The position numbers were made by a program, and so were the translations under genes. A stretch of 47,671 bases of DNA from Spirochaetota bacterium (lineage in GTDB: Bacteria; Spirochaetota; UBA4802; UBA5550). The notes below the pieces were generated by a model. That model was not told the DNA's origin. It did no database searches and saw only the letters and a program-made list of their open reading frames with translations. The stretch lies in contig QKCL01000060.1 in assembly GCA_003246895.1 (NCBI GenBank), positions 1 through 47,671 on the forward strand, given 5' to 3'. This document shows positions 1-47,671 of the stretch, piece after piece (within the stretch, counting starts at the first letter, position 1; the number at the start of each line of letters is the position of its first letter).

Positions 1-78
1 GTCTGATACAGGAGTGCCTTCTTCGGCTTCTTTTAAAATGCTCATAATTTTTGAGTCTGAAAATTTTGACTTTCTCAT
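1..78 (-). CDS. IS3-family transposase OrfA, N-terminal fragment (incomplete at window edge)
   Basis: Minus-strand translation from the ATG at 78-76 gives 26 residues starting MRKSKFSDSKIMSILKEAEE and continuing with GTPVSD to the window edge. This matches the N-terminal helix-turn-helix start of IS3/IS911-type OrfA proteins, which commonly read KKSKFTEEQI..LKEAE.G.PV. A strong ribosome binding site (AAGGAGA, about 5 bases upstream) supports the start. OrfA supplies the DNA-binding part of the OrfAB transposase. The rest of the gene, orfB and any frameshift signal lie outside the window, so intactness cannot be judged. Confidence 0.75.
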   Translation of the reverse strand, partial: MRKSKFSDSKIMSILKEAEEGTPVSD

Positions 79-144
79 AGAATCTCCTTCTTTTTTATTA
101 AGAAATTCTACTTAAAAAAGCAATGGTTTTTTGGGGGGACTACA
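1..144 (-). mobile_element. End of an IS3-family insertion sequence (cut by the window edge)
   Basis: The first 144 bases look like the left terminus of an IS3-type element oriented leftwards. Read on the minus strand, the proposed tip begins TGTAGTCCCCCC at base 144, and 66 bases later the orfA start codon follows. IS3-family elements characteristically begin with TG and a C-rich inverted repeat close to orfA. The body and the other end lie outside the window, so the inverted repeat partner and the target duplication cannot be seen. The orfA identification is stronger than the exact tip position. Confidence 0.6.
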
Positions 145-245
145 TATGGAAATAATTAATTGTCATTAAAATTTGCCATTATAATGATTTTTCTTTATAT
201 TACAAGATGTTGGATAATATCTGAAAATTATTAAGGGTTTACTTT

Positions 246-1976
246 ATGATAAAGAATGTGAAAATTTTCGGCAAGCTGATGATTCTTATCGGTCCTGCAA
301 TTATGGGACTTTTTGTGGGTCTTGGAATTTTTGTCTATGAATTAAATAATGTCGCGGAAAAAACATACCGTGTCCTCTACGATGAATTATATACCAATAT
401 CAATCTTACCATAAATGCCGACAGGGACCTTTATCAGGCATTTGTGGCAGAGAAGGAACTTATATATAATGAAAGTCTTACAGTAGCAGAAAGACAGAAA
501 CAGGTTAAGGCATTTATAGAAAATTCAAGTCAGACACTTGAAAGAATAGGAAAAGCTTTTGAGAATATAAAAAAAGATCAGTTTTTATACAGGGACTATA
601 AGAATGAGTCGGGTATGACTCTGGAAAAACTGGAGGTTATATTTAAGGCGAATTACAAGAAGTGGAGCAGCAGTTATGATGTTATAAATTTAAAGGGAGA
701 TATTGATGCAAGGATAAAGGCCTTTGACGATACAAGGGATGCTATTGATAAAATGAATGATGTTATAGAATCATTCGGGCAGTACCAGATGAACAGTCTG
801 AAGTCAGAGAAGAACCGTTTAATAATTTTTGTCTCCATATTAACATTTATGGTCATTATTCTTATCGGGTTCATTGCTTTTGTTATCGTAAGGTACATCA
901 GGCAGAGGATAATTGCAATAAGCGGAAATATGAAATCTCTATCGGAAAAAGATCTTACAATAAAGATTGATGGTAATTATATAGTTACAAAGGACGAGTT
1001 CGGGGTTTTAAGTAAATCGGCTGATGTACTTATTAGCTCATTTCGCGATATTGTTGATAATCTCAAAACGGTTGTCCAGTCCCTTAGTTTAAATTCTGAA
1101 CAGATGAGGGAGTCATCTGACGGTATAAACAGATCAATGGATGATATTTCAAAAACTGTCAGTGAAATATCGGTGGGAGCTACAAGTCAGGCAGATGATA
1201 CTGCCCATGTTACAGAATATGTCAATGACCTCGGAGAGGTTATGAATCAGAATATCGAGTGTGCAAGGAAACTTGCAGATCTCAGTGTCAGTATAGGGGA
1301 TATAAGCCATGAGGGACTTGAAGTGGTAAATGTTCTCACTGAGAAGACTGAATACAACAGGGCTTCTTTTGAGGATATATTCAGTATAATTGATGCAACA
1401 AATGAGAGTGCTAAAAATATTGGTGATGCCAGTAATCTTATTGCTGATATTGCAGAGCAGACAAATCTTCTTTCCCTTAATGCGGCCATTGAAGCGGCCA
1501 GGGCCGGAGAAGCCGGTAAGGGGTTCGCCGTTGTAGCTGATGAGGTTGGGAAGCTTGCTGAACAGTCTGGAGAGACAACAGAGAAGATCAATAAAATGCT
1601 GGCAGGATTGAGGGAAAATATCGGCAGAGTTCTGGGGCAGAGTGAAATTGTGAAGAAGGCTGTAAATGAACAGGTTGAAAATGTTGAATTTACAAAAAAT
1701 AAATACACTCTCATTGTTGATAATATTAAGTCCATTCAGGTGGAGATAAACAATCTTGAAAATCTCAGCAGCAGAATGAACAAGAGCAGGGAGGTCGTAA
1801 TAGATGTTGTTGAGGGGCTCTCGGCTATCGCTGAAGAGAACGCTGCCAGTACAGAAGAAGCTTCTGCCGTGATGGATTCAATTTCAAGAACAATGGGAGA
1901 GCTTCTGGGAATCTCCAGTGAAATTGACAGACTTGTAGGAGATATTGATTCACGTATATCTGAGTTTAAACTTTGA
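246..1976 (+). CDS. Methyl-accepting chemotaxis protein
   Basis: This is a 576-residue transmembrane chemoreceptor that senses a ligand outside the inner membrane and controls CheA kinase. There is a short cytoplasmic N-terminus, a first membrane helix at about residues 11-31, a helical periplasmic sensor (about 32-190, four-helix-bundle-like), a second membrane helix at about 192-213, a HAMP linker to about 270, and a long coiled-coil signalling domain. The conserved hairpin tip lies at about 400-440 ([20 protein letters not shown], then [18 protein letters not shown]). The C-terminus (EFKL) has no CheR-binding pentapeptide. It stands alone next to the insertion element, with no che genes nearby. 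The ligand cannot be predicted. Confidence 0.95.
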
Positions 1977-2271
1977 TGTTTATTTTTATGTTTGTTTTAT
2001 ATAATGGAATATGTAAAATAGAATGTTTGGTTAAATATATCATGCCTTGATTTAAATCTGCTTCAGTTGGAACACTGTTAAGCAATATTTTGATCAATGT
2101 AATTTGTGCTTTTAAATTTAAATTTACAGCATGGTATATGCCCTATAATATATAATTAAATCTTTGTGTAGTGGTTTAAATTCCTCGTAACCACGGATTG
2201 ATATGTTAATAACAACATGTCCTGAATTTGGGAAGACCTGATAAGAAAAGAAAACAGCAAAGTAAAAAAGA
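1977..2271. other. AT-rich gap between the chemoreceptor and the MarR gene
   Basis: No convincing gene is present. The stretch is AT-rich and holds a possible promoter (TTTACA/TATAAT) around 2123-2149 and an ATGGTATA octamer at 2131-2138 that matches the inner arm of the palindrome at 2272-2310. No hairpin terminator is evident after the chemoreceptor. Confidence 0.5.
2123..2149 (+). promoter_or_regulatory. Possible promoter with MarR half-site upstream of the MarR gene
   Basis: TTTACA at 2123-2128 and TATAAT at 2144-2149 are separated by 15 bases, which is short for a sigma-70 promoter. Between them lies ATGGTATA (2131-2138), identical to eight bases of each arm of the downstream palindrome, so a MarR half-site could sit inside this promoter. 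This is a reading by eye and unproven. Confidence 0.35.
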
Positions 2272-2310
2272 ATTGACACAATGGTATAGTAGCTATACCA
2301 TTGTGTCAAT
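2272..2310. promoter_or_regulatory. 39-base near-perfect palindrome at the MarR start codon (likely autoregulatory operator)
   Basis: Two 18-base arms (2272-2289 and 2293-2310) are perfect inverted complements around a 3-base centre TAG. The left arm begins ATTGACACAATGGTATA. The left arm contains TTGACA (2273-2278) and the right arm contains TATACC (2294-2299) 15 bases later, so a promoter may be embedded in it. The right arm ends on the first two bases of the ATG of the MarR gene. MarR dimers bind palindromes of about 16-20 bases near their own promoters, so this is a natural autoregulatory operator. It could also fold as an RNA hairpin over the start codon. Confidence 0.75.
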
Positions 2311-2746
2311 GAAAACAGATGAACAATTGATCCTGGCTTTTAAAAGGCTTATCCATGTGCTTACAGCAGGGAAAAAGAAACCTTTTGTGTATGGCAACAC
2401 GACTCTTTTTCGGGCTGAAGTACATATACTAGATTTAATCGGGAAGAGATCAGGATGTACGGCCACCGATATTGTTAATGATATGGAAATTACAAAGGGA
2501 GCGATTTCACAAATTATATCGAAACTTCTAATAAAAGGGTTGGTAGAAAGATTTTTTCAGGAAGATAATATGAAAAATCAGGAACTATATCTTACAGAGA
2601 AAGGGAGACAGGTTTTATCTTATCATGCTGCACATGAGCAGGAACTTAGAAAAAAGATCATGACTGAATTAAAAAAATGCAGTATGGAGGACGTAGATAG
2701 ATTTACGTTAATAGTTAATTTAATTGCCGATTTCAGCAAAAGGTAA
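2309..2746 (+). CDS. MarR-family transcriptional regulator
   Basis: A 145-residue winged-helix repressor of the MarR family, counted from the ATG at 2309. An in-frame TTG at 2228 would add 27 residues, but that extension merely translates the palindrome and has no family similarity, so I reject it. The DNA-binding part is the segment TATDIVNDMEITKGAISQII, followed by a wing (about residues 70-90) and a dimerisation helix at the end. There is no Shine-Dalgarno sequence before 2309; the transcript may be leaderless or the start may be set differently. The membrane protein gene starts 51 bases downstream on the same strand and is probably co-transcribed and regulated by it. The inducer is unknown. 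Confidence 0.85.
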   Translation: MKTDEQLILAFKRLIHVLTAGKKKPFVYGNTTLFRAEVHILDLIGKRSGCTATDIVNDMEITKGAISQIISKLLIKGLVERFFQEDNMKNQELYLTEKGRQVLSYHAAHEQELRKKIMTELKKCSMEDVDRFTLIVNLIADFSKR

Positions 2747-2797
2747 ATTTTTTACACAATAGTTAAGCAGCTAAACAATATTGAAAAGGAGTATATT

Positions 2798-3508
2798 ATG
2801 TTATCGAAAAAACCGCTATTTAAAGTAGCAGGTGTTATTGCAGTATCAGGAGGAGTTGTAATAATAGCAGGTGTAACAGCTTTAAAGGTTATATTTGGGT
2901 ATCCGGATATAATCAGGGCAGAATCAGGTCTCATTCTTGAAAGACTTTTTGAAAATATAAAAATTGTGCCTTATCTTTATTATATCGGTGTCGGAGGGGC
3001 AGGAATATGTATCCTTATGTTCTCAATACTTTTTGAGAAACTCCTGAATAGTTCAGGTGAAGAAGTCTGGTCTTCTCTTGGAAAGGTCTGCGGTATAATA
3101 ACAGGGGTTCTGCTTTATGCCGGAATTATCCGTTATAGTATTCTCTTTCCAAGACTTGCCGTAATGCGTCATTCCGGGATGTATAATACAGAAACTATCG
3201 ATCTGATATTTAAATCAATGAATAGTTATATTGGTGATTCTCTGGCAGAACATGTGCAGTTCACATTTACTTCGTTTATGATGTTCTTTTTTGGCATGTC
3301 AATTATTCGAACAAAAATTATATCAAGCTGGATTGCTGTATTTTCATTTATCACAATGATCGTAATGATAATCGGCAATCTTGAACAGTTTGGTGTAAAA
3401 TTTGCTTTCATCTTTAACAGGACCGGTGCTAAAATGCTTGCGGTTTGGCTTATTATTACTGGAGTTGCTCTTTTGTTTAAGAAAGAACCTTATAAAATAT
3501 ATATTTAA
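2798..3508 (+). CDS. Polytopic membrane protein, possibly DUF4386-like
   Basis: A 236-residue integral membrane protein with about six hydrophobic helices (for example residues 10-30, 55-78, 95-115, 150-170, 178-195 and 213-228). The general pattern, with an IRY segment in the third to fourth helix region, resembles the DUF4386 family, but I cannot confirm this by eye. The ribosome binding site AAAGGAG sits 8 bases before the ATG. It follows the MarR gene closely, and an ACACAAT heptamer shared with the palindrome lies at 2754-2760. Co-regulation by MarR is therefore likely. No transport motif is recognisable, and the function is unknown. Confidence 0.7.
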   Translation: MLSKKPLFKVAGVIAVSGGVVIIAGVTALKVIFGYPDIIRAESGLILERLFENIKIVPYLYYIGVGGAGICILMFSILFEKLLNSSGEEVWSSLGKVCGIITGVLLYAGIIRYSILFPRLAVMRHSGMYNTETIDLIFKSMNSYIGDSLAEHVQFTFTSFMMFFFGMSIIRTKIISSWIAVFSFITMIVMIIGNLEQFGVKFAFIFNRTGAKMLAVWLIITGVALLFKKEPYKIYI

Positions 3509-3650
3509 TGAGGAAATTTTAATAACAATATGCCTGAGCATTTTTTTGTATAAAGATGAAATCCATACTTTTATCGAGTTAATGCATATGTCAACTCTTC
3601 ATGGCGTTTTTACAATAACAATATTATCTTCCCGGGTGGTATTCTATGTG

Positions 3651-3683
3651 AAGAAAGGAAGCGCAGAGGGCGCTTCCTTTCTT
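3651..3683. terminator. Bidirectional hairpin terminator between convergent genes
   Basis: A 14-base perfect stem (3651-3664 with 3670-3683; AAGAAAGGAAGCGC) closes a 5-base loop. It lies 11 bases beyond the stop codon of the minus-strand lipoprotein gene and about 140 bases after the plus-strand membrane protein gene. The arms end in T/C-rich sequence, so it could stop transcription from both sides. Confidence 0.75.
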
Positions 3684-3694
3684 ACGGGTTCAGA

Positions 3695-4396
3695 TTATTT
3701 TTTTGTAAGAGGTGCTCCGCAGCTTTTACATGTTGTGGAACCGGCAATGTTCAATGTTCCGCAGTAAGGGCATTTAATCGGTTTTGCAGCTTCAGTTTTT
3801 GCCTTTTCTGCATTGATTTTTGCAGTCTCAATTTCCTTGTTTTTCTTTTCATCTGCCTTCATTTTGGTTTCGGCATCTTTGATAATGGTATTTAAAGACG
3901 TTTCTGCAATCTTTAAGCCGGACATTGCCAGTGAACTGAGCGCTTCAGCTTCAGTAGTGTTGGTAACAGTGCTCTGCAGTTTTGCATCTGCATCTCTTAC
4001 TGCTCTTTCGCCAGAGTAAATGGCTTGCGTTGCACTCATTCTTTTTTCGTAAGGCATTGTGAGGCCGCGGACTCTTATGGATTTTTTGCTGATTGATTCT
4101 TTTAGAGATGATACCTGTTCAAGATTTCTAATGAATGTGGCTCTTAGCATTGAATTAGCCTGTGCCATCTTTTCAATTTTAGCCTTTTCATCCCCTATGG
4201 ATGAGGCTTCATTCATTACTTTTTCAGCATCTTTCTGCTGCATCATAAGTACCTGTTTGAACGTAGGGTATTCATAGGAAAGTTTTGACAGTTTTTTCAG
4301 ATTATACTCCCATGATTTCTTTTCTGAATCAACGGTTTTTTTACATGAAAATGTAAACATCATCATGACCGACATAAGTAAGACAATTTTTTTCAT
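3695..4396 (-). CDS. Lipoprotein with coiled coil and C-terminal zinc ribbon
   Basis: A 233-residue predicted lipoprotein: a hydrophobic signal with lipid-modified Cys18 (FTFSC, a relaxed lipobox), then a long helical, Lys/Glu/Ala-rich region (about 25-200) likely to form coiled coil, and a four-cysteine zinc ribbon at the end (C209, C212, C223, C226; CPYCGTLN then CKSCGAP). Zinc ribbons of this type are usually cytoplasmic, so finding one on an exported lipoprotein is odd. The RBS AGGAG precedes the ATG and a promoter is visible upstream. The gene stands alone, divergent from the beta-helix gene. No specific function can be assigned. Confidence 0.85.
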   Translation of the reverse strand: MKKIVLLMSVMMMFTFSCKKTVDSEKKSWEYNLKKLSKLSYEYPTFKQVLMMQQKDAEKVMNEASSIGDEKAKIEKMAQANSMLRATFIRNLEQVSSLKESISKKSIRVRGLTMPYEKRMSATQAIYSGERAVRDADAKLQSTVTNTTEAEALSSLAMSGLKIAETSLNTIIKDAETKMKADEKKNKEIETAKINAEKAKTEAAKPIKCPYCGTLNIAGSTTCKSCGAPLTKK

Positions 4397-4438
4397 AACT
4401 GAACTCCTGATTTTTTCTTGTTAAAATATTTTGAGAGT

Positions 4439-4467
4439 AATATAATAAATTCAAGTTCAAAATCCAA
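4439..4467 (-). promoter_or_regulatory. Sigma-70-like promoter of the zinc-ribbon lipoprotein gene
   Basis: On the minus strand TTGGAT (4467-4462) and TATATT (4444-4439) are 17 bases apart, placing the likely start of transcription near 4432 and a leader of about 36 bases before the ATG at 4396. Confidence 0.55.
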
Positions 4468-4573
4468 AAAAATGAATATATCCTATGCAGGCGGAGTAAT
4501 GTATATTAAGGTTCTGCTTTGAAGAGACAGTTTATTTAATAAAATATTCATTTACTATAGAGGAGTTTGTTTA

Positions 4574-6316
4574 TTGTTTAGTTACAGAAACTTCATTTTG
4601 CCGTTGATGTTTTATTTAGTCTTCCTCTCCTGCGGCGGCAATAATGGATCATCAGTTGATGCAGTATATATTGATCCTTCATCAACGGTTAACGGAACTG
4701 GGACAATCTCCTCCCCATTTAACACGTGGTCTTCAGTTATTTTTAAACCCGGTACAACATATCTTCAGAAAAGGGGAACTGTTGCAAAGGAACAAATAAT
4801 AATAACTGAATCAGGAACTTCTTCATCCCTCATTACAATAGGTGCTTACGGGGCCGGTGACAGTCCGGTAATAGACGGTTCGGGATTTGAAACCGGGTGG
4901 AACTATGAAACCGGCAGTATATACAGTAAAACTGTTGCTCTCGAATCAGGGGAGGGGCTTGGGCTTGTTATTGAAGACGGAGCTGTCCTCAGGTTCTGCA
5001 AATGGGATACTGATGCGGCTGTGACTTTTTCAGGAGCAGCGGCAGGTGCTTTTTCATATGACTACAGTGCCGGAAAGGTCTATGTCTGGACAAGTGACGG
5101 TTCAGCTCCGTCAATGCATACAATTGAAGTCAGCAGGCGTCTCTATGGCATACATGGAGAAAATGTATCATACATTACAATAAAGGATCTCTCAGTGAGA
5201 GGAGTGAGCCTCCATGGAATTTCCTTTGAAAACAGCAGTCATATCGCTGTTTCAGGATGTACCGTAGAAAAGGTCGGCGGAGCAGTGATTTCCCTGTCAC
5301 CTGTGATTTACGCCGGGAACGGTATAGAGTTTGGAAATGCATCCTCCGACTGTGTCGTTGATTCTGTTACAGTACGTGATATCTTCGACTCAGGCTTCTC
5401 CCCCCAGATATATGACAGTAATATGCATGCTTCAAATTTTACACTTGAAAATTCAGTTATTGAAAAATGCGGTTTTGCTGGAGTTGAAGTTGCAGTGTTG
5501 AGAAATACCGATAAGGAAAACAGCAGTATTGACGGTGTCAGGATAAGTAATGTCAAAATAACAGACTGCGGTACAGGGTGGAGCGGAGTAAGAAACGGCA
5601 ACGAGGGGCGCGGTATAAAAATTTCTGCTGATATTGACGGAACCAATATAACCAGAACAATAAATAATGTGGTCATAGAGAACTGTACTGTTTCAGGGTC
5701 AAAGGGGGAGGGCGTTTTCCTGGGAGGTAATTCCGGAACAGTGACTATTAGCAGATGCAGGATTTCAGGTAATAATTCTGACGGCATTCTTGTGCAGGAA
5801 ACAGGCATTTCCACTCTCATGGTCAGGGTCACCGGTTCGATAATAATGGAAAATTCTAAAAATGGTTTTGCATATAATGCATTGGTCACAAACGGTATCA
5901 CCCTTTATCATAATACATTTTATAATAATATTCTTCAGGGGGTTAATTTAAATATTGATCCGGGTTCCGTAACCATCACAAATAATCTTTTCCATACAAC
6001 TCTTTCAGGCGTGCATTTTTATTCTGTAACTTTAAGCGGGGGTGCTGAAATTGAGAATAATTTTTTTACTGAACATGGAGGAGCTATGGCAGGTTATATT
6101 ACAGCATATACAACCGCAGCCGCTTTTAATTCGGGTGTAACATTTGCAGCCGGAAATATTGGTGCTTTAGATCCTCTGGTTAATTCGGACATGAAAATTC
6201 AGGGTATCTCCTCTCCATGTTATGGATCAGGAAAAACAGGAACAGGTGTTGTATATGATTTTTCAGGGAACCCATTCAGGACCCCTCCGTCCATTGGAGC
6301 TCTGGAATTTTACTGA
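4574..6316 (+). CDS. Secreted lipoprotein with right-handed parallel beta-helix
   Basis: A 580-residue exported protein. The signal ends at lipid-modified Cys20 (LVFLSCGG). The mature protein opens with a segment typical of beta-helix proteins (YIDPSS, then NGTGTISSPF) and contains many short repeated strands with Asn/Gly turns from about residue 150 to 530, such as NNSDGILVQE and NNVVIENCTV. This is the pattern of PbH1 repeats found in surface pectate-lyase-like and polysaccharide-binding proteins. Translation starts at TTG (4574) with GAGGAG 8 bases upstream; no closer ATG fits. No catalytic residues can be assigned by eye, so enzyme or adhesin roles are both open. It forms a single transcription unit. 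Confidence 0.85.
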   Translation: MFSYRNFILPLMFYLVFLSCGGNNGSSVDAVYIDPSSTVNGTGTISSPFNTWSSVIFKPGTTYLQKRGTVAKEQIIITESGTSSSLITIGAYGAGDSPVIDGSGFETGWNYETGSIYSKTVALESGEGLGLVIEDGAVLRFCKWDTDAAVTFSGAAAGAFSYDYSAGKVYVWTSDGSAPSMHTIEVSRRLYGIHGENVSYITIKDLSVRGVSLHGISFENSSHIAVSGCTVEKVGGAVISLSPVIYAGNGIEFGNASSDCVVDSVTVRDIFDSGFSPQIYDSNMHASNFTLENSVIEKCGFAGVEVAVLRNTDKENSSIDGVRISNVKITDCGTGWSGVRNGNEGRGIKISADIDGTNITRTINNVVIENCTVSGSKGEGVFLGGNSGTVTISRCRISGNNSDGILVQETGISTLMVRVTGSIIMENSKNGFAYNALVTNGITLYHNTFYNNILQGVNLNIDPGSVTITNNLFHTTLSGVHFYSVTLSGGAEIENNFFTEHGGAMAGYITAYTTAAAFNSGVTFAAGNIGALDPLVNSDMKIQGISSPCYGSGKTGTGVVYDFSGNPFRTPPSIGALEFY

Positions 6317-6387
6317 GAATTGTTTCTTGAAAACAGCAATATGTTCTGATAATTAAAATGAGTAATTAGAAAAAGTAAAGGGTGGCT

Positions 6388-7560
6388 ATGAAATACAGGG
6401 GGTTGCTTAATGCAGTTGAATCGGGTTCAGTACTTACAAATCTGATTTTCAGCGGTTATATTTTTTTTATTCATGAGATTTTATATGATTATTTTTTCCA
6501 TGATATGGTTCAGGGACTTTCGAAAAGCGCAATTATGGAAAACAGGGGAAATGTTCCTCTGGGCATTATTCTTCTGGCTGTCATTATTGCTGAATTCTTT
6601 GCATATCTGTGGAAATCTTCATCGGGAGTAAAATCCGGGGCATCTACCGGGATTTTTTTACTATGGATTTTTCATACCGTAATAGCGGTAATTATGTCAA
6701 TCACTGCAATGACACTGCTTGGATACGGAATAGATAATCCGGGCTGGCAGATTACGCTGGTTATTTTTCTTACTGTCATAAAGGAACTGGCCATACTGGG
6801 GGTGGTTGCTGTTGGAGAAGACAATGCGAAAGGGGCCGGCCGTGTGATGTGGAAATCAATGGTCAGTGATATAATATTTGCCATATTTTATTCACTCGCC
6901 TATACCATAGTAATAGGAAATATTCTCCAGCCCGGAGGATACGAAAACTATCTTTTTGCATCGTGGTATGCAAAACCTCTAGTGGTGATGAATCTGTTTA
7001 TTATTCTTCTTCTTTTTTTTATGCTCTACATGCCACTTAGAATGCCTTATTTTATATTTGAAAGATCAGATGGTAAACCAGGAAGTATTGCCTCATCAAT
7101 TTCTATTCTGCTTGTGGCAGTTGCAGTTGTTACTCCTCATTTCAAAGGTGAGGTCAGTCTTGATATGGCTCTTGAAAACCCGGAAAAGACAGAGATACTT
7201 TTTCTAAACAGCAGGGGACTTGATAAGGTCCCGGATTCAATCGGCAGACTGAAGAAGCTCAGGGTTCTCCATCTGGGGCACAACAGGCTGACAGAACTTC
7301 CTGAATCCATAGGGGAACTGAAAAACCTCAGGTGGCTTAATATTGAAGGGAACAGGCTGAAAATTCTCCCCCCTGAGATAGTGAAACTTGAGTCTCTTGA
7401 AGAACTGAATGTTAGATATAACCGGATCAGTGAATTCCCTGCAGACCTTAAAGGGCTCAGGCATATTGAAAAGATCAAAGCCGGACTGAACAGGCTTAAG
7501 TCTGGTGAAGTGAAAAGGATAAAGGGCTTCCTGGGAAGTGAACATTTCAGCTACAGGTAG
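6388..7560 (+). CDS. Membrane protein with C-terminal leucine-rich repeats
   Basis: A 390-residue protein joining a polytopic membrane part (about six or seven helices between residues 15 and 250) to a C-terminal leucine-rich repeat domain (about 265-375). The repeats recur every 23 residues with the pattern L..L..L.L..NRL..LP..I, for example LKKLRVLHLGHNRLTELPES. I chose the ATG at 6388 because the AAAGGG ribosome binding site at 6377-6382 overlaps the alternative GTG at 6382. Leucine-rich repeats are protein-interaction surfaces; on a membrane protein they suggest a scaffold or receptor. The function is unknown. It converges on sbcC with a 31-base gap. Confidence 0.8.
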   Translation: MKYRGLLNAVESGSVLTNLIFSGYIFFIHEILYDYFFHDMVQGLSKSAIMENRGNVPLGIILLAVIIAEFFAYLWKSSSGVKSGASTGIFLLWIFHTVIAVIMSITAMTLLGYGIDNPGWQITLVIFLTVIKELAILGVVAVGEDNAKGAGRVMWKSMVSDIIFAIFYSLAYTIVIGNILQPGGYENYLFASWYAKPLVVMNLFIILLLFFMLYMPLRMPYFIFERSDGKPGSIASSISILLVAVAVVTPHFKGEVSLDMALENPEKTEILFLNSRGLDKVPDSIGRLKKLRVLHLGHNRLTELPESIGELKNLRWLNIEGNRLKILPPEIVKLESLEELNVRYNRISEFPADLKGLRHIEKIKAGLNRLKSGEVKRIKGFLGSEHFSYR

Positions 7561-7591
7561 AGTTTTTTAAAAATCAATAAAACACTCTGCA

Positions 7592-9829
7592 TCAGGACTG
7601 TTCCCCCGGTGAACTTCTGAAGTTGTTTGTATAGCTTCCTGTGGTACCGGCATAGACCTCCAGTTGTGTTTTAATTTTTTCCTTCAGGTCCGGTACATGG
7701 GAGATTATGCCGACAAGCCTTCCTGACTTCTGTATATCCATGAGACAGTCCATTGCACTGTCCAGAGATTCAGGGTCCAGTGTTCCGAATCCTTCATCAA
7801 TGAACATTGTGTCAAGCTGTACTCCTCCTGAATATTCCTGCACCACATCTGAGAGCCCCAGAGCCATGGAGAGGGAAGCCTTGAACGATTCTCCCCCCGA
7901 TAGTGTGTTGACGTGTCTGTAAAGGCCGGTGTATGAGTCTGAAACCTCAAGGTCAAGCCCCCCTGCTGACCTCCTGTCCTCAACCGTATCTGAACGCCTG
8001 AGCCTGTATCTTCCCGATGACATTCTGTGGAGCCTGGAATTGGCCGCGTTTATGATGTCATCCAGGAAGGCTGTGAGTATGTATCTCTCAAAGGAAAGTT
8101 TCATGCTGTTTCTGCCTTCTGCGACACGTGAAAGCCGCCCCATGGTATAGTACTCCTCTTCGAGGCTGCCTATTTCACTGTTTATGCCGCATATGGCATT
8201 TTCAATTTCACTGTTTTTGGAAAGCTCTCCGGCCAGATCTGAAAGCCTTGTGTTTTCTGCTTCATATCTGTCATCCAGGATTCTGATCTTTTCATCATGC
8301 GGTTCAATGGGTTCGGGCTCTGAAGAATTCATGGTCTTGGCCATTACATCAATCTGCGCAGTTACCCTGCTCAGGCTGTCTTCAAAATTTCTTATTTCCG
8401 CTTCCCTCTTTTCAATGACAGATGAGTCCATTTTTGAAGAATGATAGGAATCAAATCCTTCAAACCCTTCATTCACTATTGCATTCCTGAGTTCTGTTTT
8501 GCACTGGTCAAGCTCAAGTGACAACTTTTCTGCCTGTTCCTTTATGTGTCTGCTGTATGATGTGAGTTCAGTCATGATTCTGGCGCTTTCATTATACTGT
8601 GCTCTTGAATCATCGATTTCGGAAATTTTATTTTTCAGTGAAGTTTCCCTCAGTGAGAGTTTTTTTTCAATTTCAGTATCATTGAGAAAGTTTTCCGGAA
8701 GTTCATTTTCCGATTCATCAATGAGCGCGTCAAGTGCCTTCAGGTCACTGCTCAGCCTGTTGTCTTCCGCGGTTTTCTCCTTCAGACGGGCTTCGTATTC
8801 TTTTAAAAGGTTTTCTGATTCCCTGAGTTTCCCTTCGTTTTCTGAGAGGAGATTTATCGAATCAGCGGATTCAGCCTTTCTGGATTGCAGATTGTCAGCC
8901 TTTCTCTGTACTTCACTTCTGAGTTCCGGGAGTCCGGAAATGTCAAATGTATCAGTTCCGGCAAGGGTCATCAGTTCTGTTTCAAGTGACTTTTTGAGTT
9001 TCTCAAGTTCTATTATTTTACCTTCACATATTTTCAGGGTTCCGCTGGTTTCAAGTATGAGAGCTGTCTGCTTTTTATGTTCAGCTTCAAATGCTTTCAT
9101 GTCTCCTGCTTCAGCCGGGTCATGGGAATGACGGGCAGGAGATATGTGATCTTTTGAGCCGCATACAGGGCATGGTTTGCCCTCTTCGAGCATGGATGCA
9201 AGTTTTGCGGCCATGTCCATGGCGTTGAGGCTGTTTATTCTTTTTATTTTCTCCTCAATGCGGGAGAGACAGGATTCATGATTCTTTATTTCCTCCATGG
9301 CCCCGGCCCTTTCCTTTCCGGTATTTGCAATCTGAATATTCACATCCTCAATCTGGTCAATTCTGGAGAGTGTGTCTCTGAAATTTTTCAGTTCAGAATC
9401 AATAGCCGCAGCCTTTTCTTTCAGGGAACTCAGGTCCATGAGGCCTGCATTGAGCATCCGGATTGTACCGGCAAGTTCATCCCTGTTTCTTTCAAGCAAG
9501 AGCACTTCATTTTTAGTTTTTATGCAGTCCTTATGGAGGTCTGTTTTTTCTTTTAGCCTGTGGTTCAGTGTCCTGGCAATTTCGCAGTGACGTTTCATTT
9601 CGGAAATTTCATTACGTTCACGGTCCAGTTCTGACCTGTACTTTTCGGAATCGAGTTTCTTTATTGCACTTTCATTTTCTGCATGTTTTTTTTCATGATT
9701 TCTTATCTTTTCATCAATCTGTTCAAGTTCATTTTTGAGACTTCTGTTTCTTTCCTCCGCCGACCTGAACCTGTCCTCGACCGGTATTACCTTCGCTGCT
9801 GATTTTGCTCTCTTTGTCGCTTCTTTCAT
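7592..9829 (-). CDS. sbcC: Exonuclease SbcC, middle and C-terminal part (separated by a frameshift)
   Basis: This frame carries the zinc hook and the second half of the ATPase of SbcC, the Rad50-like partner of SbcD in double-strand-end and hairpin processing. Counted from the first ATG, the zinc hook is at about residues 220-223 (CPVC, then GSKDH), flanked by long coiled coils. The signature LSGGESFKASLSMAL, Walker B MFIDEGFGTLD and the D-loop lie near the end, all intact. The coiled coil reads on without a start codon upstream to about 9928, past the listed start, so this is the continuation of the gene at 9877-10719 after a one-base loss, not an independent gene. The residues at the join are in register as coiled coil. 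It follows sbcD. Confidence 0.85.
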   Translation of the reverse strand: MKEATKRAKSAAKVIPVEDRFRSAEERNRSLKNELEQIDEKIRNHEKKHAENESAIKKLDSEKYRSELDRERNEISEMKRHCEIARTLNHRLKEKTDLHKDCIKTKNEVLLLERNRDELAGTIRMLNAGLMDLSSLKEKAAAIDSELKNFRDTLSRIDQIEDVNIQIANTGKERAGAMEEIKNHESCLSRIEEKIKRINSLNAMDMAAKLASMLEEGKPCPVCGSKDHISPARHSHDPAEAGDMKAFEAEHKKQTALILETSGTLKICEGKIIELEKLKKSLETELMTLAGTDTFDISGLPELRSEVQRKADNLQSRKAESADSINLLSENEGKLRESENLLKEYEARLKEKTAEDNRLSSDLKALDALIDESENELPENFLNDTEIEKKLSLRETSLKNKISEIDDSRAQYNESARIMTELTSYSRHIKEQAEKLSLELDQCKTELRNAIVNEGFEGFDSYHSSKMDSSVIEKREAEIRNFEDSLSRVTAQIDVMAKTMNSSEPEPIEPHDEKIRILDDRYEAENTRLSDLAGELSKNSEIENAICGINSEIGSLEEEYYTMGRLSRVAEGRNSMKLSFERYILTAFLDDIINAANSRLHRMSSGRYRLRRSDTVEDRRSAGGLDLEVSDSYTGLYRHVNTLSGGESFKASLSMALGLSDVVQEYSGGVQLDTMFIDEGFGTLDPESLDSAMDCLMDIQKSGRLVGIISHVPDLKEKIKTQLEVYAGTTGSYTNNFRSSPGEQS

Positions 9830-9876
9830 CTGAGTTATTTCGCCGGTTCTGTTTCTGAGTTCCTTTTCTTTTTCTT

Positions 9877-10719
9877 TTAATTCTTTGAACTCGGCGATTC
9901 CTCCTTCTCTGCTGCCGCGGCCTTTCTTTCATTATCAATTGTTTTAAGGCTCTTCTTCAGTTCGGTCTGAATTTTTTTGTCTTCAGTTATTTTCTGCCTG
10001 AGAAGTTCAAGTACCCTTTCTGCATGGGGTGTGTCACTGTTTATTTCATCACCAAGTTCAGTGTTCTCCCTGGCGGTGATGCTTTTTATGTGTGTATTGC
10101 GGACAAGTATTCTTGAGTTTATGGAGGAGGTGAGGCTGTTCTCCCTCTCCTTCAAGGCCCACTGAATTCTGCTGAAAATTGCTGTGTTGAAGAGAGTCTT
10201 CAATATCTCCTCCCTGTCCTTTGAAGGAGCTGTAAGCAGTTCCTGAAAGCTCCCCTGAGGGATCATCATTATCTGCCTGAACTGCTGGGCATTGAGGCCG
10301 ATTAGTTCTGCAATCTCCTCATTGACCTTTTTTATCCCAACTATGGGTTTATCCCTGCCGGATATCACCAGTACAGCATTACCATTGTGGGAGGTGTACC
10401 CTTCGCCCTTTGCCTTCCTCTTCTCCTGTCTTGGGGACCGTTCAATATAATATTCTTTATCCCTGAGCTGAAACCTGAATGATACAGATGTCAGATCCTC
10501 TCCTGAGCTGTATCCGCTTTTCAGGGATTCTCCCGATCTAACATTGCCGCTTGTTTCTCCGTAGAGGGCATAGCATATTGCATCGAAAATGGTGGTTTTG
10601 CCTGCACCGGTCGGGCCTGTAATAAGAAAGAGCGAGTTATTCGCTATCTGAGTGAAGTTGATTTTTTCGGCTCCGCAGTATGGGCCGAATGCTGTCATTG
10701 TCAGTTCAAGGGGTTTCAT
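9877..10719 (-). CDS. sbcC: Exonuclease SbcC, N-terminal part (frameshifted before the coiled coil)
   Basis: A 280-residue N-terminal segment of SbcC with the Walker A motif (GPTGAGKTTIFDAI, residues 35-48) and the Q-loop region (MMIPQGSFQELLTAP). Full-length SbcC is about 1000 residues; this stops with SPSSKN-TAA at 9877. The downstream frame is open back to 9928, so the switch must occur between 9877 and 9928, and restoring one base would fuse both parts to about 1050 residues. An AAGGAGGA run lies at 9899-9906 inside this window. Its ATG overlaps the sbcD stop by one base (TAATG), indicating coupled translation. Sequencing error, a real mutation or recoding are all possible. Confidence 0.85.
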   Translation of the reverse strand: MKPLELTMTAFGPYCGAEKINFTQIANNSLFLITGPTGAGKTTIFDAICYALYGETSGNVRSGESLKSGYSSGEDLTSVSFRFQLRDKEYYIERSPRQEKRKAKGEGYTSHNGNAVLVISGRDKPIVGIKKVNEEIAELIGLNAQQFRQIMMIPQGSFQELLTAPSKDREEILKTLFNTAIFSRIQWALKERENSLTSSINSRILVRNTHIKSITARENTELGDEINSDTPHAERVLELLRQKITEDKKIQTELKKSLKTIDNERKAAAAEKEESPSSKN

Positions 10720-11879
10720 TATTCCTGCCTCATGGCGTTCATTGCTGCGCCGTATATTTCGCCTATAATGTTTTTGTCAGTCTCCTTCAGCGGATCATCC
10801 TCAACTGTGTTGTAAAACTTTTCAAAGAGGTCTGCCGGGTTCTGCCTGAAAATGGACGTCAGGTTCTTCTCTTCATTGTCCGATCGATTTTCTGAAGAGT
10901 TCCGGTCATACTCAAGGCTAAGAAGGTTCGGGTAGACCGATTTCAGGGTGGGGAAGGGGCTGAGTATTTCACCGGGGTCTGTGAGTATTGCCTTTATGTA
11001 GTCCTGGCTGTTGCCCATGGAATAGTTTTCCGGTTTCATGAGCTCCTTCATCTCCCCCCGGATTATTCTGAAATCCCTTTCCGGTTTGAGTTCAATTTTT
11101 TCAACTGACAGGTTCCGGTCAGTGAGGTTTATTTCAAGAAATCCCTTTCTGTGGTCCGCTTCTGAAAACGAGTATTTCATGATGGAACCGCTGTACCTTA
11201 TTCTGTCGGATCCTGCAGTCTGCGGCCCATGGAGGTGGCCCATTGCTGTATAGTCAAATTTTTCGAAGTGCCTGTGGCTGACTATGTCTGTGCCGCCTAT
11301 TGAGAAGGGCTTCTCCGAGTCGCTCTCTCTCATGTCTGATCCTGATGTGATGTATCCATGAGTGATGCATATGTTTCTGGCGGTTTTGTCAATGTCCATT
11401 GAGTCTATGATGCGCGCAAATGCGTCGTCAAATGTTCTGATTGTATCATCATTGAAATGACTGCGGACAATTTCCGGTTCAAGAAAGGGGATTGTATGAA
11501 AAAAGACCGGCCCATGTTCATCGTCAATTACAACGGGATTGTATATATCTTCGATCATGGTCGAGATATGGAGGCCCTGGCTCTTTAGAATGGAACTTCC
11601 GAACTTCAGCCTCTCGGGATTATCATGGTTTCCGGAAATCATGATAATCCTTGTGCCGTGTTCAATGAGTATTCCTGTTAGAACCGAGTCAAGAAGTTCA
11701 ACTGCATCCGTTGGAGGAATGGACCGGTCGTATACATCTCCTGCAATGATGAGAACGTCAGGTTTTGCTTCACCTATGTAATCACTGAATTTTTCAAGTA
11801 TATACTTCTGGTCATGGGTCATGTGTATTTTATGTACAAGTTTTCCTATGTGCCAGTCTGCGGTATGCAGTATTTTCAT
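10719..11879 (-). CDS. sbcD: Exonuclease SbcD (Mre11-like nuclease)
   Basis: The nuclease subunit of the SbcCD complex, a metal-dependent phosphoesterase with intact motifs in order: TADWHIG, GDVYDRS, GNHDNPERL, ITHGYI and MGHLHGP, typical of the calcineurin-like fold that binds two manganese ions. I prefer the ATG at 11879 (386 residues), with AGGTGA five bases upstream, over the GTG at 11888 that would put the start inside that ribosome binding site. It is the first gene of the sbcD-sbcC operon, with a one-base overlap into sbcC. SbcCD cuts DNA ends, hairpins and protein-blocked ends. If sbcC is truly broken, SbcD would lack its ATPase partner. Confidence 0.93.
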   Translation of the reverse strand: MKILHTADWHIGKLVHKIHMTHDQKYILEKFSDYIGEAKPDVLIIAGDVYDRSIPPTDAVELLDSVLTGILIEHGTRIIMISGNHDNPERLKFGSSILKSQGLHISTMIEDIYNPVVIDDEHGPVFFHTIPFLEPEIVRSHFNDDTIRTFDDAFARIIDSMDIDKTARNICITHGYITSGSDMRESDSEKPFSIGGTDIVSHRHFEKFDYTAMGHLHGPQTAGSDRIRYSGSIMKYSFSEADHRKGFLEINLTDRNLSVEKIELKPERDFRIIRGEMKELMKPENYSMGNSQDYIKAILTDPGEILSPFPTLKSVYPNLLSLEYDRNSSENRSDNEEKNLTSIFRQNPADLFEKFYNTVEDDPLKETDKNIIGEIYGAAMNAMRQE

Positions 11880-12096
11880 ATGTTTCACCTGTTTTCAATC
11901 TTGTAAAACGATTGGGAATTCCATTGCTTTAAAAAATTTTCCGGAATCAAAATGTCAAGATAAATTGGAGAGATATATGTTAGATCCGGTTAGAAAAGTT
12001 TTGTTAATTTAACATTCTGTTAACCTTAATGGTGCAAAATTGCTTGCCCCGGGTTTCTGTTTCAGTTAATTTGATATAAAGAGCAGGAGAATAGTT

Positions 12097-12405
12097 ATGA
12101 AAATTCCATTACGCCCCCTTGGCAAGGTTATACAGGTTGTCGAGGAGATGGGGCTTCAGGTAACCCATCAGTATGATGATATAGTCTTTGTTGAGCACAG
12201 TGCCTTCATGTTTAAATTCAGTGATGACGGCAATGCGGATCTGTATTTTAATGTTGATTGTCCCGCTGAGGATGCGGATAAAATATATAAGACAATTATG
12301 GATCTGGCTAAAAATAACAAGCTTGATGTAATCCGTAAAGGGACCTTTGAAATGAAACAGGTTGAAGGTGAGGAAAACATAGAAATAAAGTTCCATGATG
12401 AGTAG
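12097..12405 (+). CDS. Small conserved hypothetical protein
   Basis: A 102-residue cytosolic protein without signal or membrane segment; alternating strands and helices suggest a small alpha/beta fold. I do not recognise the family. AGGAGAA sits seven bases before the ATG, a good ribosome binding site. The next gene (12429, FeoC-like) begins 23 bases after its stop, so the two are probably one operon. The 200-base region upstream is shared with divergent sbcD. Function unknown. Confidence 0.75.
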   Translation: MKIPLRPLGKVIQVVEEMGLQVTHQYDDIVFVEHSAFMFKFSDDGNADLYFNVDCPAEDADKIYKTIMDLAKNNKLDVIRKGTFEMKQVEGEENIEIKFHDE

Positions 12406-12428
12406 GTGGAGCATACAGGAGCAGTGCC

Positions 12429-12713
12429 ATGGTATCTGTAAATACTGAGATAAAAGAAAAAATCAGGGGAATACTCGGCGGACTGAGAATGGCCACAATC
12501 GAGAAATTTTCAGAGAGCACCGGGGCAGATCTTGATGAAATAATAGCCTGTCTTCTGGAACTTGAGGCAGAAGATGTCATAAGGTTCGGGAAAAGCGGCA
12601 CCTCCTGCGGGGAGGGATGCGGCGACTGCGGCGCACCCTGTTCCGAAACAAAAGAGAGGAAACTGGTTGGGGCTACTATAGTAATTTCGAAGATAATGTC
12701 CCCCAGAAGTTAG
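12429..12713 (+). CDS. FeoC-like winged-helix protein with four-cysteine cluster
   Basis: A 94-residue protein: a winged-helix fold over residues 1-55 (ATIEKFSESTGADLDEIIAC, then LELEAEDVIRFG) followed by a glycine/cysteine-rich segment C60, C64, C67, C71 (SCGEGCGDCGAPC). This layout is typical of FeoC, a small regulator of the FeoB iron transporter whose cysteines can bind an iron-sulphur cluster. However, no feoA or feoB gene is in the window. The ribosome binding site AGGAG precedes ATG 12429. It follows a small hypothetical gene in an apparent operon. A FeoC-like iron or redox sensor is inferred; exact role unknown. Confidence 0.65.
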   Translation: MVSVNTEIKEKIRGILGGLRMATIEKFSESTGADLDEIIACLLELEAEDVIRFGKSGTSCGEGCGDCGAPCSETKERKLVGATIVISKIMSPRS

Positions 12714-12733
12714 TTATTATATTTGTGAACCTC

Positions 12734-12765
12734 CTCCCCCTGTGGGCAGTTTCCGGCAGGGGGAG
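12734..12765 (+). terminator. Weak hairpin after the FeoC-like gene
   Basis: A 9-base stem (CTCCCCCTG 12734-12742 with CAGGGGGAG 12757-12765) begins 20 bases after the stop codon. It has a long loop and is followed by TCTCTCC rather than a T run, so it is a probable but not strong terminator. Confidence 0.5.
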
Positions 12766-12837
12766 TCTCTCCTCCATGAATTCTTTTTAAAAAAGACGGC
12801 AACATAAAGGCGTTGAACCTGCCCATTCCATTTATCC

Positions 12838-12865
12838 TTGACATCTGAAATAACTGCTGTATAAA
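12838..12865 (+). promoter_or_regulatory. Strong sigma-70-type promoter for the gene at 12895
   Basis: TTGACA (12838-12843) and TATAAA (12860-12865) are 16 bases apart, giving a start of transcription near 12872 and a leader of about 23 bases before the ATG. It is the best promoter match in the window. Confidence 0.7.
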
Positions 12866-12894
12866 GTAATGATTTTCTTCCCAGGGGATATAAA

Positions 12895-13698
12895 ATGGCT
12901 TTAAACAGGAACGAGATTGATCATCTCATTGAAAAGATTCGTGACAGTTACCGGGATCTGGCAAAAAAATACAGTCCAAAGTGGTTTGACCTGGATAAGT
13001 TTAACGAGAGGTATATTCTAGCAATAAGAAGCGGAATGAATCTGGAGGGATTTATCCTTGCCGAGATATCAGGTTTTGAAAAACTCCGGGAAAAATATGA
13101 GAAGACGAAAAAAGCCAGGGATAATTCATTTTCGAAAAAGGTTGATCAGATAATTGATGAAAACATGGCCAGGATCAAAAAGTATCCCCAGATAATATTT
13201 CATCCTTCCTGTGGAGTTGAAATCGCCTATTTTTACGGTGCAATGAAGGAGTTTACATATTCATTTTATCCCATCCTCTGGTATCTCATACGTGATCATA
13301 ATACCAGAACTGAACTTGTTAATATTGAGGAGATGCTTGAGTATCATGCAATATCAGGTCCCCGTCAGTATCCCAAGAGGATTGAGGATCATATACTTGT
13401 TTTAAACAGGCCTGGAATAAGAGAGATTGATATTGAAAAAGACAGAAACAGTTACCTCAAGGAGTGCGCCTTTCTTCTGCATGATATAGTGAGAATATGT
13501 GACAGTGCCCTCGATACACCTGTTGAGGAATGGAATTATCCGGTAACTTTTGACAGGTTCCATATAGAAGAGAACCGGAAAAAGGCGGTTATAGATAACT
13601 TCAGGGATCTGACCGGGTATGGAGCCATTTTAAAGGTACATGACAAGTCCGATGCAATCATATCAGATTTCAGGCTCAGTGCCTTTAAAAGGTCGTGA
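12895..13698 (+). CDS. Uncharacterised cytosolic protein
   Basis: A 267-residue protein with no signal peptide or clear membrane helix, rich in charged helices at the start (about 1-105) and with a middle section containing HPSCGVEIAYFYGAMKEF and YPILWYLIRDHN. I do not recognise the family. A strong promoter and an AGGGG ribosome binding site (11 bases upstream) mark it as a well-expressed gene. Its last 36 bases overlap, antisense, the end of the REC-SpoIIE gene at 13663. The function is unknown; the genomic link with the phosphatase is only by position. Confidence 0.75.
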   Translation: MALNRNEIDHLIEKIRDSYRDLAKKYSPKWFDLDKFNERYILAIRSGMNLEGFILAEISGFEKLREKYEKTKKARDNSFSKKVDQIIDENMARIKKYPQIIFHPSCGVEIAYFYGAMKEFTYSFYPILWYLIRDHNTRTELVNIEEMLEYHAISGPRQYPKRIEDHILVLNRPGIREIDIEKDRNSYLKECAFLLHDIVRICDSALDTPVEEWNYPVTFDRFHIEENRKKAVIDNFRDLTGYGAILKVHDKSDAIISDFRLSAFKRS

Positions 13699-15324
13699 TT
13701 CCGGGCATCTTTTTATGCAGAGCATTGTTATGTCATCGTGCTGGGGCCTGTAGCCGTTGAATTCATAAAAATCACCAAGACATCCATGGACAATTTCAAG
13801 TGAATTGTTTTTCCCCCTGCCCATGAGGCTTGATTTCAGTCTTTTAAGTCCGAACATTTCATGAGAGTCCCGGGCGGATTCTTCTATTATACCATCTGTA
13901 TAGAGGAAAATATAATCTCCACGATTCATATTTATCAGGCTGTCCTTGTATTTTATATCATCGAACATTCCTATGACCGGATTTCTGCTTTGAAGTTCCC
14001 TGAATTCTTCACTTTTATTTTCCCACATGAGTGCGGCCGGATGGCCGGCGGAAAGAAAAATTACCTGACCTGTGTCTGTAAAAATGTGGAGTATCTGTGC
14101 TGTGCAGTAGTGGTGCAGTTCTGCAAGATCCTTTGACAGGCTGTTGTTTACAATAGTTGCAATTTCAGAAGGAGTCTTCCCCGGCCCTGAATGACTTCTG
14201 AACATTGTACGGATCTGGTTTCCGATATATGATGAGGCGATACCGTGTCCCGCAACGTCACAAAGAACGATCTGGTATATGTCATCATCAATGAAATATC
14301 CATCGAAGAAGTCCCCCGAAAGTTCAAGTGCCGGCATGAATGAATAGGCCATGTCAAATTCCTTTACCTGTTTGAAGTCAGGGAACAGGTTCAGTTCAAA
14401 CTTTCTTATAACTTCAATTTCTTTTTTGTAGTTATCATTCATGGTTTTTAATTCATTCTGGATGAATATGTTTCCGCTGAGAAGCTTTATGTAGTCAAGG
14501 TAGAGAAACATGATCTCCCTCTCACTCTGGCTGAAGGGCACTTCTTTCTGGAGAAGTGCATAACCGTATATGTTGTTGAATATTTTAAAAGTTATAAAAC
14601 AAATATGGATGTTCCTGTTTTTTTTTCTTATTCTCAGAAAGTTATAATCTTTTCCTGTGCTGTCCACCTGGTAGAGGTTTTTTCTGAGTTCCTTGAATGG
14701 TATTATTTCGTCATCTGACAGTTTGTTCTTGTTTGAAATGCTTAACGGCAGTCCCCGTCTGACCTTAATTATTTCTATATAACTCAGGTCTATCATATCC
14801 ATTAGAACTTCTGAACTGCGGAGAATGCTGTCCAGATCCTTCTGATTAAATAATTTTTTAACATAATTTCCAAGCTTGAAGAGCTGTACATTGTGGTCGA
14901 GCTGGTTCTGGTATGACTGCCTGAGATTGATTCTGGAATCAATAATGTTTTTAAGAATTCTAATCTTTGAGCTTAACTCATATGTGTTAAACGGTTTTCT
15001 CAGATAGTCATCTGCACCATTTGAATATGCCAGTTCAATTGTCTCATCATTAATCTGTCCGGTTAGAATTATTATAAATGCATCCCTGAATTCCAGTCTG
15101 TTTTTTATTTCCAGACACAGGTCTATACCGTTGCCATCTGGAAGGTTGATGTCAATGAGGAATATATCCGGTTTCACTGTGTTAATGATTCCGCTGAATT
15201 CCTCTATCGTCTGTGCAAGGTAAAGTTCATTGTCTTCGTTGAGTGCGCGTTTGATGAATTCTCTGACCAGCTTATCATCGTCAAGGGCTGCCACTTTGAG
15301 TTTTCTGTCTTTTACAGGCATCAT
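13663..15324 (-). CDS. Response regulator with SpoIIE-type serine phosphatase output
   Basis: A 553-residue cytosolic signalling protein. An N-terminal receiver domain (about residues 8-125) has the phospho-acceptor D58 (FLIDINLPDGNG), an acidic pocket DDD and K110. A middle region (about 150-300) may be GAF-like. The C-terminus is a PP2C/SpoIIE phosphatase with metal-binding motifs intact: LSGDFFDG, CDVAGHG, LYTDGI and DDIT. Such RsbU-like proteins dephosphorylate an anti-sigma-factor antagonist on receiving phosphate from a kinase, altering a stress or alternative sigma factor. No partner anti-sigma factor or antagonist is nearby. Its 3' end overlaps the plus-strand gene by 36 bases. The substrate is unknown. 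Confidence 0.92.
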   Translation of the reverse strand: MMPVKDRKLKVAALDDDKLVREFIKRALNEDNELYLAQTIEEFSGIINTVKPDIFLIDINLPDGNGIDLCLEIKNRLEFRDAFIIILTGQINDETIELAYSNGADDYLRKPFNTYELSSKIRILKNIIDSRINLRQSYQNQLDHNVQLFKLGNYVKKLFNQKDLDSILRSSEVLMDMIDLSYIEIIKVRRGLPLSISNKNKLSDDEIIPFKELRKNLYQVDSTGKDYNFLRIRKKNRNIHICFITFKIFNNIYGYALLQKEVPFSQSEREIMFLYLDYIKLLSGNIFIQNELKTMNDNYKKEIEVIRKFELNLFPDFKQVKEFDMAYSFMPALELSGDFFDGYFIDDDIYQIVLCDVAGHGIASSYIGNQIRTMFRSHSGPGKTPSEIATIVNNSLSKDLAELHHYCTAQILHIFTDTGQVIFLSAGHPAALMWENKSEEFRELQSRNPVIGMFDDIKYKDSLINMNRGDYIFLYTDGIIEESARDSHEMFGLKRLKSSLMGRGKNNSLEIVHGCLGDFYEFNGYRPQHDDITMLCIKRCPESRPFKGTEPEI

Positions 15325-15468
15325 AATGTATTAATTAAAATGTAAACCGGGATATTGTCAAATAATTTGATTCCGCTCTATTTTTTTTTGACTCTATAAA
15401 AAATACTTTCAAAAAGAGCTTATGTGCTGTTTATTTCTATTTCTATAAAAAAAATTACAGGGTACGTT

Positions 15469-18400
15469 ATGAAAGGGCTGGTAGAATATTTTGCTGAAAA
15501 ATCACTGATTGTAAATATCCTGACAATCGGTATTTTTATTTCGGGAATGCTTTTTCTCTTTTCCACGAACAGGGAGGCTTTTCCTAAAATTGAATATGAC
15601 TGGGTAGTTATTACCACTATTTATCCCGGTTCTACTGCCGAGGACGTTGAAAAACATATAAGCATTCCCATAGAAAATGAAATCCGCGGTGTTGAAGGTA
15701 TTGACGAGATATACTCAAGCTCAATTGAGTCACGATCGGTTGTTTCTGTAAAACTTGACCCTGATGTTAAGGAAAAGGATAAGGTAATCAATGATATAAA
15801 AAATGCAGTAGATCTGGTGGATGACCTTCCCAAAGATTCGGAAGACCCTATCGTTACCGAACTCAGTACGTCTCTGGTACCTGTTATAGAAATATCTGTT
15901 ATGAAAAAGTCCGGGGTCACTGATGATTCTGAAGAGAGGGATCTCAGGAAAAAGGCAAAGATAATAGAGGATTCCCTGCTGGAACTTTCCGGTGTTGCCG
16001 AAATTGACAAGATCGGGTACAGGGACAGGGAAATGACCATAGAGGTTGATCCCCATAAACTGGAAAACTACCATATATCGATTGCCGATGTAATAAATGC
16101 AATGTCAGGCAAAAATCTCAATTATCCTGGGGGCGTTTCAAAAACAGACAAAGAAGAAACAATGATACGGACCATCGGGGAAGTAGAAAATGTGAATGAC
16201 ATTAAGAAGGTTCTTGTCAATGCCAATGATCTGGGCAACTGGGTTACGGTAGGTGATATTGCAGATGTCAGGGACACCTTTGAAGAATTAACAATCCTGA
16301 CCAAAACCATGGGGAGCAGGTCCATAACTCTTACTGTTCTGAAAAAGGAGTCTGCCGATATTATTAAACTGGTAGATGAGGTTACGCGGGTCACTGATAA
16401 ATACAAGTCTCAGTTCGGCAGGGACTATGATATTGTATTGTCCAATGATTTTTCATATTATGTGAAGAGAAGATTATCGGTTCTTATAAATAACGGGATC
16501 GTGGGATTCATTCTTGTCCTTGTCACTCTTTTCCTGGCTCTTGGCTGGAGAATAGCAGTTGTGACAGCAGTGGGGCTTCCCATTGCATTCTGTCTTACCT
16601 TTATCTGGATGTCCTATTCAGGTGTAACAATCAATCTCATGTCAATGTTCGGGCTCATAGTAGTTCTGGGGATGCTGGTTGATGATGCAATTGTTGTATC
16701 AGAAAATATATACCGTCATCTTGAGGATGGGTGGCCTGTGAAGGAGGCTGTTGTAAGGGGTACCTCAGAGGTAATACTGCCTGTTGCGGGAACCATTCTT
16801 ACTACAATTGCTGCATTCAGCCCACTTATGTTCATGACCGGAATAATGGGTAAATTCATGTGGACTCTCCCTGCCGTTGTTTCAGTGTCTCTTCTGGCTT
16901 CATGGTTTGAGTCGATGTTTATTCTCCCGTCTCACATATATGATATTGAGAAGAGAAATCTTAAGATAAGAGAGCACGACAAGAGGGTAGAGGGCGGCAG
17001 GGTTCATGATTTTTTTAAGACAAGGTATAAATCAATTCTTACAGTTGTTTTAATGCATAAGTACAAATCACTTGGTGTGGCAACTCTGTTCTTTTTGGGG
17101 ACAATTGTTTTTGCAAAGGCAAACATGAAAGTAGTCCTTTTTCCACAGGACAAGATTGAGCGTTTTGTAGTTAAAATGGAGGCTCCAAACGGAACAAACA
17201 TATTCAAGATGGAAAAGAAAGTACAGCTCATTGAGGAATATATAGGGAAGATTTCAAAAACGGAACTTGATAATTATATTTCCACAGTGGGGGTCATGAG
17301 AGAAGCTCCCATGGATCCCGGTGAAAAGCGTGGAGCAAATTATGCAAATATAATTGTCAATCTCACTCCCGAGGAGAAAAGGAAGAGAAAGGCATCAGAG
17401 ATAATAGAGGAGCTCAGGAGAAAAACTTTCCATCTGAGAAATGAATTCAAATCACTTGAAATGAGTACTGTTCGAAACGGCCCGCCCGTTGGAGCAGCTG
17501 TGAGTGTTGCAATAAAGGGGGATGATTTTTCTGTTCTTAAGGAGATTGCCGGGGAGTATAAAACCTATCTTAAGGGCATAAAGGGACTGAAAGATATAAA
17601 GGATAATTTTGAAGAAGGGAAGCGGGAGATTAGGGTAATCGTCGATGAGAAAATCGCGGCAATCGCGGGCATTCGCGTTTATGATGTTGCTTCGACACTG
17701 AGGTCTTATTTTGAGGGAACTGTTGCAACAAAGATAAAGAGAAGTGATGAGGAAATCGACATCCGAGTCAAATACCCTGACAGTCTCAGAAATAATCTGA
17801 AGAGCCTGAAGTATATACGTGTCCCCAATAAACTTGGAAACCTTGTTCCATTGAGTAAAATTGCATCCTTCCGTGAAGGGCGCGGTATATCTGTAATAAA
17901 CAGACAAAGCTGGAAACGTTCTATTGTTGTAACTGCGGAAATTGATGAAAAGGCCAAGGGAATCAGTTCTGTGGCAGTTAATACAATGCTGCAGAAAAAG
18001 TTTGCTAAGATTGAGGAGAAACACCCGGGTATAATAGTGGATTATCTTGGGGAGTTCAAGGATACAAAGGATTCCATGAATAATCTGATCAGGTCTTTCA
18101 TAATTGCCCTTCTGGTAATATATCTTATTCTTGTAGCGATTTTCGGTTCTCTCCTTCAGCCTGTTGTAATTGTCAGCGTGATTCCAATGACAGTCATAGG
18201 AGTAATATGGACATTTTATCTCCATGGGATGCCGTTTTCATTTCTCGGGGTCATGGGTATTGTGGGGCTTGCCGGTGTAGTGGTAAATGATTCAATTGTT
18301 CTTGTGGATTTTATCAGGAGAAACCGAGCTCTTAAAATGAGCACCATGGAGGCATCAATAGATGCCGGAGTAAAGCGTCTCAGGCCTGTTTACCTTACAA

Positions 18401-18774
18401 CTGTAACAACTTTTTTCGGTCTTATTCCTACTGCATATGGAATAGGAGGATACGATCCATTCCTTAAGCCAATGGCAGTGTCCATGTCCTGGGGTCTTCT
18501 CTTCGGTACTTTTATAACGCTCTTTGGAACTCCTCTCATATATGGTCTTTTGAGTGACCTGAGACGGATCGTGACACGCAGACAGGATTCAACTTCAAAA
18601 TTGAGAGTGGGAGAAGAAGAGACCCTCGATACTTTAAGTAATGATGATGATCTGAGACGCATTGTGCGGGAAGAAATTGAAAAATACAGCAGTTCCGGAA
18701 TTTTGCCCGGCAATAAAATAAAGGACGTAATTCCCCCTAAAGGCAGGGGACGTAAAAAAACAGAAGGTGAATGA
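15469..18774 (+). CDS. RND-family efflux transporter (HAE1-like inner-membrane pump)
   Basis: A 1101-residue AcrB-type transporter with 12 membrane helices and two large periplasmic loops. I place the start at ATG 15469, after CAGGGT, instead of the in-frame GTG at 15424. The TM4 proton-relay pair is present (GMLVDDAIVVSENIYRH). In TM10 the AcrB lysine position reads VVVNDSIVLVDF, so the lysine is replaced, as in some RND subfamilies. A charged C-terminal tail of about 80 residues (with EEIEKY, then PPKGRGRKK) is unusual. RND pumps normally sit beside a membrane-fusion protein and an outer-membrane channel; neither gene is here. A terminator follows. The substrate cannot be inferred. Confidence 0.92.
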   Translation: MKGLVEYFAEKSLIVNILTIGIFISGMLFLFSTNREAFPKIEYDWVVITTIYPGSTAEDVEKHISIPIENEIRGVEGIDEIYSSSIESRSVVSVKLDPDVKEKDKVINDIKNAVDLVDDLPKDSEDPIVTELSTSLVPVIEISVMKKSGVTDDSEERDLRKKAKIIEDSLLELSGVAEIDKIGYRDREMTIEVDPHKLENYHISIADVINAMSGKNLNYPGGVSKTDKEETMIRTIGEVENVNDIKKVLVNANDLGNWVTVGDIADVRDTFEELTILTKTMGSRSITLTVLKKESADIIKLVDEVTRVTDKYKSQFGRDYDIVLSNDFSYYVKRRLSVLINNGIVGFILVLVTLFLALGWRIAVVTAVGLPIAFCLTFIWMSYSGVTINLMSMFGLIVVLGMLVDDAIVVSENIYRHLEDGWPVKEAVVRGTSEVILPVAGTILTTIAAFSPLMFMTGIMGKFMWTLPAVVSVSLLASWFESMFILPSHIYDIEKRNLKIREHDKRVEGGRVHDFFKTRYKSILTVVLMHKYKSLGVATLFFLGTIVFAKANMKVVLFPQDKIERFVVKMEAPNGTNIFKMEKKVQLIEEYIGKISKTELDNYISTVGVMREAPMDPGEKRGANYANIIVNLTPEEKRKRKASEIIEELRRKTFHLRNEFKSLEMSTVRNGPPVGAAVSVAIKGDDFSVLKEIAGEYKTYLKGIKGLKDIKDNFEEGKREIRVIVDEKIAAIAGIRVYDVASTLRSYFEGTVATKIKRSDEEIDIRVKYPDSLRNNLKSLKYIRVPNKLGNLVPLSKIASFREGRGISVINRQSWKRSIVVTAEIDEKAKGISSVAVNTMLQKKFAKIEEKHPGIIVDYLGEFKDTKDSMNNLIRSFIIALLVIYLILVAIFGSLLQPVVIVSVIPMTVIGVIWTFYLHGMPFSFLGVMGIVGLAGVVVNDSIVLVDFIRRNRALKMSTMEASIDAGVKRLRPVYLTTVTTFFGLIPTAYGIGGYDPFLKPMAVSMSWGLLFGTFITLFGTPLIYGLLSDLRRIVTRRQDSTSKLRVGEEETLDTLSNDDDLRRIVREEIEKYSSSGILPGNKIKDVIPPKGRGRKKTEGE

Positions 18775-18803
18775 CAGGTTTATGTAAAATAAAACTGATT
18801 TAG

Positions 18804-18833
18804 AAGGATTCATTGTAAAATCCTTGTTTTTTT
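18804..18833 (+). terminator. Rho-independent terminator of the RND gene
   Basis: A 7-base stem (AAGGATT 18804-18810 with AATCCTT 18819-18825) is followed by a run of T residues (18827-18833), 30 bases after the RND stop codon. The downstream TPR gene therefore probably has its own promoter. Confidence 0.8.
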
Positions 18834-18982
18834 GATAAATATTGAAAATAAAAAATTTTGAGGAAGCATTATTGATACATTTAGATTAAAAAAAACACAT
18901 AATATTCCAGCCGCAGGCAAATATATTGACAGGCATGTTTCGGCTTCTTAATCTTGAATTAATAATTTATTTAGGTGGTACA

Positions 18983-20857
18983 ATGGTTAATTTTTCAGGT
19001 GTAAAAATTTTTTCTTCTCTGGTTCTTGCTCTTTTATTATCGGTTTCAGTTTTCGCAAATGATTCAAAACAGGATTGGGAAAATTACAGTAACGGTCTCT
19101 ATTATCAGAGTCAGGCCCTTAAGGCCAAAACCCGTGATGAAAGGGTAAGGCTTCTTGAGAAATCCATTGACGAATTTCTTGAAGCTGAAAAATCTGGAAC
19201 TTCCCTGGAAGAGGTTTATTTCCAGGTTTCCCAGTGCTATTATCTTATGGGTAATTCTGAAAAATCACGGCTTTATGCAGAAAAATCTCTGGAAGCCAAA
19301 AGTGACTATTTCCCTGCGTACAACAGGATTTTTGAGTTGTATGTTGCCTCTGGTAAAAATAAAGAGGCTGCAGCGATACTTGAAAAATACATAACCATAA
19401 AACCTGATGATCCATATCCTGTATACACTCTTGCACTTCATTATTACAGGGAAATGAAAAATTTTGATAAAGCCCTTGATAAACTTGAAAGGATCGAAGT
19501 TCTTTCAAGGAAGGAAATTGTACCTCTGCCCGTGATGAAGAAAGCTTACTATCTGAAGGGGCTTGTCTATCTGAACAGAAGGGACTACAGATCCGCAGGC
19601 ACGGGATTTAAAAAGGCATATGACCTGGATTCAAGTGATCTGAACACACTCTATATGCTTGCCGGGACTTACATGAGTTATTATAATCTGGATGAGGCGG
19701 AGAAATATGCAGTTCTCTTTCTGAAGTCAAGGCCTGACAATCTGTCCATGAATTTTATTATGGGCAGGATAAAGTATCTGAAGGGAGATGAGGGAGCAAT
19801 AGAGGCCTTCGCAAAACTCAAACGGGCCAGAAATTTTGAGAGTGTCACGGCACTTGCTTTGTACTATGAGCTTACAGGAGATGATGTGAAAGCTGAAAAG
19901 CTCCTTAATGCAATTATGAAATATAAAACTCCTATTCTATCAGTATCTGTTGCCCTTAGCCGTATAAAAATGAGGCAGGATAACAAGGAGGAAGCATACA
20001 AGGCGCTTGTTTCTGCCGGTACAGCATCATTCAGAGACGGGCTTTACAGTCTTGCTGAAAAACTGTTCTATCAGGCTCTGTCTGTCAAAACAGATGATAA
20101 TTACAGTATATACTATTACCTTGCCCGGACACATGAGGAGAACAGGCGTTATCTGCTGGCTATAAGTTTTTATAAAAATTATTACAGGATGTCGAAAGAG
20201 AATAACATTCTTACGCATATAGGCTATCTCTACGGCATAATTAAGGATTATAAAACAGCACACATATATTTTGACAGGGCCAGGGCCATGGATCCTGAAA
20301 ATCCGTCGCAGTATTTTTTCAGGGGATTGGTACAGGTCTGGAGCGGCGAGTATAACAAGGCCAACGAAAATTTCAGGAAAGCCATTAAACTCAAAGATGA
20401 TGAGGAGTCATACTATTTTTACCAGGCCGTTGCCTATGAGAAACTCAACAAAATTAATGAATCTATTTCAAGTCTCAAGATGGCCCTTAAACAGAATCCA
20501 AGAAGTGCAAGGGCAAATAATTATCTAGGCTACCTTTATCTGGAAAGGGGAATAAAGCTTAATGAAGCTTTTATATACATTGAGACAGCCCTCAAATATG
20601 AACCTGAAAATGGGGCGTATCTGGATTCAATGGGGTGGTTCTATTATAAGACAAACAAATATGAAGATGCCCTCAGGTATCTTCTTATCGCTGAAGAGAA
20701 ACTGAGGCTCAGCGATTCAATGGATGCCGTTGTCTATGACCATATTGGGGATACATATCTGAAACTTGGAAACACGAAAATGGCCATGATATACTGGAAA
20801 AAATCCTATGAAATGAGCAAAGACAAATCTGTAATGATGAAGATTAATAGAAACTGA
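18983..20857 (+). CDS. Exported tetratricopeptide repeat protein
   Basis: A 624-residue protein with an N-terminal signal peptide (hydrophobic SSLVLALLLSVS, likely cut after VFA) and about a dozen TPR-type helical repeats over the rest (for example YLGYLYLERGIKLNEAFIYI and AYLDSMGWFYYKTNKYEDAL). I chose ATG 18983, with AGGTGG four bases upstream, over 18926, which would add 19 residues. TPRs form interaction platforms. The lipoprotein gene follows after only 13 bases, so they are one operon; TPR protein plus LolB-like lipoprotein pairs suggest an outer-membrane assembly or trafficking role, by inference. Confidence 0.88.
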   Translation: MVNFSGVKIFSSLVLALLLSVSVFANDSKQDWENYSNGLYYQSQALKAKTRDERVRLLEKSIDEFLEAEKSGTSLEEVYFQVSQCYYLMGNSEKSRLYAEKSLEAKSDYFPAYNRIFELYVASGKNKEAAAILEKYITIKPDDPYPVYTLALHYYREMKNFDKALDKLERIEVLSRKEIVPLPVMKKAYYLKGLVYLNRRDYRSAGTGFKKAYDLDSSDLNTLYMLAGTYMSYYNLDEAEKYAVLFLKSRPDNLSMNFIMGRIKYLKGDEGAIEAFAKLKRARNFESVTALALYYELTGDDVKAEKLLNAIMKYKTPILSVSVALSRIKMRQDNKEEAYKALVSAGTASFRDGLYSLAEKLFYQALSVKTDDNYSIYYYLARTHEENRRYLLAISFYKNYYRMSKENNILTHIGYLYGIIKDYKTAHIYFDRARAMDPENPSQYFFRGLVQVWSGEYNKANENFRKAIKLKDDEESYYFYQAVAYEKLNKINESISSLKMALKQNPRSARANNYLGYLYLERGIKLNEAFIYIETALKYEPENGAYLDSMGWFYYKTNKYEDALRYLLIAEEKLRLSDSMDAVVYDHIGDTYLKLGNTKMAMIYWKKSYEMSKDKSVMMKINRN

Positions 20858-20870
20858 GGAATATGAACTG

Positions 20871-21674
20871 ATGAATAGAGTATTATTTTGTGTCATTGCC
20901 GTATCTTTTATTATTGTTTCCTGCACTACTGCTCCTTCCAAAAAAGATCCTGTTTCCGGAAAGGGAGACAGTGTTGCCATTGAAAAGTCCGGGGAACTGC
21001 TTGAAGTCATAAATACGATCAATGCAAACTCTCCCGATGATGCCAGAGCCTCATTTGTCATTTCGGGGAATACCGGAAATAAGAAATTCAAATTCGAGGG
21101 AATTTACAGGTATGAAAAGAAGGGATTTGCAAATGTATTCCTCATGGATTATATATTCAAGAGTCCAATTGTAAAATTTTACAGGGATGGAAGCAAACTT
21201 TACTTTTATTATCCATCTGACAAAAAGCTGCTTGTTGACGATGCTTTAAAGATTGATCTGAACCGGTATTCCGGAATTCATGCAGATTTTGATTTTCTTT
21301 TCAGGCTTTTTACGGGGCATATCCCTGTTCTGAAAGGGGCAGGTGTGAAAAACTGTGTCCAGTCCGGTACTGACGGATTTTTTCTTATTCTGGAAAACAA
21401 TGACTTTTATGAAAGTATATTCTTTAAAAAGAACAGGCCCGAAAAGATTCTTCTGATGCATAAGCTTACGAAGAAAAAGGCGGAGATTTACATAGATTCA
21501 ATGGCCACGAAGGGTAAAAGCGCTTTTATAAAGAAATGCAGAATTATTGCGCCGGAAATGAATCTGAAAGTGAATGTCAGTTTCTCCGGCACAAGAATAA
21601 ATTCAGGTGCCAGAGCCCAGAAGATTAACCTCACAGGGTTTGGAAAGGGTATTGAGATAATCAAAGTCAACTGA
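20871..21674 (+). CDS. LolB/DUF4292-like outer-membrane lipoprotein
   Basis: A 267-residue lipoprotein: signal with lipid-modified Cys18 (FIIVSCTT), then a beta-rich domain. Its layout, with an ASFVISGNTGNKKFKFEGIY stretch then VFLMDYIFKSPIVKFY and LYFYYPSDKKLL, resembles the LolB/DUF4292 fold that carries lipoproteins or lipids at the outer membrane. The similarity is by eye only. It is the second gene of the TPR operon. Its stop at 21674 faces nrdJ; a hairpin terminator for nrdJ lies between. A specific function in lipoprotein insertion is inferred, not shown. Confidence 0.7.
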   Translation: MNRVLFCVIAVSFIIVSCTTAPSKKDPVSGKGDSVAIEKSGELLEVINTINANSPDDARASFVISGNTGNKKFKFEGIYRYEKKGFANVFLMDYIFKSPIVKFYRDGSKLYFYYPSDKKLLVDDALKIDLNRYSGIHADFDFLFRLFTGHIPVLKGAGVKNCVQSGTDGFFLILENNDFYESIFFKKNRPEKILLMHKLTKKKAEIYIDSMATKGKSAFIKKCRIIAPEMNLKVNVSFSGTRINSGARAQKINLTGFGKGIEIIKVN

Positions 21675-21687
21675 CACTTGAATTAAA

Positions 21688-21712
21688 AAGATGCGGTCTT
21701 TAACCGCATCTT
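21688..21712 (-). terminator. nrdJ terminator overlapping its own stop codon
   Basis: A perfect 10-base stem (AAGATGCGGT 21688-21697 with ACCGCATCTT 21703-21712) with a 5-base loop is followed, on the minus strand, by TTTTTAATT. The nrdJ stop codon (21700-21702) lies in the loop and the last three sense codons (Arg-Cys-Gly) in the first stem arm. This tight terminator serves nrdJ; opposite-strand action is weaker. Confidence 0.85.
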
Positions 21713-24015
21713 GAATATCCGCATCCCCTGCAGACTGAACATCCCGATTCATATTCCAGAGGACCGTGACAGTCCGGGCATACTCCTGTCATTTCATTGT
21801 CATTTGTTTTACCGTTTGTTTCCGCCATGATCTGTGCAGAGGCATGATCGCCCGCATCAACCCTGTTGAAATCCAGACCTGAATATCTTTCAATGGCCTT
21901 GGCAATGGCATCTGAACATGAATATATCCTGCCTCCCTTTTCCCATGCCTGATTGGGACACCTCACTCCACGGAGCTGCCTGATTATCTGTTCTCTGGGG
22001 ATTCCTGAACGGAGTGCAAGTGAAATAAGCCTGCCTATACCTTCTGTCTGGCTCGCTGCGCAGCCTCCGCCTTTGCCCATGGCAGCGAAGACTTCAAAAA
22101 TACCCTGCTCGTCTTCGTTTATGGTTACGTATAGAGAGCCGCAGCCTGTTGCCATCTTGCGTGTGGCACCCCAGGTTACCTCGCTTCTGGGCCGTGGTGT
22201 ATGGGCAGTGATTGTTACTTCATGCTCTTCGTCCTTCTTTGAGGGCTTGTTGTCTGAGTTTTTTATGAGAACCTGGTTCTCTCTGGAACAGTCCCTGTAA
22301 ACCGTAACACCCTTGCATCCCAGAGAATCTGCATAGTCGTAGACCTCCCTGATCTGCTCAACGGTTGCATCCCTGTGGAAGTTCACTGTTTTTGAAACAG
22401 CGTTATCCACATGTTTCTGGAACTGTGCCTGTGTTCTTATGTGCCATTCTGGTGAAACCTCATGTGCTGTGACAAATATTCTTCTAAGGCTTTCAGGTAT
22501 TTCGTCTGCATGGGCTGCTGAACCGTCATCTGCCACCTTCTCCATTACAGCATCAAAGTCAAAATCAGCCCCCATCTCCTTCAATAATACTTCCCTGAAG
22601 AGGGGGTTCACCTCTACGAATCTGTCATCATCCATGATGTTTCTTGTGTAGGCAAGTGCGAAAATCGGTTCAATGCCGCTTGATGTATTTGCCAGAATGC
22701 TTATTGTCCCTGTGGGGGCAATGGTTGTTGTTGTGGCATTTCTGAGGGGTTCATGTTTTGCTTTGGCATATTCAGAGAACCTGAAGTTTGGGAATTCGCC
22801 CCTTGTTTTTGCCAGTTCAACAGATTTTCTGGTGGATTCATCCTGTATTGCTGACATTATCTCTCCTGCCAGATTTACCGCCTCTTCGCTGTCATAGGGG
22901 ATTCCCATCTTGATGAGGGTATCAGCATATCCCATTACCCCAAGGCCGATTTTTCTGTTTGCCTGTGTGTTCTGTGCAATTATTTCAAGCGGGTAGGCGT
23001 TGAGGTCTATTACATTGTCAAGAAAATGGACTGCTTCGCGTGTAACCCTTCTGAGCCTTTCATAATTGAAGACGGATTTCCCATCCTTTTCCTCCACCAT
23101 TATGCTCAGATTTATTGACCCAAGATTGCATGATTCGTATGGGAGGAGCGGCTGTTCACCGCATGGGTTTGTGCTCTCAATATCTCCTATGTCCTTAAGG
23201 GGATTTTTTTCATTTATTCTGTCTATGAAGATTATTCCGGGTTCACCGTTCTGCCATGCCATCTCTGTGATTTTGTTGTAGACTTCGGCAGCATTGAGTT
23301 TGCCGGTTATGCTTCCGTTTCTGGGGCTGATGAGCTCATAGTCCTCATTTTTACGCACCGCTTCCATGAATTTTTCGGTAACTGCCACGGATATGTTGAA
23401 ATTTGTAAGATGTTCGAGATCCTTTTTGGCTTCGATAAAATCGAGAATGTCCGGGTGGTCTATTCTCAGTATCGCCATATTTGCGCCGCGTCTTGTTCCG
23501 CCCTGCTTTACAGTTTCGGTCGCGGTATTGAATATGTTCATGAAGGAGACAGGGCCGCTGGAAACACCTGCTGTACTGCTCACTATGTCGTTTTTCGGGC
23601 GGAGACTGGAAAACGAGAAACCTGTACCGCCTCCGCTTTTATGTATAAGAGCCATGTTTTTGAGGGACTCGAATATCCCCTCCATTGAGTCTTCAACGGG
23701 CAGTACAAAACATGCTGCCAGCTGCCCCTTGTGACGGCCTGCATTCATGAGGGTAGGGCTGTTTGGCAAAAACTCCATCTTTGCCATCATTTCGTAGAAT
23801 TTCGTGGCAGTATCATTTATGTCATTGCCTTCGTTGTAGATCGTGTCACCCGAGGCGATGAATTTGGCGACCCTTTCGAAAAGTCCCCTTGGATTTTCTA
23901 TTATGTCGCCTTTTTCATCACGTATCATATATCTTCGTTCAAGTACGGTCCGTGCTGTATCTGAAAGATAAGGTTCAATTGCGGATTCAATTTTTATATC
24001 TATATGCCTGTTCAT
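21700..24015 (-). CDS. nrdJ: Vitamin B12-dependent (class II) ribonucleotide reductase
   Basis: A 771-residue reductase that uses adenosylcobalamin to make deoxyribonucleotides, independent of oxygen. The catalytic residues are all visible: redox pair C102 (AACFVL) and C296 (ESCNLGS), radical cysteine C285 and glutamate E287 (NPCGEQPL), plus the ribonucleotide-binding region near 125-155. The last 26 residues (CPDCHGPLEYESGCSVCRGC and the following YSRCG) provide the C-terminal thiols that re-reduce the active site. Length and C-terminal TSCPD-like region fit NrdJ. The gene is alone and ends in a terminator overlapping its stop codon. No cobalamin riboswitch is seen in the 100-base gap upstream. 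Confidence 0.97.
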   Translation of the reverse strand: MNRHIDIKIESAIEPYLSDTARTVLERRYMIRDEKGDIIENPRGLFERVAKFIASGDTIYNEGNDINDTATKFYEMMAKMEFLPNSPTLMNAGRHKGQLAACFVLPVEDSMEGIFESLKNMALIHKSGGGTGFSFSSLRPKNDIVSSTAGVSSGPVSFMNIFNTATETVKQGGTRRGANMAILRIDHPDILDFIEAKKDLEHLTNFNISVAVTEKFMEAVRKNEDYELISPRNGSITGKLNAAEVYNKITEMAWQNGEPGIIFIDRINEKNPLKDIGDIESTNPCGEQPLLPYESCNLGSINLSIMVEEKDGKSVFNYERLRRVTREAVHFLDNVIDLNAYPLEIIAQNTQANRKIGLGVMGYADTLIKMGIPYDSEEAVNLAGEIMSAIQDESTRKSVELAKTRGEFPNFRFSEYAKAKHEPLRNATTTTIAPTGTISILANTSSGIEPIFALAYTRNIMDDDRFVEVNPLFREVLLKEMGADFDFDAVMEKVADDGSAAHADEIPESLRRIFVTAHEVSPEWHIRTQAQFQKHVDNAVSKTVNFHRDATVEQIREVYDYADSLGCKGVTVYRDCSRENQVLIKNSDNKPSKKDEEHEVTITAHTPRPRSEVTWGATRKMATGCGSLYVTINEDEQGIFEVFAAMGKGGGCAASQTEGIGRLISLALRSGIPREQIIRQLRGVRCPNQAWEKGGRIYSCSDAIAKAIERYSGLDFNRVDAGDHASAQIMAETNGKTNDNEMTGVCPDCHGPLEYESGCSVCRGCGYSRCG

Positions 24016-24116
24016 TCTTTCCCCTTTTGATTTTTGTAGAAGGATTAATTAAGAACTGTTCCTATTTTGTTAAGTACTTTTTTGTATTTTAGACATTTTT
24101 TTATCCGGATTGTTAT

Positions 24117-24851
24117 TCATCTTCTTAAATCCTTTGAAAGTGCATAGATGTCAGCACATATCTTAATAAATATCCATAGAATGGCAATAAATATGCTGTT
24201 TCTGCCCAGACCCAAGAAAATAAATGCCCCCAGAATGATTGTCAGGTGCATTATCACAATTCTTTTGTAGGGCCTGATCATCTGGCCTGGCAGTGAGGTC
24301 TCATATTTTCTTTTATTCATTAAAAAATTTAGTATGAACGAGAATAAATGGCTTATGAAGAGCCCGATAACCGCCATGAATCCGCTCTTTGTAATTGTCA
24401 TGGGATCAGTCGTGTGTGGAAGTATCTCCCGTACGAATGAGAAACTGAATGGATCCCCTGCAGCATCCTGGAATCCTGAAAGAAAAACACCCAGAAAAAT
24501 TCCGTGTACTGCCATAAATCCACCGTAGTGTACCGTGAAAAATGCTGAGAGAAACAGGCCGCCCATGAGCGAGAAGGGGGAGAATTTTCCGGAGAACCGG
24601 CTGCTGATAATGAGCATTTTGAAAACGTTGAATAAACCTATTATACCGCTTTCAATCCAGTAAATGATAAGAAGATAAACAGGATTCCATTCGTAAAAGA
24701 TGATTCCCCATGCCGGTATGGAATTTGCAGCAATGAGCATTATTATGGAGATGCTGTATCTTTTTTGTCCAGGGACTGTTATGTAAATCAGGCCCTGGAG
24801 CGCATTGAGTATTACTGAAATTATTTTTCTCATTGCAATATCATAGCACAT
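24117..24851 (-). CDS. DUF6498-like membrane protein
   Basis: A 244-residue polytopic membrane protein with about six hydrophobic helices. The segments YWIESGIIGLFNVFKML and HYGGFMAVHGIFL match my recollection of the DUF6498 family of uncharacterised membrane proteins, including the paired histidines in the middle. The start is ambiguous: ATG 24851 or ATG 24833 (18 bases later); neither has a strong ribosome binding site. It stands between nrdJ and a divergent small-gene pair. The function of the family is not known. Confidence 0.7.
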   Translation of the reverse strand: MCYDIAMRKIISVILNALQGLIYITVPGQKRYSISIIMLIAANSIPAWGIIFYEWNPVYLLIIYWIESGIIGLFNVFKMLIISSRFSGKFSPFSLMGGLFLSAFFTVHYGGFMAVHGIFLGVFLSGFQDAAGDPFSFSFVREILPHTTDPMTITKSGFMAVIGLFISHLFSFILNFLMNKRKYETSLPGQMIRPYKRIVIMHLTIILGAFIFLGLGRNSIFIAILWIFIKICADIYALSKDLRR

Positions 24852-24910
24852 GGTTTATTATAAATCAACCGGAATGTTCCCTTCCGAATATAAATTAATG
24901 AGGTATTGTT

Positions 24911-25135
24911 TTGAATAAATGCAAGTACACAGAAACCTGCCCGGTATACAGCGGAGAACTGAAGTCTCCCAACCTGACAACTGCCATGTTTAAAAGAAAC
25001 TACTGTGAAACAGGTACAGATAGCTGGGGTCTATGCAGGAGATATCAGGTCGCGGAACTGGGTTCTGAACCTGCGGATATTATGCCCCACGACCCGCGTG
25101 ATGCGGAAGATATAGCAAAAAGCCTTGATGTCTGA
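24911..25135 (+). CDS. Small four-cysteine protein
   Basis: A 74-residue protein starting at TTG 24911, with a GAGGT ribosome binding site. It contains cysteines C4, C10, C32 and C42 (CKYTETCPVY, then YCETGTDSWGLCRRYQVAE), spaced as could suit a metal or iron-sulphur site, and ends with MPHDPRDAEDIAKSLDV. I have seen similar C..TETCPVY proteins annotated only as hypothetical. The next gene begins 15 bases after its stop with a strong ribosome binding site, so the pair is an operon. Function unknown. Confidence 0.65.
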   Translation: MNKCKYTETCPVYSGELKSPNLTTAMFKRNYCETGTDSWGLCRRYQVAELGSEPADIMPHDPRDAEDIAKSLDV

Positions 25136-25150
25136 TGTTTTAGGAGGAGT

Positions 25151-25408
25151 ATGGATAACAGCGAATTTAAAAAAATACTGATCAATGCCACGGAAGCTTT
25201 TATTGACCATAAAATGACACCAAGCGGTATTGAGGTTCTTATAAATTATTTTAACGATGAGAAGTGTGAAAATTCACTTGAAAGGTCCGTGAAGGCGATG
25301 GAACGCTATGCCCAGAAAGACCTTCCTTCATCTTCTGAAATGAGCAAAAAGGTGAAGGAGGCGCTTAATGTGCTTGCCTATGCGGCTGAAAAATGGGACA
25401 GGGCCTGA
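25151..25408 (+). CDS. Small helical hypothetical protein
   Basis: An 85-residue, largely helical, charged cytosolic protein (for example KVKEALNVLAYAAEKWDRA at the end). A strong ribosome binding site AGGAGGAG precedes the ATG by only two or three bases. It follows the four-cysteine gene by 15 bases. Its stop codon (25406-25408) directly abuts the stop codon of carA on the other strand (25409-25411), leaving no room for a separate terminator. I do not recognise the family. Confidence 0.65.
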   Translation: MDNSEFKKILINATEAFIDHKMTPSGIEVLINYFNDEKCENSLERSVKAMERYAQKDLPSSSEMSKKVKEALNVLAYAAEKWDRA

Positions 25409-26497
25409 TTAAATACTTCTCTCCACGAGTTCCCTGAACTGTCCGAAGAGATATGTTGAATCATTTGGCCCTGGAGCTGCTTCAGGGTGATACTGTACAG
25501 AGAATATGGGCAGTGTTTTATGTTTTATCCCCTCAACTGTATTGTCGTTAAGGTTGATGTGTGTTATTTCTATGTCGGAATTTCCCTCAAGTGATGCCAT
25601 GTCCACAGAGAATCCATGATTCTGTGAAGTTATTTCAACGCTTCCGCTTGAAAGATTTTTTACCGGCTGATTTCCGCCCCTGTGTCCGAATTTGAGCTTG
25701 TATGTGCTTCCTCCAAGTCCCAGGGAAAGGAGCTGGTGCCCCAGGCATATTCCGAAACATGGAATTTTTTCCGCGGCAATGTCCTGTACCAGTTTTTTTG
25801 CATACTCAACTGCATCTGGATCTCCTGGGCCGTTTGAAAGGAAAATTCCCTTTGCTCCGTCATCTATGGCCTCTTTGAGTGGAGTTTTGGCAGGGTAAAC
25901 CGTAATGTTGAATCCAGATTTGTTCAGAAGTCTGAGAATGTTTGTCTTTACCCCGAAGTCATAGACCGCAATATTTATTTTTTCACCGGACTTTTCTCCG
26001 AATGTATATTTTTTATCACATGAAACTTCTGAAGCAAGGTCAAGCCCCTCCATGTTGGGGGAGGATTTCAGTTTTTCCAGTGCTCCCTCTCTTGAGAGAA
26101 AAATTCCCGCTCTCATTGCTCCCTTGTTTCTTATGTGCCTTGTGAGTTTTCGTGTATCAATGCCTTCGATTGCCGTTATTTTTTCCTTTTTCAGATACTC
26201 ATCCAGTGATGATGTGGCCCTGAAGTTTGAATGGTGCTTGCAGTATTCCTTAACTACAAATCCCGCCACCTGAACCTTTGAAGATTCAACATCCTCTTCA
26301 TTTATTCCATAGTTTCCTATCATCGGATAGGTCATGGCAACAATCTGCCCGCGGTATGATGGGTCTGTAAGAACCTCCTGATATCCGCTCATTGAAGTGT
26401 TAAATACCGCTTCTCCGATTGTTTCACCCACATGGCCGAATATTGTACCTTCAAATTCCGTTCCGTCTTCAAGTATATAGTATGCTTTTTTATTCAT
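25409..26497 (-). CDS. carA: Carbamoyl-phosphate synthase small (glutaminase) subunit
   Basis: A 362-residue glutamine amidotransferase subunit that supplies ammonia to CarB for carbamoyl phosphate, the precursor of arginine and pyrimidines. It has the typical N-terminal domain (FEGTIFG, VFNTSMSGYQEVLTDPSY) and a class I glutaminase domain with catalytic Cys251 (FGICLGHQLL), His337 and Glu339 (QYHPEA). Length is normal. carB is not in the window, which is not rare. A small helical gene converges with no gap at the 3' end. Ribosome binding site TGGAG precedes the ATG by eight bases. Confidence 0.97.
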   Translation of the reverse strand: MNKKAYYILEDGTEFEGTIFGHVGETIGEAVFNTSMSGYQEVLTDPSYRGQIVAMTYPMIGNYGINEEDVESSKVQVAGFVVKEYCKHHSNFRATSSLDEYLKKEKITAIEGIDTRKLTRHIRNKGAMRAGIFLSREGALEKLKSSPNMEGLDLASEVSCDKKYTFGEKSGEKINIAVYDFGVKTNILRLLNKSGFNITVYPAKTPLKEAIDDGAKGIFLSNGPGDPDAVEYAKKLVQDIAAEKIPCFGICLGHQLLSLGLGGSTYKLKFGHRGGNQPVKNLSSGSVEITSQNHGFSVDMASLEGNSDIEITHINLNDNTVEGIKHKTLPIFSVQYHPEAAPGPNDSTYLFGQFRELVERSI

Positions 26498-26630
26498 TTT
26501 ATTCTCCAGGTTTTGTTATGGAAGTCCCTTGCCCAAAGTTTCTATCAGATTTTGACAAATTGTAAAATTTTTGCGTGATACCCTTTATTGTCAATACCAA
26601 AAAAAAAATCTTTAAATTAATACCATAAGA

Positions 26631-26657
26631 AAAGGTAACCGTTTAAAGGTTACCTTT
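26631..26657 (-). terminator. Terminator downstream of hisD
   Basis: A 10-base perfect stem (AAAGGTAACC 26631-26640 with GGTTACCTTT 26648-26657), loop 7 bases, starts 6 bases after the hisD stop on the minus strand and is followed by TCTTAT. It separates hisD from carA. Confidence 0.75.
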
Positions 26658-26662
26658 CAATA

Positions 26663-27964
26663 TCATTTTCTGAATCTGATTGCCAGAGAGTCTCCGTGCT
26701 TGTCATCAAATCCTTCATATTCCGACATGAGCTTCACATGTGCCGTTGCCTTTTTCAAAGAATTTTCATCCAGAAGCTGGAATGTTGTTCTTCTCATGAA
26801 ACTCTCCACCGATGTACCTGAGGAAAATCTTGCAGCTCCGCCGGTGGGAAGCACGTGATTTGTTCCGGAATAGTAATCTCCCACTGCAACGGGGGCGTAT
26901 CTTCCGAGAAACAGTGAGCCTACGTTTTTGATGCGTCCGACATATTCAAGGGGATTATCCACCATGAACTCCATGTGTTCGGGGCCGTATTTATTGTTGA
27001 AGTCGATTGCTTCATCGAGTGAATCCGCAATGAGAATGAGGCCTCCGTTTTTTATGGAGGTCTTCTTTATTTCATGTCTCCCTCTTCCTGACTCTATATC
27101 CCTGTTTATCTCTTCCTTTACTTCCTGTGCAAGTTTTTCGGATGTTGTCACAAGGACTGCAATTGCCCTCTCCTCGTGTTCCGCCTGTGAAAGCAGGTCC
27201 CATGCAACCCACGAGGGATTGCTTTTTTCATCTGATATAATGAGAACTTCACTTGGTCCGGCCATGGAATCTATCTGGATTACACCCATGCTGAAAAGGT
27301 ATGTCTTGGCAGCGGTAACAAAGATATTGCCGGGACCCACAATTATATCACACTTTTGGAGTTTTTCAGAACCGAAAGCGGCCATGGCAATTCCCTGGGC
27401 TCCGCCTGATTTTATGATATTTTTTACACCAAGTTCCTTACAGATGGCGCAGATTATATCCGGAATCTTCCCTTCCTTGTTTGGAGGGGTTATTACGGTA
27501 ATATTCTTTGTCCCTGCTATCTGGGCCGGTATTACGCCCATAAGTACCGACGATGGGTATGATGCCTTCCCTCCGGGGACGTATATTCCTGCACTTTCAA
27601 TGGCCTGATATGTTATGCCCAGAGTGATTCCGTCTTCCCTTGTGTATATTGAGTTCTCCCTGAGCTGGCGTCTGTGGAATTCCTCAATGTTTTTCCGCGC
27701 AGTCATGAATGAATCAAGCACGTCTTTGGGGGTGTTTCTGTGCCCTTCATCTATTTCAGCTTCAGAAGCGTAAACAGAGTCGAGTTTGACTCCGTCGAAT
27801 TTTTCAGTGTATTTCAGGACAGCATGTTCCCTGTGTTCTTTAACGTCGTTTACTATGGGAACTACTGTTTCGATCATTATTGAACTGAAGTCTTCTCCGA
27901 ACCTGTTGAAGAGACTGTCAAGCTCCTCCTGTGAAAGGTCCTTGATTTTTTTAACGGGAATCAT
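26663..27964 (-). CDS. hisD: Histidinol dehydrogenase
   Basis: A 433-residue enzyme that oxidises L-histidinol to histidine in two NAD-dependent steps, the last of histidine synthesis. Family motifs present: YVPGGKASYPSSVLM, VGPGNIFVTAAK, SQAEHEERAIAV (zinc ligands), the catalytic GPEHMEFM and GTNHVLPTGGAARFSSG. The C-terminal zinc histidine is in KHGDSLAIR. Length matches HisD. No other his genes are adjacent, so the pathway is dispersed in this genome. Ribosome binding site AAGGAG precedes the ATG; the gene has its own terminator. Confidence 0.97.
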   Translation of the reverse strand: MIPVKKIKDLSQEELDSLFNRFGEDFSSIMIETVVPIVNDVKEHREHAVLKYTEKFDGVKLDSVYASEAEIDEGHRNTPKDVLDSFMTARKNIEEFHRRQLRENSIYTREDGITLGITYQAIESAGIYVPGGKASYPSSVLMGVIPAQIAGTKNITVITPPNKEGKIPDIICAICKELGVKNIIKSGGAQGIAMAAFGSEKLQKCDIIVGPGNIFVTAAKTYLFSMGVIQIDSMAGPSEVLIISDEKSNPSWVAWDLLSQAEHEERAIAVLVTTSEKLAQEVKEEINRDIESGRGRHEIKKTSIKNGGLILIADSLDEAIDFNNKYGPEHMEFMVDNPLEYVGRIKNVGSLFLGRYAPVAVGDYYSGTNHVLPTGGAARFSSGTSVESFMRRTTFQLLDENSLKKATAHVKLMSEYEGFDDKHGDSLAIRFRK

Positions 27965-28026
27965 GCAATGCTCCTTCTTCTCTTAAAATTAGGTATAACT
28001 TATTACAGGAGAGAAAATTGTCAAGT

Positions 28027-29298
28027 TTAGATTGAAGGAGAGTTTAGTGAATTTTCGGATATATCAATACAGATAATTTTTTTCTCTCCGTAGATGTCAT
28101 AATAGGGCTTTGAAATGGTTATACTCATGTTTCCCGTGGCCAGTGAAATATATGGATCAGACACGAACCAGTCTGTTTCGTTTATGAGGCTGAAATAGTA
28201 CTCCTTGTTGGACTGGTCGGTGTACATGGGGTCGGGGTGGAAAAGGCGGCTCTTGCAGGATTTTACCTTTGTCTGGTCAAAAATTGTCTGGCTGATCTGG
28301 ATTCCGCTGTTGTCGAGAATATATATGCATTCAATATCATCGTACCTGTTCAGGAGACCGGGCAGAAGGTCATTGAAATTATAGCTTTCACATGATTTGA
28401 TGGTTTCTGTAATTTCGCTGAGAATTTTGTTGAGAGTTTTCAGTTTTTCCTTTTTTGAAACAAGTTTGGATGATCTGGCCTGGTTCAGGGATGAAAATGT
28501 GTCTTCAAGTTTCATGTTCAGGAATTCTCTGGTTAGATTGTCAGATGTCCTGGGCCTTGAAAAATAGTATCCCTGGAATATGTCAAAATTCAGGTCCATG
28601 CATTTAACGGCTTCATCCTCTGTTTCAACACCTTCAGCAATGATGAGTGCTCCTGTTTTGTGTGAAAGATTCACAAGTGATCTGGCGGTTTCCTGTTTGA
28701 AAAAGTCCAGTTCTATATTTCTGATAATTGACATGTCAGTTTTTATTAGGTCAGGTTTTACAAGCATCATTCTTTCCCAGTTCGAGTAACCTGCTCCGAA
28801 ATCGTCAATTGCAATGAGAAAACCCATTTCCCTGTATGTATTTATAAATTTCAGCAGCTTATGGGTATTTTCCACTTTTGACTCAAGTATTTCAATAATT
28901 ATGTTTTCAGGGCATATACCGCATCTGCTCACTTCATTGAAAAGATGGTTTGAGCCTGAACCCAGTTCTATCGCTGAATTATCTACATTGAGTGAAAGGA
29001 ACAGGTTTTTGTTGTTTCTGTGTATTTCACAGAATCCTTCCAGTGCCTTTTTGCGCAGGAGCCTGTCGAGTTCAAGCATGAGTCCGAATTTCTCCGCCTC
29101 CGCTATGAGCCTGTGGGGGCCTATCTCCCTGCCGGATTCCTTGTTTATTCCCCGGCTCAGGGCCTCAATGCCGATTATCTGCTTCTTCTTCATGGACACC
29201 TGGGGCTGATAGCAGGTTGTAATCAGTTCATTTTCGATTATTTCATCAATGGAGAATTTTTCTTCGTCAATAATATCTTTTGTTTTTATCATATTCAC
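28027..29298 (-). CDS. Cyclic-di-GMP phosphodiesterase (EAL domain) with C-terminal sensor domain
   Basis: A protein of about 423 residues that most likely degrades c-di-GMP. The EAL domain (about 25-265) keeps the key motifs: EAL itself (IGIEALSRG), LSLNVDNS, IIIEILESKVE, AIDDFGAGYSN, IKTD, AEGVET and QGYYFSRP. The C-terminal 130 residues (IECIYILDNSGIQIS, then WFVSDPYISLATGNMSITIS) look like a PDC/Cache-type or YkuI_C-like sensor, but after the EAL domain and without membrane helices, as in Bacillus YkuI. The start is uncertain: GTG 29298 has AAGGG seven bases upstream, TTG 29304 and ATG 29292 are alternatives. It is divergent from nadE. Confidence 0.9.
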   Translation of the reverse strand: MNMIKTKDIIDEEKFSIDEIIENELITTCYQPQVSMKKKQIIGIEALSRGINKESGREIGPHRLIAEAEKFGLMLELDRLLRKKALEGFCEIHRNNKNLFLSLNVDNSAIELGSGSNHLFNEVSRCGICPENIIIEILESKVENTHKLLKFINTYREMGFLIAIDDFGAGYSNWERMMLVKPDLIKTDMSIIRNIELDFFKQETARSLVNLSHKTGALIIAEGVETEDEAVKCMDLNFDIFQGYYFSRPRTSDNLTREFLNMKLEDTFSSLNQARSSKLVSKKEKLKTLNKILSEITETIKSCESYNFNDLLPGLLNRYDDIECIYILDNSGIQISQTIFDQTKVKSCKSRLFHPDPMYTDQSNKEYYFSLINETDWFVSDPYISLATGNMSITISKPYYDIYGEKKIICIDISENSLNSPSI

Positions 29299-29501
29299 TT
29301 TCAAACCCTTCGTTTCTTTACCATAAGAAACAGCTAATGGACGATAGTAATCAGGAGGGTGTAAATATTCCTAATTAATTATTATTAAAATGAACAAATC
29401 CGTACTAAATTAACATATATGAAAAAAAAACAGGTATGGAATGATACATTTATGTTGACTGCGGAAATTTCTACGGCGAAAATAGAGTAAGCAGGAGTTG
29501 A

Positions 29502-29537
29502 ATGCAGAACTATGAAAATTGCAATTGCCCAGATTAA
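29502..29537 (+). other. Micro-ORF overlapping the nadE start
   Basis: An 11-codon frame (MQNYENCNCPD, ATG 29502, stop TAA 29535-29537) lies four bases after AGGAG (29493-29497). It overlaps the nadE ATG (29512) in another frame. The same AGGAG is 14 bases from the nadE ATG, unusually far. It may be a translational coupling device, or the ribosome binding site may simply be poorly placed; no protein evidence exists. Confidence 0.3.
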
Positions 29538-31167
29538 CCCGGTTGTGGGGGATATTCCCGGAAACAGGGAAATAATACTGAAGTATATTAAAGATGCTTC
29601 CTCCTCCGGGGCAGATATTGTTGTGTTCCCGGAAATGTCCACAATCGGTTATCCTCCAATGGATCTTCTTGAGAACTCAAAACTTTTACGTGACAATCTG
29701 GATTCTCTGGAGTCTGTTGTGGAGGAGAGCAGAAAGCATGAAATGGCCATCTGTCTCGGCTATGTGGACAGGGATCCTGAAAATCCCCCAATGCTTTTTA
29801 ATTCCGCTGCGTTTATATATGGAGGAGAGATCCTTCTCAAACAGCACAAGACACTTCTGCCAGGCTATGATGTTTTTGATGAGTACAGGTATTTTTCTCC
29901 TGCAAGAGAGCATGAGGTTCTTGAATTCAGGGGTAAGACCCTTGGCCTCACTATCTGTGAGGATATATGGAACGCTCTCCATGAGGATTCCAGCCCTTTC
30001 ATGGAACAGCGGCGCTACTCCCTCGACCCCATTGAAATTCTGTCGGAGAAGGGGGCGGAACTTGTAATTAATCTTTCAGCATCTCCCTTTGTTAAGGGAA
30101 AGATTGAGGCAAGGACATGGATGCTCCAGGAGACAGCCAGAAAGCATTCTGTGGCCATAGTTTACGCAAATCAGGTCGGAGGGAACGACAGTCTCGTATT
30201 TGACGGAACCGGCATGGCAATTGATAAAAAGGGCAATGTCCTGGATGCAGCTCCTTCATTTACTGAAGATCTCAGAATCATTGACATGGAAGGGGAGGTG
30301 AAGGGGTTCAGGGAGGAGGATGAACTTGAGTATATACATCTGGCCCTGAAAACCGGTCTCAGGGACTATTGTTTCAAGTCCGGATTCAGGAGCGCGGTTC
30401 TCGGCCTCAGCGGAGGCATCGATTCGGCACTCACAGCTGCCCTGGCATGTGAAGCACTGGGATCTGAAAATGTGCTTGGAATAACAATGCCCTCTCCCTA
30501 TTCATCATCTGGCAGTATTGACGACTCCGTGGTTCTTGCTGAAAATCTGGGCATGAAAATTGAAAAAATAAATATCTCAGGTCTTTTTGATCTGTTTAAA
30601 AAGGAACTCCATCCGCTTTTTTCCGGAATGGAGGAGGATGTTACAGAGGAGAATATTCAGGCCAGAATAAGAGGGACTCTCCTCATGGCCGTGAGCAACA
30701 AGACAGGAGCGCTGCTTCTAACAACTGGAAATAAATCCGAGTCAGCAACCGGTTACTGCACCCTCTATGGAGACATGAACGGAGGACTTGCCGTTATTTC
30801 AGATCTGCCCAAGACGCTTGTCTACAGGCTTTCCGTCCACATAAACCGTAAACACGGAAGTGATATAATACCGGTTGAGATAATAGAAAAGGCACCGTCG
30901 GCTGAACTGCGGCCAGACCAGAAAGACCAGGACAGCCTGCCTCCGTATGATATACTTGATGGGATCCTTGAACTCTACATTGAACAGAGACAGTCTGTTG
31001 ATGAAATTGTGAAACAGGGCTATGACCGTGAAACTGTAAAAAGAATACTGAGGCTGGTAAATCTCAATGAATACAAAAGGTTTCAGGCCGCACCTGGAAT
31101 AAAGGTTACATCAAAGGCCTTTGGAACGGGCAGAAGGATTCCTCTTGTGAAGAGGTTTGAGCCTTGA
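29512..31167 (+). CDS. nadE: Glutamine-dependent NAD+ synthetase
   Basis: A 551-residue two-domain enzyme that amidates deamido-NAD using ammonia from glutamine. The N-terminal nitrilase-like glutaminase (about 1-265) has the catalytic triad E41 (FPEMST), K113 (HKTLLPGYD) and C149 (LTICEDIW). The C-terminal synthetase (about 285-545) has the ATP pyrophosphatase loop SGGIDS (300-305) and TTGNKSE. Both domains are complete. The start at 29512 matches the family (MKIAIAQINPVVGDI); its ribosome binding site is distant. The 3' end is followed by a hairpin-forming gap and a convergent small gene. Confidence 0.97.
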   Translation: MKIAIAQINPVVGDIPGNREIILKYIKDASSSGADIVVFPEMSTIGYPPMDLLENSKLLRDNLDSLESVVEESRKHEMAICLGYVDRDPENPPMLFNSAAFIYGGEILLKQHKTLLPGYDVFDEYRYFSPAREHEVLEFRGKTLGLTICEDIWNALHEDSSPFMEQRRYSLDPIEILSEKGAELVINLSASPFVKGKIEARTWMLQETARKHSVAIVYANQVGGNDSLVFDGTGMAIDKKGNVLDAAPSFTEDLRIIDMEGEVKGFREEDELEYIHLALKTGLRDYCFKSGFRSAVLGLSGGIDSALTAALACEALGSENVLGITMPSPYSSSGSIDDSVVLAENLGMKIEKINISGLFDLFKKELHPLFSGMEEDVTEENIQARIRGTLLMAVSNKTGALLLTTGNKSESATGYCTLYGDMNGGLAVISDLPKTLVYRLSVHINRKHGSDIIPVEIIEKAPSAELRPDQKDQDSLPPYDILDGILELYIEQRQSVDEIVKQGYDRETVKRILRLVNLNEYKRFQAAPGIKVTSKAFGTGRRIPLVKRFEP

Positions 31168-31246
31168 TCAGTATGCCGGTCATTTCAGTAATTATAGAAT
31201 TTTTAAACCGGAACAGGGTAATGTTAAAACCGGGATTCTATGGAGG

Positions 31247-31278
31247 CGGAGAGCCTCAGTAAAGCTGAAGACTCTCCG
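31247..31278. other. Hairpin in the gap after nadE
   Basis: A 7-base outer stem (CGGAGAG 31247-31253 with CTCTCCG 31272-31278) encloses a second 4-base stem (TCAG 31256-31259 with CTGA 31265-31268). It lies between convergent nadE and the FlgM-like gene. There is no T run on either side, so it may be a weak or factor-dependent terminator, or a processing site. Confidence 0.4.
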
Positions 31279-31290
31279 GTTGGTGCGGGG

Positions 31291-31665
31291 TTATATTACA
31301 GGTTTTTTGAAAATTGAGGAAAGGTCATCATTTGATAAATGATCGTAGAAGCCGCTTTCAATTTTTTCCTTTGCCTCAAGAATGCGGTCGAGTCTGTATA
31401 CCTTTCTCAGGTCAGCCTCTTTGAAACGGATTTCACCCTCAAGCATTCTTCTGTACTCTGCGGCTTCTTTTTTCAGACGTTCCTTTCCCATGTCTATGGT
31501 TTTGTTCTCTTCAAACCTGGCACGGGCTTCCTTTGATATTTCAAGACTGTCATGCCTTGAACTGTTCCTGAGAAGATAAAGCGGTTTTTTTTCATGACCA
31601 TAGGTCTGTTCATTACCGTTTTTCTTCTGCAGAGCGTTTGTTCTTGCAGGAAATGTAATTATCAT
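31291..31665 (-). CDS. FlgM-like small protein (possible anti-sigma-28 factor)
   Basis: A 124-residue charged protein without signal or membrane segments. DSLEISKEAR in the middle and RLDRILEAKEKIESGFYD with LSSIF near the end resemble the DxVxISxEAR and RVxxIKxxIxxGxY...A..L pattern of FlgM, the flagellar anti-sigma factor that binds sigma-28. FlgM is usually about 90-100 residues, so this version has an extra N-terminal part. It is not adjacent to flagellar genes. Ribosome binding site AGGAGG lies upstream of the ATG. The call is suggestive only; another small signalling protein is possible. Confidence 0.4.
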   Translation of the reverse strand: MIITFPARTNALQKKNGNEQTYGHEKKPLYLLRNSSRHDSLEISKEARARFEENKTIDMGKERLKKEAAEYRRMLEGEIRFKEADLRKVYRLDRILEAKEKIESGFYDHLSNDDLSSIFKKPVI

Positions 31666-31739
31666 ACTGATACCTCCTTTCCTGTTTATGTCTCATTACC
31701 TGTTTTTATTATCGGATGTTCACAATTTTTGATAAGTAA

Positions 31740-31755
31740 AATATTTTAAAATATT
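31740..31755. promoter_or_regulatory. AT-only 16-base palindrome before the ABC ATPase gene
   Basis: AATATTTTAAAATATT is a perfect palindrome 33 bases before the ATG. It overlaps a weak promoter guess (TTCACA, then 17 bases, then TATTTT, from about 31720). It could be an operator or just an AT-rich promoter region. Confidence 0.3.
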
Positions 31756-31787
31756 CTAAAATAGAAAGATTTTACGGGAGGAGAGAA

Positions 31788-32558
31788 ATGATAAAACTAA
31801 GAGGCATAGAACTCAGCATACAGGGGAACCCTGAAAAGATTCTGAAGGGAATTGACTGGGAAATCGGAGACGGAGAGAAGTGGGTTCTATTCGGCAGAAA
31901 CGGTTCCGGTAAAACCAAACTTCTGGAAATTGTTACGGGATATCTTTATCCTTCTGCGGGGACTGTCGAGAGGTTCGGCATGGGCCAGGCGGGTCATGAC
32001 ATCAGGCAGATAAGGAAATCCATAGGTTATATCAGTAATTCGCTTAAGGAGAAGTTCGGAAGCAGCGAAACAGTGCTTAACACCGTTTTAAGCGGCATAC
32101 ACGCCACAATAGGCATTTATAACGATTTTACCGGAGAACAGAGAAAAAGGGCAATGAGCTTTATATCAAAGGCGGGTCTTTCCGGAAGGTGCAATGACAA
32201 AATCTCAAGGCTTTCTTTCGGGGAGAAACAGAAAGTTCTCCTTGCAAGGGCCATGATGAATGAACCGAAACTTCTGATTCTTGATGAGCCCACTGTGGGG
32301 CTTGATATTCTTTCAAGGGAGGAGCTTCTTGAGTCACTTGAAAGCATCATGGAGGGGGAGAAAATTTCACTCATATATGTGACCCATCATATTGATGAAA
32401 TAATGCCTTCATTTGAAAATATTTTTATAATAAAGGGGGGTGAATGCTTCTTCAGCGGTCAGGTCAGGGACGCGGTTGAGCGTGAGGTTTTCTCCGGCCT
32501 CTTCGGGAGAAAAATAGAGATATTTGAAAAGTCAGGACGTTACTATTCATATATATGA
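31788..32558 (+). CDS. YlmA/ModF-like ABC ATPase without permease
   Basis: A 256-residue ABC-type ATPase: Walker A GRNGSGKT (36-43), signature LSFGEKQ (142-148), Walker B LLILDEP (162-168) and H-loop H200. The Q-loop position reads IGYISNSL, and VLSGIHATIGIY matches the YlmA/ModF (PhrA) group, whose Q-loop is IGYVSSSL and whose signature is also atypical. Those proteins often lack a cognate permease, and here none is nearby. GGGAGGAG gives a strong ribosome binding site. Its stop lies three bases from the convergent CAP gene. A role in a soluble or membrane complex is unknown. Confidence 0.85.
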   Translation: MIKLRGIELSIQGNPEKILKGIDWEIGDGEKWVLFGRNGSGKTKLLEIVTGYLYPSAGTVERFGMGQAGHDIRQIRKSIGYISNSLKEKFGSSETVLNTVLSGIHATIGIYNDFTGEQRKRAMSFISKAGLSGRCNDKISRLSFGEKQKVLLARAMMNEPKLLILDEPTVGLDILSREELLESLESIMEGEKISLIYVTHHIDEIMPSFENIFIIKGGECFFSGQVRDAVEREVFSGLFGRKIEIFEKSGRYYSYI

Positions 32559-32561
32559 TTT

Positions 32562-33227
32562 TCAGTCAGCCAGGGGCGCAAAAACCTGGGTGCCGTAGTA
32601 CTTTTCATTCTTGTCCCATGAAACAGCAGTGCCCATGGCCTTCAGGCGGCTGTTCAGGATATTCATTCTGTGAGGAGGGGAGTCCATCCAGCGCTGTACC
32701 ATCTCCCTTGCAAGTCCCTCTTCATTAAGCCATTTTACCTCTCCCTTCCAGATACGGTATGTCCCTTTGCTGTCTGTTACAACATGAAATGGGACTGCGT
32801 TCATGGTCAGGGCAAAAGATTCAATTACATTTTCAGAGCAGCAGTTGTAATATCTTCCCGGCCCTTTAGGGGTCTCCCTGTATCTGTTAAGACAGTCCGG
32901 TTTCTTTTCTCCGCAGACAGCGCTGACCCGGTCTCTGGGATTGGGGTAGGTTGTTCCGTGGTGGGTCATATATCCGATTTTTGACATGTAATCACTCTGA
33001 ATCATGGCAGCTTTTTCAAGTGTTTTGTCTATGATAAATGGGGGGAGATTGTTCTTTCTCCTTTCATCATTCGTGAATCTGTATATGAACTCATTTACTT
33101 TATTCAGGTCAAGAACCGGCTGCTTCCCCAGGTCCCTTTCTGAGGTGTCCCCTAGAACTGTTCCGCACATTGTCAGGATCATAATGATAAGTGATGCTGT
33201 GTGTCTGATTTTGGTAACAGGTTTCAT
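32562..33227 (-). CDS. Secreted CAP-domain (SCP/PR1-like) protein
   Basis: An approximately 221-residue exported protein. The N-terminal signal (TASLIIMILTMCGTVLG) precedes a CAP domain with the usual landmarks: TNDERRKNNLPPF, AAMIQSDYM, MTHHG, the SENV motif and a PPHRMNIL segment. Several cysteines in the middle (VCGEKKPDC, YYNCCSENV) may form disulphides. I use ATG 33227; the GTG at 33242 would overlap the upstream winged-helix gene by ten bases. CAP proteins act outside the cytoplasm with varied roles, so the activity is not predictable. It probably shares a transcript with the preceding winged-helix gene. Confidence 0.9.
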   Translation of the reverse strand: MKPVTKIRHTASLIIMILTMCGTVLGDTSERDLGKQPVLDLNKVNEFIYRFTNDERRKNNLPPFIIDKTLEKAAMIQSDYMSKIGYMTHHGTTYPNPRDRVSAVCGEKKPDCLNRYRETPKGPGRYYNCCSENVIESFALTMNAVPFHVVTDSKGTYRIWKGEVKWLNEEGLAREMVQRWMDSPPHRMNILNSRLKAMGTAVSWDKNEKYYGTQVFAPLAD

Positions 33228-33232
33228 GCTGA

Positions 33233-33448
33233 TTATACCCACTTTGTTCTGCAGAAGTGAATGCCGCTGCTGGAGATCTGATATCCTTCAGGATGTTCGG
33301 TAATCATCTGGGCTTCCTTAAGGTCTTCGAGTATGTTTCTTAGTTCAAAACCGGATCTGCCGGTTTTGATTTCAAGTTCATAGAGAGTTACAAAGCTTTC
33401 TGTTCCGGCACTGTTGTAGACTTCTTCAAGTATATCGAGATTTATCAT
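33233..33448 (-). CDS. Small winged-helix protein
   Basis: A 71-residue protein whose helix-helix-helix-wing pattern (LDILEEVYNS, VTLYELEIKTGRSGFELRNI, LKEAQMITEHPEGYQIS) indicates a winged-helix DNA-binding fold. It is in the same direction as and just before the CAP gene, with five bases between its stop and the CAP ATG 33227. A ribosome binding site AAAGG lies very close to the ATG. It may regulate its neighbour or itself; no specific family is recognised. Confidence 0.6.
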   Translation of the reverse strand: MINLDILEEVYNSAGTESFVTLYELEIKTGRSGFELRNILEDLKEAQMITEHPEGYQISSSGIHFCRTKWV

Positions 33449-33490
33449 ACCTTTAAAATAGTAACTGCTTCCGGCTATGCAAGAAAAAAA

Positions 33491-34462
33491 TTATTCCGAA
33501 GACCTTCGGTCAAAAAATATACTGCTTCCGGGAATGTTCTTGGCAAAACCCTTTGTCTCGGCGCAGGCGTCGTTTACTTCGAGATATTCCCTGAAATTTT
33601 TTCCTGAAAGGCCGACACATCCGAGACTGATTGTCATAATGGAGTATTTCTGGTCAATGCCGTTCCGGTCTCTTGTTATGAGGTATCCCTTTTCCTGATC
33701 CTCCTGACTGTAGTATTCAGTAATTTCATGGTCAAACCGTTCAATAATTTCTCTGCAGATTGATTCTGCATAATCTGAAGGTGTAATCAGTACAAAGTCA
33801 TCTCCGCCAATATGGCCGATAAAAAACTCAGACTCTGAAAATTTGCTGTGCAGGATGTCCTGGAAAATTTCAGAAGTGAAAACAATTACCTCATCCCCCT
33901 TGGCAAAACCGTATTTGTCATTGTATGCCTTGAAGTTGTCAAGGTCTGCATATATAACAGTTGAATTCCTGTTTTGAGATATGGCCTGCTGGATATTGTG
34001 CATAATACTGTTGTTGCCGGGAAGTCCGGTATTGGGATTCGCATCAAGTGCTATCTGGTTAAGCATTTCAAGTTTCTGTATGGCTGACTGGAGTTTCAGA
34101 TGATTTCCAACTCTTGCCCTGACTATGGCGCCGTTTACCGGTTTAGTGATATAATCCAGGGCTCCCATTTCAAGCCCTTCGTATTCGTTTATTTCATCGC
34201 TGAGGGCCGTAACAAATATTACCGGGATGGAATTCAGTGACGGGTCATTTTTAATTTTTCTGCATAGTTCATAGCCGTTCATATCAGGCATCATTATATC
34301 AAGCAGTATGAGGTCTATTTTATCCTTTTTAAGTTTTTCAAGAGCCTGAGCTCCGTTTTTAGCGGTTATTATCCGGTAGTCGGATTTGAGAATTCCCATA
34401 AGAACTTCAATGTTGATATTTTCGTCATCCACAATCAGTATTTTCTGCCTGAAGCTTTCCAT
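33491..34462 (-). CDS. REC-GGDEF response regulator (diguanylate cyclase)
   Basis: A 323-residue regulator. The receiver (1-125) has acidic pocket VDDE, phospho-acceptor D55 (LLLDIMMPDMNG) and K107 (ITKPVNG). The GGDEF domain (about 145-310) contains YADLDNFKAYNDKYGFAKGD and the signature HIGGDDF (GGDDF, 219-223), a conservative variant of GGDEF. The protein would make c-di-GMP when phosphorylated. ATG 34462 lies four bases after the hybrid-kinase stop (34467), with GGAG upstream; the longer ORF from 34507 overlaps the kinase. Close spacing indicates an operon, and the kinase is its probable phosphodonor. Confidence 0.93.
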   Translation of the reverse strand: MESFRQKILIVDDENINIEVLMGILKSDYRIITAKNGAQALEKLKKDKIDLILLDIMMPDMNGYELCRKIKNDPSLNSIPVIFVTALSDEINEYEGLEMGALDYITKPVNGAIVRARVGNHLKLQSAIQKLEMLNQIALDANPNTGLPGNNSIMHNIQQAISQNRNSTVIYADLDNFKAYNDKYGFAKGDEVIVFTSEIFQDILHSKFSESEFFIGHIGGDDFVLITPSDYAESICREIIERFDHEITEYYSQEDQEKGYLITRDRNGIDQKYSIMTISLGCVGLSGKNFREYLEVNDACAETKGFAKNIPGSSIFFDRRSSE

Positions 34463-34466
34463 ATTT

Positions 34467-37400
34467 TTATTTCTCCGGAAGTAAGCCGTATTTCTGTGCA
34501 AATTCAATAATCATTTCCCTGACTTCATCAAACTCAAAATTTTCAGCGCGGGTCCTGATGTTTTTAAGCTCTTCGTTGCCGGAGTCAATGACGGAAACAA
34601 TTCTGTCTATTATTGAGACGACCTGGGACTGGTCTTCGTCTATAAAAAAAAGGATATCATTTATGAGATTGACCGGATCTTCGTCTGACTTTGATTTTTC
34701 ATCATTGAGAGAAATGTTAAAAAGATGATAATTTTTTTCAATCGTCTCAAGGCACTCAAGCATTTCACTCTGAAATTTTTCTATAAGGATATCCCTGTCT
34801 ATGGATGCACCGGAGTTAATGTTTCTTTCAAGTTCTTCTATTCTGCTTCTTAGACTGTTGGCACCGATTGTTCCGGCAATGCCCTTCAGGGTATGCAGTT
34901 TGCGGGATGCGTCTTCAGTGTTATTATCCCTTATATTGTCTGTTATTTCTTTCATCTCGTCATAGCCGGTAGAATAAAAGTTTCTGATGATGCTTATGTA
35001 AAGTGAGGAATTTTTATCAAGCATCTTTACCGAATTATTGACATCAATTTTGCCCAGTTTTTCAGGAAGTTCAAAATACTTTTTTTCTTCCGGTTTTCCG
35101 GGAGATTTCTCTTTTTTTATCCGGCCCGCTGATTTTATCCATTTAAATATTTTCGATTTCAATTCAGCTGCATTTATGGGCTTGCTTATGTAGTCATTCA
35201 TGCCGGCTCCGATACATCTTTCCCTTTCACCGGCCAGAGCATGGGCGGTAAGGCCGATTATGGGAATGTCCCTGTAGTATCCTCTGATGATTCTTGTTGT
35301 GGTATACCCGTCAAGAAGAGGCATCTGTATATCCATAAGTACCAGATCGAAGTCATTTTTTTCAATGAGGGTAAGGCATTCCTGCCCGCTGTTTGCAACA
35401 ACAGTTTTAAGTCCTGTGTTTTTGAGAAGTCCCATTATTACAATCTGATTTATTTTGTTGTCTTCTACGATAAGTACTTTTGCGCCTTTAATCATACCAT
35501 AGTCGGGGCTGTCGTTTTCATCTTTCCTGATTATGGAAGAAGAATATTCAGGAATTATTTTGTTAAGTGAATCTGCTGTTTCTTTCTGAAGCCCGGATTT
35601 CAAAATAATTTTTATATTGCTGAAGGATGAAACTGCTTCTTCAAAAAAAGTGAGATTCTCTCCGGACACAGGCAATATGATCAGGTTATACTGTCCGGTG
35701 GTTTTAACTATTTCTTTTATTTTCAAATCTGTTTCATCAAGAAGCAAATCTCCATCGATTATTATGATATTCTTCCTGCCCCTTGACGGTTTTGTCGGGT
35801 TTTCATGAAATTCCTGAAGAGTGTTAAACTGGTAAATGCTTGCGGATTTTTCCTTGAGGCAGCTTTCCAGAATTTTGGAATAGCTGCTTTCAGTATTCAT
35901 TACCAGAGCTATGGGGATGTCATGAATTCCCGAACCCTTTATTTGCGTAATTTTTTTGCCACGAGTTTCCCTTATTTTTATGTGAAATGAGAAAACAGAC
36001 CCCTTGCCCGGTTCGCTTGCTACTTCAATTGTCCCTCCCATTTTTTCTATGAGATCCCTTGAAATTACCAGTCCCAGTCCTGTTCCGCCGAATCTTCTTG
36101 ATGGAGAACTGTCAACCTGGGAGAAGGATTTGAAAAGTTTTTTAACCTGCTTGGCAGTCATTCCTATGCCTGTGTCCTCCACAGAAATTTTTAGAAGTCC
36201 CTGTCTGATTTTTGCGCTTGTTTTTTCATAATCAGCATGGATTGTTATGGAACCGTTTTCAGTAAATTTTATGGCATTATTTATGATATTTATCAAAACC
36301 TGCCGGAATCTCTGTGGATCACCGTTTACGTATTCCGGCACATTCATGGCAATTTCAAAAAACAGTTTTATGCCCTTCTCGCGGGCACTGTGGGAAAGCA
36401 GGTCAGATACCGACCTGAATATGTCCATTACGTTGAAATCAATTTTTTCAATGGTGAGTTTACCCGCTTCAATTTTTGAATAATCCAGTATGTCGTTTAT
36501 GATTTTCAGAAGAGATGCGGCGGAGTAATATATTTTGTCTGAATAGTCCCGGACCTTTTTGTTTATTTTTTCAGACAGAATAATTTCGGAGAGGCCTATT
36601 ATGGCATTCATGGGTGTTCTTATTTCATGACTCATATTTGCAAGAAAAACACTCTTGGCCTTGTTGGCGGCCTTAATGGCTTCTTCTGTTCTCTTGCGGT
36701 CACTGATGTCTATTATTATTCCTCTCATCCCCCTGACCGATTCCTCTGCTTCTATGAGAGTGGCGCAGAAAATCACCGGTATTTTTTTATCCTTTGAAAT
36801 TATAAATTCATATTCATCGGGTGTAAATTTTTTGTTCCTTATGTTTCTGGAGATATCTTTCTTTGCCTTTTCCCTGTCCTTTTGGGAAAAGAAATTGAAG
36901 AAATTTATTGTTTTATAACCGGATTCGCTGCAGCCCATGAGTTCAAGACCGTATCTGTTTGTATATGTGATGAATCCATCCATATCCAGTTCAAATACCA
37001 TCTGGGGCAGAAGGTCTGACATTTCCCGGAATTTTCTTTCAGATTCCTCTTTCTGTGATATCTCCACCTGTATTTTTCTGTTTGCATACTGCAGCTGTTC
37101 GATTAGATCGTGAAGTCTGTTTTCCCTGTATCTGTTTTCTGATATATCCCTGAGACAGGATATTCCTCCCATAATATTGCCTGTGCAGTCCCGGAGAAGA
37201 GTGGAGGCAATCCAGATAAATCCTTTCCGGCCTTCTATGAGAGAGTTGCTCCTTGTTTCAGCATAGACGATGTCATCAACCTGCTTCACCGATGTATAAC
37301 CGTATTCCGTGAAGTTGTTTTCTCCCCGGAGCATTATCTCCATTAGAGTCGGCCTGTTCAGGCCGTATATCTGTTCCTCGAATTCAGGAAGTTTTTTGTC

Positions 37401-38411
37401 CAGTATCATCTCCTTCATTACGCCGGTAAGGTTCTCCATTGTTTTATTCCAGGCAATTACCGACATTTCCTTGTCCACAACCACTATGGGGTCAGGCAGG
37501 AACTCAATTATATTATTGAGAAGCATGTGAGCCTGTCCCAGTTTTTTTGCAGCACTGTTTTTCTGTTCTATTTCGGAATTGAGGAGCCTGTTTAGTCTTG
37601 ACAGCTTTCTGTTCCAGAGAGCAAAGGCCAGTAGAATCATGATGACCAGTGCTAGGATATGAAGTGGTTTTGTCAGAAATGAATTTGAGTAAAGATTAAG
37701 CCAGTGCCGGTATATTTCTGCTTCGATTTTACTGCCGGTTTCCTCAATTGCCCTGTCCAGAGCGGATACTGTAGATAATACGCTGGAATTTGAATATATA
37801 ATAAATGATTCATAAACTCCGGTATTCCCCGAGATCTTTATGTTTCTGTAACTGCCGGATTTTACATGGAATATTATTGAGGCTATGTCTCCGATAACGG
37901 CATCCGCCATATTTTCGGAAACCAGGGAAATGGCCTGATCGGGCCTGCAGTTTCGTATAATTTCAAAATTATTTATTTTTTTTAACTGTTCTTCAATGAG
38001 AGGATTATGACAGAGCACTATTATCTTTTTTCCGGCCAGGTCCTGGAGTCCTCGCAGGAATGGAGCTTCCGAGAGGGAAGCTATTACTACGGGTACTTCA
38101 AGAACAGGTTTGGTGCTGTATTTCCATTTTGATGCATCACTCTTGTTCAGGGGGCGGCTCATAAAAAAATCTCTGCAGGAGGAATGGAGGAAACTGCTTA
38201 ATTCAATTTTTTCCCCGAGTTTTTCTGAAATTCTGTTCAGGTATTCCTCAATTATTCCATGGCTGCCGGATTTTTTATCCTTAAAGTAAAAAGGTTCGGC
38301 AATAGTGCTGTCCAGATTCACATGTATTGAAGAGGAATCATTATTGCCCGCCCATAGAGCTGAACTGATAAGGATGGCTGTAATTGCTGTAAATAATCTG
38401 GATGGAAACAC
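34467..38411 (-). CDS. Hybrid sensor histidine kinase (SBP-PAS-PAS-HisKA-HATPase-REC-HPt)
   Basis: A 1314-residue EvgS/BvgS-like kinase starting at GTG 38411. In order: signal peptide, periplasmic solute-binding-protein-like domain (about 28-240), one membrane helix (about 250-266), PAS (about 300-425), PAS (about 455-575), HisKA with H595 (SHEIRTP), ATPase with DTGIGM and GTGLGL (about 690-812), a degenerate receiver-like section (about 830-950), an intact receiver with D1027 (VLMDIQMPLLDG), and an HPt domain with H1173 (LHTLKGIAG). It is a complete multi-step phosphorelay. The REC-GGDEF gene follows with four bases between, and is the likely output. The first receiver-like section lacks the acidic pocket. 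The ligand is unknown. Confidence 0.95.
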   Translation of the reverse strand: MFPSRLFTAITAILISSALWAGNNDSSSIHVNLDSTIAEPFYFKDKKSGSHGIIEEYLNRISEKLGEKIELSSFLHSSCRDFFMSRPLNKSDASKWKYSTKPVLEVPVVIASLSEAPFLRGLQDLAGKKIIVLCHNPLIEEQLKKINNFEIIRNCRPDQAISLVSENMADAVIGDIASIIFHVKSGSYRNIKISGNTGVYESFIIYSNSSVLSTVSALDRAIEETGSKIEAEIYRHWLNLYSNSFLTKPLHILALVIMILLAFALWNRKLSRLNRLLNSEIEQKNSAAKKLGQAHMLLNNIIEFLPDPIVVVDKEMSVIAWNKTMENLTGVMKEMILDKKLPEFEEQIYGLNRPTLMEIMLRGENNFTEYGYTSVKQVDDIVYAETRSNSLIEGRKGFIWIASTLLRDCTGNIMGGISCLRDISENRYRENRLHDLIEQLQYANRKIQVEISQKEESERKFREMSDLLPQMVFELDMDGFITYTNRYGLELMGCSESGYKTINFFNFFSQKDREKAKKDISRNIRNKKFTPDEYEFIISKDKKIPVIFCATLIEAEESVRGMRGIIIDISDRKRTEEAIKAANKAKSVFLANMSHEIRTPMNAIIGLSEIILSEKINKKVRDYSDKIYYSAASLLKIINDILDYSKIEAGKLTIEKIDFNVMDIFRSVSDLLSHSAREKGIKLFFEIAMNVPEYVNGDPQRFRQVLINIINNAIKFTENGSITIHADYEKTSAKIRQGLLKISVEDTGIGMTAKQVKKLFKSFSQVDSSPSRRFGGTGLGLVISRDLIEKMGGTIEVASEPGKGSVFSFHIKIRETRGKKITQIKGSGIHDIPIALVMNTESSYSKILESCLKEKSASIYQFNTLQEFHENPTKPSRGRKNIIIIDGDLLLDETDLKIKEIVKTTGQYNLIILPVSGENLTFFEEAVSSFSNIKIILKSGLQKETADSLNKIIPEYSSSIIRKDENDSPDYGMIKGAKVLIVEDNKINQIVIMGLLKNTGLKTVVANSGQECLTLIEKNDFDLVLMDIQMPLLDGYTTTRIIRGYYRDIPIIGLTAHALAGERERCIGAGMNDYISKPINAAELKSKIFKWIKSAGRIKKEKSPGKPEEKKYFELPEKLGKIDVNNSVKMLDKNSSLYISIIRNFYSTGYDEMKEITDNIRDNNTEDASRKLHTLKGIAGTIGANSLRSRIEELERNINSGASIDRDILIEKFQSEMLECLETIEKNYHLFNISLNDEKSKSDEDPVNLINDILFFIDEDQSQVVSIIDRIVSVIDSGNEELKNIRTRAENFEFDEVREMIIEFAQKYGLLPEK

Positions 38412-38529
38412 CCCTGACCCCTTTACGGATTATAAAAGGAATAATATTGTTAAACAGAGCTGATAACAAATTTTTTTTAATTATAAACAAGGTCGGTGTA
38501 AAAAGTAAAGCACTTTTATTGAGTGTAAA

Positions 38530-38547
38530 AGCCCCCTTTCGGGGGCT
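38530..38547 (-). terminator. Terminator after the haem chemoreceptor gene
   Basis: A 7-base GC-rich stem (AGCCCCC with GGGGGCT) around TTTC, 5 bases downstream of the stop at 38552, followed by TTTTACAC on the minus strand. A textbook intrinsic terminator. Confidence 0.9.
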
Positions 38548-38551
38548 GCCG

Positions 38552-40369
38552 TTATATTTTGAATCTTTTAACTATATCGTTCAGCACTTCGGACTGGGAG
38601 GATAGTTCCTCTGCACTTGCTGCAAGTTCCTCGGAGCCGCTTGCAACATTCTGGGTTACGCCGTTTATTCTGTCTATGGCCTTTATTATTTCGTTGCTGC
38701 TGATGCTTTGCTCCTCCATGAGATGTGAAATGTTCTCTGACATCTGGTTGACATTCTTTGCGTTTTCCGCAGCCTGGGTGCTGGTCCTTTCAAGTTCAAT
38801 TGAAGCCTTGGCTATTTCGTCCATGAATTCTGCAGTCTGTTTGACATTTGTGATAATAAGCCTCAGGGAATCTGCAGTTTTGCTTACAAGTTCTGACCCC
38901 ATTTCAACCTTGTTGTTTGATTCCTGAATGAGCTTGTTTATTTCACCTGTGCTTCCTGCTGTCTGTTCTGCCAGTTTGGCAATTTCCTCGGCAACGACGG
39001 CGAATCCCTTTCCGTGCTCTCCTGCCCGTGCAGCTTCAATGCTTGCGTTCAGTGAAAGCAGGTTTATCTGGTCGGAGATGTCTGAAATGATTGTAACAAT
39101 TTCAGTTATTTTGCTGGAACTGTCGTTTATCTCCTTCATGCCTGTGACGGTCTGGCCAAGAACATTTTCTCCGTCGATTGCGTGGCGGTGGGTGTCCTCG
39201 GCCATGGTATTTGCACTCTGGGCATTCAGATTTATTTTCTTGATCGATTCTGATAGAAACTCCATGAGCTCCCTGTTGTTTCCGGCTCTTGATGCCTGTG
39301 TTTTTGCATTGTTTGAGACATCATCTATATTACCTTTTATCTCCTCCATGGCCGCAGAGGTTTCTTCAATTGAAGAAGCCTGTTCCTGGGCAACATTTGC
39401 AAGTGATGTACTTGAATTGGTCATTTCCAGTGATGATGCCTTGACCTGATCCGATGCCTTCATGATGATGGACATTATCTCCCTGAGGCTGCCGCTGAAT
39501 TTGTTGAAATTTTCGGCAACTTCTCCCACTTCATCGTGGCGCTCGATATTTATTGTTTTTGTAAGGTCTCCTTCCCCTTCATTTATCTCTTCCAGTGATC
39601 TATTAATTCTGAAGAGAGGAGAAAGTGCCCTCCCCACAAGGACAATGATAATGATTATTCCAATAAGTGATATTAAAAGTTCAACTGAAGAGTTCACCGC
39701 AAGGTCCCTGTAGAGGGTAGGCGAAAGTGCGTCAATGTCATAGGTGAACCTCATGGCGCCGTAGAAAATTCCTGCTTTGTAGCCTTCCATTTTGTGGCCT
39801 GTTGGGTCAAGTCCCTGATCATTCCCCCAGTATTTCTGAGACAGTTCAGGATCACCATGGCACTGAAGGCACTGGTCTGAAAGTTTGATTGTCTGATAAT
39901 ATGAAAATTTGTTTGTGTCACTGTTAAAATGATAGTATTCGTCCAGATTCTCTTTCTGGAGTTTTTCAAATATCTTCAGTTCCTCTTCTGTGGGGGTATT
40001 CTCCTTGTTCCTGGGCTTCAGGACAGGAGTCCTTAACTTGTATATGGTGCTCTCTCCGCCTGCCCTGATTATATTAAAAGCGGAAACGATGGGTATAACA
40101 GAAAAGTCCTTTTTCTCGAGTTTTTTCTTCACCTCTTCCCTGTTGAAAATGTTCTCTTCCCAGTTCTGTGATGTCTTTTTCCATACAGCAACACCCATGG
40201 CCTGAACAGCCCGCACATGCTGTATTAGACCCTCCTTGGCAACGTCCTGAATATCTCTTATTGTAAAAAAACCATTCAGTATTGAAATAATGGCTATGAT
40301 CGAGGTGGCGCCGATTATGATTTTTGTCTTGATTGACATATTTTTTTTGTGGCCGGTTTTTTTAGTCAT
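38552..40369 (-). CDS. Haem-binding methyl-accepting chemotaxis protein
   Basis: A 605-residue chemoreceptor. Residues 16-36 form the first membrane helix; a periplasmic Tll0287-like/DUF3365-type domain (about 38-225) contains one covalent haem-c site, C167-L-Q-C170-H171 (CLQCHG); a second helix lies at about 229-250, then HAMP and the signalling domain with [21 protein letters not shown]-type haem in such receptors senses redox state or small gases. The C-terminus has no CheR pentapeptide. AGGA precedes the ATG by seven bases. It stands downstream of a long AT-rich region and ends in a strong terminator. Ligand unknown; the protein would also need haem-c maturation in the cell. Confidence 0.93.
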
Positions 40370-40690
40370 TGCAATGTCCTGAAATTGATGTTTGCTATTA
40401 TCTGTCCGATTTATTGAAGTAAATCAAGAATTATTTTTTAATATCGGTTCTTAATAAGGTCTAATTTAAGATAAAATAGGGTAAATGAAAAATAATTATG
40501 TTCTGATAATTGCAGATATAATGGATTTCTTATTATTATTTTTCTTTAAAATGTTTCTCATATGATGTAGCCTGTCTTAACGGAAAAAATGAATATTTTG
40601 AAAAAACTTTTTATAATATCTTGCAGATATTGCGTGTTTTTTGACTTATTGTACTTTCACTCAATATAGAAATACTGAAAACGGAATGGA
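40370..40690. other. AT-rich divergent control region between the haem chemoreceptor and rsmA
   Basis: About 320 bases without a plausible gene. It must hold promoters for both flanking genes. A good plus-strand promoter is visible for rsmA (40641-40670). On the minus strand, TTGATT and GATAAT 19 bases apart near 40400-40430 may serve the chemoreceptor. No riboswitch or structured RNA is apparent. Confidence 0.5.
40641..40670 (+). promoter_or_regulatory. Sigma-70-like promoter of rsmA
   Basis: TTGACT (40641-40646) and TATAGA (40665-40670) are separated by 18 bases; transcription would start near 40677, about 14 bases before the rsmA ATG, giving a very short leader. Confidence 0.55.
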
Positions 40691-41509
40691 ATGAACAAGG
40701 CGGATATTTTACAGATAACAGGCGAGTACGGGCTTGCCCCGACAAAGAAGTTCGGGCAGAACTTTCTGATCAATGATGATATCATTGACCGTATAATCTC
40801 GCACTGCAAGCCCGAAGGGAGGAAAGTCCTTGAAATAGGACCCGGACTGGGGGCAATTTCAAGGGGACTTGCGGAGAGGGCGGAATCATATACTGCGGTT
40901 GAGATTGACTCCGGTTTCTACAGGTATCTGACAGATCTCTTTTCAGGCCGTGATAATGTAAAGCTCATACACGGTGACTACCTGAAGGTTAAGCTTGATG
41001 AAAAGTTTCCGCTGGTTGTTTCCAATCTGCCATACTACTGCGCATCTGAAATTCTCTTTAAAATCGCCGAGGAAACATGCGCTGAAGATCTTTTTATCAT
41101 GGTTCAGAAGGAGATGGGGGAGCGCATGGCCTCATCTGCAGGCACTCCGGAATACGGTGCCATGACAGTGTCCCTTTCCTATTACTTCGATATAAGGCTT
41201 CTTTTTCATGTGTCGGGAGAGTGCTTCTATCCGAAACCGGATGTGAAGTCATCATTTCTCCACCTGAAAAGAGTTGAAAGAGGTTATGATGAAAGCTTTA
41301 CGTCCCTCTTTCATCTTATTGTGAAATCCGCATTCTGGGGCCGGAGAAAGACCCTGGTGAAGTCGCTGTCCGGTTCGCCTCATCTTCAATTATCCAGAGA
41401 CATCATAGAGAGGGCGCTGGAAAACTGTAAAATAGAAAAGACCCTCCGGGCTGAAAATCTCGGACTGGCAGATTATATAAGACTTACGGAAGAGATTATT
41501 AAAATATGA
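40691..41509 (+). CDS. rsmA: 16S rRNA dimethyladenosine transferase
   Basis: A 272-residue KsgA/RsmA methyltransferase that dimethylates two adjacent adenosines near the 3' end of 16S rRNA during small-subunit assembly. It has the N-terminal KKFGQNFL motif, the SAM-binding VLEIGPGLG (46-54), acidic EID (71-73) and the catalytic NLPYY (112-116). The short leader has a GGAA ribosome binding site. Its last four bases (ATGA) overlap the start of the radical SAM gene, so the two are translationally coupled. All features are intact and the length is normal. Confidence 0.97.
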   Translation: MNKADILQITGEYGLAPTKKFGQNFLINDDIIDRIISHCKPEGRKVLEIGPGLGAISRGLAERAESYTAVEIDSGFYRYLTDLFSGRDNVKLIHGDYLKVKLDEKFPLVVSNLPYYCASEILFKIAEETCAEDLFIMVQKEMGERMASSAGTPEYGAMTVSLSYYFDIRLLFHVSGECFYPKPDVKSSFLHLKRVERGYDESFTSLFHLIVKSAFWGRRKTLVKSLSGSPHLQLSRDIIERALENCKIEKTLRAENLGLADYIRLTEEIIKI

Positions 41510-43980
41510 AAAATACTGAACTTTTTAAAAAAATAGAATCTGTGCTTCTCACTGTCCAGAGCCCTGCAAGGTATATCGGCGGAGAACTCAATACCTTCAT
41601 GCCTGAAGAAAATGCATCTGTCAGGGCCGCAGTGTGCTACCCCGACCTCTATGAAGTGGGCATGGCAAACAGCGGAATCGGGATTCTCTATAATGTTGCA
41701 AACGCAATGGAAGGGGTATCCTGTGAAAGGGTATTTGCAGTTGCTCCGGACTTTGAGAAAAGGCTCAGGGAGGAGAAAATACCGCTCTCCACACTTGAGA
41801 GTTTCACTCCGCTCAATGAACTGGACCTCATTGCCTTTAATATTTCCCATGAACTGATGTATACAAATATTTTACAGATACTTGACCTGGGCGGGATTCC
41901 GCTTCAAAGAAGGGACAGAAAGGACGGTGACCCCATAATAATAGGCGGAGGGGAGTCTGCGTCAAATCCATTTCCCGCTTCGGACTTTATAGACCTCTTC
42001 TTTATCGGAGAGGGGGAAGAGGGGTTCCCTGAAAAGCTTGCAGTTATAAAGAAATGCAAGGAAGACCCCTCCATGACAAGGGATAAAATAATCTCGGAAC
42101 TTTCGCAAATAGAGGGAGTGCTAAATCCGGCGGATTATAACTTCTCATGGGAAGGCACTTCCGTTGATATTTCACCATACAAAAGGGTGAAGATGAGAAA
42201 ACATGCCGGTATAGGATGGTCGACAGAGAAACCCGTTGTTCCCAGCATCAGAATTTCACATGAAAGGGCGGTTGTCGAGGTCGCCAGGGGGTGCTACAAC
42301 CTCTGCAAGTTCTGCCATGCAGGCTACTATAACCTTCCCTACAGGCCATGTTCAGTAAAAGATGTGAAGGAGAATTTATGCCGTCAGCTTTCAAATACGG
42401 GCTACAATGAGGTGAGCCTCGCGGCGCTTTCTGTCAGTGACTACAGGGATCTCGCGGTTCTCATGAATGAAATACTGCCGGAGCTTACTTCAAGAGGGAT
42501 ATCAATTTCCCTGCCTTCACTGAAGGTTGACAAGAACACGCTCCCCATTCTGCAGCTTCTTTCAAAGATCAGGAAGTCATCTCTTACCTTTGCCGTTGAG
42601 TCTGCTTCGCAGGAGCTTAGAAGTATTTCAAACAAGAAGGTGAAGACCGCGGACATTCTGGATATTGCCGAATTTGTATTTTCCCACGGCTGGAGGCTCA
42701 TCAAGTTCTATTTCATGATAGGCCTACCAGGATGTGATGAAGTTGATGAAGCTACAGAAATTGCAGAGCTTGTCAGGGCTGTTCTTGCGGTTCCGGGAAA
42801 GGGGAAGCGGGAAATAAATGTCACTATCTCCCCCTTTATTCCAAAGGCCCATACGCCTTTTCAGTGGGCCCAGCAGAAGGGTGATGACTATCTCATGGAT
42901 GTAATAAGGAAGGTGAAGTCCATGGTGCCCAGGTCTGTGAAGGTGAAAAATCACGATACACGTTCATCATATCTTGAAGGGCTTTTTTCAAGGGGAGACA
43001 GCAGGCTCGGGTCTGTCATACTCAGGGCATATGAGTACGGAGCCCGTCTTGATTCATGGAAGGAGTATTTTGACTTCAGAATCTGGCAAAGGGCAGTTGA
43101 GGAGGAGATTGAAGATGTATCCGCCTACTTCTCCGAAAGAGACAGGAACTCTTCTTATCCATGGCAGGTAATAGAAACCGGAAATGAGAGAGCGGTTGAG
43201 TCAATGTATGAGAGGACGCTGGATCTTGAAAACTACAGCCAGCCTGAAAACCGCTACGGCATTGCCGTTGATGAAGTGGCTGTGCTTCAGGCCATGGAGA
43301 AGTTTGAGGAAAAGTATGAAACGAAGTCAAGGGTCAGGTTTGAGTTCTCAAAGGCCGGCACTGCACGGTTTATACCCCATCTTGACCTAATGGAGATAGT
43401 CAAGAGGGCCATGAGAATGTCGGATTTTCCGATGGCCTTTACCCAGGGTTTTAACAAGAGGGAGAAGATCTCGGCCGGGTATCCTGTGCCGCTTGGAATC
43501 GAATCATCATCTGAAATTGTGGATGTGGAATCCTGCGAAGACCTCTCGGAATCAGAACTGTCCGTTTTTGCTGAAAGTATAGTGGGGCATCTTCCCGATG
43601 GAATAAGGCTTAATTCGGTGAAGCCGAAATACGGAAAGGAATCGGTAATGGCCGAAACCGCGGCAGTTCAGTATGAACTTCATTTTGCAGATGAGAAAGA
43701 AGCCTGCGGGTTTTATGAAAAATTCCAGCAGGTGGATTCTTTCGCAAGAAAGAACAAAAGCGGAAAGGATGTTGTTGTGCAGAAAGATCAGTCTGTTCTC
43801 AACTGTTCACACTCGGGGAGTTCGGTAAACATGATTCTTGTGACCGGAACCCCTTCGTCCATGAGAATTGATGCAGTCGTGTCCGCCGCAACAGGGGTTC
43901 CCTTTGTATCGGATAACGGTGTGAGAGTCATGAAAACATGTCAGTTCAGGGATAACGGCGGGACACTGGAAAGGATCTAG
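41506..43980 (+). CDS. B12-binding-domain radical SAM protein fused to DUF2344 (TIGR03960/TIGR03936-like)
   Basis: An 824-residue enzyme. The N-terminal part (to about 200) is a B12-binding-like domain typical of the TIGR03960 family (YPDLYEVGMANSGIGILYNV). The radical SAM core has the iron-sulphur motif C263-x3-C267-x2-C270 (GCYNLCKFCHAG), and glycine-rich GGGES lies before it. The C-terminus (about 605 on; RFEFSKAGTARFIPHLDLME) is the DUF2344/TIGR03936 domain that is often a separate gene. Known members are widespread but, as far as I recall, have no proven reaction. The four-base overlap with rsmA suggests a function tied to ribosomal RNA or translation. The substrate is unknown. Confidence 0.9.
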   Translation: MKNTELFKKIESVLLTVQSPARYIGGELNTFMPEENASVRAAVCYPDLYEVGMANSGIGILYNVANAMEGVSCERVFAVAPDFEKRLREEKIPLSTLESFTPLNELDLIAFNISHELMYTNILQILDLGGIPLQRRDRKDGDPIIIGGGESASNPFPASDFIDLFFIGEGEEGFPEKLAVIKKCKEDPSMTRDKIISELSQIEGVLNPADYNFSWEGTSVDISPYKRVKMRKHAGIGWSTEKPVVPSIRISHERAVVEVARGCYNLCKFCHAGYYNLPYRPCSVKDVKENLCRQLSNTGYNEVSLAALSVSDYRDLAVLMNEILPELTSRGISISLPSLKVDKNTLPILQLLSKIRKSSLTFAVESASQELRSISNKKVKTADILDIAEFVFSHGWRLIKFYFMIGLPGCDEVDEATEIAELVRAVLAVPGKGKREINVTISPFIPKAHTPFQWAQQKGDDYLMDVIRKVKSMVPRSVKVKNHDTRSSYLEGLFSRGDSRLGSVILRAYEYGARLDSWKEYFDFRIWQRAVEEEIEDVSAYFSERDRNSSYPWQVIETGNERAVESMYERTLDLENYSQPENRYGIAVDEVAVLQAMEKFEEKYETKSRVRFEFSKAGTARFIPHLDLMEIVKRAMRMSDFPMAFTQGFNKREKISAGYPVPLGIESSSEIVDVESCEDLSESELSVFAESIVGHLPDGIRLNSVKPKYGKESVMAETAAVQYELHFADEKEACGFYEKFQQVDSFARKNKSGKDVVVQKDQSVLNCSHSGSSVNMILVTGTPSSMRIDAVVSAATGVPFVSDNGVRVMKTCQFRDNGGTLERI

Positions 43981-43986
43981 AGCCCG

Positions 43987-44913
43987 TTACTTTTTCTGAT
44001 TTTCTGTAATTTTCTTCTTCTCCCTGTCTGCTTCTTCGTTTTTTCCGCAGAATCTCAGTACCCGGACAAGGTCGGTTCGTGTCTCGTCGTCGGAAGGGTC
44101 AAGGCGCAGGGCTTCCCTGAAGTTTTTAATGGAGAGTTCAAGTGCCCTGACTCTTTTTATATCGGGGAATGTCCTGTTGAAATAGAGATTTCCAAGATGT
44201 ATGTAAAATTCCTTCTGTTCCGGATCCACCGATTTTCCCTCTTCCAGAATTACTGCAGCATCGGCGTACTTTCCAATGGATCTGTATATTGTTGCACTTT
44301 CAATATAGAGTTTCTCATGGGCCGGGTTTATTTCAATTGCTGATCTAAGGAGCTTCAGACGTTGTAACGGGTATGCTGTTAATTCGCGGCTTCCTGATTT
44401 TTTAAGTAGAGGGATGCTGTGAGGGAGCTTCTCCTCCCTTATCTGTTTTATAATGACCTGAGCCTCTTTCTGTTTCCCTGTACGAAACAGTATCTGCGAC
44501 ATCAGGATTCTGCTTCTTGTGCCGTACTCCCCATCGGAAGATGAATAGGCGAGATATTTCAGTGCTTTTTCATAATCCAGAAAGTATCTGTATATGTGTC
44601 CAATGTTAAAATTTATTTCAGGCTGATCTTTTTTTATGTAAACGGATTTAAGAAAGTATTCCAGAGCATTCTCTCTGTAATTTTTTTTTAGATGGAGTCT
44701 GCCTAGATAATTCAGTGCAGGGTAATTTAACGGGTTCATGGATAGGGAAAGTTTAAAACTGTCGATTGCCTCATTCATCATATGGGCATCGTACTGTTTC
44801 ACGCCTCTCTTAAAGTAGAAAGACCAGTCATTGATGGGGTTAAGGGAGGCATATGAAAAAAAGTTTAAAAATATCAGAAATAAAGCGGCAAAAATAATTT
44901 TTATAATTGACAT
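43987..44913 (-). CDS. Exported tetratricopeptide repeat protein
   Basis: A protein of about 308 residues with an N-terminal hydrophobic signal (IIKIIFAALFLIFLNFF, likely cut after YAS) and five to seven TPR repeats (for example AIDSFKLSLSMNPLNYPALN and ALKYLAYSSSDGEYGTRSRI). I use ATG 44913 over GTG 44922; neither has a clear ribosome binding site. The stop is seven bases from the convergent radical SAM gene. Upstream, tRNA-Phe is divergent, and its -35 box overlaps this gene's start. Likely an envelope scaffold; no specific function. Confidence 0.83.
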   Translation of the reverse strand: MSIIKIIFAALFLIFLNFFSYASLNPINDWSFYFKRGVKQYDAHMMNEAIDSFKLSLSMNPLNYPALNYLGRLHLKKNYRENALEYFLKSVYIKKDQPEINFNIGHIYRYFLDYEKALKYLAYSSSDGEYGTRSRILMSQILFRTGKQKEAQVIIKQIREEKLPHSIPLLKKSGSRELTAYPLQRLKLLRSAIEINPAHEKLYIESATIYRSIGKYADAAVILEEGKSVDPEQKEFYIHLGNLYFNRTFPDIKRVRALELSIKNFREALRLDPSDDETRTDLVRVLRFCGKNEEADREKKKITENQKK

Positions 44914-44934
44914 ATTGGTCACGCAGATTAGAAA
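44907..44934 (+). promoter_or_regulatory. Promoter of tRNA-Phe overlapping the TPR gene start
   Basis: TTGACA (44907-44912) and TAGAAA (44929-44934) are 16 bases apart, giving transcription from about 44941, 16 bases before the tRNA. The -35 box lies within the first codons of the divergent TPR gene. Confidence 0.5.
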
Positions 44935-44956
44935 GGTTAAGTCTTTGACGATATGT

Positions 44957-45029
44957 GGTCAGGTAGCTCAGTCGGTAGAGCAGGGGACTGAAAATCCCCG
45001 TGTCGGGGGTTCGATTCCCTCCCTGACCA
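44957..45029 (+). tRNA. tRNA-Phe (anticodon GAA)
   Basis: A 73-base cloverleaf: acceptor arms GGTCAGG (44957-44963) and CCTGACC (45022-45028), D-arm GCTC/GAGC, anticodon stem GGGGA/TCCCC with loop CTGAAAA (anticodon GAA), T-arm GGGGG with TTCGATT loop. The discriminator base is A45029; CCA is not encoded, since AATAAC follows. A promoter lies just upstream. Confidence 0.97.
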
Positions 45030-45036
45030 AATAACA

Positions 45037-45237
45037 TTAACCATTCCTTTTTATAACACCCTTTAAAATTTTCCCTGCAATAAAAAAACATATAGCTATC
45101 ATGAATATACGTGCAGTAGCCGGGTCATTCAGTCCCCCTGTTGCTACACTGAATACGCCTTTTATGCAGGCCCCTCCCGAAAACAGATAGGACAGGGCCA
45201 TCATCAGTACTAAAAAACTTTTTGTTCGATTTTCCAT
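45037..45237 (-). CDS. Small two-helix membrane protein
   Basis: A 66-residue protein with two hydrophobic segments (about 9-30 and 43-60; ARIFMIAICFFIAGKIL in the second) and a basic end. Its start is four bases from the pta stop, so it is translated from the metF-pta transcript. It could be a small membrane subunit or regulator. I do not recognise a family; expression is supported only by the tight spacing. Confidence 0.6.
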   Translation of the reverse strand: MENRTKSFLVLMMALSYLFSGGACIKGVFSVATGGLNDPATARIFMIAICFFIAGKILKGVIKRNG

Positions 45238-45241
45238 GATT

Positions 45242-46234
45242 CTAACTCTGGGCCAGTGTCACGGCTGATGTGTTGACTATGTCATCAACGGAACAGCCCC
45301 TTGAAAGGTCGCTGATTGGTTTTGCAAACCCCTGCAGAAATGGGCCATAGGCGTCGGCGTTTCCGAAACGCTGTGCGATTTTATAACCGATGTTTCCGGA
45401 CTGAAGGTCAGGGAATATCAGTGTGTTCGCCTTTCCTGCCACAGGTGAACCCGGGGCCTTTTTCGATCCCACTTCAGGTATCACTGCAGCATCAAGCTGC
45501 ATTTCTCCGTCTATGAGGAGATCGGGTTTTCTGGTCTTTACTATTTCCAGTGCCTGAAGCACCTTGTCCACATTTTCATGTTTTGCAGATCCCTTTGTGG
45601 AGAATGAGAGCATTGCCACAACAGGTTCAGTTTTCAGGTAGGCCCTGCACGATTCAGATGCCTGTATTGCAATCTCCGCAAGCTGTTCTGCAGTGGGATC
45701 TGGAATGGTTGCGCAGTCTGAAAAGATCATGAGGCCGTCTTTGCCGAAACTTTTGTTCTGCATGGCCATTACAAACGCCGATGATGCATACTTTGTGCCG
45801 GGGGAGGTTCCTATTATCTGAAAGCCAGCGAGCAGTACGTTTCCTGTTGAGTTTTCAGCTCCTGCAACCATTGATGATGCATCTCCCATCCTTACCATCA
45901 TTGCACCGAAGCGCAGGTTATTTTTCATGGCATGTATTGCCTCTTCCATGGTAACACCCTTGTGCTTCCTGAGCTCAAAGAATTCCTTTGCGTAGCCTTC
46001 AGTAAGGTTTGAATCGGCTGTGTCTATGAGCTCAATACCCTCAATGTTCACTGACAGGTCTTTGGCCTTCCTCGCAATTTCATCTCTGCTGCCAATGAGG
46101 CAGACCTTTGATGCGATTCTTTCATCCATGATGATTCTTGCTGCTTTAATGGTTCTTTCTTCAGTTCCTTCGGGCAGAACCAGAACCTTCTTTGCGTCCC
46201 TTGCTCTTTGTCTCATCTCTTCTGTAAAGTTCAT
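45242..46234 (-). CDS. pta: Phosphate acetyltransferase
   Basis: A 330-residue short-form Pta that interconverts acetyl-CoA and acetyl phosphate. Typical segments: VLPEGTEERTIKAA, KNNLRFGAMMVRMGDASSMV, AGAENSTGNVLL and FPDLQSGNIGYKIAQR. It is complete and lacks the N-terminal extension of long enterobacterial Pta. AAGGA is seven or eight bases before the ATG. It lies 23 bases after metF on the same strand. ackA, the usual partner for acetate formation, is not within the window. Acetyl phosphate could also feed phosphate to the response regulators here, but that is inference. Confidence 0.96.
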   Translation of the reverse strand: MNFTEEMRQRARDAKKVLVLPEGTEERTIKAARIIMDERIASKVCLIGSRDEIARKAKDLSVNIEGIELIDTADSNLTEGYAKEFFELRKHKGVTMEEAIHAMKNNLRFGAMMVRMGDASSMVAGAENSTGNVLLAGFQIIGTSPGTKYASSAFVMAMQNKSFGKDGLMIFSDCATIPDPTAEQLAEIAIQASESCRAYLKTEPVVAMLSFSTKGSAKHENVDKVLQALEIVKTRKPDLLIDGEMQLDAAVIPEVGSKKAPGSPVAGKANTLIFPDLQSGNIGYKIAQRFGNADAYGPFLQGFAKPISDLSRGCSVDDIVNTSAVTLAQS

Positions 46235-46257
46235 GGCATAATTCCTTAAGTAGGTTG

Positions 46258-47157
46258 TTAGTTTATATCCCTGTTCAAACTCTGTGAGCTTGAAATTCCA
46301 AGGGATCTGTATATCTCTCTCGTCGCATTTGATCGGTTGAGAGTGTAGAAATGGACACCCTTTGTGCCGTTGTTTATTAGATCGTGTACCTGCTGTGTCG
46401 CCCAGTGCAGTCCCACCTTTTCAACATAGTCATCATCTTCTGCTCTTTCAAGTGCCCTGATAAGTTTTGCCGGGTATCTTGTTCCCAGAGAAAGTTCCGC
46501 CATTCTTTCCATACTGCTTTTTGATGTTATGGGCATGATGCCGGCGATTATGGGTATGCTTATTCCGGCGATTTCGCATCTTTCCCTGAAATCGTAAAAG
46601 TCATTGTTGTCAAAGAAGAGCTGGGTACAGATGTAGTCGGCTCCTGCATCAACCTTTCTTTTAAGATTGTCCATTTCCCTGAGCCTGTTTGGTGTTTCAT
46701 GGTGACCTTCAGGGTACCCCGCAACGCCGATACCCATGTGCGGAAATTCCGATTTTATAAACTCGACAAGTTCATTTGCGTAACCGAAACCTCCCTCGGG
46801 TTTGACAAACTTTTTTTCTCCTGCAGGAGGGTCTCCCCGCAGGGCCATGATATTTGTAATACCCTCGCTGTTGTAGCGTGTCAGTATTTCTCTTATCTCT
46901 TCTCTTGTTGCACCGACGCATGTGAGGTGTGAAACGACCGTGAGATGGGTTTCCTTTTCGATTTTTACCACAAGGTCATTGGTCAGTTCCCTTGTTGAAC
47001 CGCCGGCACCGTATGTGACACTTACATAGGCGGGCTCAAGTTCCACCAGCTCGGATATTGTTTTATAAAGGGTTTCCGCTGCTTTTTCGCTCTTGGGCGG
47101 GAAAAATTCAAAGCTGAAGCTGTATCTGTTTCGGTCCAAAATTTCTCTTATGTGCAT
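46258..47157 (-). CDS. metF: 5,10-methylenetetrahydrofolate reductase
   Basis: A 299-residue flavoenzyme that reduces methylene-tetrahydrofolate to methyl-tetrahydrofolate for methionine synthesis. Conserved features: SFEFFPPKSEKA near the start (catalytic Glu), YVSVTYGAGGSTRE, HLTCVGATREEI, MALRGDPP, GVAGYPEGH and TQLFFDNNDFY, all in the usual order. Length is normal. It appears to head a metF-pta-small membrane protein transcription unit. In some anaerobes MetF works in the Wood-Ljungdahl pathway, but no such genes are here. No SAM riboswitch is visible in the 250-base upstream region. Confidence 0.97.
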   Translation of the reverse strand: MHIREILDRNRYSFSFEFFPPKSEKAAETLYKTISELVELEPAYVSVTYGAGGSTRELTNDLVVKIEKETHLTVVSHLTCVGATREEIREILTRYNSEGITNIMALRGDPPAGEKKFVKPEGGFGYANELVEFIKSEFPHMGIGVAGYPEGHHETPNRLREMDNLKRKVDAGADYICTQLFFDNNDFYDFRERCEIAGISIPIIAGIMPITSKSSMERMAELSLGTRYPAKLIRALERAEDDDYVEKVGLHWATQQVHDLINNGTKGVHFYTLNRSNATREIYRSLGISSSQSLNRDIN

Positions 47158-47410
47158 TCACGTTTCCTGATGACTGTTATTGTTTAGTGATAATAGAATC
47201 AGAAAAAAAGGGTCCCTGTCAATAAAAATAAAGGGTAAAGTTCTGTATGAACGGTATGGATTTATCTAGGAATTCCGCTAATGATTTTTAATTTTATTGT
47301 CAGTGTCAGTCTGCATTTACCGCACCGTTTTTTTATTGAACTGATTTTTTCTGAGAACTTTTTCTGTATTATTACAATCAAAGAGATAAAAAAATTCAGG
47401 GAGATAAAAT

Positions 47411-47671
47411 ATGAAAAGATATATTTCTGCCTTTCTGTTTTCTTTTGCTGTTCTGTATTTTGCAGAGGCCCGTGCATCGATCATGATTACAACTGACATG
47501 GATGCTGAGATAATTGAGGTAGTTTCTCCTCCGGCGGAGAAGGGGGACATCTATTCCTGTACCCTGAAGGTCATGGTGAAAAGAATACACTTTGTCGGCG
47601 GGGGACATGTGAGTAATCAGCACCATTATGATTATCTCCTGAACAGGATAACTGAAGCCACCTTCGAGTTT
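47411..47671 (+). CDS. Start of an exported protein of unknown function (incomplete at window edge)
   Basis: An open frame of 87 codons runs from ATG 47411 to the window end without a stop. AGGGAG lies seven or eight bases upstream, a strong ribosome binding site. The first residues (FLFSFAVLYFAEARA) form a signal peptide, followed by SIMITTDMDAEIIEVVSPPA and a region with a HFVGGGHVSNQHHYDYL segment. I do not recognise a family. It is divergent from metF, and the rest lies beyond the window. Confidence 0.75.
   Translation, partial: MKRYISAFLFSFAVLYFAEARASIMITTDMDAEIIEVVSPPAEKGDIYSCTLKVMVKRIHFVGGGHVSNQHHYDYLLNRITEATFEF

Follow-up and report, generated by a model that had tools for sequence, protein, structure and literature searches.

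Among the closest described systems, the acuR-acuI-dddL operon of Rhodobacter sphaeroides yields a transcript that begins exactly at the AUG of the repressor AcuR and has no Shine-Dalgarno (SD) sequence (PMC3017554), and a leaderless mRNA was shown by 5'-RACE for NreA, encoded by nreAXY in Mesorhizobium (PMC12724321). In the former, an inverted-repeat operator overlaps the promoter; in the latter, a dyad operator takes up the -35/-10 spacer, and the first gene encodes the autorepressor. The locus described here, a MarR-family gene (marR) whose start codon is entered by a 39-base palindrome (O1), would resemble both in these respects. AcuR differs in belonging to the TetR family, with an acrylate-related inducer and a single operon promoter, and NreA in being a nickel sensor of the CsoR/RcnR family whose single operon is read from one promoter; in our locus, by contrast, the next gene has a second operator in front of it. 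The MarR-type regulator CrtR of Corynebacterium glutamicum has also been reported with a leaderless transcript (PMC5401885), but its target operon is divergent, its own promoter is poorly defined, and its host is an actinobacterium with many leaderless genes. Leptospira interrogans, with about 440 mRNAs whose UTR is under 10 nt (PMC5243855), shares the phylum of our source organism, but its data are a genome survey and do not concern this operator. Since AcuR and NreA are published precedents, the design is of a known kind; the MarR lineage and the T-tract regularity described below appear to be new within the open-licence literature searched.

The window, i.e., the whole stretch of DNA analyzed (47,671 nt of contig QKCL01000060.1 from an uncultured Spirochaetota bacterium), holds the following elements around the start of marR:

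2272-2310, no strand assigned: perfect 39-base palindrome O1, with arms 2272-2289 and 2293-2310 and center TAG
2273-2278, + strand: -35 box of promoter P1, TTGACA, inside O1 (TTGACT in the ortholog)
2280-2302, no strand assigned: O1 core, AATGGTATAGTAGCTATACCATT, kept in the UBA5763 ortholog
2296-2301, + strand: -10 box of P1, TACCAT, after a 17-nt spacer and 7 nt before the ATG (TACTAT, 6 nt, in the ortholog)
2309-2746, + strand: MarR-family repressor gene, 145 aa, without an SD and predicted to be leaderless

The 18-nt arms of O1 (ATTGACACAATGGTATAG-TAG-CTATACCATTGTGTCAAT) are 100% complementary, without a mismatch, around the 3-nt center. A sequence-only reading had described a near-perfect 39-base palindrome at 2272-2311; the length and the perfect 18-base arms were borne out, but the end lies at 2310, on the T of the start codon (2309-2311), which agrees with its remark that the right arm finishes on the AT, and 2311 is a G outside the palindrome. 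It had also judged the palindrome to be far beyond chance, and among 40 copies of the window generated by a first-order Markov model, the longest perfect arm (gap up to 8) was indeed only 8-12 nt. The 18-nt arm is nevertheless not unique in the genome, where further long palindromes are terminators and, in one case, a CIRCE element. O1 itself occurs once in the 3.57-Mb genome, and a half-site search (up to 3 mismatches) returned only its two arms as exact matches.

The promoter boxes that the same reading had placed inside the palindrome were found there, TTGACA and TACCAT together matching the consensus at 10 of 12 positions, although TACCAT is mediocre. The repressor's own promoter thus holds a dyad operator between its -35 and -10 boxes, as in the AcuR/NreA design. 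Likewise, the reported lack of an SD was confirmed, no SD-like tetramer (AGGA, GGAG, GAGG or AAGG) being found just before the marR ATG, and this lack, with a -10 box about 6-7 nt before the AUG, is conserved, again as in that design. The marR mRNA is therefore predicted to be leaderless, its start probably at the AUG itself.

We compared the locus with an ortholog encoding a 77%-identical protein in Spirochaetia bacterium UBA5763 (DIEX01000033.1, a contig of genome G015), where the same DUF4386-like gene comes after marR. Its upstream DNA reads ATTGACTAAATAGTATAGTAGCTATACTATTGAATA-ATG, with the promoter TTGAC-17-TACTAT-6-ATG. Both boxes, still 17 nt apart and with the -10 near the ATG, are kept, as is the inner operator of 23 bp (arms of 10), whereas the outer sequence does not pair; the same palindrome, which was to be looked for before orthologs, is thus found as its inner core and not in its outer arms. 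On this comparison, the conserved core spans about 23 bp, and the outer arms are private to our genome. The ortholog also shares the N-terminus and carries an in-frame TGA two codons upstream of its ATG; a longer conserved N-terminus, which had been named as evidence against a leaderless start, was therefore checked and ruled out (from TTG at 2228), and the marR start codon is fixed. A single bound dimer does not explain the perfection of the outer arms, for which it is plausible, by inference only, that one arm was copied onto the other (quasi-palindrome correction). Elsewhere in the same genome (G000), an HSP20 gene is preceded by a CIRCE-like element, TTAGCACTC-N9-GAGTGCTAA, that lies within a 57-base palindrome with 26-nt perfect arms (L083, 7230-7286, contig C1) and is another operator extended into a longer palindrome.

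Relatives were detected, with a profile built from eleven members, in 33 of the 393 genomes of Spirochaetota. Among 35 homolog upstream regions, 11 carry a strict promoter at 5-7 nt from the ATG, compared to 14 of 652 background genes, for which several start codons per gene and a distance of 3-11 nt were allowed (Fisher p about 3e-9, with the homologs related to one another and some of their starts hand-chosen); the background DNA comprised about 400 kb each from our genome and from the relatives' stretches. The remaining 24 homologs lacked a promoter of this strict form, and the leaderless trait is not universal, an SD-like tetramer taking its place in nine of the 35, most of these from family f24. 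In most members with a recognizable operator, the dyad center stands 14-18 nt before the ATG. The dyads of most homologs are short or imperfect, some homologs combine an SD with a more distant upstream operator, and one gene of genome G002 has an independent 33-bp perfect palindrome finishing on the G of the ATG. Kept in the ortholog and recurring in distant homologs, the promoter geometry supports the earlier leaderless reading as far as sequence comparison goes.

The MarR protein scored above the Pfam curated cut-offs for PF12802 and PF01047, as expected of a winged-helix MarR domain, and its AlphaFold model (pLDDT 88) shows MarR topology with good confidence, with Foldseek matches to DNA-bound structures of ZitR, AdcR and FabT. 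None of the named NCBIfam MarR equivalogs (FabT, AdcR, TcaR, MarR) exceeded its cut-off, the best being FabT, with 49 bits where 200 are required.

Downstream of marR, the following elements lead into the next gene:

2748-2753, + strand: T-tract following the marR stop codon; its end is 16 nt upstream of the O2 center
2751-2756 and 2774-2779: putative promoter P2 (TTTACA and AACAAT), with O2 in its spacer
2758-2780, no strand assigned: second, weaker operator O2, AATAGTTAAGCAGCTAAACAATA, in the spacer of P2
2786-2791, + strand: SD sequence AAGGAG of the DUF4386-like gene, conserved in the ortholog
2798-3508, + strand: DUF4386-like membrane protein gene, the probable target (Pfam score below the curated cut-off)

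When the core pattern was searched with up to 3 mismatches, only O1 and the site at 2758-2780 were returned from our genome, besides reverse-strand readings of O1, and G015 likewise gave only O1 and O2; the regulator therefore looks local. The window, G015 and G026 all have an O2 site separating the MarR gene from the DUF4386-like one, and AAGGAG precedes the latter gene in both the window and G015. Promoter matches for P2 were weaker than those for P1 in 10 of the 12 cassettes compared. Beyond the DUF4386-like gene, a 33-base palindrome with 14-nt arms (3651-3683), between it and a convergent zinc-ribbon gene, is perhaps a two-way terminator.

The best reading of the locus, to which we give a probability of roughly three in four, is that MarR represses its own leaderless promoter and also represses its neighbor. 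Binding, repression, the position of the 5' end and ligand control are what we infer here. O1 would be the protein's own operator, filling the spacer of P1, and since the P1 start point would coincide with the A of the start codon or directly adjoin it, the repressor mRNA would be leaderless. A MarR dimer on the inner ~23 bp would exclude RNA polymerase and so limit MarR synthesis; MarR would also bind the weaker O2 and repress the DUF4386-like gene, which has a normal SD, and a ligand would release it from both operators.

Alternatively, the palindrome could act in RNA, with transcripts from further upstream forming a strong hairpin over the start codon, as the sequence-only reading had suggested for such transcripts; this 18-bp hairpin would block translation. 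The stem is strong on prediction (at -25.3 kcal/mol, much lower than its shuffles), the fold is the same in a long transcript from upstream, and no + strand terminator was found from the MCP gene upstream to O1. However, the stem would be absent from any P1 transcript, and comparison gives the hairpin no support: in the ortholog the arms measure just 10 bp (-8.6 kcal/mol), with the outer sequence unpaired, and dyads are short or imperfect in most homologs, which rules out an RNA hairpin as the conserved element. Since the outer arms are private to our genome, the operator and leaderless promoter are conserved and the hairpin is not; the kept core, together with the lost outer arms and weaker stem, favors a DNA operator, and we regard an RNA switch as very unlikely.

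It is also unlikely that marR is an ordinary leadered gene, with its main promoter further upstream and the palindrome serving merely as an operator or roadblock in the leader. Further promoter-like matches do occur upstream (e.g., 2123-2151), and the homologs with both an SD and a more distant operator show such an arrangement, but here there is no SD, and the TTGACA-17-(-10)-6/7-ATG geometry is shared with the ortholog. A terminator scan listed the palindrome as terminator-like on the - strand, where the stem is followed by TTCTTTTTTAC; no - strand gene ends there, however, and the left flank in the ortholog has a short stem only and lacks such a T run. As the single copy in the genome rules out a dispersed repeat or mobile element, a leftward terminator or a mobile or repeat element is scarcely credible as an explanation.

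We then turn to the T-tract. Six or more Ts within 4 nt of the stop codon were found in 12 of 35 cassettes, compared to 15 of 667 genes in the background, a count that itself includes at least two repressor genes, the MarR one and a TetR one. The tracts, of T6 to T9 (window 2748-2753, L035-L038, L055-L058, L046, L072 and L073), end 16 nt before the O2 center in nine of the 12 cassettes and 17 nt before it in three. The 16-nt spacing was also found by hand in L010 and L043, the latter a G030 cassette whose tract ends at this distance even though it begins 14 nt past the stop, and it is kept in G015 with five Ts. A hairpin before the tract was absent in seven of 14 cases, and most of the remaining hairpins were weak or did not exceed their shuffles, which rules out an ordinary intrinsic terminator in this set; the best exception, L038, reached -10.0 kcal/mol, compared to -3.7 (sd 3.3) for its shuffles. 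We tentatively raise, as a doubtful possibility, that the tract in each cassette might be a hairpin-free, repressor-gated terminator, freeing RNA polymerase stalled against the repressor at O2. If true, bacteria would have an equivalent of the T-rich element and roadblock protein found at RNA polymerase I terminators. In the Pol I system, which also needs an RNA hairpin (PMC12366685), the polymerase halts 15 bp ahead of the roadblock site, but a 15-bp register would fall near the start of the T-tract here, so that the fit is not ideal. A simpler rival is that the tract serves as the -35 region of P2. A T-tract at fixed spacing from O2 is a testable regularity, of which no description was found in the open-licence papers searched.

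Similar arrangements were seen at other genes. In our genome, a 31-bp palindrome before a TetR gene ends exactly on the ATG, with TTGACA just upstream (L081, 13259-13289, contig C1), and an ArsR gene (L136, contig C62, 37200) has a dyad between TTGACA and the -10, with the ATG 6 nt later; a near-copy of this dyad follows its stop codon and a T7 tract, before an SD-bearing gene. Similar proteins, resembling tRNA-guanine transglycosylase by eye, stand behind leaderless-type promoters in L130 (contig C36 of our genome, 9137) and L150 (contig C1 of G015, 617487). The pattern TTGACA-16/18-TANNNT-5/7-ATG was counted against a reversed control at 20 vs. 12 in our genome, 26 vs. 1 in G002, 36 vs. 2 in G012, 26 vs. 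2 in G013, 27 vs. 6 in G015 and 15 vs. 6 in G026, counts that represent an excess, which codon usage may inflate, and not a gene list, more than half of the inspected matches opening no gene of at least 100 aa.

Together, these comparisons suggest that the compact design, with an operator in the promoter spacer and a transcript starting at the AUG, is conserved for this MarR lineage across several Spirochaetota families, and a similar layout is seen at ArsR and TetR genes of our genome. Gene callers that expect an SD may misplace such starts.
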